DNA of 64,000 bases from Gammaproteobacteria bacterium. GTDB lineage: Bacteria > Pseudomonadota > Gammaproteobacteria > Pseudomonadales > Azotimanducaceae. A program made the position numbers and the translations under genes. Positions 1-64,000 of this stretch are shown one piece after another (within the stretch, counting starts at the first letter, position 1; each line of letters begins with the position of its first letter). The stretch is taken from positions 1 to 64,000 of the forward strand of contig SMWF01000051.1 in the NCBI GenBank assembly GCA_004357385.1, written 5' to 3'. The notes beneath the pieces were generated by a model that made no database searches, was not told the DNA's origin, and saw only the letters and a program-made list of their open reading frames with translations.

Positions 1-92
1 CCGACCAGGGCTGCCGTGGTTTCGGTGGTGGTGAGCGGTTCCCACCCATACTCGACCAGCTCGTGTACTCGTTGGCTCAATGTCGCTTCCAT
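1..92 (-). CDS. Unknown protein, N-terminal fragment (runs off left edge)
   Basis: Only the first 30 or so residues are visible. They start MEATLSQRVHELVEYGW and continue with a TTTETTAALVG segment. A good ribosome binding site (GAGGAG, about 8 bases before the ATG) supports the start. The pattern of a 'GW-x-P' turn followed by a Thr-rich strand and 'AALVG' recalls the soluble head of small two-helix membrane proteins of unknown function. That resemblance comes from memory of family style and is weak. The gene lies downstream of the sulfatase on the same strand and may share its transcript. Confidence 0.5.
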   Translation of the reverse strand, partial: MEATLSQRVHELVEYGWEPLTTTETTAALV

Positions 93-144
93 TTCCCGTG
101 CTCCTCATTGCGTATGAACGATCAACCTGTTGTGTCTCGACTGG

Positions 145-363
145 CTATTCGCCGCGGACTACGATTTCACCTACCTCGTAGTCGTTCAGATCCTCGGGCG
201 TCGCGGTACCAGCCGTGCCTGGCATGATCTCGAAGCGTGGATCGAATACCACTAGCGTCGACGCGAGTTGCCCAAGGATCTCGGCATTGCCCTCGGCCTT
301 GGCGAAGCGTGCAGGTGCCAGCCGCTGTACTGTGCGCCGATCCTTCACGTTAATCGGCCACAT
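145..363 (-). CDS. Small hypothetical protein overlapping the sulfatase end
   Basis: This 72-codon reading frame starts 14 bases before the end of the sulfatase gene, in another frame, and ends before the next gene. Downstream of the overlap it is the only frame that reads like protein: it contains AEILGQLASTLVVFDPRFEI and a C-terminal DLNDYEVGEIVVRGE, and most codons end in G or C as in the neighbours. There is no signal peptide, membrane segment or recognised domain, and no clear ribosome binding site, so expression would rely on coupling to sulfatase translation. It could also be a remnant of a longer gene. No function is proposed. Confidence 0.4.
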   Translation of the reverse strand: MWPINVKDRRTVQRLAPARFAKAEGNAEILGQLASTLVVFDPRFEIMPGTAGTATPEDLNDYEVGEIVVRGE

Positions 364-2734
364 CCACCACCACTCGACGCAGCGTACCGCTGAAGTGGAA
401 TTCATCGTCATAAGCGGACACGGCGGGCGACAGGCTGTCCCAGCCGGCGCACAAGCCCTCGCCCGACAGGGCGAACGCCAGGGGCACCGTAACCGGGATT
501 TCCTTCTCGCCCACCTGGCGGTCGTCGATGTAGAGCCTACCGACGCCCGGCGAGCCCCTGCCGGCCGCGAAGTCCGGGGGTCCGGTGCGCTCAAACTCGT
601 AGCGCAGCGTAACGGCGCCTTTGGGGATCATCGACGAGGACGTGACCGTGTGCTCCTCGAGGCCGACGTAGTTGTGAACGTAGTGCAGGCGGTCGTCTTT
701 CACAAAGAAGGAATACCCGGCGAACCGACCGCCCTGGGCAAGCAGAACGCCTTCCGCACCGTCTTCGGGAATGACGACATCGGCCGTAATGGTGTGCGAG
801 CGGTTCAGGACGTTGACCGCGACGGCCGAGCTGACCTCGCCCGCGCCGGCATAATAGACATAGCGGTTGCGTGGCGCGGACATCTGTGGACGCGGCTCGG
901 CCTGGCGGATCACCGAACGGCCGTCGAGCGGCAGGACGTCGTAGCGGTGCGCCTGGGCCCACCAGAGCTCGCGTAGCTCCTTCAGCTTCTCCGGGTACTG
1001 GTCGGCCACATCGATCGACTCGGAGAAGTCCTCGTCGATGTGGAAGAGCATCCATTTCGGATCCTGGAGGTCCTCGGGCTTGATCTCCTGACCAAACGGC
1101 CAGGGTGCGTAGGCACGCCAGCCGTCTGCATAGATGGCGCGACGACCGACCATCTCGAAGTACTGTGCTTCGCGCTCCAACTCGGCGTTGGCATCGGCGA
1201 AGGTCGGCGCAAAGCTCACGCCCTCCATGGGCGCCTGCATCACGCCGTTGATCGAGGCCGGCGGTTCCATGTCCAGCAGGTCGAGCAGGGTCGGCGCAAC
1301 GTCGATGGCGTGGGTGAACTGCGTACGGATCTCGCCACGTGCTGCGATGCCAGCGGGCCAGTGGACGATCATCGGCTCGGCCGTCCCGCCTCGGGTCGTG
1401 TCCCTCTTCCAGCGCAGGAACGGTGTATTGCCGGCCCACGCCCAACCGGCGGCATAGATTGGGAACGTTTCGGGCCCACCCCATTCGTCCTTCGCCGCAG
1501 CGATGGTCTCGAGCGGGACCTGCACGTTGTTGAAAAACAGCACCTCGTTGGGCAAGCCCTGGTCGCCTCCCTCGATGCTCGCGCCGTTGTCGGAGGTGAG
1601 GAGGATCAGCGTGTTATCGAGTTGTTCGATTTCCTCCAGCAGCTCCACGAGTTGGCCGACGTGGTGGTCGACGAACGACACATAGGCGGCGAACACCTCC
1701 ATCTGGTGCGCGAAGACCTCCTGTTGCTCCGGCGTGAGGTCTCGCCAGGCCGGAATCGAGGGATCACGCGGCGACAGCCGAGTCCCGGCGGGAGCGATTC
1801 CAAGCTCGATCTGTCGCTCGAGCGTCTTCTCACGATAGTGGTCCCAGCCTTCGTCGAACTGGCCTTCGTAACGCGCAATCCATTCTGCAGGGACGTGGTG
1901 CGGCGCGCGGGTACCGCCCGGCGCGAAGTACATGAAGAATGGTCGTTCGGGTGCGACGTGCTTGACGTCGAGGATGTACTCGCGCGCCTTGGCGACCATG
2001 TCGGTGAGCAAGTGGTAACCCTCTTCGGGAGTCGCTGGTGGCCGTACGAAATGGTTGTCCTGAGTGAGCCACGGAACATAGCGATTCGTGGTGCCGCCCA
2101 GAAAACCGTAATAGCGATCGAAGGCCCGACCCAGCGGCCACCACCTGCGGTTAGCGGCGAGGTTGACGTCCTCGGAGGGCGTCAGATGCCACTTGCCTAG
2201 AGCGAAGGTCGACCAGCCTTCGGGAGCCAGTATCTCGGACAACATGCCGTGGGACAACGGCATTCGCCCTGTGTAGCCCGGGAAGCCGGTCGAGAACTCC
2301 GCGATTACACCCATGGCGGCCGAGTGGTGATTGCGTCCGGTGAGGAACGCGGCGCGCGTGGGCGAGCACAGCGGTGTGGCGTGGAAGTTGTTGAACCGCA
2401 GACCGCCGTCGGCCAGTCGGTCGATGTGTGGAGTCTGGATGCGGTGCGCACCATAGGAGCCGAGCTGCGCGAACCCCACGTCGTCGAGCATAACGAGCAG
2501 AATGTTAGGCGCGCCCTCGGGCGCCCGTGCCTGTTCCGGCCAGGCGGCGACAGACTCGGCGATCGTGTTGCCGATAACGCCGCCGAACTGCTGCTTTAGC
2601 GGCGCGGACGTCACAGCCTCTGCGGCCGTCTCGAGTGCAGCGTTAGCACCGTGCTGTTGTGAAGGCGCTTCGTCAGCGCACCCAGTCAGCAGCAATATCG
2701 CTACCAACGCCCACCACATGCTTGGTCTCGCCAT
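350..2734 (-). CDS. Lipoprotein type I sulfatase (arylsulfatase-like)
   Basis: This 794-residue protein belongs to the formylglycine-dependent sulfatases, which hydrolyse sulfate esters. The signature CSPTR at residues 123-127 puts the Cys that becomes formylglycine at 123. LDDVGF near residue 83 and GKWHL near residue 190 match the metal and sulfate pocket. The N terminus is a lipoprotein signal ending LLLTGC (Cys 19), so the enzyme should be anchored in the envelope. The start was set at the ATG preceded by AAGGAGG; a longer frame begins 22 codons upstream without such a site. A beta-rich tail follows the catalytic domain, as in roughly 780-residue arylsulfatases. No maturase or transporter gene is adjacent, so the substrate is unknown. 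Confidence 0.88.
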   Translation of the reverse strand: MARPSMWWALVAILLLTGCADEAPSQQHGANAALETAAEAVTSAPLKQQFGGVIGNTIAESVAAWPEQARAPEGAPNILLVMLDDVGFAQLGSYGAHRIQTPHIDRLADGGLRFNNFHATPLCSPTRAAFLTGRNHHSAAMGVIAEFSTGFPGYTGRMPLSHGMLSEILAPEGWSTFALGKWHLTPSEDVNLAANRRWWPLGRAFDRYYGFLGGTTNRYVPWLTQDNHFVRPPATPEEGYHLLTDMVAKAREYILDVKHVAPERPFFMYFAPGGTRAPHHVPAEWIARYEGQFDEGWDHYREKTLERQIELGIAPAGTRLSPRDPSIPAWRDLTPEQQEVFAHQMEVFAAYVSFVDHHVGQLVELLEEIEQLDNTLILLTSDNGASIEGGDQGLPNEVLFFNNVQVPLETIAAAKDEWGGPETFPIYAAGWAWAGNTPFLRWKRDTTRGGTAEPMIVHWPAGIAARGEIRTQFTHAIDVAPTLLDLLDMEPPASINGVMQAPMEGVSFAPTFADANAELEREAQYFEMVGRRAIYADGWRAYAPWPFGQEIKPEDLQDPKWMLFHIDEDFSESIDVADQYPEKLKELRELWWAQAHRYDVLPLDGRSVIRQAEPRPQMSAPRNRYVYYAGAGEVSSAVAVNVLNRSHTITADVVIPEDGAEGVLLAQGGRFAGYSFFVKDDRLHYVHNYVGLEEHTVTSSSMIPKGAVTLRYEFERTGPPDFAAGRGSPGVGRLYIDDRQVGEKEIPVTVPLAFALSGEGLCAGWDSLSPAVSAYDDEFHFSGTLRRVVVDVAD

Positions 2735-3142
2735 CGCGTCTGCCTCCTTGCAAGGTCGGTTCCATGCTCGCAATGGCGTCAGCGCCGACATGGAACTCAT
2801 TGCCGTCTTCCATGAAGCCCGTGTCGGCCCCCCCGGAGCCTAATTAATACTCGCTTTCCGTCGCATATGCACGTTAAGCCGCAAACCATAAATGAACTGT
2901 TGACGACCCCAACCAGACCTTAGTGCCGCTGTTGGTTGCTGTCTACATCACGAACGATGACTATTCGGGTGATGCCAGGGGACGGTGCCGCCCAGGAAAC
3001 ATGAGCTCCGCAAATGATGAGCAAGAGGAGCAGCGGCGGGCTCAGATCCGCTCTCGAGCTGGCGGATCTCGCGGAAATCTGGGAAGGTTCTCGCGGACGG
3101 CTGCGTACTGAAACCGTGAGCGGACGCTATAAGGAGATGCTG
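2735..3142. other. Intergenic region between divergent sulfatase and DUF4136 genes
   Basis: About 400 bases lie between the two divergent starts. No frame here looks like protein. An AT-rich patch around 2840-2900 is the most likely site for the sulfatase promoter, but I could not assign -35 and -10 boxes with confidence. The downstream end carries the AAGGAG site used by the DUF4136 gene. No repeat or RNA gene was seen. Confidence 0.4.
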
Positions 3143-3652
3143 ATGCGCGTGGCAAACAGATGGCTGGTGGTGATCGGGTGCTTGGTCCTGGCGGGATGCG
3201 AGATGGCCTTGAAACCAACCATCGACTACGACCCGAGCGTTGATTTCGCACGCTACCAGACGTTCTCCTGGATCGACCCGAACCCGCTCATCTCAGCCGC
3301 AACCCAGGGGACGCTGAGTCCGCCGATCCAACAACACCTGATGGCCCAGATCCAGCAGGAACTGACCCACCGTGGTTTGCGGTTCGTCGAAGACCCGTCT
3401 CGGGCCGACCTGGTGGTGGCATTTACGATTGGATCGCGCGAGGGCATTCGTGTCTATTGGACCACCCGCACTGTGTTCACCGCCCAGTATCAGGAAGGCC
3501 AGCTCGCTATCGACATACTTGATGTCGCCCAGGCGCGGCCGGTGTGGCATGGCACGGTATCGCGGCGCATCACCGAGGCCGAGCAGATGGAACCTGGTGA
3601 CGCCATCCGGGAGGCAGTCGCCGCGATTCTCGAACATTTCCCACCGGGCTGA
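3143..3652 (+). CDS. DUF4136-type lipoprotein
   Basis: A 169-residue outer-envelope lipoprotein. The signal peptide ends LVLAGC, and the mature part opens with a 'DYDPSVDFARYQTFSW' segment followed by a lipid-pocket style alpha/beta fold that is typical of DUF4136 proteins. The role of this family is not known. The start was chosen at the ATG six bases after AAGGAG; the frame stays open further upstream but that part is not protein-like. The gene is convergent with the histidine kinase, with 16 bases between the two ends, and the short gap holds no clear terminator. Confidence 0.85.
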   Translation: MRVANRWLVVIGCLVLAGCEMALKPTIDYDPSVDFARYQTFSWIDPNPLISAATQGTLSPPIQQHLMAQIQQELTHRGLRFVEDPSRADLVVAFTIGSREGIRVYWTTRTVFTAQYQEGQLAIDILDVAQARPVWHGTVSRRITEAEQMEPGDAIREAVAAILEHFPPG

Positions 3653-3668
3653 GGTTCCGACGTCCTCT

Positions 3669-5048
3669 TCAAGGGACGCTATCGCTGGCGTCGGGCCTGA
3701 AGCGCACCTCGACACGCAATCCCGGATCGTTTTCGCCGAGCTCCAGAACGGCGTCGTGATGGCGGGCAATCGCTTGAACAAGACTCAGGCCAAGCCCGTT
3801 GCCGGCCACGCGTCGGCTCGAATCGAGACGGAAGAAGCGCTCAAGCACACGGTCGCGCAGGGACTCCGGAACGCCGGGACCGGTGTCGCACACGGTGAGG
3901 TTAACGTTTTCGCCGACGTCATCGAGGCGGATCTCGACAACGCCACCCGGTGGCGTGTACTTGACCGCGTTGTCGATCAGATTGACGAGGAGCTGAAACA
4001 GCAGATCCCTATCACCCTCTATCTCGCCTTCGGAACAGCAGGAGGCGCTCAGAGTTACCTTTTTGTCCTCAGCCACGGCCTGGTAAAGCTCAGTTGCGTC
4101 TTCGACCAGAGTGCGTAACGCGACACGATGATGCCCCGTCTCGTAGCTGCCTGATTCGAGCCGTGCGATGCGCAGTAAGGCATTGAACGTCCGCAGCAGA
4201 TTGTCAGCGTCAGCCAACGCAGCCTCCACGTGCCCGCGTGCGCTATCGGGGTCGGCCGCGTGTTCGGCTTCTTCCAGCGCGTTACGTAGGCGGGTGAGCG
4301 GCGTGCGCAGGTCGTGGGCAATGTTGTCCGCCACGTGGCGGACACCGTCCATCAGCCGTTCGATCTCTTCGAGCATTGCGTTCAGGTTGTCGACCAGCTG
4401 ATCGAGCTCGTCGGCGGTGCCGCGAGAAGCGACACGCTGGGACAGATCCCCGGACATGATCCGTCGTGTGGTGGCATTGATCTGCTCAATGCGCCGCAGC
4501 ACACTACCACTCATGATCACGCCACCGACGAGCGAGAGGACGATGGCCAGACCCCCACCCCAGGCGAGCGCGTTGCGGAACAGGACCGCCGTTCGGTCGA
4601 GATCGGTGATCTCCCGGCCGACCAGCAATACCAGCCCCTTTGACAAGGCAAACACGCGGGCACGCGCCGTAACCTGATCCTCGCCGGAGTGGTGGACGAA
4701 GCTGTACCAGCCGTCGTCGCGGCTGACCAGTTCCGGCCACTGTGCCAGGTTGCCCGCGAGGGGCGAGTAGTTGCGGTCAGCAAACAGGTACAGGGCTCTG
4801 GAATCCGGGTCCGCCGCGATTCTGTCGCGGATCACTCCTACCAGCCGGCGCAGTCCGTCGGCGCGGTACTGTTCGGCGAGTCCTGTCACCTCTGCCTCGA
4901 TCGTGGCATCGGTTTGGTTCTGCAGCGCGCCGATGGTGGACCAGTACAGGAAACCAGCCACGATCGTGATCGAGAGAGCAAAAACTGCCGCGTAGAGCAC
5001 CGTCAGCTTGAACGTGGTCGTGCGGACGATGCGAAGGAGATCAGCCAA
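3669..5048 (-). CDS. Sensor histidine kinase (HAMP, HisKA, HATPase)
   Basis: This 459-residue inner-membrane kinase has a membrane helix at about residues 15-35, a periplasmic loop of about 120 residues, a second helix at about 160-180, and a HAMP linker around 181-235. The phosphoacceptor is His245 in DNIAHDLRTPLTRLRN. The ATP domain shows NLIDNAVKYTPPG, DTGPGVPE and GNGLGLSL. It overlaps the response regulator gene by 8 bases, so the pair is co-translated. The divergent neighbour is a DegP-type protease, which suggests an envelope-stress signal, though that is inference. The signal itself cannot be read from the sequence. Confidence 0.93.
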   Translation of the reverse strand: MADLLRIVRTTTFKLTVLYAAVFALSITIVAGFLYWSTIGALQNQTDATIEAEVTGLAEQYRADGLRRLVGVIRDRIAADPDSRALYLFADRNYSPLAGNLAQWPELVSRDDGWYSFVHHSGEDQVTARARVFALSKGLVLLVGREITDLDRTAVLFRNALAWGGGLAIVLSLVGGVIMSGSVLRRIEQINATTRRIMSGDLSQRVASRGTADELDQLVDNLNAMLEEIERLMDGVRHVADNIAHDLRTPLTRLRNALEEAEHAADPDSARGHVEAALADADNLLRTFNALLRIARLESGSYETGHHRVALRTLVEDATELYQAVAEDKKVTLSASCCSEGEIEGDRDLLFQLLVNLIDNAVKYTPPGGVVEIRLDDVGENVNLTVCDTGPGVPESLRDRVLERFFRLDSSRRVAGNGLGLSLVQAIARHHDAVLELGENDPGLRVEVRFRPDASDSVP

Positions 5049-5712
5049 GTCGGTAGCCTGCCCCGCGCACGGTGGTGAGCAATGGCGTCTCGAAGCCTTT
5101 GTCGATCTTGCCGCGCAGCCGGCTGATGTGCACGTCGATCACGTTGGTTTGCGGATCGAAGTGATAGTCCCAGACATGTTCCAGCAGCATGGTGCGCGTC
5201 ACGACCTGACCCGCGTGGCGCATCAGGTATTCGAGCAACCGGAACTCGCGGGGCTTGAGATCGATAAGAGTGTCGCCGCGGCGCACGTCCCGGGCCAACC
5301 GGTCCATGACCAGATCACCGACCTCCAAACGGGTTTCGGGATCGTTCGAGGACTGACGGCGGCGCGCCAGGCCGTCGACCCTGGCACTTAGCTCGCTGAA
5401 CGCAAATGGTTTGACGAGATAGTCATCGCCCCCGGCTCGGAGGCCTTTCACTCGATCGTTGACTTCGCCGAGGGCGCTGAGGATGAGGATAGGCGTCGTG
5501 TCGCCCGCGCCGCGCAGCGTCTTGACGATGACCAATCCGTCGACGCTAGGCAGCATGCGGTCGACGATCAGCACATCGTAGCTTTCGGTGGTGGCAAGAA
5601 AGAGACCGTCTTTGCCGTCTCCGCTGTGGTCGACCGTGTGCCCTGATTCCTTGAGCCCCTTGGCCACGAATGCCGCCACCTCGGGGTCGTCTTCAATGAG
5701 CAGTACGCGCAT
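5041..5712 (-). CDS. OmpR-family response regulator
   Basis: A 223-residue regulator with a receiver domain (phosphoacceptor Asp51 in LIVDRMLP, acidic pair at residues 8-9, Lys101 in VKPF) and a winged-helix DNA-binding domain from about residue 125 (LKPREFRLLEYLMRHAGQVV). It is the partner of the overlapping downstream kinase. It is transcribed away from the degP-like gene across a 129-base gap, where binding sites for it would be expected. The gap holds an 8-base inverted repeat that is listed separately. Confidence 0.95.
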   Translation of the reverse strand: MRVLLIEDDPEVAAFVAKGLKESGHTVDHSGDGKDGLFLATTESYDVLIVDRMLPSVDGLVIVKTLRGAGDTTPILILSALGEVNDRVKGLRAGGDDYLVKPFAFSELSARVDGLARRRQSSNDPETRLEVGDLVMDRLARDVRRGDTLIDLKPREFRLLEYLMRHAGQVVTRTMLLEHVWDYHFDPQTNVIDVHISRLRGKIDKGFETPLLTTVRGAGYRLG

Positions 5713-5795
5713 GGCGGGATTGTAGAGGGTCTTTGCCGCTCCCGGAGCCGATCAACGTTAACAATCCGTAATGTTCGTTTCAGGTGCCGGCAAGG

Positions 5796-5831
5796 ATTGG
5801 TTTGGTAGATTCGTCAGGTATCGAAACCAAT
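5796..5831. promoter_or_regulatory. Inverted repeat ahead of the degP-like gene
   Basis: ATTGGTTT and AAACCAAT form a perfect 8-base inverted repeat around 20 bases, ending 10 bases before the protease start codon. It could be an operator or a leader hairpin that affects translation. No evidence ties it to the adjacent regulator. Confidence 0.3.
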
Positions 5832-5841
5832 GGAGATGAAC

Positions 5842-7299
5842 ATGTCAGCCAAAACAGGACGCGCAAAATCTGGTTGGGTGGTCTTAGGCTTCAGCACCGT
5901 GATTTCCACGGCCGTGCTGATGGTATCTTTTGCTCTTCCCGCTCAATCGGGTCAGGCAGCCGCCGAGATCGCCCGCCCGGAGCTTGCGGACCTCATCGAG
6001 GCAGCGCAGCCGTCGGTCGTGACCATCTCGGTCGAGAAATCTGTGAGGAATCCCCAGTCGCTCAACTATCGTGGCCCGCAGCGCGGCAGCCCGGAGATGG
6101 ACGAGTTCTTCGAGCGCTTTTTCGGCCGCGGGTTCCCGATGCCCGACGCGGAGCAGCGGACGCGTGGCGTCGGCTCCGGCTTCATTATCGACGCGGACGG
6201 TTACATCGTGACGAACAACCATGTCGTCGAAGATGCCGATGTCATAACGGTCACGCTGCATGACGGTGAAGCGCACGAGGCCGAGCTTTTGGGTGCCGAT
6301 CCGAAAACCGACCTCGCGCTGCTCAAGATCGACGCACAGGAACTGACGGCAGCGCGTTTCGGCGACTCGGACGCTGTCCGGGTGGGAGACTGGGTTGTCG
6401 CGATCGGTAATCCGTTTGGATTTGGCGGCACAGCGACGGTCGGTATTGTCTCGGCCCGTGGACGTGACCTGCGCGCCGGTCCATATGACGATTTCCTGCA
6501 GATCGACGCACCGATCAACCAGGGCAACTCCGGTGGTCCGGTTTTCAACATGGCCGGTGAGGTGATCGGAATCAATACGGCCATCTACTCGCCGAACGGA
6601 GGCAACGTCGGCATCGGTTTCGCGATACCGGCCAACCAGGCAGAAGAGATCGTTGCGGAGTTGCGAGACAACGGCATGGTGGAACGCGGCTGGCTCGGCG
6701 TTCAGCTGCAAGGCATGGACGATGCGTTGGCTGAAAGCCTGAATCTCGACTCGAACGCCGGCGCACTCGTTGCGGAAGTGGTGCCGGGCAGCCCGGCAGC
6801 GAATGCCAACGTCGAAGTCGGTGACGTCATCGTCGAGTTTGACGACGAAGCGGTCGAGTCGCCCAAAGCATTGAGCCGGATGGTCGGCACCGCGGACAGC
6901 GGCGAGCGAATCCCGATGAAGGTCTGGCGCAACGGCAAACACAAAACGCTGGTGGTGACGCTGGGTCGTGCTGATGAGCCGGCCACGATTGCTCAGGAGG
7001 ACAACAACGACAATGTGGGACTGGCGTTTGGGCCCCTCGATGAGACCGCCCGCGCCCGCCTCGGACTTGACGCCGGGGCGACCGGCGCGGTCATCACTCG
7101 CGTGCAACCCTCGAGTGACGCCGCACGGCAGGGGCTTCGTCCCGGGGACTTGATTGTCAGCGTCGATCAGCACCCGATAGACTCACCGAAAGACGTAACG
7201 CGCGCCATTGACGGGGCTCGGAAAGGTGGCAAGGACAGCATCCTACTCCTGGTACGCCGCGGTGAAGCCCAACGATTTACCGCGCTTCCGCTTGCATAG
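5842..7299 (+). CDS. DegP/HtrA-family periplasmic serine protease
   Basis: This 485-residue protease/chaperone degrades or refolds damaged envelope proteins. An N-terminal export helix (residues 11-35) precedes the chymotrypsin-like domain. The catalytic triad is His127 (TNNHVVED), Asp157 (KTDLALLK) and Ser230 (GNSGGP). Two PDZ domains follow, near residues 275-365 and 390-480. The start is the ATG six bases after GGAG; a second ATG four codons upstream overlaps that site. Divergence from a two-component pair suggests stress control. Pseudomonas MucD and E. coli DegP/DegQ are the closest functional models; which one applies cannot be told here. Confidence 0.94.
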   Translation: MSAKTGRAKSGWVVLGFSTVISTAVLMVSFALPAQSGQAAAEIARPELADLIEAAQPSVVTISVEKSVRNPQSLNYRGPQRGSPEMDEFFERFFGRGFPMPDAEQRTRGVGSGFIIDADGYIVTNNHVVEDADVITVTLHDGEAHEAELLGADPKTDLALLKIDAQELTAARFGDSDAVRVGDWVVAIGNPFGFGGTATVGIVSARGRDLRAGPYDDFLQIDAPINQGNSGGPVFNMAGEVIGINTAIYSPNGGNVGIGFAIPANQAEEIVAELRDNGMVERGWLGVQLQGMDDALAESLNLDSNAGALVAEVVPGSPAANANVEVGDVIVEFDDEAVESPKALSRMVGTADSGERIPMKVWRNGKHKTLVVTLGRADEPATIAQEDNNDNVGLAFGPLDETARARLGLDAGATGAVITRVQPSSDAARQGLRPGDLIVSVDQHPIDSPKDVTRAIDGARKGGKDSILLLVRRGEAQRFTALPLA

Positions 7300-7316
7300 G
7301 TCTACCACTCCGACTG

Positions 7317-7343
7317 ACGCCGCCAACAGTACGTTGGCGGCGT
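7317..7343 (+). terminator. Strong hairpin after the degP-like gene
   Basis: ACGCCGCCAAC and GTTGGCGGCGT make a perfect 11-pair stem with a 5-base loop, 17 bases after the stop codon. No run of T follows, so it may stabilise the mRNA end rather than act as a complete intrinsic terminator. Confidence 0.5.
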
Positions 7344-7401
7344 AGGACGCTTATATAGCCGCCCTCAAACTGGCCCCGCTGGTGTTTGTGTGTCCGGGGG
7401 A

Positions 7402-7722
7402 TCAGGCCGGCTGTAGATTGCGGTAGCGCGTGCTCGGGTTGATGTCGAGTATCCGGGCCACCTCATTGCGTGATGTGCCTTCCTTGATCAGCTTCCTGGC
7501 GTGCTTCAGCTGCGTGCTGTTGAGCTTCTTAGGCCGCCCCAGATGCTGTCCTCGTTTCCTGGCGGCCTCGATCCCCGCAGGCATCACATCGTGATCGCGG
7601 GATACCGGACCACCAAGTCTCTCACGCATACCATCGCGGGACACAATGGGGCACCCAAGGCGATTCACCACAAACCCAAATCCATTGTGCAGCAACCACT
7701 CGCGCTGCTCCTTCTTGTGCAA
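7402..7722 (-). pseudogene. Remnant of a serine recombinase (C-terminal DNA-binding part)
   Basis: The last 58 codons (7402-7578) read AGIEAARKRGQHLGRPKK and then a helix-turn-helix ending NEVARILDINPSTRYRNLQ. This is the C-terminal arm and HTH of Tn3-type resolvases and DNA invertases. The catalytic N-terminal domain, with its nucleophilic Ser, is absent. The upstream 48 codons of the open frame show no resemblance and are probably chance. The fragment lies on the 3' side of the tRNA-Phe gene, a common landing site for mobile DNA. It most likely marks an old, decayed integration. Confidence 0.75.
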
Positions 7723-7769
7723 TATATTGGAAGATCGAGTTTTTGAGATCGGCTACAGCCCAGGTTACA

Positions 7770-7845
<76 letters not shown>

Positions 7846-7953
7846 AATCGAAACGAAGAAGCGTGGAGGTCTTGTTCTCGCGTGTCTGCGTGGGTCCGAA
7901 ATGCCCGGCCGACGCGCGAACGGCGGCTATTAAAGCGGCTCCCCCCAGCCTCG

Positions 7954-8259
7954 TCAAGATGACCCCTCGTCCGGCGGCTCGTCGGGCGTCTCCTCAGGCG
8001 GGACATAGCCCTCGGCCTGCTCGATCTCCTGATTGCTGAAGAAATTCTCCATCTGCTCGCGCAGAAATTTCCGCGCCTCCGGGTCGATCAGACTGAGGTG
8101 TCGCTCGTTGATGATCAGGGTCTGATGGGCTTGCCACTCGAGCCACGCCTGCTTCGAGACGTTGTCGAATATCTCGGTGCCTAGCGCGCCGGGGATGGGC
8201 GGTTCGTCGAGCCCTTCCAGTTCGCGCTGATATTTCCTGCAGAACACGGTTCGAGACAT
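7954..8259 (-). CDS. yggX: Fe(2+)-trafficking / oxidative damage protection protein YggX
   Basis: A 101-residue protein with the family hallmark start [18 protein letters not shown], including the single conserved Cys7. [17 protein letters not shown] and the [17 protein letters not shown] segment follow. YggX proteins protect iron-sulfur clusters from oxidation and may carry Fe(II) in the cytoplasm. It follows mutY on the same strand with an 8-base gap, the usual mutY-yggX pairing. That makes sense because MutY itself holds a 4Fe-4S cluster. The C-terminal tail is acidic and slightly longer than in E. coli. Confidence 0.97.
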
Positions 8260-8267
8260 GGGCTTGC

Positions 8268-9323
8268 TCAGCGGATGGTGTCGAGCAGTTTAACCGCGGC
8301 GGCGGATAAACCGAGTTCGTCCTTATCAAGCGGGTGATACCAGCGCCGCGAGCCTTCCTCCTGAACGGTGTGCGGCGTTCTGGCGAGATAGACCTGCACG
8401 GGTTCGATGTTCAGATGAAAATGGGAAAACGTGTGGGTGAATACGGGCCGGATGGTGGTGTTGAACACGATCGTTGCGTCGAGTCCGAGTTCCTCCAGCA
8501 ACCGGTCGGGGTCGTAATCGGCGTTGCGTTCCGGTGGGGTCCAGAGGCCGCCCCACAAGCCGGACGGCGGGCGGCGTTCGAGCAGGCAGCGACCGGCCGG
8601 GTCGATGATCAGGAACATACGCACGTCGCGCGTGGGCAGCACCTTGCGCGGTCGCGGTTGGGGATACGTATCGACAGCATCCGCTTCCAGGGCGGCGCAG
8701 CGTTTACTTACGGGACAGTGATCGCAGTCGGGCGAACTGCGCGTGCACACCGTCGCGCCCAGATCCATGATCGCCTGGGTGAAATCGCGCAGTTTCGCTT
8801 GTTCCTTTGGCGTGTGGGTCTCTGCGTGCGCCCACAGGGCTTTTTCGGTCGCGGCTTTCCCGGGGGGACCGTCGACACAGTGGAACCGCGCGAGCACGCG
8901 CCGAACATTACCATCGAGTATGGGCGCGCGGATTTCGAAAGCACTTGCGAGGATCGCGCCCGCGGTAGAGCGGCCGATGCCGGGCAGCGCCTGGAGCGCA
9001 TCGATGTCTTCTGGAAGTCGTCCGTCGTGTTGTTCGATCAGCGCCTGAGCAGAAGCGTGCAGGTTGCGAGCGCGGGCGTAGTAGCCGAGCCCGCTCCACA
9101 GATGCAGCACGGCGTCCTGGTCGGCGGCCGCCAATGCCGAGACGCTCGGAAAGCGTTCGACGAAGCGGAGGTAAAACGGCAGCGCCGTTGCAACCTGGGT
9201 TTGCTGCAGCATGATCTCGGACACCCAGATGCGGTACGGATCGCGTGGTTCGCTTTGCCACGGCAGATCCTTGCGACCGTGCTTGTCGTACCAGCGAACC
9301 AGCCGTCCGGCAAACCAGTCCAT
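8268..9323 (-). CDS. mutY: A/G-specific adenine glycosylase MutY
   Basis: This 351-residue base excision repair enzyme removes adenine mispaired with 8-oxoguanine. It has the catalytic Glu in EIMLQQTQV, a helix-hairpin-helix [15 protein letters not shown] with the catalytic Asp shortly after ([11 protein letters not shown]), and a 4Fe-4S ligand set with spacing C-X6-C-X2-C-X5-C near residues 190-206. The C-terminal NUDIX-like domain that reads 8-oxoG follows. Its ATG overlaps the stop of the AsmA gene upstream by one base (TAATG), so the asmA-mutY-yggX genes form one operon. Confidence 0.98.
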
Positions 9324-11395
9324 TACTGCTGCTGTTGCTGCTGTTGCTGTTCGGTCTGTTTCAGCAGGATGCCGAAGCCCTTGAGCAGCTCCCGGGCCGC
9401 GTCCTGATATTCCTCTGGAACCTGTTCTTCGATTACCTCGTCGAGCCGCTGGGTGGCTTCGCTGCCCGCCTGACCCGTCAGGGCGTCGGCGATCAGGTTT
9501 TTCACTCCGGCTTCGTCGGCACGACAGGTGGGGCCGGTGCTGGGACCCTTGCAGCGGAGCGGGATCGCCAGGCCCATCAGCATCGAGTTGATCTGGAAGG
9601 TGTTCAATTCGGGTTCGTCCCGGATGGTGAGATCGATGTACATGTCCATCACGTCTGCGAAGGGGTCGTAGGTGCCGTTCATGGACAACGCCATGTTGTC
9701 CAGGGCGATGTCGAGCGTGTGCTTCTGTCCGTCTACGGTCCAGTCGCCGGTCAGGCGTTGATAGTTCAGCCGCTCGGGCCAGGCGTCGATCCGCTCGCTA
9801 CCGCCGGCCAATTGCGCGATCACCTGAACGGCTCGCTTCAGCTGGGTAATGTCAATGGTGCCCTGGCCTCCGTCGAAGCGGCTGCGTCCAGTGATGGAGT
9901 TCACCAACTCGCGTTCGGTGTTGCCACGCATCTCGAACTCGCCGTTGGCCAGCAGCAATGCTGCCCAGTAAAGCTTCTGATCGAGCCAGGTCATGAGCGG
10001 TTCGCTGTCGACCTTCGACAAGACCGGAGTGACGCGCCACAGCGGTTCGTCCCGGCGTGCGTCGATAGTGATGTTGCTGGTCGCCGTGCCACCGAAGAAT
10101 GACGGCATACTGAGTGCCGCTTCGATCAGTCCGGCGCGGTTCGTCGTTTCGATGCGGGTGTCGGGAAAGTGAGCGCCGTTGTACACCAACTTGGCGATCG
10201 TCAGGGTGCCGCGCCAGTCGATGCCGCGCAGCGCTTCGAGGGGCAACAGCGGCTCCGGGTCGGGTGCCTGGGTGGCTGGTGGCGTGACCGCCGCGGCGGC
10301 GACCAGACCGAGCAGTCCAGGGCCGCCCAGCGCGACCGTTGCAGCGGGCTCGGACTCCAGCACGATGGAGTCGATGTCCAACGCGAATTCGACCGATGGC
10401 AGGGATCCTTGTGGAGATCCGAACGTGTAGGTGAGAGAACCCGTGGCCTGGCTGGCGTACACATCTACGCTCAGATTGGACAGACGCACCCGTTCGTCTT
10501 GTGGGTCGAGCGTTGCGTCGAAATCGAATCCGAATCCGACCGCGCCGTCGTGCTCGATCTCGAGCACTCGCAGCAGGGCGGGGATCGGTTGCTTGAGCAA
10601 TTCCAGACGACCGCGCACGTCCGGCACGGTGCTCAGTTCGCTGGCCGCCAGCGAAAAGGTGAAGAGCGCATCCGCCAGGGTCAGGGTCCCGTCGGTGATG
10701 TCCCAGCGGGTGAAGGCTGCGTCGGTGCGCAGCGTGGCATCCAATTCCACGTCCAGAGTGGCAGCTGCGCTTGCCTCCGGAGCCCCCGGCGGCGCTGAGA
10801 TGTGTGCTCGAACGGAAAGCGGAATGGCCTGGCCGGGGGCGAGTCCGGAGAGGCGAAGCGCATCGATTTCGACCCTCGTGTGATCGCCGTCCACCGTGTA
10901 GTCGATGACCGAGTTGGTGAGGGCGATGCCACCGATCTCCCAGTTGGTAGGGGTGGTGGCAGAACCCGGTGGCGGGATCGGGACTGGCGGTGGTACGTCT
11001 GCGTAGCCCGGAGGCGTCCAGTTCGCCACATCACCGGTCTGGACGAGCTTCGCCTGCAGCCCGTCTATGACTATGCCGTCGATTTTGAGTTTCGGGTTGG
11101 CGGACAGCAGTGGCAGCAGATCGGCATCCAGGCGTAGTTCGGCGACGTGCAGCAACGGGGCGTGGTCCGGGTCGTTCCAATCGGCCGAGACATCTGCTGC
11201 AAGTAGCTGAACCGGGGGCCACAGACGCCACGCGAGCTCGCCGGAGATGCGGATTTTCAGCCCCGTCTGATCTTCGATCAGGGCAATGAGTTCGGGTTTG
11301 AATCGGTTCGGGTTGCTTAGTGCCCAGGCCAGCAATCCGCTGACCAGGACCAAGGCCACCAGCAGGCCGAGAAAAAATCTGCGCATGTACCGCAT
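9323..11395 (-). CDS. AsmA family envelope protein
   Basis: A 690-residue protein with one N-terminal membrane helix (about residues 5-26), then a long periplasmic region that opens with the AsmA pattern 'NPNRFKPELIALIEDQTG' and ends with the family C-terminal module (GQGTIDITQLKRAVQ and later LAIPLRCKGPSTGPTC). AsmA-type proteins are thought to bridge the two membranes and move phospholipids. The gene sits upstream of mutY, as is frequent in gammaproteobacteria. Oddly, it ends in eight glutamines coded by a CAG/CAA run that reaches the stop codon. The ATG at 11395 follows a GGCGGAT-like site. Confidence 0.9.
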   Translation of the reverse strand: MRYMRRFFLGLLVALVLVSGLLAWALSNPNRFKPELIALIEDQTGLKIRISGELAWRLWPPVQLLAADVSADWNDPDHAPLLHVAELRLDADLLPLLSANPKLKIDGIVIDGLQAKLVQTGDVANWTPPGYADVPPPVPIPPPGSATTPTNWEIGGIALTNSVIDYTVDGDHTRVEIDALRLSGLAPGQAIPLSVRAHISAPPGAPEASAAATLDVELDATLRTDAAFTRWDITDGTLTLADALFTFSLAASELSTVPDVRGRLELLKQPIPALLRVLEIEHDGAVGFGFDFDATLDPQDERVRLSNLSVDVYASQATGSLTYTFGSPQGSLPSVEFALDIDSIVLESEPAATVALGGPGLLGLVAAAAVTPPATQAPDPEPLLPLEALRGIDWRGTLTIAKLVYNGAHFPDTRIETTNRAGLIEAALSMPSFFGGTATSNITIDARRDEPLWRVTPVLSKVDSEPLMTWLDQKLYWAALLLANGEFEMRGNTERELVNSITGRSRFDGGQGTIDITQLKRAVQVIAQLAGGSERIDAWPERLNYQRLTGDWTVDGQKHTLDIALDNMALSMNGTYDPFADVMDMYIDLTIRDEPELNTFQINSMLMGLAIPLRCKGPSTGPTCRADEAGVKNLIADALTGQAGSEATQRLDEVIEEQVPEEYQDAARELLKGFGILLKQTEQQQQQQQQ

Positions 11396-11476
11396 GCCTA
11401 TCCGCCTGACGACGGGCGGGATTATACGGGCAAGCGGCGGGCGCGCCCTCGTGTGTTAGATCGGCGGAGGGTCGAA

Positions 11477-11782
11477 TCAGACTTCGGTCGGGTTGGGTCC
11501 GGTTTCGGGTGCCGCGGCCGGTCCACCTGAAAGACGCCGGGTCCAGAATTTGAGATGCAGCCAGCGTGGCCAGCGGGGCGCGAGATCGGACTGCCGCCGG
11601 CAGGATTCGACGTAACGTTCGCGGCTGTCATTGGCCTCGCGATGGGTGGTGTACGGGCCCATCGTCGCATTGCCGCGTATCCGGAAGTACCAGCTGCCGT
11701 CTTCGTGCTCAAATACGCGGTCCGTGTTCATAACCAATTGATCGATAATCTGTTCGCAAATCGAGAAGAAGTATTCGACCAT
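11477..11782 (-). CDS. Small DUF6316-like protein
   Basis: A 101-residue protein whose middle reads DRVFEHEDGSWYFRIRGN followed by GPYTTHREANDSRERYVES. This is a 'written, processed and exposed strand' pattern that I associate with the DUF6316 family of pseudomonads (an aromatic-rich W-Y-F strand, then GP-[FY], then an alpha helix). The function of that family is unknown. A shorter start at Met18 (84 residues) matches the family layout about equally well; neither has a strong ribosome binding site. The tail is rich in Pro, Ala and Thr. A long upstream extension of the same open frame is antisense to the next gene and was not used. Confidence 0.6.
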   Translation of the reverse strand: MVEYFFSICEQIIDQLVMNTDRVFEHEDGSWYFRIRGNATMGPYTTHREANDSRERYVESCRRQSDLAPRWPRWLHLKFWTRRLSGGPAAAPETGPNPTEV

Positions 11783-11860
11783 AGCTTTGGGGGCCTGTTG
11801 TAACGTGCTTGTAAGCGAAGTTAGTCTAGGTGGCAGACATGACGAAGAGGTGACAATGGA

Positions 11861-12256
11861 ATGTCCGGAGTAGGCAGCTGGGATCCTGAAGCATCCGCGA
11901 TCGACGATGAGTTGCTTGGCCAGTTGATGGCGGTTCGCGAGCAACTCGAGGACAGCGATCTGGGGCTCGAGCCGGAGGTGGTGACGCGGCTGGCCGGGTG
12001 CATGCGCAGTGGCGCCGAGGCCTGGCAGGATGCAGCCGCCGCGCACGATGATGAGGAACTCGTCACATTGATTCAGGTATTGACGGTTGCGGAGGCGAAA
12101 CTGCAGGGCTGCGAAGCCGGCGCCCAATCGCCGGTGATCGCGCTCGCCGCAGAATTGCGCCGCCGCCATGCCTATCCGGATGACCTGACCGCGTGGATCA
12201 AGGCACACACCACCAATCGCTTCCTGCCCCACGGCAGCCTGTTGGACAAGCTCTGA
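11861..12256 (+). CDS. Conserved-type hypothetical protein upstream of hisB
   Basis: A 131-residue soluble, acidic, helical protein with no signal peptide. The middle ([19 protein letters not shown]) and the C terminus ([20 protein letters not shown]) look like a small helical bundle of the kind seen as conserved hypotheticals in pseudomonads, but I cannot name the family. It precedes hisB by 40 bases in the same direction and may be co-transcribed with it. A TATACT motif between the two genes (12259-12264) could serve hisB separately, but no matching -35 box is visible. Confidence 0.75.
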
Positions 12257-12296
12257 GCTATACTGCGCGCCGCGAAACGCCAACCAAGGACGCACC

Positions 12297-12890
12297 ATGA
12301 CCTCGCGCACGGCGAGCGTTGCCCGTGACACCCTGGAGACCCGAATCAGCGTGACCGTCGATCTCGACGGAACCGGGAAGTCGGATCTGGTGACCGGACT
12401 ACCGTTTCTCGAGCACATGCTCGATCAGGTGGCGCGGCACGGCATGTTGGACCTGACCGTCAAAGCCGATGGGGATCTCGAGGTCGATGCCCATCATACG
12501 GTCGAAGACATCGGCATCACCCTGGGTCAGGCGGTAGCGAAGGCCGTGGGCGACAAAAAGGGTATCCAGCGTTACGGGCATGCTTATGTGCCGCTCGACG
12601 AGGCGCTGACGCGGGTGGTCATCGACTTCTCCGGTCGGCCCGGACTGGTGTTCGACGTGGAATTTACCCGGCCGCGGGTCGGCGATTTCGATGTCGACCT
12701 GTTCCGGGAATTCTTTCACGGGTTTGCCAACCATGCGATGGTGACCCTGCACATCGACAATCTGCGCGGCGACAACAGTCATCACCAGGCGGAAACGGCC
12801 TTCAAGGCGTTTGGTCGGGCGCTGCGTATGGCGGTGACGCTGGATTTGCGGTTGGGGGACGCGACGCCTTCGACCAAGGGCGTGCTTTAG
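12297..12890 (+). CDS. hisB: Imidazoleglycerol-phosphate dehydratase
   Basis: This 197-residue monofunctional HisB catalyses step 6 of histidine synthesis. Two metal-binding repeats are clear: [16 protein letters not shown] with [16 protein letters not shown], and [14 protein letters not shown] with [18 protein letters not shown]. The start has AAGGA seven bases upstream. The protein lacks the N-terminal histidinol-phosphatase domain found in enteric HisB, as expected outside the Enterobacterales. It is followed after 3 bases by hisA, without the hisH gene that normally lies between them. Confidence 0.98.
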
Positions 12891-12893
12891 CCT

Positions 12894-13631
12894 GTGCTGG
12901 TGATCCCGGCGATCGACCTCAAGGACGGTCGTTGTGTGCGATTGCGTCAAGGCAGGTTCGACGACGTAACGGTGTTTTCGGACGATCCGCTGGCCGTGGC
13001 CCAGCAGTGGTTCGATGCGGGTTGCCGCCGGCTGCATCTGGTGGATCTCGATGGCGCGGTGGCCGGCGCCCCGCGCAACGATAGGCTGGTGCGAAAGATC
13101 TGCGAGGTAGCGGGCGCGGTCCCGATTCAGGTCGGTGGCGGGATTCGCGATCAGGCCACCATCGCCGCCTATCTCGATGCGGGGATCAGCCAGGTCATCG
13201 TTGGCACCCGTGCGATCGCTGATCCTGAGTTCCTGGCAGAGGCCTGCTCGACCTATCCCGATCGCATCATCCTCGGGTTGGATGCGCGCGACGGTCTGCT
13301 TGCCACGGACGGCTGGGAAGCAACGTCCACGACGCGTGCTGTGGATTTCGCCCGGGCTGCGGCGGCCCATCCGCTGCACGCCATCGTTTATACAGACATT
13401 GCCCGCGATGGCATGCTGAGCGGGCTGAACGTCGCGGCGACGGTCAGCCTGGCGGAGGTGGCTGGCATCCCGGTGATCGCTTCGGGGGGAGTCAGGAACC
13501 TGGACGATCTGGCGGAACTGGACCAGGCGGCGCGGGCCGGCGGCGGAGTCGTGCTTGGCGCGATTACCGGACGTGCGCTATACGAAGGAACCCTGGAGTT
13601 TCGAGCCGCGCAAGCGCTATTTGATGCCTGA
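12894..13631 (+). CDS. hisA: ProFAR isomerase (HisA)
   Basis: A 245-residue TIM barrel that isomerises the phosphoribosyl-formimino intermediate of histidine synthesis. Start VLVIPAIDLKDGRCVRL (GTG codon), catalytic Asp8 in AIDLKDG, the phosphate-binding QVGGGIR near residues 79-85, the second catalytic Asp in YTDIARDGMLSG, and IASGGV near the end. It directly follows hisB. Downstream, hisF is absent; instead a gene on the opposite strand overlaps the last 68 bases. Confidence 0.98.
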   Translation: MLVIPAIDLKDGRCVRLRQGRFDDVTVFSDDPLAVAQQWFDAGCRRLHLVDLDGAVAGAPRNDRLVRKICEVAGAVPIQVGGGIRDQATIAAYLDAGISQVIVGTRAIADPEFLAEACSTYPDRIILGLDARDGLLATDGWEATSTTRAVDFARAAAAHPLHAIVYTDIARDGMLSGLNVAATVSLAEVAGIPVIASGGVRNLDDLAELDQAARAGGGVVLGAITGRALYEGTLEFRAAQALFDA

Positions 13632-14415
13632 CGGGCACGTCGACCAGGGCGCGTACCGGCACGAGCTGAAAGCCCCGCGATGCCAACGATGGCAACTCGC
13701 GTTCCAGCAAACTCAAGGTCTCATCGTGCGGATGACCGATCAGCACCGCAAATCCCTGGCGCCGCGCGAGGCGTAGCGCGCGATCGAACTCACGGGCGAT
13801 CGCCCGGGGTTCTACCACGTGATCGAGAAACACGTCGCGCTTGACGCTGGGCACGCCCGCCGCCCGGGCACTTTCTCGTGCCACGGTTTCATGGGTAGTG
13901 CGGCTGTCGAGAAAGAACAGTCCATGGGCATGGACTTCTTCCATTATCCAGGCCATCGACCTGGGGCTGGTCGTGAGCAGGCTGCCGGTATGATTGCTGA
14001 CGCCGATGGCGTGTGGCACCCGCGACAGCGACTTGCGCAGCGCTTTGCGGACCAGTGCGCGGTCCATTGTGGTCGTCAGCGTACCGGGTATCTGTCGGCG
14101 GTCGTGCTGCGCCTGCATCGGCTGATGCAGAATCACGTCTTTGCCCGCGTCCCGGGCCCGTGCCGCCAGTGCGGCAGCGTTGCGGGTGAACGGTAGCACC
14201 GCCAGGGTCACCGGCCCGGGCAGCGCGATCACCCGTGCGCCCGTGGTCAGTGAATAACCGATATCGTCGATGATGATCGCGATACGCGGCGCACGGGTAT
14301 CCGCCTGCGCCGCAAAGGCGCAGGTCAGCAGGGCAACGGCGCACCAAAGGCCCGCGTTGCAAGCGGCTCTCGTCACGTGTGTCGTGTCGTCCTTCCCCGG
14401 TTCCTGCGCACCCAA
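13564..14415 (-). CDS. Divergent polysaccharide deacetylase family protein
   Basis: A 283-residue exported protein of the YibQ-like family (deacetylase fold, NodB-related). A hydrophobic export segment lies at about residues 22-38, followed by PRIAIIIDDIGYS, the HQPMQA segment, GVSNHTGSLLTT and LFFLDSRTT, which match the family's four conserved blocks. The enzymatic activity of this family is unproved. It lies upstream of ctpA and envC on the same strand, the usual order in pseudomonads, which suggests a role in peptidoglycan or septum remodelling. Its last 23 codons overlap hisA tail to tail. Confidence 0.88.
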   Translation of the reverse strand: MGAQEPGKDDTTHVTRAACNAGLWCAVALLTCAFAAQADTRAPRIAIIIDDIGYSLTTGARVIALPGPVTLAVLPFTRNAAALAARARDAGKDVILHQPMQAQHDRRQIPGTLTTTMDRALVRKALRKSLSRVPHAIGVSNHTGSLLTTSPRSMAWIMEEVHAHGLFFLDSRTTHETVARESARAAGVPSVKRDVFLDHVVEPRAIAREFDRALRLARRQGFAVLIGHPHDETLSLLERELPSLASRGFQLVPVRALVDVPVRHQIALARLETPGFLRIAHVR

Positions 14416-14496
14416 CGCGATCGTCGAGTCGCAGTTAGTCTCTTCTCAGGATACTGCGCGGTGCCGGGACGGTGCAATGCACCGGGTACAGATCAG

Positions 14497-15657
14497 TCAG
14501 CCGCGCGGGGTTTCCTTTAGCAGGCGGAGGGCCTCGGCGACGAGCAGATCGCTCGAGTCGTCGTCGTTGGGCTCGATCTCGATATCGGGCTGAATCCCGA
14601 GTTCCTGAATGGAGCGTCCACTCGGGGTGAAGTAGAGTGCCGTGGTCAGCTTGATTGCGCGGTTGTTGTCCAGCGGCACCACCGTCTGAACCGACCCTTT
14701 GCCGAAACTGGGGGTCCCCAGGACCAGTGCGCGGCCGTGGTCCTGCAAAGCGCCGGCGACGATTTCCGAGGCCGAAGCCGAGCCTCGGTTGATCAACACC
14801 GCCAAGGGTGCTCCGGCCAATCGATCGGCCCCCGCAGCGGTGTAGCGCAATGTCGACGATGGCTTGCGCCCCTCGGTGTAAACGATCAGTCCCTCCTCGA
14901 GAAAGGTGTCGGCCACGGCCACGGACGCCTGCAATACGCCGCCCGGATTGTTCCGCAGGTCCAGCACCAGACCCGATAGCGCCCGGTGTTTCTGAAGCTC
15001 GGCCAATGCGCTCTCGAGGTCGCGCCCGGTGCGGGTCTGGAACTGAGAGATGCGGACGTAACCGTAACCCGGTTCCAGTTCACGGCTGCGAACGCTGTTG
15101 ACGCTGATTGTTCGCCGGGTAATGTCGAAGTCGAGTGTTTCTTCGGTTCCTTCGCGTCGGATGGCCAGCGTCACCGCACTACCTGGGTCGCCACGCAACA
15201 GGTTGACGACCTCGCTGAGCGTTTGCCCCTTTACTGGATCGTTGTTGACCCGGATCAGCATATCGCCGCTACGCAGGCCCGCTTGTTGGGCCGGACTGTC
15301 GTCAATGGGCGCGATCACGGTGACGCGGCTCTCGACCAGGCCCAGTTCAACACCAATTCCGACGAACCGGCCCGTGGTCTGCTCGGTGAGGATGGCGAGT
15401 TGGGCTTCGTCGAGAAACGTGGAGTGAGAGTCGAGTCCCCGCATGACGCCGCGCATCGCATTGTCGAACAGCTCCTCGTCGTTCACGGGCTCGATGTAGT
15501 CGTGCCGAATCGTCTCTATGAGGTGGGCGAAGTCTTTCATGTCGGCGTCTGGACCGTTCGTGCGCAGGTCGAGGTGGCGGTGGGCGGCCACCCCCAGGGT
15601 GATGCCGCCCACGATGCTCACGATTACTGCCAGTTGTGTGACGACGCGAGGTTGCAC
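14497..15657 (-). CDS. ctpA: Carboxy-terminal processing protease (S41)
   Basis: A 386-residue periplasmic protease with an N-terminal signal or anchor (residues 8-26), a PDZ domain near 95-175 (GIGVELGLV, SGDMLIRVNNDPV), and the S41 core with VLDLRNNPGGVL, the GSASASE segment (292-298) that carries the nucleophilic Ser, and the general-base Lys320 in PSFGKGSVQ. CtpA-type enzymes trim lipoproteins and peptidoglycan hydrolases. It is followed upstream on the transcript by envC, with which it probably works in cell-wall turnover. Confidence 0.96.
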   Translation of the reverse strand: MQPRVVTQLAVIVSIVGGITLGVAAHRHLDLRTNGPDADMKDFAHLIETIRHDYIEPVNDEELFDNAMRGVMRGLDSHSTFLDEAQLAILTEQTTGRFVGIGVELGLVESRVTVIAPIDDSPAQQAGLRSGDMLIRVNNDPVKGQTLSEVVNLLRGDPGSAVTLAIRREGTEETLDFDITRRTISVNSVRSRELEPGYGYVRISQFQTRTGRDLESALAELQKHRALSGLVLDLRNNPGGVLQASVAVADTFLEEGLIVYTEGRKPSSTLRYTAAGADRLAGAPLAVLINRGSASASEIVAGALQDHGRALVLGTPSFGKGSVQTVVPLDNNRAIKLTTALYFTPSGRSIQELGIQPDIEIEPNDDDSSDLLVAEALRLLKETPRG

Positions 15658-15704
15658 CTGTTGCTCCGTTCTAGTCGGTTCTACTCAATGCCATACAGTT
15701 CGGG

Positions 15705-16868
15705 TCAGCGCCGGGATAGCCAGCCCAGCGGATCGCGGGGGGTTCCGCTGGCACGGATTTCGAAGTACAGCCCGCTGTCCGGTTGACCGCCGCTGGTGCC
15801 GGCGGTGGCAATCGGTTCACCGCCCTCTACCCAGTCTCCGACGTTCTTGTACAGCACGTCCGTGTGTGCGTAAAGCGTCATGTAGCCACCGCCGTGGTCG
15901 ACGATGGTCAGCAGACCGAAGCCACGTAGCCAGTCCGCGAACGCCACCCGTCCGCTATGGATTGCCCGAACCTCGCTGCCGTCCGCCGCCTCGATGAATA
16001 CACCTTGCCACTTCAGCCGGCCGCCGGCCCGCTCCTTGCCGAATCGCTGGGTCACCCGGCCACGGACCGGCCACGGCAATGCGCCACGGCTGTTCACGAA
16101 CGTGTCGCCGTCCAGCCGCTGGGCGCGGCGGGCCAGTTCCTCGACCAGTGATTCGAGGCGTGTCTGATCCGCGGCCAGCCGGGTACGTTGCGCTGCGCGG
16201 TCGTTCATTTCTGACGTCAGGCGACCGAGCAGCGCGCTGCGTTCCTGCTTGCGTTGGCCGAGGTCTTGGCGCCGCTCGTCGAGTTGCTTCTGCTGGGCCG
16301 CCAGGACCTGTTCGCTGTTGCGTGCCCGTTCCACGTTCACATCCAGCGCGGCCAGCGTTGCCTCATAACCGGCCAGGGATTCGGCCCGCGCGGCCGACAG
16401 GTAGCGGTGATAGCGCATCATCCGCGCGAATTCGTCGGGGCGTTCCTGGTTCAGCAGCGACTTGAAGAAGTCATCGCCGCTCAGATGGTAGGCGGAGGCC
16501 AGGTGCTCGGCAATGCGCTGGGCCTGCTCGCGCCTCACGGATTGCAACCGCGATTGTTCGGCGTTCAAGATTTCGAGCTCCGCACGACGCGTCTGCAGGT
16601 TGGTTTCGATGGTACGAATTCGAGCCGCCGTTGCCGCGACGTGCTGATCGGTATTGCGCAGTTCGCGCTGCCACGTGCGTTGGCGCCGTTCGGCATCGCT
16701 CATCCAGGCGTCGAGCGCGTTCAGACGGCGGGTGATTTCCTGCAACTCTTCGCGCGCATCGGTTGCGTGTTCCGCGGCTTGAAGCGGCGCCAGGATGCTC
16801 GTGATCAACAGCAGGCCGAGCCCACATTTCCAGTGCGCGCGCAGCCTGTGTCGGTCAGGCGCGGGCAC
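15705..16868 (-). CDS. envC: EnvC-like murein hydrolase activator (degenerate LytM domain)
   Basis: A secreted protein of about 387 residues: signal segment, a long coiled coil (about residues 35-245), then an M23/LytM domain. The LytM metal ligands are missing: the usual H-x-G-x-D reads QGVFIEA, and H-x-H near the end reads LYFEIRAS. Such degenerate domains activate amidases rather than cut peptidoglycan. The start is uncertain. A GTG at 16868 overlaps the gpmI stop by 14 bases and is preferred; the frame is also open from a TTG at 16889. The order gpmI-envC-ctpA is conserved in pseudomonads. Confidence 0.92.
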   Translation of the reverse strand: MPAPDRHRLRAHWKCGLGLLLITSILAPLQAAEHATDAREELQEITRRLNALDAWMSDAERRQRTWQRELRNTDQHVAATAARIRTIETNLQTRRAELEILNAEQSRLQSVRREQAQRIAEHLASAYHLSGDDFFKSLLNQERPDEFARMMRYHRYLSAARAESLAGYEATLAALDVNVERARNSEQVLAAQQKQLDERRQDLGQRKQERSALLGRLTSEMNDRAAQRTRLAADQTRLESLVEELARRAQRLDGDTFVNSRGALPWPVRGRVTQRFGKERAGGRLKWQGVFIEAADGSEVRAIHSGRVAFADWLRGFGLLTIVDHGGGYMTLYAHTDVLYKNVGDWVEGGEPIATAGTSGGQPDSGLYFEIRASGTPRDPLGWLSRR

Positions 16869-18456
16869 GCACCACAACGCTCGGATCAATCAGCGGTCGT
16901 CCGGTCATCTCGGGCGGTACGGGTAGTCCCATCAGGCTGATCAGGGTCGGCACCACATCGGACAGCGAGCCGCCGCCCTGCAGTTCCACGGACTGGCCGC
17001 CGACGTACACCAGAGGTACCGGTTCGCTGGTATGGGCCGTGTGCGGCTGGCCCGATTGAACATCGTGCATCTTCTCGACGTTGCCGTGATCGGCGGTGAT
17101 CAGGCATTCGGCGTCGTTGGCCGCGATGGCGGTAACGATGCGTCCCAGACACAGATCCAGCGTCTCCACTGCTTTGACGGCTGCGTCGAAGTCACCTGTG
17201 TGGCCCACCATGTCGGCGTTTGCGAAGTTGCAGATAATAGCGTCGTAGTTGCCGTCATCGATGGCAAGAACCAGCGCATCGGTCAACTCGACCGCGCTCA
17301 TTTCCGGTTGCAGATCGTAGGTGGCAACCCGTGGGGATGGAATCAGGATACGTTCCTCGCCCGGAAACGGCTTCTCGCGACCGCCGCTGAAGAAGAACGT
17401 CACATGTGCGTACTTCTCGGTTTCAGCGATGCGCAGTTGGGTCTTGCCGAGCCTGGCCAGGTACTCGCCAAAGGTGTTGCTAAGAACCTCCGGTTGAAAG
17501 GCACAGTGGGTGTCGATGTCCTCGGCATAGCGGGTCAACGTGACGAAGTCGCTTAAGCGTGCCCGGGAGCGCCGGTCGAAGCCCTCGAACGAATCGTCAA
17601 CGAACGCGCGGGTCAGTTGTCGGGCGCGGTCGGCACGAAAATTCATGAACACCACGGCGTCATCGTCTTCGATCCGCCGCGGCAGATCGTCGGGTGCATG
17701 AATGGCGGTGGGTTGTACGAACTCGTCGCCCTCGTCGCGTGCATACGCGTTCGCCAGCGCCCGGGCGCCGTCGCTTGCATGAAACGGCGCTTCGCCGCGC
17801 TGCAGCAGGTTGTAGGCACGCTCGATGCGATCCCAGTGCTGGTCCCGGTCCATCGCGTAGTAGCGTCCGACGATCGAAACGAGTTGGCCCGTGCCAAGTC
17901 GGGACAGGGTGGCAGCGACCCTTGTCAGAGATTGCGCTGCGCTGCGTGGTGGCGTATCCCGGCCGTCGAGAAAGGCGTGTACACAGATATCGCTGACCCC
18001 CTGCGCGTGTGCGCACTCGAGCAGCTTCAGGATCTGGTTTTCGTGACTGTGCACTCCACCGGGCGAGAGCAATCCAAGCACATGCAGCGCTCTCCCGGAT
18101 TTCTTGAGCTTCTTGAACGTACGTCTGAGGGCTTTGTTGCGCTCGAATTCGCCGTTTGCGATGGCGCCATCGATTCGAGTCAGGTCCTGGTGGACAATCC
18201 GGCCGGCCCCGAGATTCATGTGCCCGACTTCCGAGTTGCCCATCTGGCCGTCCGGCAGACCGACGTCGCCACCGGATCCGGAAATCAGGGTGTGCGGTGC
18301 GTTGTCCCACAAGCGGTCCCAGGTCGGGGTGTGCGCCGCGGCGATCGCGTTGTGTTCTGGCGCCGGGTTGTGACCCCAGCCGTCCAACACGATCAGCAGG
18401 TGGGTTTTGCGGTGCACTGCGGGGATCGCCCTCGGGTTCTTGCGAGAATCGCGCAT
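16855..18456 (-). CDS. gpmI: Cofactor-independent phosphoglycerate mutase
   Basis: A 533-residue metal-dependent glycolytic enzyme that converts 3-phosphoglycerate to 2-phosphoglycerate. The alkaline-phosphatase-fold motifs are LLIVLDGWG, the nucleophile Ser in GQMGNSEVGHMNLG, DGRDTPPRSA, RADRARQL, NFANADMVGHTGD and TADHGNVEKM. The start was set at the ATG at 18456. A longer open frame begins inside the palindromic repeat at 18507, which is unlikely to be coding, and a GTG nearer the DGWG motif is also possible. No strong ribosome binding site settles it. Confidence 0.95.
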   Translation of the reverse strand: MRDSRKNPRAIPAVHRKTHLLIVLDGWGHNPAPEHNAIAAAHTPTWDRLWDNAPHTLISGSGGDVGLPDGQMGNSEVGHMNLGAGRIVHQDLTRIDGAIANGEFERNKALRRTFKKLKKSGRALHVLGLLSPGGVHSHENQILKLLECAHAQGVSDICVHAFLDGRDTPPRSAAQSLTRVAATLSRLGTGQLVSIVGRYYAMDRDQHWDRIERAYNLLQRGEAPFHASDGARALANAYARDEGDEFVQPTAIHAPDDLPRRIEDDDAVVFMNFRADRARQLTRAFVDDSFEGFDRRSRARLSDFVTLTRYAEDIDTHCAFQPEVLSNTFGEYLARLGKTQLRIAETEKYAHVTFFFSGGREKPFPGEERILIPSPRVATYDLQPEMSAVELTDALVLAIDDGNYDAIICNFANADMVGHTGDFDAAVKAVETLDLCLGRIVTAIAANDAECLITADHGNVEKMHDVQSGQPHTAHTSEPVPLVYVGGQSVELQGGGSLSDVVPTLISLMGLPVPPEMTGRPLIDPSVVVRARA

Positions 18457-18490
18457 TCTAATGGCAATGACGATGGGCCACCACTCACCT

Positions 18491-18573
18491 GGCTGGTAGT
18501 GGCTCATGAGCCACTACCAGCGGATCGGCTTGCTGGCTGGTAGTGGCTCATGAGCCACTACCAGCGGATCGGC
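18491..18573. repeat. Two direct copies of a 39-base unit containing a perfect 28-base palindrome
   Basis: Copy 1 is 18491-18529 and copy 2 is 18535-18573, identical and 5 bases apart. Each contains a perfect 28-base palindrome (18493-18520 and 18537-18564) with half-site CTGGTAGTGGCTCA. They sit between the divergent gpmI and rhodanese genes, next to a TATAAT box. The unit looks like a dispersed palindromic (REP-like) element or a tandem operator rather than part of a gene. Confidence 0.85.
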
Positions 18574-18576
18574 GTG

Positions 18577-18582
18577 TATAAT
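18577..18582 (+). promoter_or_regulatory. Candidate -10 box for the rhodanese gene
   Basis: A consensus TATAAT lies 36 bases before the rhodanese start codon. No good -35 box is at the right distance because that position falls inside the second palindrome, so a protein bound to the palindrome might act here. This is inference. Confidence 0.4.
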
Positions 18583-18617
18583 GCGCGCTCCCCGAGACAC
18601 CGACCACCCCGCAGCTC

Positions 18618-19112
18618 ATGGACCAAGCCTTTGAATTCATAGGGAATAACGCGATTCTGGTGGGTACGTTCGCCGTGCTGCTGGCGCTGTTCATACGCAA
18701 CGAAGCGAGTCGTGGGGGTCGCACGGCCACCGCTCAGGAGCTGATTAATCTGGTCAACCGCGAGCACGCGCTTGTGCTGGATGTGCGTGACGCACGCGAG
18801 TTTGCGGAGGGCCACATCGTCGATGCGCTGAACATTCCCCACGCGTCGGTGGCGAGCCGCTTGACGGAATTGGAAAAGCACAAAGGCCGGCCGGTGGCGA
18901 TTGTCTGCAAGATGGGTCAGCACGCGGGCAGCGCGGGAACAATACTTCGCAAATCAGGCTTCGAACGGGTGCTGCGCCTTTCCGGCGGTATGGCCGAATG
19001 GCGCAATCAGAACCTGCCGGTTGTCAAAGGTCGCGATGCCAGGAAGTCGGGTAAGGGGAAGACCAAGCAGAACAAGAAGAAACGGCGGCAGCACGAAGAC
19101 AATCAGGAGTGA
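18618..19112 (+). CDS. Membrane-anchored rhodanese-like protein (YibN type)
   Basis: A 164-residue protein with one N-terminal membrane helix (about residues 8-26) and a cytoplasmic rhodanese domain: LVLDVRDAREFAEGHIVDA, then the active loop IVCKMGQHAGSAG with a persulfide-forming Cys, and LSGGMAEW. A very basic Lys-rich tail follows (residues 140-160). It precedes secB as in pseudomonads and enterics, but the glutaredoxin gene grxC that normally lies between the two is missing here. Confidence 0.93.
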   Translation: MDQAFEFIGNNAILVGTFAVLLALFIRNEASRGGRTATAQELINLVNREHALVLDVRDAREFAEGHIVDALNIPHASVASRLTELEKHKGRPVAIVCKMGQHAGSAGTILRKSGFERVLRLSGGMAEWRNQNLPVVKGRDARKSGKGKTKQNKKKRRQHEDNQE

Positions 19113-19137
19113 CTCAGAGGTGACTCAGAGGTGAAAG

Positions 19138-19629
19138 GTGGCTGACAACGCGGAGTTTGGATTGGAGCGGTTGTATCTGAAGGATGCGTCCTTCGAATCG
19201 CCGCGCTCGCCGGACGTGTTCGCGGAAGCATGGAAGCCCGAGGTACAGCTCGACATCAGCTCGCGTACCCGGGGGCTGCCCGATGACCGTTACGAGGTGG
19301 TGTTGACGGTGACTGTTCACGCCCGCAACCGTGAAGGCAACACCAGCCTCATCATCGAGGTCCAGCAGGCCGGCATCTTCAAGGTTGCCGGCCTGCCTCC
19401 CGATAAGCTCAAGCGGGTAACGGCCACGGTGTGCCCGAACCTGCTGTTTCCCTACGTCCGGGAGACCGTCGACAACATGGCGGTGCGCGGCGGATTTCCC
19501 GCGTTGATGCTCGCGCCCGTGAATTTCGAGTTGCTGTTCGACGAGGCGCTGAAGCAACAGGCGAATAGGGACGCAGCAGCGTCCAAGGACGCAACCGAAC
19601 CGGCTGAAGAACCTCCCGTACAGCATTAG
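19138..19629 (+). CDS. secB: Protein-export chaperone SecB
   Basis: A 163-residue cytosolic chaperone that holds precursor proteins unfolded for SecA. Family landmarks are LERLYLKDASFESPRSPDVF, the beta-sheet segment VVLTVTVHAR, VQQAGIFKVAGL, CPNLLFPYVRETVDNM and FPALMLAPVNF. The start codon is GTG. The tail is longer and more acidic than usual. Just upstream is a short tandem duplication (GTGACTCAGAG twice) that also spans the rhodanese stop. The stop codon is 10 bases from the convergent trmL end. Confidence 0.97.
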   Translation: MADNAEFGLERLYLKDASFESPRSPDVFAEAWKPEVQLDISSRTRGLPDDRYEVVLTVTVHARNREGNTSLIIEVQQAGIFKVAGLPPDKLKRVTATVCPNLLFPYVRETVDNMAVRGGFPALMLAPVNFELLFDEALKQQANRDAAASKDATEPAEEPPVQH

Positions 19630-19639
19630 TGCCCTGCGG

Positions 19640-20104
19640 CTACTCCAGGCCGCCGAACTCCAACTGACGCATTGCTTCGTACAATCCGATTGCCACCGCG
19701 TTCGCAAGGTTCAGGCTGCGCGATTCTGGTTGCATGGGGATTCTCAGACACTGATCTGGGCCTAGTGCCTCGAGCAGCGAGGCCGGCAGTCCGCGGGTCT
19801 CGGGCCCGAACAGCAAACCATCGCCTGGCGCGAAGCGAACGTCGCAGTGGCGTCGACTCCCCTTGGTGGTGAACGCGTAGATGCGCTGGATTCCGGCCGC
19901 CAGCCGCGCCTGATCCAGATCGTCGTGCTGGCGAACGTCTGCCCAGTGCCGGTAGTCGAGGCCGGCGCGTTTCAGGCGCGTATCGTCCAGCTCGAACCCG
20001 AGCGGGCCGATCAGATGCAACGTTGCGCCGCTGTTTGCGCACAAGCGCATCACGTTGCCGGTGTTCGGCGGGATCTGCGGCTCGAACAGCATCACGTGCA
20101 GCAT
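19640..20104 (-). CDS. trmL: tRNA (cytidine/uridine-34-2'-O)-methyltransferase TrmL
   Basis: A 154-residue SPOUT methyltransferase that modifies the wobble base of two tRNA-Leu species with SAM as donor. The knot motifs are EPQIPPNTGNVMRLCAN, LLFGPETRGLP and IPMQPESRSLNLANAVAIG. Length is typical of TrmL, which consists of the catalytic domain only. It lies 3 bases downstream of ntrC on the same strand, a pairing common in pseudomonads. Confidence 0.97.
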   Translation of the reverse strand: MLHVMLFEPQIPPNTGNVMRLCANSGATLHLIGPLGFELDDTRLKRAGLDYRHWADVRQHDDLDQARLAAGIQRIYAFTTKGSRRHCDVRFAPGDGLLFGPETRGLPASLLEALGPDQCLRIPMQPESRSLNLANAVAIGLYEAMRQLEFGGLE

Positions 20105-20107
20105 GGC

Positions 20108-21537
<1,430 letters not shown>

Positions 21538-21541
<4 letters not shown>

Positions 21542-22644
21542 GGCGTGACTCCGTTGCTGTGGTTGTCCGTGGCTGCGGATCCGGGCTGATTCAAAGGGAG
21601 GATCACGGAAAAGGTGGTCCGGCCCGGTTGCGAGGCCGCCTTGATCAAACCGTGGTGCTGGTTGACGATATTCTGGGTGATGGACAGCCCGAGGCCAGAG
21701 CCATTGGGGCGTCCGCTGATCATCGGGTAGTAGATTCGTTCGATCAGCGCTTCGGGAATTCCGGATCCGTTGTCGGTGATGTCGATCTGCACGACCAGGC
21801 GATGACGGCACGCCCCGATGGTGAACTGGCGGATGATCCGGGTGCGCAGCGTCAAGGTCGGTTCGTCGACGTCTTCCATGGCTTGTTGGGCGTTGCGGAC
21901 CACATTCAGCAACGCCTGTATGAGTTGGTCGAGGTCGCCTTCGATCTCCGGCAGGCTCGGGTCGTAGTCGCGTTCGATCCTGATCCGGCCGGGCTGTTCG
22001 GCTTCGATCAGCTGAATCAGGTGTTCCAGCACGTGATGCACATTGATGCGGATGAGTTGGGGCAACCGGTTGGGTCCAAGCATGCGATCGACGAGATTCC
22101 GTAGCCGGTCGGCCTCTTCGATGATGATTCGGGTGTAGTCGCGTTGCCGCTCGGTGGTCAGTTCGCGATCCAGCAACTGCGCCGCGCCGCGAATGCCACC
22201 CAGGGGATTTTTGATTTCGTGGGCGAGACCCCGCACCAATTTCTGCGTGGTTTCCTGGATGTCGACCTGATGGTCGTCGCGATTGATGCCCAGCAGCCGG
22301 TCCAGGGGTTGAATTTCAATCAGCAGTTCGTTCGGCACGCGGTCCAGAATCGGCGAAACCGTATAGTCCACGTGGAGTTCGGCGCCGGAAACCGTCCGCA
22401 CCCGCGCGCCGCGTTTGGTGAACGCCTGACCACCAGCGAGGACTGCGGCCAGTACCTCCGGTGGGGTGCCGGCATCGTTCAACGCCACCTGGACTGGCTC
22501 CCCCAGCAGTTGCTGGTGACTGGCCTGCAGCAGCGCTTCTGCGGCCTGATTCAGGTAACTGATCTTCAGATCTGCATTCAGAATCAGAACTCCGCAGGTC
22601 TGATGATCGAGAATGTCGTATGGCGCCTTCATCTTCTGGGGCAC
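21538..22644 (-). CDS. ntrB: Nitrogen sensor kinase/phosphatase NtrB (GlnL)
   Basis: A 368-residue cytosolic kinase with a PAS domain (residues 12-120), the H-box GLAHEIKNPLGGIRG with the phosphorylated His, and ATP-binding motifs DNGSGIPE and GSGLGLSITQ. It phosphorylates NtrC under nitrogen limitation and is controlled by PII. The start is uncertain: the frame opens with GTG at 22644, with an ATG four codons later. A candidate sigma-54 promoter and an NtrC box lie upstream, consistent with autoregulation of ntrBC. Confidence 0.97.
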
Positions 22645-22680
22645 TCGATTCGCGCGCAGTGCGCATCGAAACAGGGCGTT

Positions 22681-22695
22681 GCAAGTATCGAACCA
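22681..22695 (-). promoter_or_regulatory. Candidate sigma-54 promoter for ntrBC
   Basis: The minus strand reads TGGTTCGATACTTGC. GG and GC are 10 bases apart, as required for -24/-12 recognition, and TTGC is consensus, but the -24 box (TGGTTC) departs from TGGCAC. The predicted start would be about 25 bases before ntrB. The NtrC box about 125 bases upstream makes it more credible. Confidence 0.45.
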
Positions 22696-22813
22696 ACCGT
22701 AGGGCTACGCGGCCCATTTTCTAAGTGAACGTTTACTTACATTTGGGAACCCTGCATCCCTGCTCACGTGGGTCCGATCCGGAGGTCTTGCTGAGACGGG
22801 CACAATGGATACG

Positions 22814-22830
22814 TGCACCAAAATAGTGCA
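22814..22830. promoter_or_regulatory. NtrC binding site upstream of ntrBC
   Basis: TGCACCAAAATAGTGCA is a near-perfect dyad with the NtrC enhancer layout (TGCACCA-N3-TGGTGCA, one mismatch). It lies between the DUF4124 gene and ntrB, at the distance typical of enhancers of sigma-54 promoters. Known biology of NtrC autoregulation supports the assignment. Confidence 0.75.
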
Positions 22831-22855
22831 TCGCGGGGAAGATATCAACCTGTGA

Positions 22856-23404
22856 TCAGGCTGGAGTGGGTCTGGGGACAATGACCCGCTGTAGATGAAA
22901 CCTGGAGGTCGACGCTTCTGCGGCGACCCTACCGGCACCGTCGATCACGCGTACGCCGATGGTATGGGTTCCGCGGTCGACGTTTTCGAGTTGGAACGAC
23001 GAGCCTCGCGCGGGTACCGGCGATTCGTCACCATCCATGTACAGCACCAGTCGGTCACCCGCGCGCAGGGGCGGAACAAGCGCTACGGCCACCGTCACGT
23101 TGCCGGCGTTTTCCCGTACGGTTGCGTCGTTTGCGGGCGCAACGATCGTCAGGCTTTCGTAGTGCGCGACCTCGGGTACGTCGGCTTCGGGAGGCGGGGC
23201 GGTCGCCGCGGGTGTGGGTACACTGAAGGTATTGACCGGATTGATGGTCACCGATTCGCTGGCCTGGTTCCCCGGCGGAGGAATATCAGTGAACACGACA
23301 TTGCCGTGCTCGTCGACCGTCCTGAATATCTCGGCGGACGCCGTTACGGTACCCAGTGCTCCAAGCAGCAACGCTGCGAACCAGAACTTGGCGTTCATGG
23401 ACAT
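22856..23404 (-). CDS. DUF4124 exported protein
   Basis: A 182-residue secreted protein with a signal peptide (cleavage near ASA-EI), a DUF4124 module at about residues 25-55 (IFRTVDEHGNVVFTDIPPPG), a Pro-rich linker, and an Ig-like beta domain (SLTIVAPANDATVRENAGN, GDRLVLYMDG, GTHTIGVRVID). The function of the family is unknown; it commonly lies between ntrBC and glnA in pseudomonads, exactly as here. It has its own place between the glnA terminator and the NtrC box. Confidence 0.9.
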   Translation of the reverse strand: MSMNAKFWFAALLLGALGTVTASAEIFRTVDEHGNVVFTDIPPPGNQASESVTINPVNTFSVPTPAATAPPPEADVPEVAHYESLTIVAPANDATVRENAGNVTVAVALVPPLRAGDRLVLYMDGDESPVPARGSSFQLENVDRGTHTIGVRVIDGAGRVAAEASTSRFHLQRVIVPRPTPA

Positions 23405-23446
23405 GCTCCAATGAAACGAAGGGCCAATATGCTTTGTTTAGACCAC

Positions 23447-23487
23447 AAAAAGAACCCCCGGTTTCCGGCGAAACCGGGGGTTTTTTG
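23447..23487. terminator. Bidirectional intrinsic terminator after glnA
   Basis: An 11-pair stem (CCCCCGGTTTC at 23455-23465 with GAAACCGGGGG at 23470-23480, loop CGGC) is flanked by A-rich sequence on the left and TTTTTT on the right. It can stop glnA transcription on the minus strand (stop codon at 23499) and could also stop plus-strand transcripts. Confidence 0.93.
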
Positions 23488-23498
23488 TAGGCCGAATG

Positions 23499-24911
23499 TC
23501 AGAGGCTGTAGTACATCTCGAATTCGGCAGGATGGGTCGTGGCGTTCAGGTAATCCACTTCTTCCTGCTTCAGCGCGAGATAGCCGTCGATCAGGCTATT
23601 GGAGAACACGCCTCCGGCGTTCAGGAAGTCGCGGTCGGCATCGAGCGCTGCCAGTGACGTCTCCAGGGACGGTGACACGGTGGGAACGCCTTCCAGTTCC
23701 TCGGCCGACAGGTCGTACATGTCTTTGTCCAGAGGGTCGCCGGGATGGATCTTGTTCTGGATCCCGTCGAGGCCGGCCATCAACATCGACGCGAAGGTCA
23801 GATAGGGGTTGCCGGCGCTGTCCGGAAAGCGAACTTCGACCCGATAAGCCTTCGGGTTGCCTCCCTGGATGTAAGGAACTCGCACGCCGGCTGATCGGTT
23901 ACGCGCCGAGTAGGCCAGCAGCGTCGGTGCTTCGAATCCCGGAATCAGACGCTTGTATGAGTTGGTGCTGGCGTTGGAAAACGCATTGATCGCACGGGCG
24001 TGCTTCATGATGCCGCCGACGTAGTACAACGCCGTCTCGGACAAGCCCGCGTAGGCATCGCCGTGGAACACGTTCTCACCGCCTGCAAAAATCGATTGGT
24101 GCACGTGCATCCCGCTGCCGTTGTCGCCGACCAGGGGCTTGGGCATGAATGTTGCCGTTTTGCCATACGCATGGGCCACGTTCTGCACGACGTACTTGTA
24201 GATCTGTACCTCATCGGCCTTGCGCACCAGGGTATTGAACAGCACGCCAATCTCACCCTGTCCCGCGGTACCCACCTCGTGGTGATGTACTTCGATGGTC
24301 AGACCCATGGCGGCCATGGTGGTGCACATCGCGCTACGCAGGTCCATGGCGGAGTCGACGGGCGGCACCGGAAAATAGCCGCCCTTGATGCGCGGCCGGT
24401 GGCCGATGTTGCCGCCTTCGAACTCGGCGTGCGACTCCCAGGCGGCTTCTTCGGCGGAGATCGCGTAGGACGAGCCTTCCATCGACACCTTCCAGCGCAC
24501 GTCGTCGAACACGAAAAACTCGTTTTCAGGACCGAAATAGGCGGCATCGCCAATGCCGGTGGACTTCAGATACGCCTCAGCGAGTTTGGCGACGGACCGG
24601 GGATCGCGGTCGTAGGGCTGCATGGTGCTGGGTTCGACGATGTCACAGCGCAGATTGACCGTGGTCTCGTCACGGAACGGATCGAGCACCGGCGTCGTAT
24701 CGTCGAGCATCAGGATCATGTCGGAATCGTCGATCGGCTTCCAGCCGGCGATCGAGGAGCCGTCGAACATGATGCCGTCTTCGAAACTGTCCGAATCGAT
24801 GCGGCTCGCGGGAACGGTGGTGTGCTGCTCCTTGCCGCGCGGATCGGTAAAACGCAGGTCGACCCAAGCTGCGTCGTTGTCTTTGATCATTTTTACGGTG
24901 TTTTCTGACAT
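23499..24911 (-). CDS. glnA: Glutamine synthetase type I
   Basis: This 470-residue dodecameric enzyme makes glutamine from glutamate, ammonia and ATP. Conserved blocks include [21 protein letters not shown], the [10 protein letters not shown] loop, SANRKALRVPY-type [14 protein letters not shown] and [12 protein letters not shown]. The adenylylation site Tyr is in [11 protein letters not shown], so GlnE control is expected. A sigma-54 promoter lies about 100 bases upstream of the start codon and a strong terminator follows the gene, so it is a single-gene transcript of the NtrC regulon. Confidence 0.99.
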
Positions 24912-25014
24912 CGGTGGTACCGCTCCAAAATCGGTTGATTGGCCAAAGACCGCCCTATCCCCCAGGACGGGAAATGCTTAGGTGAGACTCTTCGTTACTC
25001 TTTCGCAGAGTAAG

Positions 25015-25029
25015 GCAAATAGTGTGCCA
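25015..25029 (-). promoter_or_regulatory. Sigma-54 (RpoN) promoter of glnA
   Basis: The minus strand reads TGGCACACTATTTGC, a full match to the TGGCAC-N5-TTGC consensus. It predicts a transcript start near 25003 and a leader of about 90 bases before glnA. Two weak NtrC-like dyads lie upstream (25039-25055 and 25081-25097), each matching only about 9 of 14 conserved positions, so the enhancer location is uncertain. Confidence 0.85.
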
Positions 25030-25117
25030 GTGCCAAGTTGCATTGATCTGGGGCTGTCCCGGGTCCAAGACGCTGCGGTCTGCACCTTCGGCATGCGTCG
25101 AAGTCCAGTACGCCCCT

Positions 25118-25348
25118 TTATGGTGCGCATACGCGCAGGCGGATGCGGATCTCGTTGTTGGTTTCGGATGTCTCCAGCAGCTCATGGCCGTGGACCCGAC
25201 ACCAGCTGGGAATGTCATGCAGTACGCCGGGATCGGTCGCGACGATTTCCAGGACGTCGCCTGCGGCAAGCTCACGCACCCTGTCCTGGGTGCGGATCAC
25301 CGGAATCGGGCACAACATTCCCCGGGTATCGAGCTGCGCCTCAGACAT
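25118..25348 (-). CDS. TusA/SirA-family sulfur carrier
   Basis: A 76-residue protein with the TusA fold: LDTRGMLCPIPVIRTQ (persulfide Cys13 in the CPxP motif), GDVLEIVATDPG and SWCRVHGHEL. TusA-type carriers receive a persulfide from a desulfurase and hand it to a thiolating enzyme. Its start overlaps the stop of the PP-loop gene by 8 bases, so the two are co-translated and probably act together in sulfur transfer to tRNA. Confidence 0.93.
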   Translation of the reverse strand: MSEAQLDTRGMLCPIPVIRTQDRVRELAAGDVLEIVATDPGVLHDIPSWCRVHGHELLETSETNNEIRIRLRVCAP

Positions 25349-26420
25349 GCCAGCGCTCTGGAATTTCTTGCGGGGCGTAAGGCGTCACCGTCAGTACTTC
25401 GGAGACGCCGTTGGGATGGTGCACGCTCATCGTAACTTCTGCGGCATCGCGGCCCTGACTGTAACGGGCCGCAATACGCGCCGCCTGTTCGATGTCAGCG
25501 GCGTTCGGGGCGCCATCGATAAGGGTCAGCGGACCGCGGTGGCTTTCGCAGCGCAGGTGCGCGAACTGCTTGCGATAGCCCTCGAGATAGTTGTTCTCAC
25601 CTTCTTCCCGGCCGACAATCAACTTGTAGGTCTCGGAGGGGCGGATATGCCGGCCGACCTTCAACAGCATGATGTCGTCGAGTTCGTAGTCTCTCTTACC
25701 CCGGGCAGACCACAGATCCGCCAACTTGGCGGAATAGCTCTTGTCCGTCAGGAAGCAGCAGCCGCCCGCGGGTTGGGCGTAGTCGGTCAGCCCGAACTGC
25801 TCGGCGAGCGCCATCTGCGGTTTGCGGTTGCGGCCGTGAAAACCGTACAAGGCATCGCGATCCACCCAGCCCTCGCGCTCGGGCAGGGTCTCGGGCAGAT
25901 GTTGTGCACATAAGGGGCGCAGCAATCGGTCGTGCGCGCCGGATTCGCGCGCGATCAGCGGCATGGTCTCTTTGCGCTGGGATTTCGGGCGTTGACCGAT
26001 CACTTCACCGGTGATGATGAAATCGAAGCCGTTCTCCTCCATGAAGCCCCAGGCCTGGGCCTTGTTGACCATGAAGATCTTGCAGTCCAGACACGGATTC
26101 AGATGCTGACCGTAGCCGTAGCGGGGGTTCAGGACGATGTCTTTGTATTCTTCCGAGACGTCGATGATGTTGAGCTTGATGCCGAGTTGCTCAGCGACCC
26201 ACAGCGCGTTGTTGCGCTTAGGCTTGGCGCGGTCCTTGGCCCGAATCGCGTGGGTGTGCCCCTCTACGCAGAAGCCCGTGTAGAAGTTCAGCCCTTGGAC
26301 CTCGATCCCTTGCTCCTGGATCACCTTCGCGGCCAGCATGGAGTCCAGCCCGCCCGAGATCAGCGCCACGGCACGGCGGGGCCGGTCAGGGTTGGAGATC
26401 GCTTTGCTTTGGGCGGTCAT
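25341..26420 (-). CDS. PP-loop ATPase, tRNA thiolation-type (MnmA/ThiI superfamily)
   Basis: A 359-residue adenylating enzyme. The PP-loop is at the very N terminus (ALISGGLDSMLAAKVIQ, about residues 19-35), without the THUMP domain of ThiI. A CxxC (NPCLDCKIFMV) and a GGCCFLTD motif supply candidate catalytic cysteines, and ITGEVIGQRPKSQ is the second nucleotide loop. The C-terminal third resembles the NFACT-R/DUF814-like RNA-binding segment. Databases often call such proteins 'tRNA (5-methylaminomethyl-2-thiouridylate)-methyltransferase', a misleading name. It occupies the position of thiI beside glnA in pseudomonads. 4- or 2-thiouridine synthesis is an inference. Confidence 0.8.
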   Translation of the reverse strand: MTAQSKAISNPDRPRRAVALISGGLDSMLAAKVIQEQGIEVQGLNFYTGFCVEGHTHAIRAKDRAKPKRNNALWVAEQLGIKLNIIDVSEEYKDIVLNPRYGYGQHLNPCLDCKIFMVNKAQAWGFMEENGFDFIITGEVIGQRPKSQRKETMPLIARESGAHDRLLRPLCAQHLPETLPEREGWVDRDALYGFHGRNRKPQMALAEQFGLTDYAQPAGGCCFLTDKSYSAKLADLWSARGKRDYELDDIMLLKVGRHIRPSETYKLIVGREEGENNYLEGYRKQFAHLRCESHRGPLTLIDGAPNAADIEQAARIAARYSQGRDAAEVTMSVHHPNGVSEVLTVTPYAPQEIPERWHV

Positions 26421-26611
26421 GGCGTGGACGTCGCGGTCGGGGCGGCGAGTCTAACACCCGGCCGTCCCAAATAAACGCGGGAAGCTGAGCGGATTCCAGC
26501 GGCTACGCCGGCAAGCATCCAGCAGCGTGACGCGCAATTACCTGCCGGAGTAAGTCGCGTAAACTAGCAGCCTGGCCGGCTCGCGACGAAAAGGGTTATC
26601 AGAAATAAGGG

Positions 26612-26629
26612 GAGGCGCTAAAGCGCCTC
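26612..26629 (+). terminator. Hairpin between divergent genes (terminator or attenuator)
   Basis: GAGGCGC-TAAA-GCGCCTC is followed by TCTTTGTG, an intrinsic-terminator shape on the plus strand 38 bases before the parvulin gene. No plus-strand gene ends here, so it would stop a short leader or small RNA. A very weak promoter (TTACCT at 26538 with TAAACT at 26560) lies upstream. Confidence 0.45.
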
Positions 26630-26666
26630 TCTTTGTGTTAGCGAGCCGAATTCCGAACTGAAGAGG

Positions 26667-27587
26667 ATGCGAGATAAATTGCGAAATTTGGCCAAAGAAC
26701 CCCTCATCCAGTTCCTGCTCATCGGGGCGTGCATCTACGGCGCATATGCCTGGTTTGGCACCCCGGACGAAGACGTCACCGACAACACCATCATCGTCGA
26801 TGCAGCCCGGATAGATTCGTTTATCGGCCAGTGGCAACGGCGTTGGAATCGCCCGCCGACCCGCCGGGAACTCGACGGCGTGATCAATGCGTTTGTCCGC
26901 GAGGACATTCTCTACCGGGCAGCGCTCGCCATGGGACTGGATCAGGATGATCCCATCACCCGGCGGCGCATGGCCCAGAAGCTGGAATTCCTGACCAACG
27001 ATATCGCGCTGTTCAAGGAGCCGGTGCCCGGCGAGCTCGAGCGGTATTTCGAGGACAATCAGGCGCGTTACCGCGACCCCGACCTGATCACCTTCAGCCA
27101 GGTGTTTTTCGACCCCGACGCGCGCGAAGACGCTACGCTGGACGATGCGGCTGAAATGCTGGCGCAACTGCAGGTAGTCGGAGAGCCCGACCCGGCAACA
27201 CTCACTGCCGGCGACCGATTCATGCTGCAGAATTACTTCTCGGCGGCTTCCGAACTGGAGGTCCGTCGCCAGTTGGGTACGGGTTTCACAGAAGCCGTCA
27301 TGCAGCTCGAGCCAGGACGGTGGCACGGTCCCGTGCTGTCCGGCTTCGGCGTACACCTGGTCTATGTTTACCAGCTTGCCGTAGCACCAGCGCCTGAGTT
27401 CGAGGACGTCCAGCAGCAGGTGCTCGAAAACTGGCAGTCCGAGCAGCAGGAGGATTTCAACGAGACGTTTTTCGAAAGCCTCAAGAGCCGTTACGAGATC
27501 GTGATCGCGGAGCCGCCGGCCGGGGCGGTGCTCGAGATCTCTTCGGATTCGGGTGCACAAGGACCAGCGGCCAATCCTGCGTCATGA
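26667..27587 (+). CDS. Membrane-anchored parvulin-type peptidyl-prolyl isomerase
   Basis: A 306-residue protein with one N-terminal membrane helix (about 14-30), a SurA/PpiC-like helical arm, and a parvulin core from about residue 140 (LITFSQVFFDPD, then VLSGFGVHLVYVYQL, the counterpart of the 'GYH-I-K-V' end strand). Parvulins assist folding of exported proteins. Its stop overlaps the next gene's start by 4 bases (ATGA), so it is co-translated with the HupE-like membrane protein. The start is uncertain: AAGAGG directly abuts the ATG; a TTG four codons later is better spaced. Confidence 0.85.
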   Translation: MRDKLRNLAKEPLIQFLLIGACIYGAYAWFGTPDEDVTDNTIIVDAARIDSFIGQWQRRWNRPPTRRELDGVINAFVREDILYRAALAMGLDQDDPITRRRMAQKLEFLTNDIALFKEPVPGELERYFEDNQARYRDPDLITFSQVFFDPDAREDATLDDAAEMLAQLQVVGEPDPATLTAGDRFMLQNYFSAASELEVRRQLGTGFTEAVMQLEPGRWHGPVLSGFGVHLVYVYQLAVAPAPEFEDVQQQVLENWQSEQQEDFNETFFESLKSRYEIVIAEPPAGAVLEISSDSGAQGPAANPAS

Positions 27588-28579
27588 AAACCAGACGAGC
27601 GGTTGGGTTGTTATTTGGCCTGCTCGTGGCTGCCCCGAGCGTGTTCGCGGACGAGATCCGCCCGGCGCTGCTGGAGATTAACGAACGGGACGGGGGCTGG
27701 GTCGAGGTGACCTGGAAAGTACCGATGCGCGGCAATCAGGTCGAGGACCTCACGCCCGTTCTTCCCGAGTTTCTCGAGCCGCTAGGTGCCGGTTCCGGCC
27801 AACGGGTGCCAGGCGCCTGGCTCGAATACCGCACCTACCGCAATGCGGGACAAACCCTGACGGGCGCAACGCTGCGCATCGATGGGCTCGCTGCGCTGCC
27901 GACGGACGTGCTGATACGGGTCTCGTTGCAGGACGGCACGCAACACTCGGCGGTTCTGCGTTCGGGCAATGAATCCTTCACCATTCCGGAACAGGCCACC
28001 CGGGTCCAGTTGGCCGTTTCGTACTGGCAGATCGGCACCATCCACATTCTGGAAGGGTTCGATCACCTGCTGTTTTTACTGACCCTGTTGTTGATCGTTA
28101 CCGGCCTCTGGCCACTCCTTAAAACCGTTACCGCGTTCACTGTGGCCCACAGCCTGACGCTGGCACTGGCGACGCTCGGTATCGTGAACTTCCCGTCGGC
28201 CCCCACCGAGGCCGTGATTTCGCTCAGTATCATGCTGCTGGCGGTTGAAGCCGTGCGCAAAAGTTCCGGGGAGACAACTCTCAGCGAGCGCTTCCCGTGG
28301 TTGATCGCCTTCACCTTTGGACTGGTGCACGGGCTCGGCTTTGCGGGGGCATTGTCCGAAATCGGGGTCCCGCAGAACGAAGTACCGCTGGCGCTGTTGA
28401 TGTTCAACGTGGGCGTCGAGACGGGCCAGGTGATGTTTGTGGTTGCCGTATCGGTGCTGCTCGCAGGTCTGCACAAGCTGCATAGTCGTTCCGGACTGCT
28501 GATGGCCCGAACGACTCCGTATGCCATTGGCGGCGTCGCCGCGTTCTGGACGCTGCAACGGATCAACGCGTTTCTGTAG
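27584..28579 (+). CDS. HupE/UreJ-family membrane protein
   Basis: A 331-residue protein with a signal peptide (cleaved near VFA-DE), a periplasmic beta domain (residues 25-140), and about six membrane helices carrying the family blocks GFDHLLFLLTLLL, TAFTVAHSLTLALA and FTFGLVHGLGFAGAL. The His-Asp residues of these blocks (FDH, AHS, VHG) are the presumed metal-path ligands. HupE/UreJ proteins are linked to nickel or cobalt uptake, but no hydrogenase or urease gene is in the window. The tight link to a parvulin recurs in marine gammaproteobacteria as far as I recall, with no known function. Confidence 0.88.
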   Translation: MKTRRAVGLLFGLLVAAPSVFADEIRPALLEINERDGGWVEVTWKVPMRGNQVEDLTPVLPEFLEPLGAGSGQRVPGAWLEYRTYRNAGQTLTGATLRIDGLAALPTDVLIRVSLQDGTQHSAVLRSGNESFTIPEQATRVQLAVSYWQIGTIHILEGFDHLLFLLTLLLIVTGLWPLLKTVTAFTVAHSLTLALATLGIVNFPSAPTEAVISLSIMLLAVEAVRKSSGETTLSERFPWLIAFTFGLVHGLGFAGALSEIGVPQNEVPLALLMFNVGVETGQVMFVVAVSVLLAGLHKLHSRSGLLMARTTPYAIGGVAAFWTLQRINAFL

Positions 28580-28652
28580 ACGCGATCGGGAGTGAGCGCG
28601 CAGCGGCGACCGCAAGAGGGGCAAGACCCCTGAGTGCGGTGTCAAGTTTGGT

Positions 28653-29216
28653 ATGGTCTGGCTATTCCTGGGGCTGACGGCAGGCGACAGTCCTGGGGTG
28701 ACGCGGCAGGTGGCGCGCAATGCGTTGCTGCTGACGTTCGCCCTGATCGTGATCTTCTGCGTGCTCGGTAGGTTTATCTTCGAGATGTTCGGAATCACCT
28801 TGCCGGCGTTTCGCATCACCGGCGGCATTCTGGTTGCCCTGATCGGTTACAACATGCTGCACGGTGAGCAGTCCAAAGTGCAGAACCCGACGGCTGAGGA
28901 CGCATCGGACACTCTGCAGACGCAGCTCTCGGTCGCGGTGAGCCCGTTGGCGGTGCCTATTCTCGCGGGGCCGGGTACCATTGCGACCGCGATGAACTTC
29001 GCTGCCGCCGGCGGCGACTACGAACTCGCAATCACCGCGTTGGCATTTGCCGTGTTGTGCGTCATTACTTACTTCTGCTTCGTCTTCGGCCAGGGTATGG
29101 TCCGCTTTCTCGGCCAGAGCGGGCTGAATGTGGTCACGCGGATGATGGGCCTGATCCTGGCGGTGATCGGGGTCCAGATGCTGATCGAAGGGATCAAGGG
29201 TGCGTTCATCGGATAA
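28653..29216 (+). pseudogene. MarC-family membrane protein, N-terminally truncated
   Basis: The open frame gives 187 residues that align with MarC from the end of the first helix on (WLFLGLTAGDSP, FGITLPAFRITGGILVALIG, VPILAGPGTIATAMN, MMGLILAVIGVQMLIEG). The first 25 or so residues, which hold the first membrane helix and its conserved DP-G turn, are missing. Upstream the frame reads charged, non-membrane residues to a stop at 28593, and no other frame restores the helix. There is no ribosome binding site at the ATG. The gene is probably a broken copy; a functional short form cannot be excluded. A 5-pair hairpin (AGGGG/CCCCT) lies at the break. Confidence 0.75.
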
Positions 29217-29269
29217 ACCCGGGCAGGCGCACGTGCGTGAACGCACTCCGCAAGAAATGGAATTCGCTG

Positions 29270-31120
29270 ATGAGAAAGCTCCTGCTGGTGCTGCTGATCT
29301 TACCGTTGCTTCTGCTGGCGGTATCGATCGGTTTCGTCCTGCTGGTTGATCCGAACGATTACCGCGAAGAGCTGGAAGGAATCGGCAGCGACCTGTTGGG
29401 CCGCAAACTCGTGATCCGCGGGGCGATGAAGATCGTACCCGGGCTGGTGCCCGGGTTGAGCATGGCTGACGTGACGGTGGGCAATCCGGATTGGGCGCAC
29501 GACCCTTACCTTGCGAAGCTGGAACAGATCGAGGGTCGAATCGAGCTGCTGCAGGCGCTGCGTGGCAATCTGGAGTTGGCACACCTGACGGTGTCCGGGG
29601 GTGAGATCTTTCTCGAAGACCGGCCGGACGGGACCGACAACTACACGTTTGCCGAGAGTGGTGCGGGTACCGACGAAACCGACATCGGCGATCGTGTGCC
29701 GCGCCTGCGTCTGAGGGACATCACCATCAGCCACCGCGCGGCGAGCGAACTCAGCTGGGGAATCCAGGTCGATTCGGCGGTATTCGACAAGTCCCCTGAC
29801 AATTCGCGGCGGATTACGGCGGACGGGATCTTCGCGGGGGTCCCGATCAGCATGGAGGGAACGCGCGGAATCCAGGCGGGCTCTCCCTGGCAGTGGGTCG
29901 CCCGGATCAAGGATGACGCGGAACTGCGTGCCACAGGCCGTATTAGGGATCTTTACACTACAAACGGATTGCCGGTAACCGCCAGCGGGCCGGATGTCGG
30001 AGCGCTGTCTGCGCGCTTCGGATTGACCGTGCCGGTCAGTGACGGGTTTGAGCTGAAGGGCAACCTGCGGCTGCATGGGGATACATACGCCCTGGACTCC
30101 ATCGAGGGGACGGTAGCCAAGACCGATGTGAAAGGCGAACTGAGTGTGGTGAACGGGGCGTCAGCGCCTCGGATCGATGCCACGTTTGCGTCGCAGACGC
30201 TCGAGTTCACGGGCGCCTGGCTTGGGGATTCCTCCGGGTCCAAGATCATCCCCGAGTTTTCCGTGCCCGTGGAGGCGCTGCGGGCGATCGACCTGGATAT
30301 CGACTATCGGGCGTCGCAGATCATCTCCGAGCACGGGGCGCTGACGGACCTGAAATTGAAGCTGAGCCTGGTTGCGGGGCGCTTGAACATCTCGGAGATT
30401 TCGGCGACGGATTCGAGCGGCGCGTCGTTGCATGGTCAGTTCGAACTCGATGCGAGCGGCGCCACACCGAACATGACCGCGCGGCTGGACGCCGATTCGT
30501 TCGACCTGGGGTTGTTGTTGAAAACCCTGGGCTGGTTCGATGGCATCCAGGAGCAAATCGACATCGATTTGAAGCTGGCCGCGAGCGGTCACGACCGGGC
30601 AAGTGTGTTGAGCGGCCTGACCGGGCGGTTGGTGATCGTCAGCGGTGGTGGGAGTATTGACAGCAAAAACTTCGACCTGTGGGCGGCGGATCTCGTCACC
30701 ACGATGCTGTCGCCCAAGTGGCGCGGAGAAGACAACACCACCATCGAATGTGGTGTGGTGGGCCTGGAGGTCAAGCAGGGCGTTGCGACGGTCGAACATC
30801 TCCTGGTTGATACCGAGCGGATTACGATCGGCGGGAGTGGGAGTGTCAACCTCATCGAGGAGACCTTCGACCTGGTGCTCGCTCCCCAACCGAAAAAGGC
30901 CAGCCTCGTCTCGCTGGCACGGCCGGTCAGGATCGCAGGGCCCTGGTCCGCGCCGGATGTTGCGACCATCAAAGTGCCGACATTCAGACGCATGGCCAAA
31001 ATGGGAACCCTTGCAGTCCTGAACCCGGTGTTTCTCGTGGCGTCATTCAGCCATACCGGCCAGATCGACAAGAACGCGTGCATCGAGGCGGTTAAAGCGG
31101 TGCAGGAAGCTTTCGAGTAA
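29270..31120 (+). CDS. AsmA family envelope protein (second copy)
   Basis: A 616-residue protein with an N-terminal membrane helix (residues 3-23), the AsmA opening DPNDYREELEGIGSDLLGRKLVIRG, a long beta-rich periplasmic region with 'LSMADVTVGNPDWA' (typical of AsmA repeats), and the C-terminal module (GSGSVNLIEETFDLVLAPQPKK). It is unrelated in detail to the AsmA protein beside mutY and may serve another lipid-bridge role. The start was set at the ATG preceded by GGAA; a GTG 11 codons upstream is also open. It follows the marC remnant by 53 bases. Confidence 0.88.
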   Translation: MRKLLLVLLILPLLLLAVSIGFVLLVDPNDYREELEGIGSDLLGRKLVIRGAMKIVPGLVPGLSMADVTVGNPDWAHDPYLAKLEQIEGRIELLQALRGNLELAHLTVSGGEIFLEDRPDGTDNYTFAESGAGTDETDIGDRVPRLRLRDITISHRAASELSWGIQVDSAVFDKSPDNSRRITADGIFAGVPISMEGTRGIQAGSPWQWVARIKDDAELRATGRIRDLYTTNGLPVTASGPDVGALSARFGLTVPVSDGFELKGNLRLHGDTYALDSIEGTVAKTDVKGELSVVNGASAPRIDATFASQTLEFTGAWLGDSSGSKIIPEFSVPVEALRAIDLDIDYRASQIISEHGALTDLKLKLSLVAGRLNISEISATDSSGASLHGQFELDASGATPNMTARLDADSFDLGLLLKTLGWFDGIQEQIDIDLKLAASGHDRASVLSGLTGRLVIVSGGGSIDSKNFDLWAADLVTTMLSPKWRGEDNTTIECGVVGLEVKQGVATVEHLLVDTERITIGGSGSVNLIEETFDLVLAPQPKKASLVSLARPVRIAGPWSAPDVATIKVPTFRRMAKMGTLAVLNPVFLVASFSHTGQIDKNACIEAVKAVQEAFE

Positions 31121-31295
31121 AACCGTCGCGCTGTGGCAGCTCGTAGCGGAGCCGGTCGTTGACGGCCTCGGTCTGTTCGTCCGGTTCGCTTTGCGTTCAG
31201 CGGACATAGTCTGTATGTTGCGCGCTCCCGCGCGTGGGGTGGCCTGTCTGACACGAGGCCGTACCCACACTTGGACCGATCCCGGATACCGCCCC

Positions 31296-33113
31296 ATGGA
31301 CGCCAAACACTTAAGAAACATCGCCATTGTCGCGCACGTCGACCATGGCAAGACCACGCTGGTTGATTGTCTGCTGAAGCAAACCGGGACGCTGGGTGAT
31401 CGAGGCAACGCGGTCGAGCGAGTGCTCGACAGCAACGATCAGGAGCGCGAGCGCGGTATTACGATACTGTCGAAGTGCACCGCGGTGCGCTACCGGGATC
31501 ATCGGATCAACATCGTCGACACCCCCGGCCACGCCGATTTCGGTGGTGAAGTAGAGCGCATCCTGTCAATGGTCGACTCGGTGCTGCTGCTGGTGGACGC
31601 GGTCGACGGACCGATGCCGCAGACCCGCTTCGTGACCAGCAAGGCCTTTGCCCAGGGCCTGAATCCCATCGTCGTGATCAACAAGATCGATCGGCCGGGC
31701 GCCCGCCCGCATCAGGTGGTGGACGAGGTGTTCGATCTGTTTGACGCGTTGGGTGCGACCGAGGAGCAACTCGATTTTCCGATCGTGTTCAGCTGCGCGA
31801 CCGAAGGCACCTCGAGTCTCGACCCGGAAGCTGTGCAAGGCGATATGACCACCCTGCTCGACACGATCATCGCCAAGGTTCCCGCGCCTGACGTCGACGT
31901 CGATGGACCGTTCCAACTGCAGATCAGTGCGCTCGACTACTCGAGCTATGTCGGTGTCATCGGCATCGGTCGAATCAATCGAGGGCAGATAGCGACCAAT
32001 ACGCCAGTGGTGGTCATGGATCATGAGGGTAATCGACGCAATGCGCGCGTGCTCGCGCTATTGGGTCATCATGGCCTGGAGCGGATTGAACTCCCCGAGG
32101 CGGTTGCCGGCGACATCGTCTGCGTAACCGGGGTCGACGGAATCGGGATATCCGATACGTTGTGTTCCCCGGAAGCGCCCGAGGCCTTGCCCGCGCTGGC
32201 GATCGACGAGCCCACCGTGCGGATGAGTTTTTGCGTCAATACCTCGCCCTACGCGGGCGTCGATGGAAAGTATCTGACCAGCCGGCAGCTGCGCGAACGG
32301 CTGTTCAGGGAAGCCTCCTACAATGTAGCGTTGAGGGTGGAGGAAACCGTGGATCCGGACGTGTTCAACGTGTCCGGCCGGGGTGAGTTGCACCTTGCCG
32401 TGCTGATCGAAACGATGCGTCGGGAAGGGTACGAGATGGCCGTTTCGAGGCCGCAGGTCATTACCCGTGAGGAGGATGGCGTCACCCTCGAACCCTTCGA
32501 GGAGCTGACGATTGATATTGAAACAGGTCACCAGGGCAAGGTGATGGAGGCGCTGGGCGAACGCCGCGCAGAGCTTGTGAATATGGAGGTCGGGGGCGAT
32601 GGCCGAAACCGGCTGAGCTATCGGATTGCGTCCCGGGCGCTGATGGGCTTTCGACCACAGTTTCTGTCCATGACCAACGGTACCGGCATCATGTCCTATG
32701 GACCGGCCGGGCACGCCAAGGCGGTGCCGGGTGGGCTGGGCGAACGCAGTAACGGCGTGTTGGTGTCGATGGTCGAAGGTAAGGCGGTGGGCTACGCATT
32801 GTTCAATCTGCAGAATCGCGGGCGTCTGTTCGTGGGTCCCAATGATCCCGTTTACGAGGGCATGGTCATCGGGATCAACAGCCGTGATTCGGACCTGGTA
32901 GTGAACCCGACGAAAGAGAAGAAGCTCACCAATGTCCGCGCTGCTGGAACCGATGAGAACATCCTGTTGAGCTCGCCGATTCGAATGAGCCTCGAGCAAT
33001 CCCTCGAATTCATCAATCTCGACGAGCTGGTTGAGATCACACCGAAAGCGATTCGCATTCGTAAGCGCCAGTTGCGCGAGCACGAACGCCGCCGCACGGC
33101 GCGCGCCGGTTGA
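31296..33113 (+). CDS. typA: Ribosome-associated GTPase TypA/BipA
   Basis: A 605-residue translational GTPase with [16 protein letters not shown] (G1), RGITI (G2), [16 protein letters not shown] (G3), NKIDRPGA (G4), then the EF-G-like domains III and V and the family C-terminal part ([21 protein letters not shown]). BipA helps 50S assembly and stress adaptation. The true start is the ATG at 31296, although the frame is open further upstream. Together with dtd it forms a two-gene unit. In pseudomonads typA lies beside thiI-glnA; here four genes separate them. Confidence 0.97.
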
Positions 33114-33562
33114 AGGCGCTGCTGCAGCGGGTTACCGAGGCGGCGGTAGCGGTTGCGGGCAAACAGTTAGCATCGATCGGCCCGGGACTGCTGGTTTTCG
33201 TCGGCGTGTCGCCTGCGGATGATGCGGAGGCTGCGCGTTGGCTGGCGGACAAGACGCTGCGCTTGAGAGTCTTTCCCGACGCGCACAAGCCGATGAATCG
33301 GGACGTAATGGGGGTGGGCGGCGAGATTCTCGTGATCTCGCAGTTCACGCTTACCGCGGACACCCGTCGTGGCCGTCGACCCAGCTTCACCGGTGTAGCG
33401 CCCCCCGAACAAGCGCAGCGGTTGTACCAGACGTACCTCGAATCGCTGAGAACAACCTACGATGCGGTGTCCGAGGGACAGTTTGGTGCGGACATGCAGG
33501 TCAGTCTAGTCAACGATGGCCCGGTGACGTTCCTGCTCGAAAGCCCGTTCGGGGACCGTTAA
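33110..33562 (+). CDS. dtd: D-aminoacyl-tRNA deacylase
   Basis: A 150-residue enzyme that removes D-amino acids mischarged onto tRNA. The family motifs are ALLQRVTEAAVAV, SQFTLTADTRRGRRPSF (the SQFTL block) and the C-terminal VNDGPVTFLLES (the cross-subunit GPVT block). The start is a TTG that overlaps the typA stop (TTGA), a typical coupled start in this organism. Length matches the bacterial family. Confidence 0.97.
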   Translation: MKALLQRVTEAAVAVAGKQLASIGPGLLVFVGVSPADDAEAARWLADKTLRLRVFPDAHKPMNRDVMGVGGEILVISQFTLTADTRRGRRPSFTGVAPPEQAQRLYQTYLESLRTTYDAVSEGQFGADMQVSLVNDGPVTFLLESPFGDR

Positions 33563-33585
33563 GCTGCTCGGAACAGGGAGTTGTC

Positions 33586-35667
33586 ATGCGGAATTTCCTA
33601 GTCGCACTCATAGGTACCGCTGGCCTCCTGTTGTCTGCCTGCGGTGGTGGTGGTGGCGGCGGCGGGGTACCAAGCAGCAATGCCAACCTCGCCAGCCTGA
33701 CCCTCAGCGCCGGTTCGTTGGTTCCGGGTTTCGCATCCGCAACGACCGTCTACACGGTGACGGTCCGCTTCAGCGTCGCCGACGAGACCACGGTGACACC
33801 GACGGCCGTTGATCCCGGCGCTACGATTCAAGTCGATGGCGTGGCGGTGGCCTCCGGATCGGCCAGCGCGCCAATCGTGCTGATCGTGGGGATCACCGAC
33901 ATCGAGATCGTGGTGAGGGCTGCGGATGGCACGGTGAAGACCTACCAGGTAGCAGTGACCCGCGATCCGGAAGCCAGCAACGCGGATCTGGACGCGCTTG
34001 CGCTCAACCTGACAACCCTGGATCAAGCCTTTCAGAGCATTCTGCTGAACTACACCGCCAGCACCGGATTTCTTGGAGCGTCGACCCGTGCGGATGCGGT
34101 GACTAGCGATGAGTTAGCCGTGATCGACATTGAAGGGTCCGTCGTGGAGTCGGGCGAACCCAGCGACCCTCTGCCGCTCAGCGCAGCGGCGGACACCCAG
34201 ATCGAGGTTCGCGTCACCGCGGAGGACTTGATTACCCAGAAGAGTTACCAGGTGACCGTCAGCCGGGCTGCCGCCGTGGCGTTCGCCCAGCGGGTCTACG
34301 CCAAGGCCTCCAATACCGACCAGGACGATCTGTTCGGCTCTGCCGTGGCGCTGTCCGGCGATACTCTCGTGGTGGGCGCGCCCGGTGAGGCGAGCAACGC
34401 CACGGGAGTTGACGGCAATCAGAACGACGACAGTCTGCTCGACGCCGGGGCAGTCTACGTGTTCGTTCGGGACGGCGGTGGCGTGTGGACGCAGCAGGCC
34501 TATCTGAAGGCGTCGAATACCGATTCCGATGATCTGTTCGGCAGCATCGTGGCGATCTCCGGCGACACCGTCGCAATTGGTGCACCCGGGGAGGCGAGTC
34601 TGGACGGCGCTGATCAGGGTGACGATAGTGGCAGCGATGTGGGCGCCGTGTACATATTCGTCCGCAGCGGCACGGCCTGGACCCAGCAGGCCTACCTGAA
34701 AGCGTCCAATCTGGACACCGGTGATCTGTTCTCTGACGTGAGTCTGGACGACGACGTTCTGGTGGTGGGCGCACGCGGCGAGGGCAGCGGCGCGACCGGC
34801 ATCGATAGCGATCAGATCGACGATTCGGCGCCTGGCGCGGGTGCGGCTTATGTGTTCGAACGGGACGCTGGCGGGGTCTGGTCGCAGACCACCTACCTCA
34901 AGGCGTCCAACGCTGAAGCCGGAGACGCGTTCGGGCGCGTTGCCTTGAGCGGCGCCAGCCTTGCCGTGGGAGCGGTCGGCGAAAACAGTGACAGTACCGG
35001 GATCGGTGGCAGTCAATCGGACAACAGTCAGGTCGACGCCGGCGCGACGTATCTGTTCGTGCGTGGCGCAGGCGGCAACTGGGCTCAGCAAGCGTACATC
35101 AAGGCATCGAACACCGACGCTGGAGACGGCTTCGGCCGCGTGGCGCTGGAAGGTGATCTGCTTGTGGTCGGCGCGCCTGGCGAGAACAGCAATGCAACGG
35201 GCATCGGCGGCGACGAGGACGATGACAGTTTTGCCGACGCGGGGGCCGTGTATCTGTTCGTGCGGGTGGGATCGACCTGGTCACAGGCGGCTTACGTGAA
35301 GGCCTCGAACGCTGATCCTGGGGATAGCTTTGGCACCGGGGTCTCGTTGTGGGAGTCAATTCTCGCGGTCGGTGCGCCCGGTGAGCAGAGCAACGCGACC
35401 GGGATCGGGGGGAACGAACTCGACGATTCGCTGACCGCAGCCGGCGCGGTCTATGTGTTCGAAAACACCCCGGGCGGCTTGACGCAGCAGTTGTACGTCA
35501 AAGCTTCGAATACGGCCGCCGATGACCTTTTCGGGTCGGCGCCGGTCGTGGATCGGGATCTGCTGGTCGTTGGCGCCTTGGGCGAAGGCAGCAATGCGAC
35601 GGGGATTGGTGGGAGTGAGATCGACGACAGCACACCGCGCGCCGGTGCGTCGTACCTCTTTGATTGA
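33586..35667 (+). CDS. Lipoprotein with cadherin-like and seven FG-GAP repeats
   Basis: A 693-residue lipoprotein with signal ending LLLSAC followed by a run of eight Gly. Residues about 30-225 form two cadherin-like beta-sandwich copies (each ending TVKTYQVAVTR or QKSYQVTVSR). From about residue 230, seven repeats start YxKASNxDxxDxFG and continue with LVVGAPGE and YVFV, the integrin-alpha style FG-GAP unit, enough to close a seven-bladed propeller. Such proteins act at the cell surface in binding, but the ligand is unknown. The start has AGGGAG upstream. It sits between dtd and the convergent tatC (6-base gap). Confidence 0.9.
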   Translation: MRNFLVALIGTAGLLLSACGGGGGGGGVPSSNANLASLTLSAGSLVPGFASATTVYTVTVRFSVADETTVTPTAVDPGATIQVDGVAVASGSASAPIVLIVGITDIEIVVRAADGTVKTYQVAVTRDPEASNADLDALALNLTTLDQAFQSILLNYTASTGFLGASTRADAVTSDELAVIDIEGSVVESGEPSDPLPLSAAADTQIEVRVTAEDLITQKSYQVTVSRAAAVAFAQRVYAKASNTDQDDLFGSAVALSGDTLVVGAPGEASNATGVDGNQNDDSLLDAGAVYVFVRDGGGVWTQQAYLKASNTDSDDLFGSIVAISGDTVAIGAPGEASLDGADQGDDSGSDVGAVYIFVRSGTAWTQQAYLKASNLDTGDLFSDVSLDDDVLVVGARGEGSGATGIDSDQIDDSAPGAGAAYVFERDAGGVWSQTTYLKASNAEAGDAFGRVALSGASLAVGAVGENSDSTGIGGSQSDNSQVDAGATYLFVRGAGGNWAQQAYIKASNTDAGDGFGRVALEGDLLVVGAPGENSNATGIGGDEDDDSFADAGAVYLFVRVGSTWSQAAYVKASNADPGDSFGTGVSLWESILAVGAPGEQSNATGIGGNELDDSLTAAGAVYVFENTPGGLTQQLYVKASNTAADDLFGSAPVVDRDLLVVGALGEGSNATGIGGSEIDDSTPRAGASYLFD

Positions 35668-35673
35668 CAGCGA

Positions 35674-36450
35674 CTAAGAGGCGTCGTCCGGCTCTTCATG
35701 ACGCTCGGTGAAACGCGCGAGAATGACCCCCACCTCGAACAACAGCCAGGTCGGTAACGCCAGCAGAACCTGAGAGATGATATCGGGCGGGGTGAGCAAC
35801 ATCCCGACCACGAAGCATCCAACGACAATGTAGGGCCGCTTGCGCGCCAGACTGTCCGCGGTCGTCAACCCGGACCACACCAGCAGTAGCGTGGCGATGG
35901 GAATTTCGAACGCCAGCCCGAAGGCGAAGAACATCTTGATGACGAAGTCGAGGTAGCGATTGATGTCGGTCATCATCGTTACGCCCACCGGCGTCACGGA
36001 CGCGAAGAACTGAAACATCAACGGAAACACCAGAACGTAGGCGAATACCATGCCGGCGTAGAACAGGATGATGCTCGAAGCCAGCATCGGCAGCGCAAAA
36101 CGCTTCTCTCGCAGATACAGTCCCGGCGACACGAATGCCCACAGCTGATGCAGCAGGAACGGCATGCCGAGGAACACCGCGCTGAACATCGCGAGCTTGA
36201 AGGGCGTAAGGAACGGCGACGCGACATCCGTGGCGATCATGGTGCTGCCTTCCGGCAGATGCGCCATTAAGGGGGCCGCCACCAGCTCGTAGATGTCGTT
36301 GGCGAAGTAGTAGATGGGGAAGAACAGCAGCAGCACGGCCAGCGCGCCGCGGAGAATCCGTGCTCGCAACTCGATGAGGTGACTCAGGAAAGGCTGTTCG
36401 GTCGAATCGACCAGTTCGTCGTGTTCGCGTGGTTCGCTCGTATCGGTCAT
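35674..36450 (-). CDS. tatC: Sec-independent translocase subunit TatC
   Basis: A 258-residue membrane protein with six helices. Key motifs are [15 protein letters not shown] (substrate-binding N terminus), [10 protein letters not shown], the conserved Phe/Pro-rich [14 protein letters not shown] block and [10 protein letters not shown] with the critical Glu. TatC binds the twin-arginine signal of folded proteins. Its ATG overlaps the tatB stop (ATGA). The transcript runs tatA-tatB-tatC after hisE. Confidence 0.98.
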
Positions 36451-36827
36451 CGAGGTTCGGATGGATCAGCCGCGGACGTGTCGGGTTCGGGTCGACTCGG
36501 TTGGTGGGGTTCGGGTGGATCAGGGTTCGCTCGAGCGGCGGCATCACCGTGTTGCGGATCGATACGTTTGGCATCCTCGCCCGTCGCGCGCACCTCGTCT
36601 TCGATGCGTTTGATGTCCGCCAGCACCGCTTCGTTGTGCAGTTGCCGGCGGATCTCGTCCATGCCGATCTCGCGCTCGATCTCGGCCTTCACCGTGTTGA
36701 AGCTGCGCCGCAGTCGGCCCAGCCACAGGCCCATCGTTCGCAGCGCTTCGGGCAGGCGCTCGGGGCCCAGCACGAGCAGGGCAATGACGCTCACCAGAAT
36801 CAGCTCCGGGAAACCGACATCAAACAT
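36447..36827 (-). CDS. tatB: Sec-independent translocase subunit TatB
   Basis: A 126-residue protein with an N-terminal helix [19 protein letters not shown], the [11 protein letters not shown] amphipathic segment, and a Pro/Asp-rich tail. The invariant Glu at position 8 and the GPERLP hinge distinguish TatB from TatA. Start chosen at the ATG that begins the family N terminus, 8 bases inside the tatA end. It passes substrates from TatC to TatA. Confidence 0.97.
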
Positions 36828-37062
36828 TCGGGTCGGATTTGGTGCTCGTTGTCGGGGACTCGGAGGCCGTGCTGTGCGCATTGCCCTCGATCACCTTTTC
36901 GGGTGTGGTCGGCGCTTCCGTGTCCTCGTCCTTGATGGCCGTGCGGAAGCCCTTGATCGCGGAACCGAGATCGGAACCGATGTTCTTCAGCCGTTTCGGT
37001 CCAAACACGACCAGGATGATCGCGAGGATGATCAGCAGTTCCCAGATACCTAGTCCAAACAT
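36820..37062 (-). CDS. tatA: Sec-independent translocase subunit TatA
   Basis: An 80-residue protein with [20 protein letters not shown] (membrane helix), [20 protein letters not shown] (amphipathic helix) and an acidic, Ser/Thr-rich tail. TatA oligomers form the transport pore. It overlaps tatB by 8 bases and lies 55 bases downstream of hisE. Confidence 0.97.
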
Positions 37063-37117
37063 GTCGTTCTCCGTGCGTCGAACGAAGTCCTTGAGTCATG
37101 CCATTATAAGTCGTTCG

Positions 37118-37459
37118 TCAGGCGCTGTTTTGAGACTCAGCTCTGCTGTTTTTCTCTTCGATTCCGGAAACGCCGAAGCGCCGGGAGAGTTCGTCGAGCA
37201 CCCAACGGGGTTGCTGGTTCAGATGTACCAGCATCACCAGGGTGTGAAACCAGAGGTCGGCCACTTCGTGAATAAGGGCGTCGTCGCGACCGCGATCGGT
37301 CGCGTCCTTGGCGGCCAGTACGGTCTCGGTGGCTTCCTCGCCTATTTTTTCGAGTATCCGATTGAGCCCACCCGCGTACAGGGAGGCGACGTAGGATGAT
37401 TCTGGCGCGGCATCCCGGCGTTGCGTCAACACCTCGGTGAGTTTGTCGATGATGTCCAT
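37118..37459 (-). CDS. hisE: Phosphoribosyl-ATP pyrophosphatase
   Basis: A 113-residue monofunctional HisE, step 2 of histidine synthesis. Motifs are [37 protein letters not shown] (the EExxE-type metal helix), and [18 protein letters not shown]. In pseudomonads hisI lies immediately upstream of hisE; here ubiB is upstream instead and no hisI is seen. The start is the ATG at 37459; the frame stays open upstream into ubiB but that is not coding. Confidence 0.97.
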
Positions 37460-37473
37460 CTTAGGAACTGCGC

Positions 37474-39141
37474 TCAGCTTCTGGCGATCAGCAGCGAGCC
37501 TAACACGGCGGCGATCAGCCCCGCGGTCACGGGCAGCGGTTGATTGCTCTGCAGCGCGGCGACCACGGGCGAGAACAGCAGCGCACCGCCGCCGACGACC
37601 AGTGCGCCGCCCAGCCAGCGGCCACGTCGGGCGCGGCGCTGCTGGGATTCCATCAGGCCCGCGAGGCGGTCGGTCACCTGGCGTTGTTCGCGGGCGAGTC
37701 TGTCGAGCCGCTCGAGGCTCTTGTTGGCGTTGAGGATCAACTCCGGCAACCGGGGCAACTGCTCGAGCAGACCCGGTGCGCGCTCGCCGAATTGACGCAG
37801 CGCCGCCAGGGGGCCAACCCGCTGTTCCATCCAACGCTCCATGAACGGTTTGGCCGTGTGCCACAGGTCCAGTTCCGGATACAGCTGCCGGCCCAGCCCT
37901 TCGATATTCAGCAGGGTCTTCTGAAGCAGCACCAGTTGGGGCTGCACCTCCATGTTGAATTCGCGCGCGGTCTGAAACAGCGTGACCAGGAAGTGTCCGA
38001 AGGAGATGTCCTTCAACGGCTTTTCGAAGATCGGCTCGCAGACCTGACGTATGACGTTCTCGAATTCGGTGACGTCGGTCTCTTCCGGAATCCAGCCGGA
38101 CTCCAGGTGCAGGGCCGCGACCTCCCGGTAGTCCTGGTTGAAAAACGCCAGCAGGTTGCGCGCCAGGTAGTTCTGGTCCTGTTCGGTCAGGCTGCCGATG
38201 ATGGCGCAGTCGACGGCGATGTACTGGGGATTAAGCGGGTCATCGATGTTGACGAAAATGTTCCCTGGGTGCATGTCTGCGTGGAAGAAATTGTCCACGA
38301 ACACCTGGGTGAAGAACGTCTCGACACCGCGTTCCGCCAGCAACTTCATATCGGTACCGCTGGCCTCGAGGAGCTCAATGTTGGCGATGGGTACGCCGTG
38401 AATGCGTTCCAGCACCAGCACGTTGCGGCGCGTGTGGTCCCAGTACACGCGCGGCACGTACAACAGCTCAGATTCGGCGAAGTTGCGGCGCAGTTTCGAG
38501 GTGTTCGCGCCTTCGCGAATGAGATTCAGCTCGTTCATGATGGTGTGTTCGTAGTCATCGACCACCGTCACGGGATGCAGTCGGCGACCGTCGGCCGAGA
38601 TGCGCTCGACCAGTTGGGCCATGGAGCGCAGCAGCTTCAGATCTTCCTGGATCACCCGCTCGATATCAGGGCGCAGGACCTTCACGACGACCTCGGTGCC
38701 GTCCAGCAGTTCCGCCGCGTGCACCTGGGCCACGGACGCTGACGCCAGCGGCACCTCGTCGAAGGTCAGGAATACCTCGTCCAGGGTTGCCCCCAATGCG
38801 GTTTCGACGATCGTTACGGCCTGGGCGCCGGGAAACGGTGGCACGCGATCCTGCAGATTCGCCAGTTCGTCGGCGAAGTCGGAGGGCAGCAGATCGCGCC
38901 GGGTCGACAGCAGCTGACCAAACTTGATGAACACTGGGCCCAGGGATTCCAATGCCAGGCGCAGGCGCCGGGCCGGCGGAACCTTCGGACGCGGCAACCA
39001 ACGGGTGGGTGAAAGCTTCCAGAGAATTCGCAGGAAACCTGGCAGCTGCTCGTCGGTCACGCCGCTGTGATCGAGGAGTTCGTCCAGCCGGTAGCGGGCG
39101 ACGGTGCCGGTGATGCGTGACAGGCGGGTCAGTCGACTCAC
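37474..39141 (-). CDS. ubiB: Ubiquinone biosynthesis regulatory kinase-like UbiB
   Basis: A 555-residue ABC1/ADCK ATPase with the KxGQ signature ([16 protein letters not shown]), [27 protein letters not shown] (Ala-rich loop), [10 protein letters not shown], and DCAIIGSL metal motif. Two C-terminal membrane helices are present (residues about 500-520 and 530-550). Start is GTG at 39141, overlapping ubiJ's stop (GTGA). Together with UbiJ and UbiE it supports aerobic ubiquinone synthesis. Confidence 0.97.
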
Positions 39142-39743
39142 GGCTCGAGGTCCTGCGAATTTTCGAAGCGTTGCAGTCGCGCGCTCAGACGGTCGGTCGC
39201 CAACTGGACGGCGAGGACTTGTTCGCTGAACTGATCCAGCGATCCGGCGTCGACGAATTGTCTGTGGGCGGCCGAACGGACCGCGCGCGAACCCTCGTCG
39301 CCGAGGTCCTTGGCGAGGTGTCTCAGCGCCCGGCCACCCAGCTCCAGGAAACCGGCAATGTTGTCGGCGTTCTGTTCGCCGATGAGCTTCGCCAGTGGCT
39401 CGCCGAAGTCGGGTCTCACATTGCGCAGAATGTTCTGCAACTCCTCGACCAGGGTCTCGTCGCCGTCGATTCGTATATCGGTGCGCGTACTGCCGAACCC
39501 GGCGCTCAGGAGGCTGGCGGATGACCCGCTGATGATGGCATTGGGGTGCTCGATGGCGCGGGCCATGACCCGTACCTGCTCGCCGCAAAATTCGATGGTC
39601 ACGGGTTCGCCGAGATCGGTCTCGATCTGAATCGTCTGACCTTCGAGCCGCGCGAGGCGCTGACGCGTCGCCGAATCCAGCGCCAGGGTCGTGTTGGCGA
39701 GTGCCTCGGCCCACTGGGAGAGCGCACTGAGCAAGGGGTTCAT
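39138..39743 (-). CDS. ubiJ: Ubiquinone biosynthesis accessory factor UbiJ (SCP2 domain)
   Basis: A 201-residue protein with an N-terminal SCP2 lipid-binding domain ([20 protein letters not shown], then [13 protein letters not shown] and [10 protein letters not shown]). UbiJ organises the Ubi enzyme complex and holds quinone intermediates. It overlaps ubiE upstream and ubiB downstream by four bases each (ATGA/GTGA), so the three are strictly co-translated. Confidence 0.94.
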
Positions 39744-40525
39744 GGCGCCGTTGCACCGTCCTGGGGCCCGCCGGGTTCGCCGTAAGCCTTGCGGCCATGA
39801 TGAATTGCCGCGACGCCGGTCAGCAGATTTTCGTAGCCGACGTCGATGAACCCGGCGTCTGACATCATCAGCTTCAGTGCCTTCTGGTCCGGATGAACCT
39901 TGATCGATTCGACGAGGTAACGATACGCATCGGCGTCGCCGGTAATCGCCCGTCCGATTCCCGGCCAGAACGATTGGAACACCGAGTAGGCCGCGTCGAT
40001 CAGTGGGTTTTCCGGTTTAGAGAACTCGAGCACCAGCAGCCGGCCGCCCGGTGCAAGGACGCGGCACATCTCGCTCAGCGCGCGTTCTTTGTCCGTGAGA
40101 TTGCGCAGGCCGAAACCGATGGTAATGCAGTTCACGCTTGCGTCACCGAACGGCAGGGCCTCGGCATCAGCGAGACAGCAGTCGACGTTGGTGATGCCTC
40201 GATCCAGCAATCGGTCCCGACCGACCTCAAGCATTGCGGCGTTGATGTCGGCGAGGATTACCCGGCCGTCCGGCTGGACCAGAGGCGCGTACAGGGCGGC
40301 AAAGTCGCCCGTACCACCAGCCAGGTCGACCACCGTATGGCCCGCGCGTACGCCGGACATCTCGATCGTCATGCGCTTCATCAGCCGATGCGATCCCAGC
40401 GACATGAGATCGTTCATCAGGTCGTAACGGTCAGCGACGGAGCGGAATATGCCCTCCACGCGGCGTGTTTTCTCGCCGGCTGAAACCCGTTCGTATCCGA
40501 ACTGAACTGTACGTTCTTCGCTCAT
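39740..40525 (-). CDS. ubiE: Ubiquinone/menaquinone C-methyltransferase UbiE
   Basis: A 261-residue class I SAM methyltransferase acting on demethylmenaquinol or 2-methoxy-6-polyprenylbenzoquinol. Motif I is [43 protein letters not shown] and LVLEFSKP are the UbiE landmarks. It opens the ubiE-ubiJ-ubiB-hisE-tatABC gene string. A 77-base gap separates it from the divergent cytidylyltransferase-like gene. Confidence 0.98.
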
Positions 40526-40568
40526 CAGACCCGCGATTCTACGCCTCTTTCAATACAACGCCGCTACA

Positions 40569-40596
40569 TTGAGTCGGGTACGACGGGTGGCATACT
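40569..40596 (+). promoter_or_regulatory. Candidate promoter giving a leaderless mRNA
   Basis: TTGAGT at 40569-40574 and CATACT at 40591-40596 are 16 bases apart. The expected start, about seven bases after the -10 box, falls on the ATG at 40603. No ribosome binding site precedes that ATG, so the transcript may be leaderless. Both boxes are imperfect. Confidence 0.35.
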
Positions 40597-40602
40597 GGCG
40601 TT

Positions 40603-41022
40603 ATGAAAAAGGGCATAACGTTTGGTGCTTTCGACCTGTTTCACGCGGGCCACGTGGTGATGCTGCAGGAAGCCAAGACCGTCTGCGACCATCTGATCGT
40701 CTGCATTCAATCGGATCCGTCGCTGGATCGGTCGGACAAGAATGTGCCGGTGCAAAGCATCGTGGAACGGCAGATTCAGGTGGCGGCATGCAAGTACGTC
40801 GATGAAATTGTGGTCTACGATACCGAGCGCGACGTGCTCGAGATCCTGCGCTCGATTGATTGGGACGTTCGAATACTCGGTGACGAGTACCGCGACAAGG
40901 ACTTCACCGGCCGGGAAGAAACCCTGGAGCGGTGCTACTTCAACACGCGACCCCATACGTTCTCGAGTTCGGAATTGCGCCTGCGGGTAGTGGAAAAGAC
41001 CAGGGAACAGTCTGGGGATTAG
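40603..41022 (+). CDS. Cytidylyltransferase-like nucleotidyltransferase (TagD type)
   Basis: A 139-residue alpha/beta enzyme with the HxGH motif GAFDLFHAGHVVMLQEA at the N terminus and the C-terminal RPHTFSSSELRLRV, close to the RTxGISTT-type signature seen in glycerol-3-phosphate or ethanolamine-phosphate cytidylyltransferases. VQSIVERQIQVAACKYVDEI supplies the second helix of the fold. It would activate a phosphorylated small molecule with CTP. The substrate cannot be read from the sequence, and no teichoic-acid or phosphonate gene is nearby. It stands alone between ubiE and DUF971. Confidence 0.85.
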   Translation: MKKGITFGAFDLFHAGHVVMLQEAKTVCDHLIVCIQSDPSLDRSDKNVPVQSIVERQIQVAACKYVDEIVVYDTERDVLEILRSIDWDVRILGDEYRDKDFTGREETLERCYFNTRPHTFSSSELRLRVVEKTREQSGD

Positions 41023-41052
41023 GTTCCGCCAGCGCCCTGTCCCCTAGTAGAG

Positions 41053-41454
41053 TTATTTAGGAGACGGGACGCCAGGTGACCACTGGCCCACCGGGATCGC
41101 GGGCAGCCGGCTCGCGTTGGCGATCTTGAGTTCGGATAGATACTGCTGCCAGTAGTGGTCCTGGCGCTCTCCCAGATCGGCGAGCATCTCCCAGGTGTAG
41201 ATGCCGGTATCGTGCCCGTCGTCGAACACAATTCGAACGGCGTAGTTGCCGACCAGCTCAATTTCACTGATGCCGATGTATTTCTTGCCGGTTTGCAGCT
41301 TGCGTTCGTCCGGTCCATGCCCGCGCACCTCCGCGGACGGTGAAAACACCCGCAGCAGCTCGTAGGCAAGGCGGTGGCTGTGGCCGCCTGCGTAGACCAG
41401 CTCCAACTCCCGGGACTGGTGGTGCGCTTTGATGTCGCTGGGCGGTTGGGTCAT
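41053..41454 (-). CDS. DUF971 (gamma-butyrobetaine hydroxylase-like N-terminal domain) protein
   Basis: A 133-residue protein with LVYAGGHSHRLAYELLRVFS, GHGPDE (a small conserved loop), and the family block GNYAVRIVFDDGHDTGIYTWEMLADLG. DUF971 is the N-terminal domain of gamma-butyrobetaine hydroxylases; the stand-alone form is often found, as here, directly downstream of hslU. It has been suggested to bind metal or assist iron-sulfur carriers, but no role is established. The start was set at the ATG giving the family N terminus. Confidence 0.85.
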   Translation of the reverse strand: MTQPPSDIKAHHQSRELELVYAGGHSHRLAYELLRVFSPSAEVRGHGPDERKLQTGKKYIGISEIELVGNYAVRIVFDDGHDTGIYTWEMLADLGERQDHYWQQYLSELKIANASRLPAIPVGQWSPGVPSPK

Positions 41455-41473
41455 CAGAGGGTCACCGGTCCGG

Positions 41474-42805
41474 TCACAAAATGTAGCGTGACAGATCCTG
41501 ATCGGCGGCCAGCTCACGTAGGTGGTCGTCGACGTAGGCGGCATCGATGAGCAGCGGTCCCGCACCCGCGGGGCGCTCGCTGGCATCGAAAGACACTTCT
41601 TCGAGGAGCCGTTCCATTACGGTGTGCAGGCGCCGCGCACCGATGTTTTCGGTCGACTCGTTAACCTGCCATGCGAGCTCGGCGATCCGTGTGATGGCTT
41701 CGTCGCTCAATTCCATGGTCAGCCCTTCGGTGGCGAGCAAGGCTTTGTACTGGACCGTGAGCGATGCATCCGGCTCGGTCAGAATCCGCTCGAAATCCTT
41801 GGCCGAAAGCGCCGCCAGCTCCACCCGTATGGGCAGGCGACCTTGCAGCTCCGGAATCAGGTCGGACGGCTTTGATAGGTGGAATGCCCCGGCGGCGATG
41901 AACAGGATGTGATCGGTCTTGATCATCCCGTATTTGGTGGAGATGGTGCAGCCTTCAATCAGCGGCAACAGATCGCGTTGCACGCCCTCGCGAGACACAT
42001 CCGCACCGATCTGCTCGCCACGTCTGGTCACCTTGTCTAGCTCGTCGAGAAACACGATTCCGGTTTGCTCGACGGCGTCCAGCGCCTTGGCTTTGAGTTC
42101 GTCTTCGTTGATCAGTTTCATGGCTTCCTCTTCGCGGACCCGGCGCAGTGCGTCTTTCACACTCAGTCGGGCGCTGCTGGAGCGGCCATTGCTCAGGTTC
42201 GAGAACATGCTCTGCAGCTGGCTGGTCATTTCCTCCATGCCGGGAGGCGCCATGATCTCCACGCCGAGCTGCGTCTGGTTGAGCTCGATTTCGATCTCGC
42301 GTTCGTCGAGTTCGCCTTCTCTGAGTTTCTTGCGAAACACCTGTCGGGTGGCGCTGTTGCTGCGCTCGCCCTGTTCGACGCCAACCGTGCGGGGTTCCGG
42401 GAGCAGGGCGTCGAGAATGCGATCCTCCGCGGCGTCATCGGCGCGGGGGCGAACCTTCTCCAGTTCGCGTTCGCGCAACATCTTCACGGCGACATCGGCG
42501 AGATCGCGGACGATCGATTCCACGTCGCGGCCGACGTAGCCGACCTCGGTGAATTTGGTGGCTTCGACCTTGATGAACGGAGCCCCGGCCAGCTTTGCCA
42601 GGCGACGGGCGATCTCGGTTTTGCCGACTCCGGTCGGGCCGATCATCAGAATGTTCTTGGGCGTTACTTCGTCGCGCAGGGAATCGTCCAGTTGCATGCG
42701 CCGCCAGCGGTTGCGCAGCGCGATCGCCACGGCTCGCTTGGCCGCGTCCTGGCCGATGATGTGCTTGTCGAGCTCGTGCACGATCTCCCGGGGGGTCATG
42801 GTCAT
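41474..42805 (-). CDS. hslU: HslUV protease ATPase subunit
   Basis: A 443-residue AAA+ unfoldase that feeds proteins to HslV. Motifs are [17 protein letters not shown], Walker [17 protein letters not shown], the [14 protein letters not shown] pore loop, Walker [12 protein letters not shown], and [11 protein letters not shown]. The I domain (about residues 110-240) is present. Its ATG overlaps the hslV stop (ATGA). A second ATG two codons in is also possible. Confidence 0.99.
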
Positions 42806-43350
42806 GATGGGTCGATGTCCAGGGCTTCGATGGTGAGGTTGTGATTGGTGTAGATGCAGATGTCGGCAGCGATCCCAAGCGCCTTGGGGACGATCTCCGC
42901 AGCCGCCAAGTCGCTGGTTTCCAGCATCGCGCGAGCGGCCGCCTGGGCATAGGGTCCGCCGGAGCCGATGGCGATCATTCCATGCTCTGGCTCGATGACG
43001 TCTCCGTTGCCGGAAACGATCAACGAAGTGTTCGCGTCGGCTAACGCCAGCAATGCTTCCAGGCGCCGCAGGAAGCGATCCGTACGCCATTCCTTGGCCA
43101 GTTCGACCGCCGCCCGGGTCAGGTTGCCTTGATACTTTTCCAACTGGGCTTCGAAGCGCTCGAACAGCGTGAAGGCATCTGCGGTCCCGCCGGCAAAACC
43201 CGCCAGTACCTGATCCTGGTGCAGGCGACGCACCTTGCGGGCGTTGCCCTTCATGATGGTATCACCCACCGATACCTGACCGTCGCCGCCGAGCACCACC
43301 TGGTTGCCGCGTCGAACGCACAGGATGGTTGTTCCTCGAAACTGCTGCAC
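42802..43350 (-). CDS. hslV: HslUV protease catalytic subunit
   Basis: A 182-residue proteasome-like peptidase. After processing of the start MQQFRG the nucleophile is Thr7 ([19 protein letters not shown]), followed by KVRRL and the [14 protein letters not shown] loop. HslV degrades heat-damaged proteins with HslU. It is slightly downstream of the SPOR gene, with a 79-base gap, and co-translated with hslU. Confidence 0.99.
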
Positions 43351-43429
43351 TGTGGGTCCTTGAATCCTGGGTCGAAGGGCGAAAAGCGAATAGTGGGGAC
43401 GGCGGCGCTCGAATTCAACCTGCTGGAAT

Positions 43430-44035
43430 CTAACCGGTCGGAGTCAGCCCGCGTGGGCCTTGCTTCAGCGGCGGGCGCTTCAACAGGAGGGGTTCGATGC
43501 TCTGCTCCCGTAGACGTGTCATTACGCGGCGCGTATCACGCTCCGAATCGAACGGACCGACCAGCACGCGATGCCAGGTTGCGCCGCGATCGAGGGTGAC
43601 TGTCCGGGTGCTGGCGTCCAACCCCAGCAGCAGCAACGAAGCGCGCAACCGGTCGGCGTCGGCGGCCTGCTCGAATGAACCGGCCTGCACGAGGTACTCG
43701 ACGCCTTCCGGGGCGTCGAGTGGCGTGATGCGGCGATAGGCTTCAGTGTCGGTGATGACCCGGTGCCGGGGCAACTCGTCGTAGAATTCGAACTGGGTTT
43801 CAGCGTGCGTGACCTGCTTGGCGGCGGACCCACCCGACTCGGGCTGTTTGACTGCCGACGCCTCCCACCATTCCGGGAGCAGCGTGCCGACGATGGTTGC
43901 GCCAATGCCCACCGCCATGCCGGTGAAAAAACTGGCGCCGTGAAACAGCGGGGACTTGGCGGCGTGACGCGACGTTCGACCTTTTCGTTTGGCGCTCTTC
44001 GTTGGGGTGTTTCTGCGGGCGGGTTCGCGCGCCAT
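43430..44035 (-). CDS. SPOR-domain (FtsN-like) septal protein
   Basis: A 201-residue inner-membrane protein with a basic cytoplasmic tail (residues 1-35), one membrane helix (about 38-60), a short linker, and a C-terminal SPOR domain ([31 protein letters not shown]) that binds denuded glycans at the division site. The position just before hslV matches the FtsN-like SPOR gene of pseudomonads. The start was set at the ATG at 44035; the open frame extends 11 codons further. The tail ends Leu-Lys-Pro rich. Confidence 0.88.
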
Positions 44036-44082
44036 CGATAGGGTCCGGGGTCCTTGTGCGCGCATCATACCGCGAACCTGCG

Positions 44083-46272
44083 CTAGATCATGTCGTACGG
44101 ATCCACGTCGATAGACCAGCGCACGCCGGTATAGCGTCGATCAGCGATGCTCGAAAGTGCGGTCGCGAGCCCCCGGTGCAGAGCGCCGCGATCGCCGATC
44201 AACACGCTTTGCAGGCGATGCCGATCGGCGCGTCGGGCCATCGGCGCGGGAACCGGTCCCCAGAGTTCGAGATCGGACCGGCCGCGCAGCGGCGCCATGA
44301 GTTCGCTCAGGCACTGGTGCGCGGCGTCGACGCTGGCGCCCTCCGCCCGAATCAGCGCCATGGCTCGAAACGGTGGCAGGGCAGCTTGTTCGCGGGCGGC
44401 CAGTTCCGTACGCGCAAAGCCGGGATAGCCTTTCTCCACCAGGGTGGTGAGCAGCGGATTGTCCGGATTATAGGTCTGTATCCAGACTTCGCCTGGACGC
44501 TCGGCGCGACCGGCGCGCCCGGCGACCTGGACGATCAGCTGGGCGGTGTGCTCCGGTGCCTTGAAGTCCGCGCTGAACAGACCCGCATCGGCGTTCACAA
44601 CCGCGACCAGCGTGACTGCCGGGAAGTGGTGCCCCTTGGCCAACATCTGGGTGCCAACCAGCACCGCCGGAGCGCCGGTCTGAATGCGTTCCAGCTGCGC
44701 TTCGAGGCGTACCGCACTGCGACTCACGTCGCGATCGATGCGCAACACGTCAATGCCCGGCAGCAGTTCCCTAATGGCCGTCTCGCCCCGTTGCGTACCG
44801 GTTCCAACGGGCAGCAACTCCGCGCGCCCGCATGCGGGGCAGGTTTGCGGCAGTGGCGCTTGCCAGCCGCAATGGTGGCAGCGCAACCCGGGTGGGCGTT
44901 GGTGCAGCGTTGCGCGACTGTCGCAATGCGGGCACTCCGCGTTCCACCCGCACCCGGCACACAGGTAGGCAGGTGAGAAACCGCGGCGATTGATATACAC
45001 CAGGACCTGGTTGCCGCGGCTGATCTGTTCGCGAATCGCGTGAATCAGTTCGTCGCTCAGGCCATCCCGAAGGCGCTGCCCGCGAAGGTCGATTACGCGG
45101 GTCTTCGGCACCTGCGCGATGCCGGCACGGCGCGTCAATGGCAGATGCCGGTAGCGGCCCAGCCCGGCGTTGCGCAAGCTCTCCAGAGACGGCGTTGCCG
45201 ACCCCAGCACCAGCGGAATCGACAATTGCTGACAACGTTTCACGGCCAGATCCCGGGCCGAGTAGCGGAACCCATCCTGTTGTTTGAAGGAGCCGTCGTG
45301 CTCTTCGTCCACCGTCACCAGCGCAAGCTTCTGGAACGGGACGAATATCGCCGAGCGGGTACCGATCAGCACCCGGGTGCGGCCGGTTCTGCAAGCTTGC
45401 CAGACTTCGGCGCGGCGCCCCTCGCTGAGCCCCGAATGGTATGCTTCGACAGCCCCGAACCGCGCCACGAAACGCGCGAGTGTCTGCGGCGTGAGCCCGA
45501 TCTCGGGGATCAGTACCAACGCCTGACCGCCGTCGCGCAGCGCCGCTTCGATGCAGCGCAGGTAAACCTCCGTCTTGCCGCTACCGGTGACCCCGTCGAG
45601 CAACACGCATTTGAACCGGACCAGGTCTTCGCAGATTTCGTCGCAGGCCCGTTGCTGCTCTGCGTTGAGGACGATGGTTGCTGGTTCGCCGGTCAGCACG
45701 CCGATTGGCGCACGCACCTGCTCGATGAACCCCTTGTCAAGGAGCGCGCGGAGTACCCGGCGCTCGAAGCCCGCGTCAGCGAGGGCTGCGGCGCTGGCGG
45801 TTCCGCCCCGGGATTGCAACAGCTCCAGCGCCGCCTGCTGGCGAGGCGCGCGGCGTTTCGCCGTGGTTGCAACCGTGTCGGTTACGCGCCAGTAAACGGG
45901 TTCGAACCGGGCCGGAGGTTCGCCGCGGCGAATCTGGCCCGGCAGCGCCGCGTCGAAAACCTCGCCAATCGGGTGATGGTAATAGCCCGCGGCCCACTGC
46001 AATAGTTCGAACAGCTCGTCAGGCAACAGCGGGCCGGCGTCCAGGACCTCCGTTAGCGGGCGCAGTTTGGCCATCTCTACCGGACCGTTGGGACCGTCCA
46101 CGACGATGCCGATCAGTGTGCGCGGCCCGAACGGAACGCGAACTCGCGCGCCGATCGCCGGCATCGTGATGCCGGTGGGCACGCTGTAGTCGAACGTGCG
46201 GCGCAGGGGCACGGGCACGGCGACGCACACCACGGCCTGGTCAGCAGTCGGAGATCGGGATTCGGATTGCAT
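44083..46272 (-). CDS. priA: Primosomal replication restart helicase PriA
   Basis: A 729-residue DNA helicase that restarts stalled forks. The N-terminal DNA-binding domain opens VVCVAVPVPLRRTFDY. Helicase motifs are Walker A DGVTGSGKTEVYLR, DEEH (VTVDEEHDGSFKQ), GSATPSLES and the later QVAGRAGRAERPG. Eight Zn-binding Cys lie near residues 428-470 (LCAGCGWNAECPHC and further). The start may be the ATG at 46272 or a GTG/ATG 13 codons earlier. The normal neighbour argS is not seen between priA and the SPOR gene. Confidence 0.97.
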   Translation of the reverse strand: MQSESRSPTADQAVVCVAVPVPLRRTFDYSVPTGITMPAIGARVRVPFGPRTLIGIVVDGPNGPVEMAKLRPLTEVLDAGPLLPDELFELLQWAAGYYHHPIGEVFDAALPGQIRRGEPPARFEPVYWRVTDTVATTAKRRAPRQQAALELLQSRGGTASAAALADAGFERRVLRALLDKGFIEQVRAPIGVLTGEPATIVLNAEQQRACDEICEDLVRFKCVLLDGVTGSGKTEVYLRCIEAALRDGGQALVLIPEIGLTPQTLARFVARFGAVEAYHSGLSEGRRAEVWQACRTGRTRVLIGTRSAIFVPFQKLALVTVDEEHDGSFKQQDGFRYSARDLAVKRCQQLSIPLVLGSATPSLESLRNAGLGRYRHLPLTRRAGIAQVPKTRVIDLRGQRLRDGLSDELIHAIREQISRGNQVLVYINRRGFSPAYLCAGCGWNAECPHCDSRATLHQRPPGLRCHHCGWQAPLPQTCPACGRAELLPVGTGTQRGETAIRELLPGIDVLRIDRDVSRSAVRLEAQLERIQTGAPAVLVGTQMLAKGHHFPAVTLVAVVNADAGLFSADFKAPEHTAQLIVQVAGRAGRAERPGEVWIQTYNPDNPLLTTLVEKGYPGFARTELAAREQAALPPFRAMALIRAEGASVDAAHQCLSELMAPLRGRSDLELWGPVPAPMARRADRHRLQSVLIGDRGALHRGLATALSSIADRRYTGVRWSIDVDPYDMI

Positions 46273-46343
46273 GCCGAGTCGGATGTTACACAGTTGAATG
46301 TCAATGCCCACACGCTAGCGTTCGGGCGCCACGGTGCGTGAGC

Positions 46344-46373
46344 TTGCTTGCCAATTGGTGGGCGTTTGATAAA
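46344..46373 (+). promoter_or_regulatory. Candidate sigma-70 promoter for rpmE
   Basis: TTGCTT (46344-46349) and GATAAA (46368-46373) lie 18 bases apart, about 55 bases before the rpmE start. Both boxes deviate from consensus. The divergent priA start is at 46272, so a promoter is expected here. Confidence 0.35.
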
Positions 46374-46428
46374 CTGCGCGCCCTCGAAATCGAGGCGCCG
46401 CGTCGGCGTCGGCAAGACCGGTAGACAG

Positions 46429-46650
46429 ATGAAGCCAGAAATACATCCTGAGTACCACGTGATCAAGGCGACCTGCAGCTGCGGGAATGTCATCGAGACG
46501 CGCTCGACGCTGGCGGAAGACATCCACCTCGATGTGTGTTCCAACTGCCATCCCTTCTACACCGGCAAGCAGAAGACCCTCGATGCCGGTGGACGCGTCG
46601 AACGCTTCCGACGGCGTTTCGGCAACCGCTCCGCCGCCGAGAGTCGCTGA
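46429..46650 (+). CDS. rpmE: 50S ribosomal protein L31
   Basis: A 73-residue L31 with [43 protein letters not shown] and RVERFRRRF. The four zinc-ligand Cys (CxC and CxxC) are intact, so this is the zinc-containing form. The frame stays open upstream, but the ATG at 46429 begins the family N terminus. It is divergent from priA. Confidence 0.99.
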
Positions 46651-46664
46651 GCAAACCCCGTCGC

Positions 46665-46681
46665 GGGCCGTCCTCCGGCCC
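46665..46681 (+). terminator. Weak terminator-like hairpin after rpmE
   Basis: GGGCCG and CGGCCC form a 6-pair stem with loop TCCTC, followed by an AT-rich but not T-only stretch, 15 bases past the rpmE stop. Termination strength is uncertain. About 55 bases further on, CTGCGTACGCAG (46735-46746) is a perfect palindrome followed by a second GCGTACGC. Confidence 0.35.
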
Positions 46682-46830
46682 ATTCATATTCTGTTAATCT
46701 CGCTTGCGGGAAACTGCTCGTCGGCGACCTGCATCTGCGTACGCAGTTGCGTACGCGGATAGTGCAGTAAGTCGGCCGATTTCGTGGTCAAACGTTGATC
46801 AACCGAAGCAAAACGGAGTTGGACGAAGGC

Positions 46831-48240
46831 ATGGCCCTAGCCATGAGGCACATCAGAAAGGTAATCCTGGCGCTGTCGGTGACGCTCGCGCCGCCGCTCC
46901 ATGCGGCGGGCCCGGGCGAGAAGATGTACCTCGAGTTTCAGGAACAGGAACACATCTACCAGGATGAAGCCTGGTCCACGTACGTACAGAAAATCGGCGA
47001 CCGGTTGGTCAAACAGAGCCCGGAGCCGTCCCGTGAGTACTACTTCTACGTGGTTGATGAACCGTCGGTGAACGCATTCGCGCTGCCGGATGCATACATA
47101 TTCGTGCATCGCGGCCTGATCGGGTACCTGGAGACTGAAGACCAGCTGGCGGCAGTGCTGGGCCACGAGATCGCTCATGTCACGCGGCGCCACAACCGGC
47201 GTCTCACCACCCGTGATTGGGCTGGTAAGGCTGCAGGCATCATCGGCGCACTGATGACCGGACGCGGAGAACTGATGGACGTGGCCAATACCGTGAACTC
47301 GCCCTTGGTGATGGGTTACAAACGTGATCTGGAGCTGGAGGCGGACGAGCACGGCAGCGCCTACCTTGCGAAGGCAGGCTACAACCCGTTCGCCATGATC
47401 GAAGTTATTCAGATCCTCAAGGATCAGGACTCATTCGCCAATCAGGTGACCGGCCAGTCGCAGGGATATCACGGCCTGTTCGCGTCGCACCCGAAGAACG
47501 ACAAGCGCCTGCATGATGCCGTGCAGCGCTCCGCCTACGCATTGCCTGAGGAGTTGAGCGACTACGAAGGTGACTTCTGGGAGATGCTCGATGGGCTGGT
47601 GTACGGCAACCAGGCGGCTGCCGGGATTGTGAAGGGCCGCGCCTATTACCACGGCAACCTGAGATTCGTGGTCGAGTTTCCCGAGGGCTGGGACGTAGGT
47701 GCCACCTCTAACCGGGTCACCGGCAGACACCCCGACGGGTCCAGAGCGGGCATCATCACGCTGGAACGCCAGAACGCGCCCAAGGAAGAGCAGACGCCGG
47801 AGCAGTACGTGGCCGATACCTTGAAGCGTGCCGACGACGTGGTTTCAGGGGAATCCTTCACGATCGGCGGCTTCGATGCCTACCTGGGCAGCCTGAACGT
47901 TGACGACGGCAAGTACACGGCACGCCTGATTGGCATCATTTACAAAGACGGCGGGGTGTACCTGTTCAAGGGCGATTCCCGCGAGGGTGAGGACCCGGAG
48001 CAATTCGCGAAGGAGGTTCGCGCGGTGATGGAAACGTTCCGTGCCATGACCGCGGCGGACCTGCGCACGGCCAACGATCAGCGCATCCGGGTGATCGACG
48101 CCCGCCCCGGCGACACCTATGCGAGTCTCGCCAAGAAGACCTCGATTCGCAGGTTCCCGGAAGAAAACCTGCGCCTTCTCAACGGCGATCACCCGGTGGG
48201 TGAGCCGCGTCCCGGAGACCGCATCAAGATCGTTCAGTAA
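46831..48240 (+). CDS. Periplasmic M48 zinc metalloprotease with TPR-less, LysM-like tail
   Basis: About 469 residues with a signal peptide (ALSVTLAPPLHAAG). The M48 motif HExxH is in VLGHEIAHVTRRHN, the third zinc ligand Glu in LELEADEHGSAYLAKAGY. The C terminus (about 420-465) ends in a short LysM-like module (GDTYASLAKKTSIRRFPEENLR, GDRIKIV). Related BepA/LoiP-type enzymes keep outer-membrane proteins in order. The start is uncertain: ATG 46831 or 46843, neither with a well-spaced ribosome binding site. A TTG at 46795 also opens the frame. Confidence 0.88.
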   Translation: MALAMRHIRKVILALSVTLAPPLHAAGPGEKMYLEFQEQEHIYQDEAWSTYVQKIGDRLVKQSPEPSREYYFYVVDEPSVNAFALPDAYIFVHRGLIGYLETEDQLAAVLGHEIAHVTRRHNRRLTTRDWAGKAAGIIGALMTGRGELMDVANTVNSPLVMGYKRDLELEADEHGSAYLAKAGYNPFAMIEVIQILKDQDSFANQVTGQSQGYHGLFASHPKNDKRLHDAVQRSAYALPEELSDYEGDFWEMLDGLVYGNQAAAGIVKGRAYYHGNLRFVVEFPEGWDVGATSNRVTGRHPDGSRAGIITLERQNAPKEEQTPEQYVADTLKRADDVVSGESFTIGGFDAYLGSLNVDDGKYTARLIGIIYKDGGVYLFKGDSREGEDPEQFAKEVRAVMETFRAMTAADLRTANDQRIRVIDARPGDTYASLAKKTSIRRFPEENLRLLNGDHPVGEPRPGDRIKIVQ

Positions 48241-48379
48241 AGCGCGTTTCCCACGCGCTAGCGCGAGCTTTCCGGCAGGCCAAAGCGCGTTTCCCACGCG
48301 CTAGCGCGAGCTTTCCGGCAGGCCAAAGCGCGTTTCCTACGCGCTCATCCGAAAGCGCGTTTCCTACGCGCTAATGCGC
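48239..48379. repeat. Array of four tandem hairpin repeats
   Basis: Two identical 43-base units (48239-48281 and 48282-48324) are followed by two shorter forms (48325-48351 and 48352-48379). Each begins AAAGCGCGTTTCC and contains the inverted repeat AGCGCGT/ACGCGCT. The array fills the gap between the convergent M48 gene and mrcA and overlaps the M48 stop codon. Several strong hairpins in a row could end both transcripts. There are no unique spacers. Confidence 0.9.
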
Positions 48380-48396
48380 ATCGAGGTTCGCTCGCT

Positions 48397-51030
48397 TTAG
48401 AAAATATCGATCGCGCGGACGCTGTCGGTGTCCGTCACGCCTTCGAGCCTGGGTTGGATGATTTCTTCCGGCGGCGAATGCTCGGCGAAGAAGTACTCGA
48501 AGATCGCGTCGGCCTGATCCGGCGCGGCGCGGCGTCCGGTTTTCGGGTCGATTTTCAGGGTCAGGACGCCAGCAGGTTGCTCGCGATCCGGCGCGAATTG
48601 ACTGGGTAGCGTGCGAGACATCAGTTCGATCCACACCGGCAGTGGCAAATTCGACCCGAACTCCGTGTCGCCCACCGGGCGATTGTCGCTGAAACCGATC
48701 CACACGGTGGCCACCAGGCTCTTGTGGTAGCCGTTGAACCACGTGTCTGCTTCGTTCGTGGTGCCGGTCTTACCCGCGATGTCGAGACGTCCCAGAGCGC
48801 GTGCCGCGCGCACGCCAGTGCCCCGGCGGATGACGTCCCGCAACATCGAATGAATGATGAAGGCATTGCGTTCGTCGAGCACGCGCTCGGCGATCAGGGG
48901 TGCTAGTTCTGCTGCTGGTTGTTCGGCGGTGGTTTCTGCGTCAACGCCCGGATCGTCCATCCGGTTTGTTTCGCCCATCGGGTCGGAGGAGTCGCCGAGT
49001 TCGGCAAACAGGTCCTCCATTCGTGCGGGCTCGTCGAGCAAAGGGTCCGGTGGCTGCGCGGGCGAACGCGAGGCCTGGATCGCCTCCAACTCGCAGGGTT
49101 TGCACACCTGTGGATGGCGCGCGCGCAGGATGACTTCACCCTCGAGAGAGCGTACGTGGGTGATGATGTTGGGCTCGACGCGGTAGCCGCCGTTGGCGAA
49201 CACCGCATAGGCGGTTGCCATCTGCAGCGGCGTGATGCCGATGGTGCCGCCGCCGATGGCCAGCTGAGTGTTTCGTGGAAACCCATCGGTCGGGAACCCG
49301 AAGCGCCCGACGTAGTCGATCACGTTGCCAGCGCCAACCTCCAGCAGTACCCGCATCGAGACCAGGTTGATGGATCGATACAGGGCTTCACGGAGCCGTG
49401 TGGGACCGTTGTATTTGCCGCCAAAGTTCCTTGGCCGATAGGTGTCTTCGAGGGCCTCATCCTCGAACACCAGCGGTGCATCGAGAAAGATGCTGGCGGG
49501 GGTCACACCGTGGTGCAGCGCCGCCGAATAGACGAAGGGTTTGAAACCGGAGCCGGGTTGACGGCGTGCCTGGGTGGCATGGTCGTACTGGTTGGCCGCA
49601 AAGTCGAAGCCCCCGACCAGTGCCCTGACCGCGCCGTTCTGCGGATCGATTGCGACCAATGCGCCCTGGATCTCGGGCAACTGGGCAAGCGCCCAACCTT
49701 CACTGATGAGTCGCACATAGACCACGTTCCCGGGAGCGACGACGTCGGGCACCGACAGGACCGCGGGTCCGCGGGTGTTGACGTCGACGAACTGCCGGGC
49801 CCAGACCACGTGTTCGATCGGCACCTCGATTTCTTCGCCGGAGGCACGCAGCGCCGTGAAAGCGTCCGGTAAGACGTCCAGCACCAGAGCCGGTTCAAGG
49901 CCTCCACTTTCTGGAAACTGCGCCAAGAATTGGGTCATTGAGGCGATCGCGTCGTCCCGGGAAAGGGCTTGGGTGCCGTCGCTCGGAGTTGCATCGCCAT
50001 CGATCGGTGGCGCGGTCGTGGGGGTCTGCAGTGCGCTGGGCAGTTCGATGTGGGTCTGCCTGCCACGATAGCCGTGGCGCCGGTCGTAACGCAGTAGACC
50101 CTCGCGAAGCGCATGGGTCGCGACGCGTTGCATCGGCGCATCGATGGTGGTGAATGCCTCGTAGCCCGCGCTGTACACGCTGCGTCCATAGCTCGCAAGC
50201 AACTCCCGGCGCACCCACTCGGCCGCGTAGGGCGCCGTCAGTTGTAATTCGCGTCGATGCACCCGCGCGGTAATCGGTGCATCGATGCCTGACTGATAAC
50301 CCTCCTGGGTGATGGAACCCTCGTTCAGCATGCGACCCAGCACCAGGTTGCGGCGTTTCAGCGCGCGCTCGGGGCCGTTGACGGGATTGCCGGCGCTGGG
50401 CGCCTGGGGGATGCCGGCCAGCATCGCGAGCTGCTCCAGCCGGAGTTCCACAAGGGGCTTTCCATAGTAGGTAACGGCCGCTGCCTGGACGCCGTAGGCG
50501 CGTTTGCCGAACGGAATCACATTCAGGTACAGCTCCAGGATCTCGTCCTTGGACAGCTCCCGCTCGATTTTCAGGGCCAGGAGCATCTCCTTGAACTTAC
50601 GGATGAATGTCTGTTCGAGACTGAAGGAGATGTTGCGGGCCAGTTGCATGGTAATGGTGCTTGCGCCGGAGGTTATTTCCCGTTTCCAGAGCAATGCGAG
50701 GGTGTCGTTCAGTAGTGAGATGAAGTCGATACCCCGGTGGGAGTAGAAACGCTTATCTTCCGTGTCCAGGACGGCGCTGATGAACAGCGGAGGCACTTCG
50801 GCGAGTGTGATGGGAATCACCCGGCGTTCGCCGAATTCCGCCATCAGCGAACCGTCGGCCGTAAAGATGCGTAGCGGGGTCTCCAGATGGACGTGGCGAT
50901 AGGTCTCAGCAGAGGGAATCTGGGGGTTCAAATAGAGATAGACGCCGGCAAGACTGAGCACTGCACCACATACAGCCGTCCAGACCAGCGCCATAATGAT
51001 CGTGATTCTGCGACGAAAACGCAACGTCAT
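48397..51030 (-). CDS. mrcA: Penicillin-binding protein 1A (bifunctional)
   Basis: An 877-residue class A PBP. A membrane helix lies at residues 12-32. The glycosyltransferase domain has catalytic Glu in DTEDKRFYSHRGID and the GASTITMQLARN block. The transpeptidase domain shows SxxK (SGFKPF), SxN (RSINLVS) and KTG (AGKTGTTNEADTWF). A long insert near residues 660-720 is rich in Glu, Pro and Asp. PBP1A builds peptidoglycan in the periplasm. It is divergent from pilMNOPQ, the order also known from pseudomonads. Confidence 0.98.
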   Translation of the reverse strand: MTLRFRRRITIIMALVWTAVCGAVLSLAGVYLYLNPQIPSAETYRHVHLETPLRIFTADGSLMAEFGERRVIPITLAEVPPLFISAVLDTEDKRFYSHRGIDFISLLNDTLALLWKREITSGASTITMQLARNISFSLEQTFIRKFKEMLLALKIERELSKDEILELYLNVIPFGKRAYGVQAAAVTYYGKPLVELRLEQLAMLAGIPQAPSAGNPVNGPERALKRRNLVLGRMLNEGSITQEGYQSGIDAPITARVHRRELQLTAPYAAEWVRRELLASYGRSVYSAGYEAFTTIDAPMQRVATHALREGLLRYDRRHGYRGRQTHIELPSALQTPTTAPPIDGDATPSDGTQALSRDDAIASMTQFLAQFPESGGLEPALVLDVLPDAFTALRASGEEIEVPIEHVVWARQFVDVNTRGPAVLSVPDVVAPGNVVYVRLISEGWALAQLPEIQGALVAIDPQNGAVRALVGGFDFAANQYDHATQARRQPGSGFKPFVYSAALHHGVTPASIFLDAPLVFEDEALEDTYRPRNFGGKYNGPTRLREALYRSINLVSMRVLLEVGAGNVIDYVGRFGFPTDGFPRNTQLAIGGGTIGITPLQMATAYAVFANGGYRVEPNIITHVRSLEGEVILRARHPQVCKPCELEAIQASRSPAQPPDPLLDEPARMEDLFAELGDSSDPMGETNRMDDPGVDAETTAEQPAAELAPLIAERVLDERNAFIIHSMLRDVIRRGTGVRAARALGRLDIAGKTGTTNEADTWFNGYHKSLVATVWIGFSDNRPVGDTEFGSNLPLPVWIELMSRTLPSQFAPDREQPAGVLTLKIDPKTGRRAAPDQADAIFEYFFAEHSPPEEIIQPRLEGVTDTDSVRAIDIF

Positions 51031-51117
51031 GATTTCTAGCAGTTTGTTGTCGGGTCGCGTGATTGACGCGGAATTGAGGACTTTACAACGTTACGGACTT
51101 CGGGTCCTGGGAACAGT

Positions 51118-52263
<1,146 letters not shown>

Positions 52264-52264
<1 letters not shown>

Positions 52265-52830
52265 TGGCGAATATCAACCTACTACCGTGGCGCGAGTGGG
52301 AACGTGAGCGTAAGAAGAACGAATTTTTTGCGCGCCTCGGACTGGTGTTCGTGTTGGGCGCGGTCATGATCTTTGCCGGAGGCTGGCTCCTGGATGGTGC
52401 CACTGACGACCAACATGCCCGCAACGGGTTCATGCGCGACAAGATCGCGGTGCTCGATGGACAGATCGCCGAGATTAGTGAGCTGTCCGAGAAGCGTGAG
52501 CAGCTGCTAGCGCGGATGCGCGTGATTCAGGAGCTGCAGGGCAACCGGCCGGTCATCGTGCGCGTGTTCGACGAACTCGTACGCACGCTGGCCAAGGGTG
52601 TTTTTTACAACTCGGTGGTCATGAGCAGCAAAACTCTGACCCTGTCCGGCACGTCCGAGTCGAACAACCGGATATCGACGTTGATGCGCGGCCTCGACGA
52701 GTCGGGTTGGTTTTCCGGACCGAACCTCAAGGGCCTGCGAGAGAACCCGCAGGCCGGCGCCCAGGCGAGTGATTTTCAGTTGACGGTCCGCCAGACCAAC
52801 CCGCAGACGGCGCAGACCGAGGAGGGTTGA
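52264..52830 (+). CDS. pilN: Type IV pilus assembly protein PilN
   Basis: A 188-residue bitopic protein. The N terminus MANINLLPWREWERERKK is the PilM-binding motif (INLLPWR), then one membrane helix (about residues 25-43) and a periplasmic ferredoxin-like domain with a coiled stretch. PilN pairs with PilO to align the pilus machine with the outer-membrane secretin. Its ATG overlaps the pilM stop by one base (TGATG). Confidence 0.97.
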
Positions 52831-52832
52831 GC

Positions 52833-53447
52833 ATGGCGTTGCAAGACACACTCGACCAACTGAAGAATTTCGATGTCAGCGAGCTCGATGTCAACGACAT
52901 CGGGATCTGGCCTGGGGCTGTCAAGGCCATCATTCTGGCGATTCTGTTCATTATCGTGTTGACCGGGGGTTACTTCTTCTACCTCACGGAGAAACAGGAT
53001 CTGCTGACCGGGATCCAGGCTGAGGAAACGACCCTCAAAAGCGAATACGAAAGCAAAGCCTTTAAGGCTGCGAATCTGCAGCAGTACCGAGATCAACAGA
53101 AAGAAATGGAGGCGCGCTTCGGTACGTTGCTGCGCCAGTTGCCGAGCGATACGGAGGTGCCGGGATTGCTCGAAGACATCACTCTGGCCGCGTTGAACAA
53201 TGGCCTGAAGATCGAGAGCATCGATCTGCAGCCGGAGCGACGCGCCGAGTTTTACGTCGAGTTGCCCATCACCGTCACGGTGAACGGCGACTTCCACGAT
53301 CTCGGTTCTTTCGTCAGTGGCGTGGCTAACCTGTCGCGAATTGTGACGCTGCACGACTTCTCGATCGTTCCCGAGACGTCGCCTGGCGACTTGAAGATGT
53401 CGATTCTGGCGAAGACCTACCGCTACCTCGACGAGGGAGAGGAATGA
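52833..53447 (+). CDS. pilO: Type IV pilus assembly protein PilO
   Basis: A 204-residue bitopic protein with a cytoplasmic head (residues 1-30), one membrane helix (about 31-50), a coiled coil (about 58-90), and a ferredoxin-like periplasmic domain (YVELPITVTVNGDFHDLGSF, IVTLHDFSI). It pairs with PilN. The start is the ATG six bases after GGAGGG, two codons inside the open frame. Confidence 0.97.
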   Translation: MALQDTLDQLKNFDVSELDVNDIGIWPGAVKAIILAILFIIVLTGGYFFYLTEKQDLLTGIQAEETTLKSEYESKAFKAANLQQYRDQQKEMEARFGTLLRQLPSDTEVPGLLEDITLAALNNGLKIESIDLQPERRAEFYVELPITVTVNGDFHDLGSFVSGVANLSRIVTLHDFSIVPETSPGDLKMSILAKTYRYLDEGEE

Positions 53448-53983
53448 TGCGTCGTATCAGCGAAATCGTCGCCTGTGCGCTGCTTGCCCTGAGTGTTGCC
53501 GGGTGCGGATCCTCGAACAATTTCGGCGACCTCCAGGCATTCATGGACGAGGTCGAGTCACGGCCCAAGGGACGGATCGCGCCACTGCCTGAGTTTCGGT
53601 CCTACGAAGCGTTCGCCTACAGCGCTGCGAATCTACGCAGCCCTTTTGAGCCCCCGCAGGTGATCAAACCTGTGGCCCCGGGACTGGCTCGCTCGAACGT
53701 CAAACCAGACCCGAATCGCGTCAAACAGTTTCTCGAGCAGTTCAACGTCGCGCAACTGCAGATGGTCGGAACGCTCTCGCAACGCGCGAACGTCTACGGC
53801 CTGATTCAGGATGCCGACGGTGGGGTGCATCGGGTACATGCGGGCGACTACATGGGAACGGACCATGGCCGCATTCTGGGAATCAGCGAAAACCAGATCG
53901 AAATGATTGAGATTGTCGCCGACGGTGCCGGCGGTTGGATTGAGCGCACCCGCACGGTGAGCATTGGAGGCGGTGAGTCATGA
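53444..53983 (+). CDS. pilP: Type IV pilus lipoprotein PilP
   Basis: A 179-residue lipoprotein with the lipobox LSVAGC near residue 21, an unstructured linker (PLPEFRSYEAFAYSAANLRSPFEPP), and the HR beta-sandwich domain (MVGTLSQRANVYGLIQDADG). The linker binds PilNO and the domain binds the N0 domain of PilQ. ATG overlaps the pilO stop by four bases. A second ATG follows immediately. Confidence 0.97.
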   Translation: MMRRISEIVACALLALSVAGCGSSNNFGDLQAFMDEVESRPKGRIAPLPEFRSYEAFAYSAANLRSPFEPPQVIKPVAPGLARSNVKPDPNRVKQFLEQFNVAQLQMVGTLSQRANVYGLIQDADGGVHRVHAGDYMGTDHGRILGISENQIEMIEIVADGAGGWIERTRTVSIGGGES

Positions 53984-56142
53984 AGGTGAGCAGAATGGAT
54001 AGTCAGCGCGCACGACCGGTTGCGACCACCGGCGGGAGGACCAGCGGGAGGAGTCGGTACCGATGCCTCGGTACCCTCGTGATGGCACTCGCAGGCTGGT
54101 TGGTCTCCACATCCGCTGCGGCGATCACGATGGAGACGATCGAGTTCGCCTCGTTGCCAGGCGACAAGACTGAAATTCGCATGACGTTCGACGGAACGCC
54201 GCCGACGCCCAAGGGCTACACCATCGAATCACCGGCGAGAATTGCGCTGGATCTCGAGGGCGTGACGAGTGGTCTGGATTCGAAATATCACAGTCTCGGT
54301 GCTGGCAATGCCCGCGAGGTGACGGTGATCGAAGCGAAGGACCGGACGCGCGTAATCATCAACCTCACGGAACTGGTTGCCTATGAAACCTACGCTCGCG
54401 GCAACACCCTGTATGTGATCATTGGTGCCGACGGTAGCGAAGCCGGGATGCAGGAGTACGCGGGCGCACAGGTAAGCCAGGCAATCACGGGTCGTATCGA
54501 CGGTTCGTCCGAGATCATCGACATCGACTTCCGGCGCGGAGAGTCGGGTGACGGTCGGGTAATCATCACACTGTCCGATCCGAAGGCGGCGGTAGACGTC
54601 AGCGGCGAATCCGGCCGGATCAAGGTCCGGATCAAGAATACTCAATTGCCTGCCAACTTGCGGCGGCGCCTGGATGTCACCGATTTCGCGACCCCGGTAC
54701 AGATTGTCGATGCACTGCAGGAAGGTCCGGATGTGACCATCACCGTGACGGCCACAGGTAACTGGGATTATCTGTCCTATCAGGCTGACGAAACGCTCAC
54801 CATCAACGTCAATCCGGTCAGTGAGGTGGAGCTGGAGCGTCGCGAGGACATATTCAAGTACACGGGTGAGAAGCTGTCGCTCAACTTCCAGGACATCGAG
54901 GTTCGCTCGGTGTTGCAGCTGATTGCGGACTTCACCGATCTCAACCTGGTGGCCAGCGACACCGTCGCCGGGCGGATCACGCTGCGCCTGAAGAACGTAC
55001 CCTGGGACCAGGCGTTGGAATTGATCCTGCGCACCAAGGGGCTCGACCAGCGTCAGATCGGAAACGTGCTGCTGGTCGCACCAGCGGCAGAGATTGCGGC
55101 ACGAGAGAAGCTGGAGCTCGAGAATCAGCGCCAGATCGCCGAACTCGCGCCCTTGCGTACCGAATTCATTCAGGTCCGCTACGCGAACGCAGCCGATCTA
55201 TTCAATCTGTTTGACAGCTCAGGCGAGAGTGGCAACTCGGTACTTTCCGATCGAGGCAGCGTGATCGTCGATGAGCGAACGAATGCCATTATCCTGACCG
55301 ATACGGCCGCCAAACTGGAAGAGTTCCGCCGGGTCATCGCGCAGCTCGACATCCCGGTGCGCCAGGTGCTGATCGAAGCACGTATCGTCAAGGCGAACGC
55401 CAACTATACGCGAGAGCTCGGTATCCGCTGGGGCGGCGGTGCGATTTACGATGCCGCCCCGGTTGCCTCGAGGGGCAAGGTGGGCGGCAGTCTGGATACC
55501 CTTGGTGAACTTCAGAACATCATCGTCGATGGGGCCGGAGCCATCACCAGCCCGGGCGACCTCGTCGTTGACCTTGGGGTGACCGGCCCGGGTGCGACCA
55601 GCTTTGGTATCGGATTCACCGGCCAGGACTATCTGCTCGACCTCGAATTGACCGCGCTGGAGACCGAGGGCCATGCGGAAGTGGTCGCCCGACCCAAGGT
55701 GATCACCTCGGACAAGCAGACCGCCAAGATCGAGTCGGGGACCGAGATTCCCTATCAGGAAGCCTCCAGCAGTGGTGCTACCTCGACCTCGTTCAAGGAA
55801 GCCATGCTGTCACTCGAAGTGACTCCGCAGATCACGCCGGACGATCGCATTATTATGGACCTGCAGGTGAATCAGGATACCGTCGGCCAGATATTCAACG
55901 GCGTGCCCAGCATCGACACCAACTCGATCAAGACTCGCGTCCTGGTGGATAATGGTCAGACGATTGTATTGGGCGGAATCTTCGCGACCGATCGCGCGGT
56001 CTCGACGACCAAGACGCCATTTCTGGGTGACCTACCCTTCATAGGGGTGCTGTTCCGCCGCACGTTCGAGCAGGACAACAAGCAGGAACTGCTGATCTTC
56101 ATCACGCCCCGCATCATCAAGGACGCCCTGACCACCCGGTGA
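53980..56142 (+). CDS. pilQ: Type IV pilus secretin PilQ
   Basis: A 720-residue outer-membrane channel. Basic N terminus and signal segment (about residues 28-48), two AMIN domains (about 50-150 and 160-265) that bind peptidoglycan, N0 and N1 domains (about 290-450), and a C-terminal secretin barrel with RQVLIEARIV, ARPKVITSDKQTAKIESG and the closing TPRIIKD. Last gene of the pil operon; its ATG overlaps pilP by four bases. The next gene aroK is 108 bases on, after a terminator-like hairpin. Confidence 0.97.
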   Translation: MKVSRMDSQRARPVATTGGRTSGRSRYRCLGTLVMALAGWLVSTSAAAITMETIEFASLPGDKTEIRMTFDGTPPTPKGYTIESPARIALDLEGVTSGLDSKYHSLGAGNAREVTVIEAKDRTRVIINLTELVAYETYARGNTLYVIIGADGSEAGMQEYAGAQVSQAITGRIDGSSEIIDIDFRRGESGDGRVIITLSDPKAAVDVSGESGRIKVRIKNTQLPANLRRRLDVTDFATPVQIVDALQEGPDVTITVTATGNWDYLSYQADETLTINVNPVSEVELERREDIFKYTGEKLSLNFQDIEVRSVLQLIADFTDLNLVASDTVAGRITLRLKNVPWDQALELILRTKGLDQRQIGNVLLVAPAAEIAAREKLELENQRQIAELAPLRTEFIQVRYANAADLFNLFDSSGESGNSVLSDRGSVIVDERTNAIILTDTAAKLEEFRRVIAQLDIPVRQVLIEARIVKANANYTRELGIRWGGGAIYDAAPVASRGKVGGSLDTLGELQNIIVDGAGAITSPGDLVVDLGVTGPGATSFGIGFTGQDYLLDLELTALETEGHAEVVARPKVITSDKQTAKIESGTEIPYQEASSSGATSTSFKEAMLSLEVTPQITPDDRIIMDLQVNQDTVGQIFNGVPSIDTNSIKTRVLVDNGQTIVLGGIFATDRAVSTTKTPFLGDLPFIGVLFRRTFEQDNKQELLIFITPRIIKDALTTR

Positions 56143-56222
56143 TCTGTGCCCCGTAGTCGGAGATCTTGGTAGACGCGCGCGGCGGCTTTGATTAGGCCAA
56201 TCGAGTGCGAGCGATTAGACTG

Positions 56223-56250
56223 AACGGCGCCCGAATTGGCGCCGTTTTTT
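56223..56250 (+). terminator. Intrinsic terminator abutting the aroK start codon
   Basis: AACGGCGCC (56223-56231) and GGCGCCGTT (56238-56246) form a 9-pair stem with loop CGAATT, followed by TTTTTT that ends exactly at the aroK ATG (56251). It can end pilQ transcription. A weak promoter (TTGATT near 56190 and TTAGAC about 20 bases on) would lie just upstream. Confidence 0.85.
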
Positions 56251-56784
56251 ATGCTCGGTTCGCGACGTAATATCTTTCTCGTTGGGCTCATGGCGGTGGG
56301 CAAAACTACGGTCGGGCGTTGTCTCGCGGCCGAACTTGGTATGCGGTTTCTGGATACGGATCAGGTGATCGAGGAGCGCGCGGGTGCCGACATTTCCTGG
56401 ATTTTCGATGTCGAGGGTGAACTGGGGTTCCGGGATCGCGAGGAACATGTCGTCGAAGATCTGACGCAGCTTAGCGGCATCGTGCTCGCCACCGGCGGGG
56501 GCGTGGTGTTGCGGCCCGAAAACCGCCGCAACCTTGCATCCAGAGGCATTGTGATCTATCTCGACACCTCGATCGACCGGCTGGTTCAGCGCACTCGACA
56601 TGACAAGCGACGTCCGCTGCTGCGCGGTGGCAATCGTGAGGCGTTGGAGCGGCTGGCGCGGGAACGGGCGCCGCTGTACGAGGACGTCGCCGACTACCGT
56701 TTCAACGCGGATCGACGTAGCGCGAAGGCGCTGGCGCGCGAGATATCGGCGGTGTTGCAGAAGGATGAAATCGTTAATGGCTGA
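56251..56784 (+). CDS. aroK: Shikimate kinase
   Basis: A 177-residue P-loop kinase for step 5 of the shikimate pathway. Motifs are NIFLVGLMAVGKTTVGR (Walker A), DTDQVIEE (shikimate-binding Asp), FRDREEHVV, ATGGGVVL and RPLLRGG. Start codon ATG 56251 gives the family N terminus, but no ribosome binding site precedes it because the terminator hairpin and T-run occupy that space. A TTG five codons upstream lies inside the hairpin. It overlaps aroB by 8 bases. Confidence 0.96.
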   Translation: MLGSRRNIFLVGLMAVGKTTVGRCLAAELGMRFLDTDQVIEERAGADISWIFDVEGELGFRDREEHVVEDLTQLSGIVLATGGGVVLRPENRRNLASRGIVIYLDTSIDRLVQRTRHDKRRPLLRGGNREALERLARERAPLYEDVADYRFNADRRSAKALAREISAVLQKDEIVNG

Positions 56785-57868
56785 GCGGTTGGACGTGGAT
56801 CTCGGGGATCGGGCCTACCCGATCTTCGTGGGCGAGGATCTGCTAACCGATACCACACGGTTTGCGCCGTACATCGATGGTCAACAGGTCTTTGTCGTGA
56901 CCAGCGAGATCGTTGCGCCACTGTATCTCGACGCGCTACGCGACACGCTCAGCGGATTCGACCTGGACGTTTGCATCATCTCCGATGGTGAGCGCAATAA
57001 GACGTTGGCCACGTACCTGAAGGTGATCGACGAACTGATGACCCGCCGCCACAACCGCACCACCACTCTGGTCGCGCTGGGTGGCGGTGTGGTGGGCGAC
57101 ATTACCGGATTCGTGGCGGCGACATACCAGCGCGGCGTAGCGTTCCTGCAGGTTCCCACCACACTGCTCGCCCAGGTCGATTCCTCCGTCGGCGGCAAGA
57201 CCGGGGTCAACCATCCCGGTGGTAAGAACATGATCGGCGCGTTCCATCAACCGCGATGTGTGGTTGCGGACACCTCGGTGCTGGGGTCCCTGCCGCGACG
57301 CGAATACCTGGCAGGGATTGCAGAGATCATCAAGTATGGCGTGATTCGCGATGCGGAATTCTTCGCCTGGCTAGAGGCCAACCTCGCGGTGCTGCTGGAT
57401 CAGCAACCGGCCGCGTTGGTGTACGCCATCGGCAGATCCTGTGCGATCAAAGCGGAGATCGTGCAGGCCGACGAACGTGAAGCGGGCGAGCGCGCGGTGT
57501 TGAATTTCGGCCATTCCTTCGGCCACGCGTTAGAGACGTTGACCCGATACGAGACGTACCTGCACGGCGAGGCGGTAGCGATCGGGATGGTGATGGCCGC
57601 CGACCTGTCGGTGCGCGCCGGTTGGATGAGCCGCGTCGACGCGCGTCGGATTCGTGATCTCATCGAGGCTGCCGGCCTGCCGGTTCGAGTGGCGGGCGAC
57701 ATCGCCACCGAGCAGATGCTCCAGACGATGGGCATGGATAAGAAGGTTGTCGATGGCAAGCTGCGTCTCGTCTTGAGTCGCGCGATCGGCTGCGCGGAAG
57801 TCACCGACGAGGTGGCTGAATCGATGCTGCGCGCAACGCTTGGCAGCGGGGACAGCCTGTGTGGGTAG
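56777..57868 (+). CDS. aroB: 3-dehydroquinate synthase
   Basis: A 363-residue NAD- and metal-dependent enzyme for step 2 of the shikimate pathway. Family landmarks are LVALGGGVVGDITGFVAATY, FLQVPTTLLAQVDSSVGGKTGVN, EIIKYGVIRD and the metal-binding LNFGHSFGHALE with HGEAVAIGM. Start chosen at the ATG overlapping the aroK end (8 bases). It is followed after six bases by the DamX-like gene, so aroK-aroB-damX form one unit. Confidence 0.98.
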   Translation: MAERLDVDLGDRAYPIFVGEDLLTDTTRFAPYIDGQQVFVVTSEIVAPLYLDALRDTLSGFDLDVCIISDGERNKTLATYLKVIDELMTRRHNRTTTLVALGGGVVGDITGFVAATYQRGVAFLQVPTTLLAQVDSSVGGKTGVNHPGGKNMIGAFHQPRCVVADTSVLGSLPRREYLAGIAEIIKYGVIRDAEFFAWLEANLAVLLDQQPAALVYAIGRSCAIKAEIVQADEREAGERAVLNFGHSFGHALETLTRYETYLHGEAVAIGMVMAADLSVRAGWMSRVDARRIRDLIEAAGLPVRVAGDIATEQMLQTMGMDKKVVDGKLRLVLSRAIGCAEVTDEVAESMLRATLGSGDSLCG

Positions 57869-57874
57869 CGAGTC

Positions 57875-59434
57875 ATGAGTGAAGAGCGCTCCTTCACAGA
57901 GGCATTGGGCTTGACTCACGACCCCTTCAGCACACCCTCTGATTCCTTTTTCGCAGCTGGAGACCGCACCCGTCAGTTGGACGAGCTGCGCCAGTTCAGC
58001 CGTGGCAGACGTCGTGTGCTGGCGGTCACCGGGGGTTGGGGGGTAGGCAAGTCGGTCATGTTCCGGGCGCTTTCGAGCCGCCTCGATCCGGGTGTAAAAG
58101 CGGCGCGGATCAATGCCAGTCTCGTCAACGACGTCGTGGGCGTGTTGGCCAACGTGATTCAAGGTTTCGGCCTGGGCGCGCCGGAGCGCAAAAAGGTCGA
58201 TGCGCAGGTTGACGTTATCGTCGAACACGCCCGGGCTCAGGGCGAGGTCAACCGTTACTGCCTGGTCATGGTGGACGATGCTCATGCGCTGGAGCTACGC
58301 GCCCTGGAAACCTTACTGGCGATGGTGGATACGACACCAAAGCGCGGTTTGCGGGTCGTGTTCTTTGCCGAAACCCGCTTTGTGCAGTCGCTGGAGAAGG
58401 CCATTCGACGTTCGGCCCCGAACCTTTCCTGGCATGAGATACGCCTGGGGCCGTTGAGCCGCGACGAGGTCCGCCGCTATCTTCGCTTCAGACTCGAAGA
58501 GGCAGGCTGGGATGATCAGCTGCCCTTCACTGCGTTGCAGATCCAGGAGCTGACCATCGATTCCCGCGGCCACCCGGGCGAGATTGATCAGCGGGCATCC
58601 CGACTATTGAGCGGAGCGGGCGACCGGGCTTCGACCGGGCTGTTTCCGCCCATGCATCGAGCCGTGCTGATGTTGGTAGGGGTTGTCCTCGGCACGATCT
58701 GGCTCGTCTGGCAGTTCGGTGAACTTACCCGTGCACCGGCGAATCAACTGGTGCTGGCGAGCGTCGATCGCGCGGGAGTGGAGGAGCCACGGGTTGAGGC
58801 AGAGCTGGCACGGGTCGATGACTCGGCGCCAGAACCGCTGTCCGATCCCACACTCGAACCCGAACCGGCACTCGGATCTGAACTGGCACTCGGATTTGAA
58901 CCAGAGATCGAGCCTTTACCGGAAGCTCTGCTGGAGCCCGAACTCGATCCGCTGCCCGAGCCGGAATCGGAACCGCTGCTCGAACCGGAACCGGAACCGC
59001 AACCGGAACCGGTGCCCGAGCCCGAATCGCTGCCTGAACCCGAAACGTTACCGCGCCCCGAGGCGCCGTCCAACTCGGATCCGCGAAGTCGGTTCGACGA
59101 GCGCGAGCCAACCGGGCCGGAACTGCGTCCCGGGGCCAAGGGTTCCGGTTGGTTGATGCGCCAGTCGCCGGAACGGTACACCTTGCAGTTGTTCGGCACA
59201 TCGAGCCTGGACCGGATGGTTGCGTACGTGAACCGGCAGCAGGACATCAGCGAGTTCGCGCTGTTGACCATTGAACGTGACGGCGAACCCTGGTACGTCG
59301 TGACCTACGGATTGTTCAGCACCCCGGGTGCGGCACGAACGGCGGCGGAGAATCTTCCGAGTTCGGTGGGTCGTGTCGATCCCTGGGTACGTAAGGTCGA
59401 GTCGGTTCAGGCGCACATTCAACAGCGTCGCTAG
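57875..59434 (+). CDS. DamX-like AAA ATPase with C-terminal SPOR domain
   Basis: A 519-residue protein of three parts: a cytoplasmic ExeA-like AAA domain (Walker A GGWGVGKS at 53-60, Walker [12 protein letters not shown] near 129-139), one membrane helix (about 263-281), a long periplasmic linker rich in Pro-Glu (about 310-400), and a SPOR domain (about 425-515, [36 protein letters not shown]). SPOR domains bind septal glycans. Position after aroB matches the damX locus. The ATPase domain is intact, unlike in E. coli DamX. Confidence 0.93.
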
Positions 59435-59483
59435 TGGTGTTGCGTCCCTGAGTGGTGGACGGTCCTGGCGCACCCTGATGGGT

Positions 59484-60941
59484 TCAGGGCAACAGGCTCT
59501 GGCCGGTAAGGTAGCGATCGATCTCGCGGGCAGCCTCGCGCCCTTCGTTGATCGCCCTGACCACCAGCGATTGGCCGCGCCTGCAGTCGCCGGCGGCAAA
59601 CAGCTTCGGGACGTTGGTCGCGTAACGGCCATACTCGGCCCGGTAGTTGGAGCGCGCGTCGTAGTCGACATCCAGGACATCGGATAGGTAGTGCTCGGGG
59701 CCGAGAAACCCCATGGCCAGCAGAATCAGATCCGCTTCCCAGTTCTGCTGCGTGTCCGGGACCTCTTCGATTCCGTTATCGGTCCAACGGACCTGGATGG
59801 TCGTAATGCCTTGCAGCCGACCGTCTTTGCCGAAGAATTCTTTGCCGGAGATGCAATATACGCGCGGATCTTCGCCGAACCGATTCGCCGACTCTTCGTG
59901 GGCGTATTCGATCCGGAAGATCGCCGGCCAGGAGGGCCAAGGATTGTCGGCCGCACGATCCGCCGGCGGACGATCCAGAATCTCGAAATTGACCAGCGAC
60001 TTGCAGCCGTGACGCAGCGCGGTGCCGATGCAATCAGCCCCTGTGTCGCCGCCACCGATCACGATCACGTGCTTGTTTTTGGCCGAGATGTAGTTGCCGT
60101 CCTCGAGCGCGGAGTCGAGGTAACTGCGAGTGTTCGCGGTCAGGAATTCCATGGCGAAGTGCACGCCAGCCAGTTCCCTGCCCGGGATGGGCAGATCACG
60201 TGGGTGGGTGGCCCCGGTGGTCAGCAGCAATGCATCGTTGTCGCGCAGCAGGTCGCGACTGTTGCGTGTCGCCCCGCTACCGTCACCGACGTCGGCACCG
60301 GTCTCGAAACGTATGCCTTCCTCGCGCAGCAGATTGACGCGGCGCTCGACGATGTCCTTATCGAGCTTCATGTTCGGAATGCCGTAGGTCAGCAGTCCGC
60401 CGATCCTGTCCTCACGCTCCAGTACTGTCACGCTGTGCCCGGCCCTATTCAGCTGTGCGGCGGCGGCGAGGCCGGCGGGGCCGCTGCCGACGATGGAGAT
60501 CGACTTACCGGTGCGATGCGCGGGTAGCTCCGGCACGATCCAGCCCTCGGCGAAGCCTCGATCCACGATTGCCATCTCGATGTTCTTGATGGTCACCGCG
60601 GGGTCGGTGATCCCGAGCACGCAGGCACCTTCGCAGGGCGCCGGGCAGACGCGGCCGGTGAACTCCGGGAAATTGTTGGTCTTGTGCAGGCGATCGAGCG
60701 CCTCGCGCCACTGGTTCTGGTAGACGAGATCGTTCCATTCCGGAATGATGTTGTGAATCGGGCAACCCTCTTCGGACTGACAGAACGGTACGCCACAGTC
60801 CATGCATCGGGCGCCCTGGGTGGCGAGTCGCTCGACGTCGTGGGTGGTGTAAATCTCCAGAAAATCGAGCATACGCTCGCCGGCGTCGCGGTACGGCGCC
60901 GCTTCGCGCTCGAACTCCTTGAAGCCCGTGACCTTGCCCAT
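59484..60941 (-). CDS. gltD: Glutamate synthase small subunit GltD
   Basis: A 485-residue FAD/NADPH flavoprotein that passes electrons to GltB. Cys-rich N terminus ([16 protein letters not shown] and later [13 protein letters not shown]) binds two 4Fe-4S clusters; FAD motif [21 protein letters not shown] motif [14 protein letters not shown], and [14 protein letters not shown] complete the fold. The ATG overlaps the gltB stop by one base (TGATG). Convergent with the DamX-like gene (49-base gap without a clear terminator). Confidence 0.98.
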
Positions 60942-63900
60942 CAGACGACCTTCAGCTTGACCGATTGGCGCTTGGGGCGATCCTCCGCTGCGCGCTCGGC
61001 GAGCACCCGCTTGTAGTCCACGGGCATGACTTTCACGAACTCAGCGAGGCTCTGCTCCCAGGTGTCGAGAATGCCCTGCGCCACGCTCGACCCGGTGAAC
61101 TGGAGATGTTTCTCGATCAGGTCCTTCAGCTCGGCCGCATCCGCGTCCGAGGCCACCGGGTCCAAATCGACCATCTCCAGGTTGCAGCGCGCGGGAAATT
61201 CCGACTTCGGATCCCAGATGTAGGCGACCCCACCACTCATGCCGGCGCCGAAGTTGCGTCCGGTTTCGCCAAGCACCACGACCCGGCCGCCCGTCATGTA
61301 CTCGCAGCCATGATCGCCCACGCCTTCCACCACGGCGTTCGCACCGCTGTTGCGTACGCAGAAACGTTCGGCGGACATCCCACGGAAGAAGCACTCACCA
61401 GAGGTTGCCCCGTACAACACGACGTTGCCGATCAGAATGTTGTGTTCGGCCACGAACGTGCTCTTTGCCGGCGGATAGATGATCAGACGCCCACCGGACA
61501 GGCCCTTGCCCACATAGTCGTTGGCATCGCCTTCTACCTCGAGCGTCACGCCGCGAGCCAGCCAACAGCCGAAACTCTGTCCGGCACTGCCGAAGAACTT
61601 GAAGTGGATGGTGTCGTCGGGGAGCATCTCCGGTCCGACCCGGCGAATGATGGCGTTGGACAACATGGCGCCAACGACACGGTTGGTGTTGACGATCGGC
61701 ATACGCTCACTGACACGCTTGCCTTCGGCCAGCGCCGGTTCGGCCAGTTCGATCAGCTCGTTGTCCAGGGCGTTTTCCAGCTCGTGATCCTGTTTGTGCT
61801 GCGCATAACTGCCGAGAAAATCCTCCGGCTCTTCCGCAGGTGAAAGAATCAGGGACAGGTCCAGCCCCCGGGCTTTCCAATGATCCACGGCGGCGTCTAC
61901 CTCCAGGACATCGACTCGGCCGATCATGTCGCTGACGGTCTTGAAGCCGAGCTCTGCCATGATCTGGCGCAGCTCCGTTGCGACCATGAACAGGAAGTTG
62001 ATCACGTGTTCCGGCTGACCCGTGAATTTCTCGCGCAGTTCCGGATCCTGGGTCGCGATCCCGACCGGACAGGTGTTCAGATGGCACTTGCGCATCATGA
62101 TGCAACCCAGCGCGATCAACGGCGCCGTGGCGAAGCCGAATTCCTCGGCGCCCAGCAGCGCTGCGATTGCCACGTCGCGACCGGTCTTGAGTTGGCCGTC
62201 GGTTTGCAGCACCACCCGTGAGCGCAGATTGTTCATCACCAGGGTCTGGTGCGTTTCCGCCACACCCAGCTCCCAGGGCACGCCTGCGTGCTTGATCGAC
62301 GTCAGCGGCGACGCGCCGGTACCGCCGGTGTCACCGCAGATCACCAGATGGTCCGCGCGGGCTTTGGTGACTCCGGTCGCCACCGTTCCGACGCCCATTT
62401 CCGCGCCCAGCTTGACGCTGATCCGTGCCTGGGGGTTGGCGTTCTTCAGATCGTGGATCAACTGGGCGATATCCTCGATCGAGTAAATGTCGTGATGCGG
62501 CGGAGGGCTGATCAGGCCCACGCCGGGCGTCGAATGGCGGATGCCGGCGATGAAGTCGTCGACTTTGCTCCCGGGCAGCTCGCCGCCTTCGCCAGGCTTG
62601 GCACCCTGGACGATCTTGATCTGCAACTCGTCGGCATTGGTCAGGAAATTGATGGTGACGCCGAATCGACCGCTGGCCACCTGCTTGATCGCGGAGCGTT
62701 TGGAATCACCATTGGCGAGCGTGATGAAGCGGTTCGGGTCTTCACCGCCCTCACCGGTGTTGGATTTGCCGCCGATGCGGTTCATGGCGATGGCAAGCGT
62801 TTCGTGCGCTTCGGCCGAAATGGAACCGAAGCTCATGGCTCCGGTGACGAAGCGTTTGACGATTTCCTGCTCCGGCTCGACCTGGTCCAGCGGGATCGGG
62901 CCGCCGTTGGCGCCCGCTTTGAAGGCCAGCAGGCCACGCAGATTGCAGTTTCGCGTGTTGTCTTCGTTGGCATGACGGGAGAAGCGCCAATAGGCGTCTG
63001 CGTCGTTGCCGCGCGCCGCGCTCTGAAGGTCCGCGATGGCCTCGGGATCCCACATGTGGGCGTCGCCTTCCCGACGCCAGTGGAAATCGCCCGGGTTCGG
63101 CAGAACGGGCAAGCGGACGATCTCGCGGCCAGGATAGCCAATGTCGTGACGCCGCTCGTGCTCCTCCGCCAGCACCTCGAAGCCGATGCCCTGAACGCGA
63201 CTCGCGGTGCCATTGAAGCAGCGCAGCACCACTTCGTCAGCCAGCCCCACGGCCTCGAAGATCTGCGCGCCCTTGTAGGATTGCAGGGTCGAGATGCCCA
63301 TCTTCGCCATCACCTTGAGCATGCCTTTGGCGACTGCCTTTTGGTAGGCGTCCACGACATCTGCGTCGTTGCCGATGTGCTTGGCCTCGTCGAGGAAGCC
63401 ATCGCGTCGAGCCTGCCAGAGCGCCTCGAAGGCAAGGTAGGGGTTGATCGCGTCTGCGCCGTAGCCGACCAGCAGGCTATGGTGGTGCACTTCGCGGGCT
63501 TCACCGGTTTCCAGGATCAGGCCGATCCGGGTCCGGGCTTCGGTTCGCACCAGGTGATGGTGTACCGCGCCCACCGCAAGCAGGGCGGACAGCGCGATTC
63601 GATCCTCGCCCATCTCGCGGTCGGTGAGCACGATAAGACTCATGCCATCGTCAATCGCACGGGTGGCCTCGGAACAGATCCGATCCAGCGCCGCGACCAG
63701 CCCGGATTGACCGGACCCCTTCGGGTAGCAGAAATCGATGGTTCGCGCGTGCCAGCCGCGATGGTCGATGTGCTTCAGCGATGCCAGTTCCTGGTTGGTG
63801 AGGATCGGGTGCGCAATGCGCAACCGGTGCGCGTGCCGTTCCGTCGTCGCGAGCAGGTTCGATTCCGGCCCGATGTAGCACTCCAGCGCCATGATCACTT

Positions 63901-64000
63901 CTTCGCGTATCGAGTCGATTGCCGGGTTCGTCACCTGGGCGAACAGCTGCTTGAAATAGTCGTACAGCATGCGCGGCTTGTCGGACATGACCGCCAGCGC
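60941..64000 (-). CDS. gltB: Glutamate synthase large subunit GltB, C-terminal two thirds (runs off right edge)
   Basis: The last 1019 residues are visible; the N-terminal amidotransferase domain (about 450-500 residues, with the catalytic Cys) lies beyond the window. Visible parts are the central domain ([20 protein letters not shown] onwards), the FMN synthase domain with [26 protein letters not shown], and the 3Fe-4S ligands in [15 protein letters not shown], and the C-terminal GXGXG beta-helix ([29 protein letters not shown]). It makes glutamate from glutamine and 2-oxoglutarate; the partner of glnA in the GS-GOGAT cycle. Confidence 0.99.

Follow-up and report, generated by a model that had tools for sequence, protein, structure and literature searches.

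A TusA-linked PP-loop ATPase with an NFACT-R_2 domain as a probable replacement for ThiI

The standard PP-loop thiolations of tRNA in bacteria yield s2U34, s2C32, and 4-thiouridine (s4U). The usual gene for the last of these is thiI, and ThiI is commonly taken as the marker of s4U. TusA acts as a persulfide carrier through the cysteine of its CPxP motif. A different route to s4U has reportedly been foreseen: Burroughs and Aravind are said to have predicted in 2014 that the NFACT-R domain of other prokaryotic proteins, together with TusA-like proteins, functions in a new pathway of tRNA 4-thiouridylation. We found no experimental test of this family in the literature searched, most subscription papers lying outside the reach of the search. 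The available portion of one account describes s4U8 as a near-UV sensor that guards bacterial tRNA from degradation, and mentions a CxxC-C MnmA of Thermus thermophilus that has a [4Fe-4S] cluster (PMC8584467). Here we describe a pair of genes, within a 64,000-nucleotide stretch of DNA (the window), that is likely to encode a dedicated tRNA 4-thiouridine synthase in the stead of ThiI, with s4U8 as its probable product.

The gene pair and its predicted structure

The pair lies on the minus strand and comprises an ORF of 359 residues (25341-26420), which on the basis of its Pfam domains and fold match is a PP-loop ATPase with an NFACT-R_2 domain and a predicted tRNA uridine 4-sulfurtransferase, and a TusA-family sulfur carrier of 76 residues (25118-25348). 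The two genes share an 8 nt start/stop overlap, ATGTCTGA on the minus strand (25341-25348), and no promoter-like sites were found in 24800-26750, where 0.5 would be expected by chance. A sequence-only reading of this DNA had described a co-translated carrier and a PP-loop enzyme that lacks THUMP, has its own CxxC and CC motifs and a putative RNA-binding C terminus, and lies next to glnA. That description proved accurate: both ORFs lie within the coordinates that it gave, on the minus strand and with the 8 nt overlap; no THUMP row appears for the PP-loop ORF in Pfam at E ≤ 1; both cysteine motifs can be read directly, as NPCLDC and GGCC, and their cysteines are invariant in an alignment of 59 sequences; the C terminus matches NFACT-R_2 (PF18297) at 1.5e-35; and glnA occupies 23499-24911 of the minus strand.

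The NFACT-R_2 match (25350-25655, minus strand; residues 255-356, counted without the initial Met) reaches 124.9 bits against a cut-off of 26.9, and its fold matches the NFACT-R of RqcH/FBPS. It is fused in one ORF to a HUP catalytic domain that is also over its curated cut-off (tRNA_Me_trans, PF03054, 5.4e-13). The ThiI PP-loop domain PF02568 matches as well (2.3e-7, 31.1 bits against a cut-off of 20.5), and no rhodanese domain was found in the ORF with Pfam. The PP-loop motif SGGLDS (residues 22-27; 26340-26357, minus strand), read directly, is invariant in the 59-sequence alignment. None of the 10 NCBIfam models listed for the ORF reaches its cut-off. The best of them, MnmA, scores 53 bits against a cut-off of 284 and covers residues 17-147 only; a TIGR00420 match of 43.6 bits, below the family cut-off, marks the MnmA/ThiI-like PP-loop (HUP) catalytic region at 26001-26369 on the minus strand. 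ThiI (TIGR00342) scores 27.9 bits against 264.5, over the PP-loop part only. Four sequences of solved structures match the ORF at E ≤ 0.001, all of them MnmA/TrmU, and in these alignments NPCLDC is paired with the NPDxxC of MnmA, and the second Cys of GGCC with the second conserved Cys of MnmA. The smaller ORF is a TusA by Pfam (PF01206, 4.6e-23, 81.3 bits against a cut-off of 28.6), with CPxP present as CPIP (25301-25312, minus strand, read directly), and scores 61 bits with the NCBIfam equivalog model for TusA, under the cut-off of 78.

We modeled the PP-loop protein with AlphaFold2 from the 59-sequence alignment, which holds the window protein and 58 of 80 named loci. The model has a mean pLDDT of 86.5 and a pTM of 0.78, with low confidence at residues 51-55. 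In this model the PP-loop half resembles T. maritima ThiI (4kr6_A; Z 14.2, rmsd 2.7, 166 residues aligned), LarE (6b2m_C; Z 13.1, rmsd 3.3, 171 aligned), and MnmA (2deu_A; Z 12.4, rmsd 3.1, 174 aligned). Because YcfA (9kq6_E) outscores ThiI by one unit (Z 15.2), the fold alone cannot choose among PP-loop enzymes. The modeled C-terminal half resembles RqcH (8s1u_H; Z 14.1, rmsd 2.1, 101 aligned). No solved structure fits the whole chain: the top Foldseek rows reach TM-scores of 0.24-0.38 of the query, the best for the whole chain being MnmA at about 0.36. Such a poor fit of the model is what would be expected of a new pairing of domains.

Thiolation genes in the assembly and exclusion of ThiI

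The sequence-only reading had asked whether thiI and mnmA occur elsewhere in the genome, and had named their joint presence among the things that would speak against a replacement of ThiI; of the two, mnmA alone was found. Profile searches of the window's assembly, which is 92.7% complete, returned nothing that reaches the TIGR00342 cut-off for ThiI. With PF02568, the PP-loop protein and MnmA were the only matches, and TIGR00342 gave weak PP-loop matches to the same two proteins. MnmA (427.7 bits against a cut-off of 236.95), TtcA (437.6 against 272), and TilS (TilS_N domain, 146.1 against 93.6) are present. The inventory of the sulfur relay covers TusA and TusE/DsrC; it contains a TusE/DsrC, which the model used does not tell apart, and three TusA paralogues. 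One is the TusA of the pair, one (G000:C105, near 7027) is canonical, with 96.2 bits against the NCBIfam cut-off of 78, and one (G000:C33, near 84415) falls below every cut-off. The pair's TusA shares 37% and 34% identity with the other two TusA paralogues of the genome and has a median identity of 53% to a compared set made up almost wholly of locus TusAs, a few distant ones of which fall in or near the paralogue range. By these identities, the pair-linked TusAs are likely to form a separate orthologous group.

As s2U34 and s2C32 have enzymes of their own here, s4U is the only standard PP-loop tRNA thiolation left without a known enzyme in this genome. We set aside s2U34 and s2C32 as likely products of the pair because the assembly contains MnmA, TtcA, a canonical TusA, and TusE/DsrC, and for the same reason s4U is a more probable target than s2U34. 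That the pair is a further s2U34 enzyme, or assists MnmA, might be suspected from the MnmA-like catalytic region, from the place of E. coli TusA in the MnmA sulfur relay, as given in the available portion of one source (PMC8584467), and from two pair-bearing relatives, G017 (91% complete) and G023 (96% complete), in which no MnmA was found over the cut-off, through an assembly gap or a real loss. This reading seems to us extremely improbable, since the window's genome has a full MnmA together with a canonical TusA and TusE/DsrC, and since an MnmA over the cut-off was found in 55 of the 58 relatives, including all 26 without the pair and 29 of the 32 with it; in a third pair-bearing relative, G014, MnmA is split over two contigs. 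Synthesis of s4U remains the preferred reading.

The PP-loop gene and ThiI almost never occur together. Among the 58 relatives, NFACT-R_2 was detected in 32 and ThiI over the cut-off in 11, with no genome carrying both and 15 carrying neither. NFACT-R_2 by itself is unspecific, being over the cut-off in five of 14 control genomes, but the 32 matches in relatives sit in ORFs that are also touched by the ThiI and MnmA PP-loop models. ThiI scores in the relatives split cleanly, with 11 genomes at 325 bits or more and the rest at 45 or less. A phylum-wide sample of 299 genomes (family by alignment A2 at E ≤ 1e-40; ThiI at E ≤ 1e-30, 108 over the cut-off) gave the PP-loop family in 46, ThiI in 109, both in none, and neither in 144. 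A class-wide sample of 229 genomes (both at E ≤ 1e-30; 16 ThiI over the cut-off) gave 112, 17, one, and 101, respectively; by family label, the PP-loop gene occurs in 82 families and ThiI in 17, with one in common. Under independence, 6.1, 16.8, and 8.3 genomes with both genes would be expected in the three samples, where zero, zero, and one were observed. The corresponding one-sided Fisher values, which ignore phylogeny, are 3.4e-5, 8.8e-11, and 1.2e-4; they are not true probabilities, because the three samples overlap one another and are drawn from related genomes, and both the PP-loop family and ThiI cluster by lineage. The sole genome with both genes, G562, is 82% complete with 3% contamination; its copy is of a three-cysteine form (see below), with no TusA in the 380 bp of downstream sequence. 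ThiI was over the cut-off in none of 12 further genomes or records picked from loci with the PP-loop gene, among them Methylobacter tundripaludum SV96, Oceanospirillum multiglobuliferum, S. selenatireducens DSM 17993, and a record of F. vincentii; beyond the phylum, the sampling for exclusion consists of one 2.1-Mb Fusobacterium record labelled plasmid. The many genomes with neither ThiI nor the PP-loop family indicate that the function is dispensable and that exclusion is not forced. These genomes may have no s4U, or may use a third enzyme.

The two genes also share a chromosomal slot. In all 11 ThiI-bearing relatives thiI adjoins glnA, divergently, and in six of them typA lies on its other side. 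In the window, glnA adjoins the pair and typA (31296-33113, plus strand) lies about 5 kb away. We fetched 29 loci of the 31 other relatives with the PP-loop gene, several on contigs that end early. All 29 have TusA after the PP-loop gene on the same strand; typA precedes the pair in 20, and glnA follows it in 19; ntrBC and/or a DUF4124 gene, without glnA, stands beside the pair in eight, and neither in two. In relatives, thiI and the pair occupy the same typA-glnA neighborhood on opposite strands. The sequence-only reading had placed the pair in the position of thiI, and the neighborhood bears this out, whereas the orientation differs: thiI is divergent from glnA and the window's pair is co-directional with it. 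As the strand differs, the neighborhood is the same but a one-step swap is not proved.

Some of these neighborhoods contain further genes. Between the pair and typA, the window carries ORFs that by eye are peptidyl-prolyl isomerase-, HupE-, MarC-, and AsmA-like (26667-31120), with no tblastn match at E ≤ 1e-4 in the loci of 40 relatives. A gene that looks like a cation diffusion facilitator by eye lies between tusA and glnA in L099 (6256-7668), L101, L078, L129, and L136.

Because the slot is common to both and genomes almost never carry both, the pair is probably a replacement for ThiI. The core of what the sequence-only reading proposed, a dedicated tRNA thiolation pair replacing ThiI, is largely supported by the lack of any ThiI over the cut-off, the near-total exclusion, and the common slot. 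It had suggested measuring s4U and s2U; s2U34 is an unlikely target, and s4U is the probable one.

Cysteine subtypes and linkage to TusA

Five cysteines, Cys51, 110, 113, 221, and 222 in full-length numbering, are invariant in the 59-sequence alignment. On the minus strand of the window, Cys51 lies in GFCVEGH (26268-26270 for the codon), Cys110 and Cys113, putative Fe-S ligands, lie in NPCLDC (26082-26099), and Cys221 and Cys222 lie in GGCC (25755-25766). We surveyed 163 fetched loci, which do not include every genome with a match, and obtained 160 distinct proteins. Of these, 152 have all five cysteines, and in seven the set is limited to Cys110, Cys113, and Cys222; the remaining one (L151), being truncated, is counted in neither subtype. 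The few three-Cys proteins were picked as low-scoring or distant matches, and five of the copies examined from the 112 class-wide genomes with the family belong to this subtype. CxxC plus C is present in the PP-loop domain of all eight proteins compared, from both subtypes. Cys51 and Cys221 are confined to the five-Cys subtype in the alignments. We rejected the CC pair as a core catalytic motif because Cys221 is absent from the three-Cys subtype as aligned and only the second Cys is family-wide. In a family tree with MnmA and ThiI as outgroups, the outgroups were placed inside the family.

Of 152 distinct five-Cys homologues, 131 have a TusA on the same strand no more than 1 kb downstream, as against none of seven three-Cys homologues (Fisher 2.7e-6, with kinship ignored and a small three-Cys set). 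A profile made from 125 locus TusA sequences gave no TusA match in any of the seven three-Cys loci, one of which has only 380 bp of downstream sequence. These loci (L141, L143, L144, L145, L146, L056, and L057) have other neighborhoods. Two homologues look misnamed in their annotations: L056 4010-4990 (Haliovirga) is called a "7-cyano-7-deazaguanine synthase" and the Fusobacterium animalis homologue an "MnmA/TRMU family protein." Among the 21 five-Cys homologues with no TusA seen within 1 kb downstream, 18 have at least 734 bp of downstream sequence and three lie in loci that end about 120 bp or less from the gene; L109 has a TusA upstream and L153 has one 3 kb downstream, the latter being the only TusA found when 17 of the 21 loci were searched with the profile. 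In the 134 linked loci, duplicates kept, the genes overlap or abut in 59 and lie within 60 bp (to the match start) in 63. The 80 named loci were the best among at least 511 candidates; 72 of them have TusA immediately downstream and one (L109) has it upstream, and in seven, two of them near contig ends, TusA was not detected.

The three-Cys proteins also bear on two other readings of the pair. One is that it thiolates RNA, either tRNA or rRNA, at a site or base other than C4 of U8, the exclusion of ThiI being lineage history. The available portion of one source places the NFACT-R of RqcH near the A-site finger of the large ribosomal subunit (PMC8012679), so the domain could guide a PP-loop enzyme to rRNA, and in sequence the window protein is closest to MnmA, not to ThiI. 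We regard this as unlikely, because the exclusion of ThiI in three samples and the common slot point to the same function, the ThiI and MnmA bit scores are similar in size across relatives, and the ThiI domain outscores the MnmA domain in six of seven three-Cys homologues. The other reading is that the pair serves a non-RNA acceptor, for instance in thiazole synthesis, by assuming the role of ThiI's rhodanese. A relative's ThiI has the ThiI_C thiazole domain (TIGR04271, 125.3 bits), which is lost along with ThiI, and the cofactor sulfur transferase LarE is a structural relative. NFACT-R_2, which a non-RNA enzyme would not need, is nevertheless over the cut-off in 32 relatives and in seven of seven three-Cys proteins, and we consider such a role very improbable. 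We retain tRNA 4-thiouridylation as the likely function of the pair in what follows.

Proposed mechanism and comparison with known systems

In the mechanism that we envisage, NFACT-R_2 would hold the tRNA in the place of THUMP, and the PP-loop domain would adenylate C4 of the uridine with ATP. A cysteine desulfurase would supply the sulfur, and the co-translated TusA, which would replace the fused rhodanese of ThiI, would carry it in persulfide form on its CPxP cysteine. From there the sulfur would reach the activated base via cysteines of the enzyme, probably with a [4Fe-4S] cluster that Cys110, Cys113, and Cys222 would ligate. We infer the substrate, the position, the cluster, and TusA as donor. 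By analogy with CxxC-C sulfur insertases, the three family-wide cysteines may hold the cluster, and Cys51 and Cys221 may work with TusA. It is plausible that TusA is a private sulfur donor; the assembly has three TusA paralogues, and 21 of 152 five-Cys homologues are unlinked.

The subtypes suggest a further scheme, which we put forward tentatively as possible rather than probable, with two grades of enzyme. A TusA-independent three-Cys form would take sulfide on its [4Fe-4S] cluster. A five-Cys form would have acquired Cys51 and Cys221 along with a co-translated TusA that serves it as a private persulfide relay. This form would be the most common s4U synthase in the sampled class and would have displaced ThiI at the typA-glnA slot, with NFACT-R taking the place of THUMP and TusA that of the fused rhodanese.

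The PP-loop gene is widespread and ordinary as a gene; what sets it apart is that it is a putative and easily tested replacement for ThiI. Should s4U be the product of the pair, genomes taken to lack it for want of ThiI have been mis-scored, the family being present in 112 of 229 genomes class-wide as against 17 for ThiI. The pair would also serve as a natural experiment on which components of a thiolation enzyme are exchangeable: the RNA-binding module, the sulfur carrier, and the cysteines.

Among known enzymes, the [4Fe-4S] sulfur insertases TtuA, NcsA, and LarE have CxxC and C conserved in a PP-loop domain of related fold, the cluster being putative in our protein; they differ in their auxiliary domain and carrier (TtuB for TtuA). 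MnmA/TrmU (TIGR00420) is the best sequence match for the catalytic domain, and its DxxC...C aligns with the CxxC...C of our enzyme, but the match covers no more than the first third of the MnmA model, and NFACT-R_2 replaces the remaining domains of MnmA. With ThiI, the enzyme shares SGGxDS, the chromosomal slot in relatives, the PP-loop fold as modeled, and a presumed product. It differs in having NFACT-R_2, a separate TusA, and a CxxC pair in place of THUMP and rhodanese, and in its score with the ThiI model. The closest counterpart is the pathway reportedly predicted in 2014, with the same arrangement, a HUP domain with an NFACT-R type domain and a TusA-like neighbor. By that account the pair is an instance of a system already predicted, and the idea is not new; the exclusion counts, the common typA-glnA slot, and the cysteine and TusA subtypes are added here, and the genomic tests fit the 2014 prediction.
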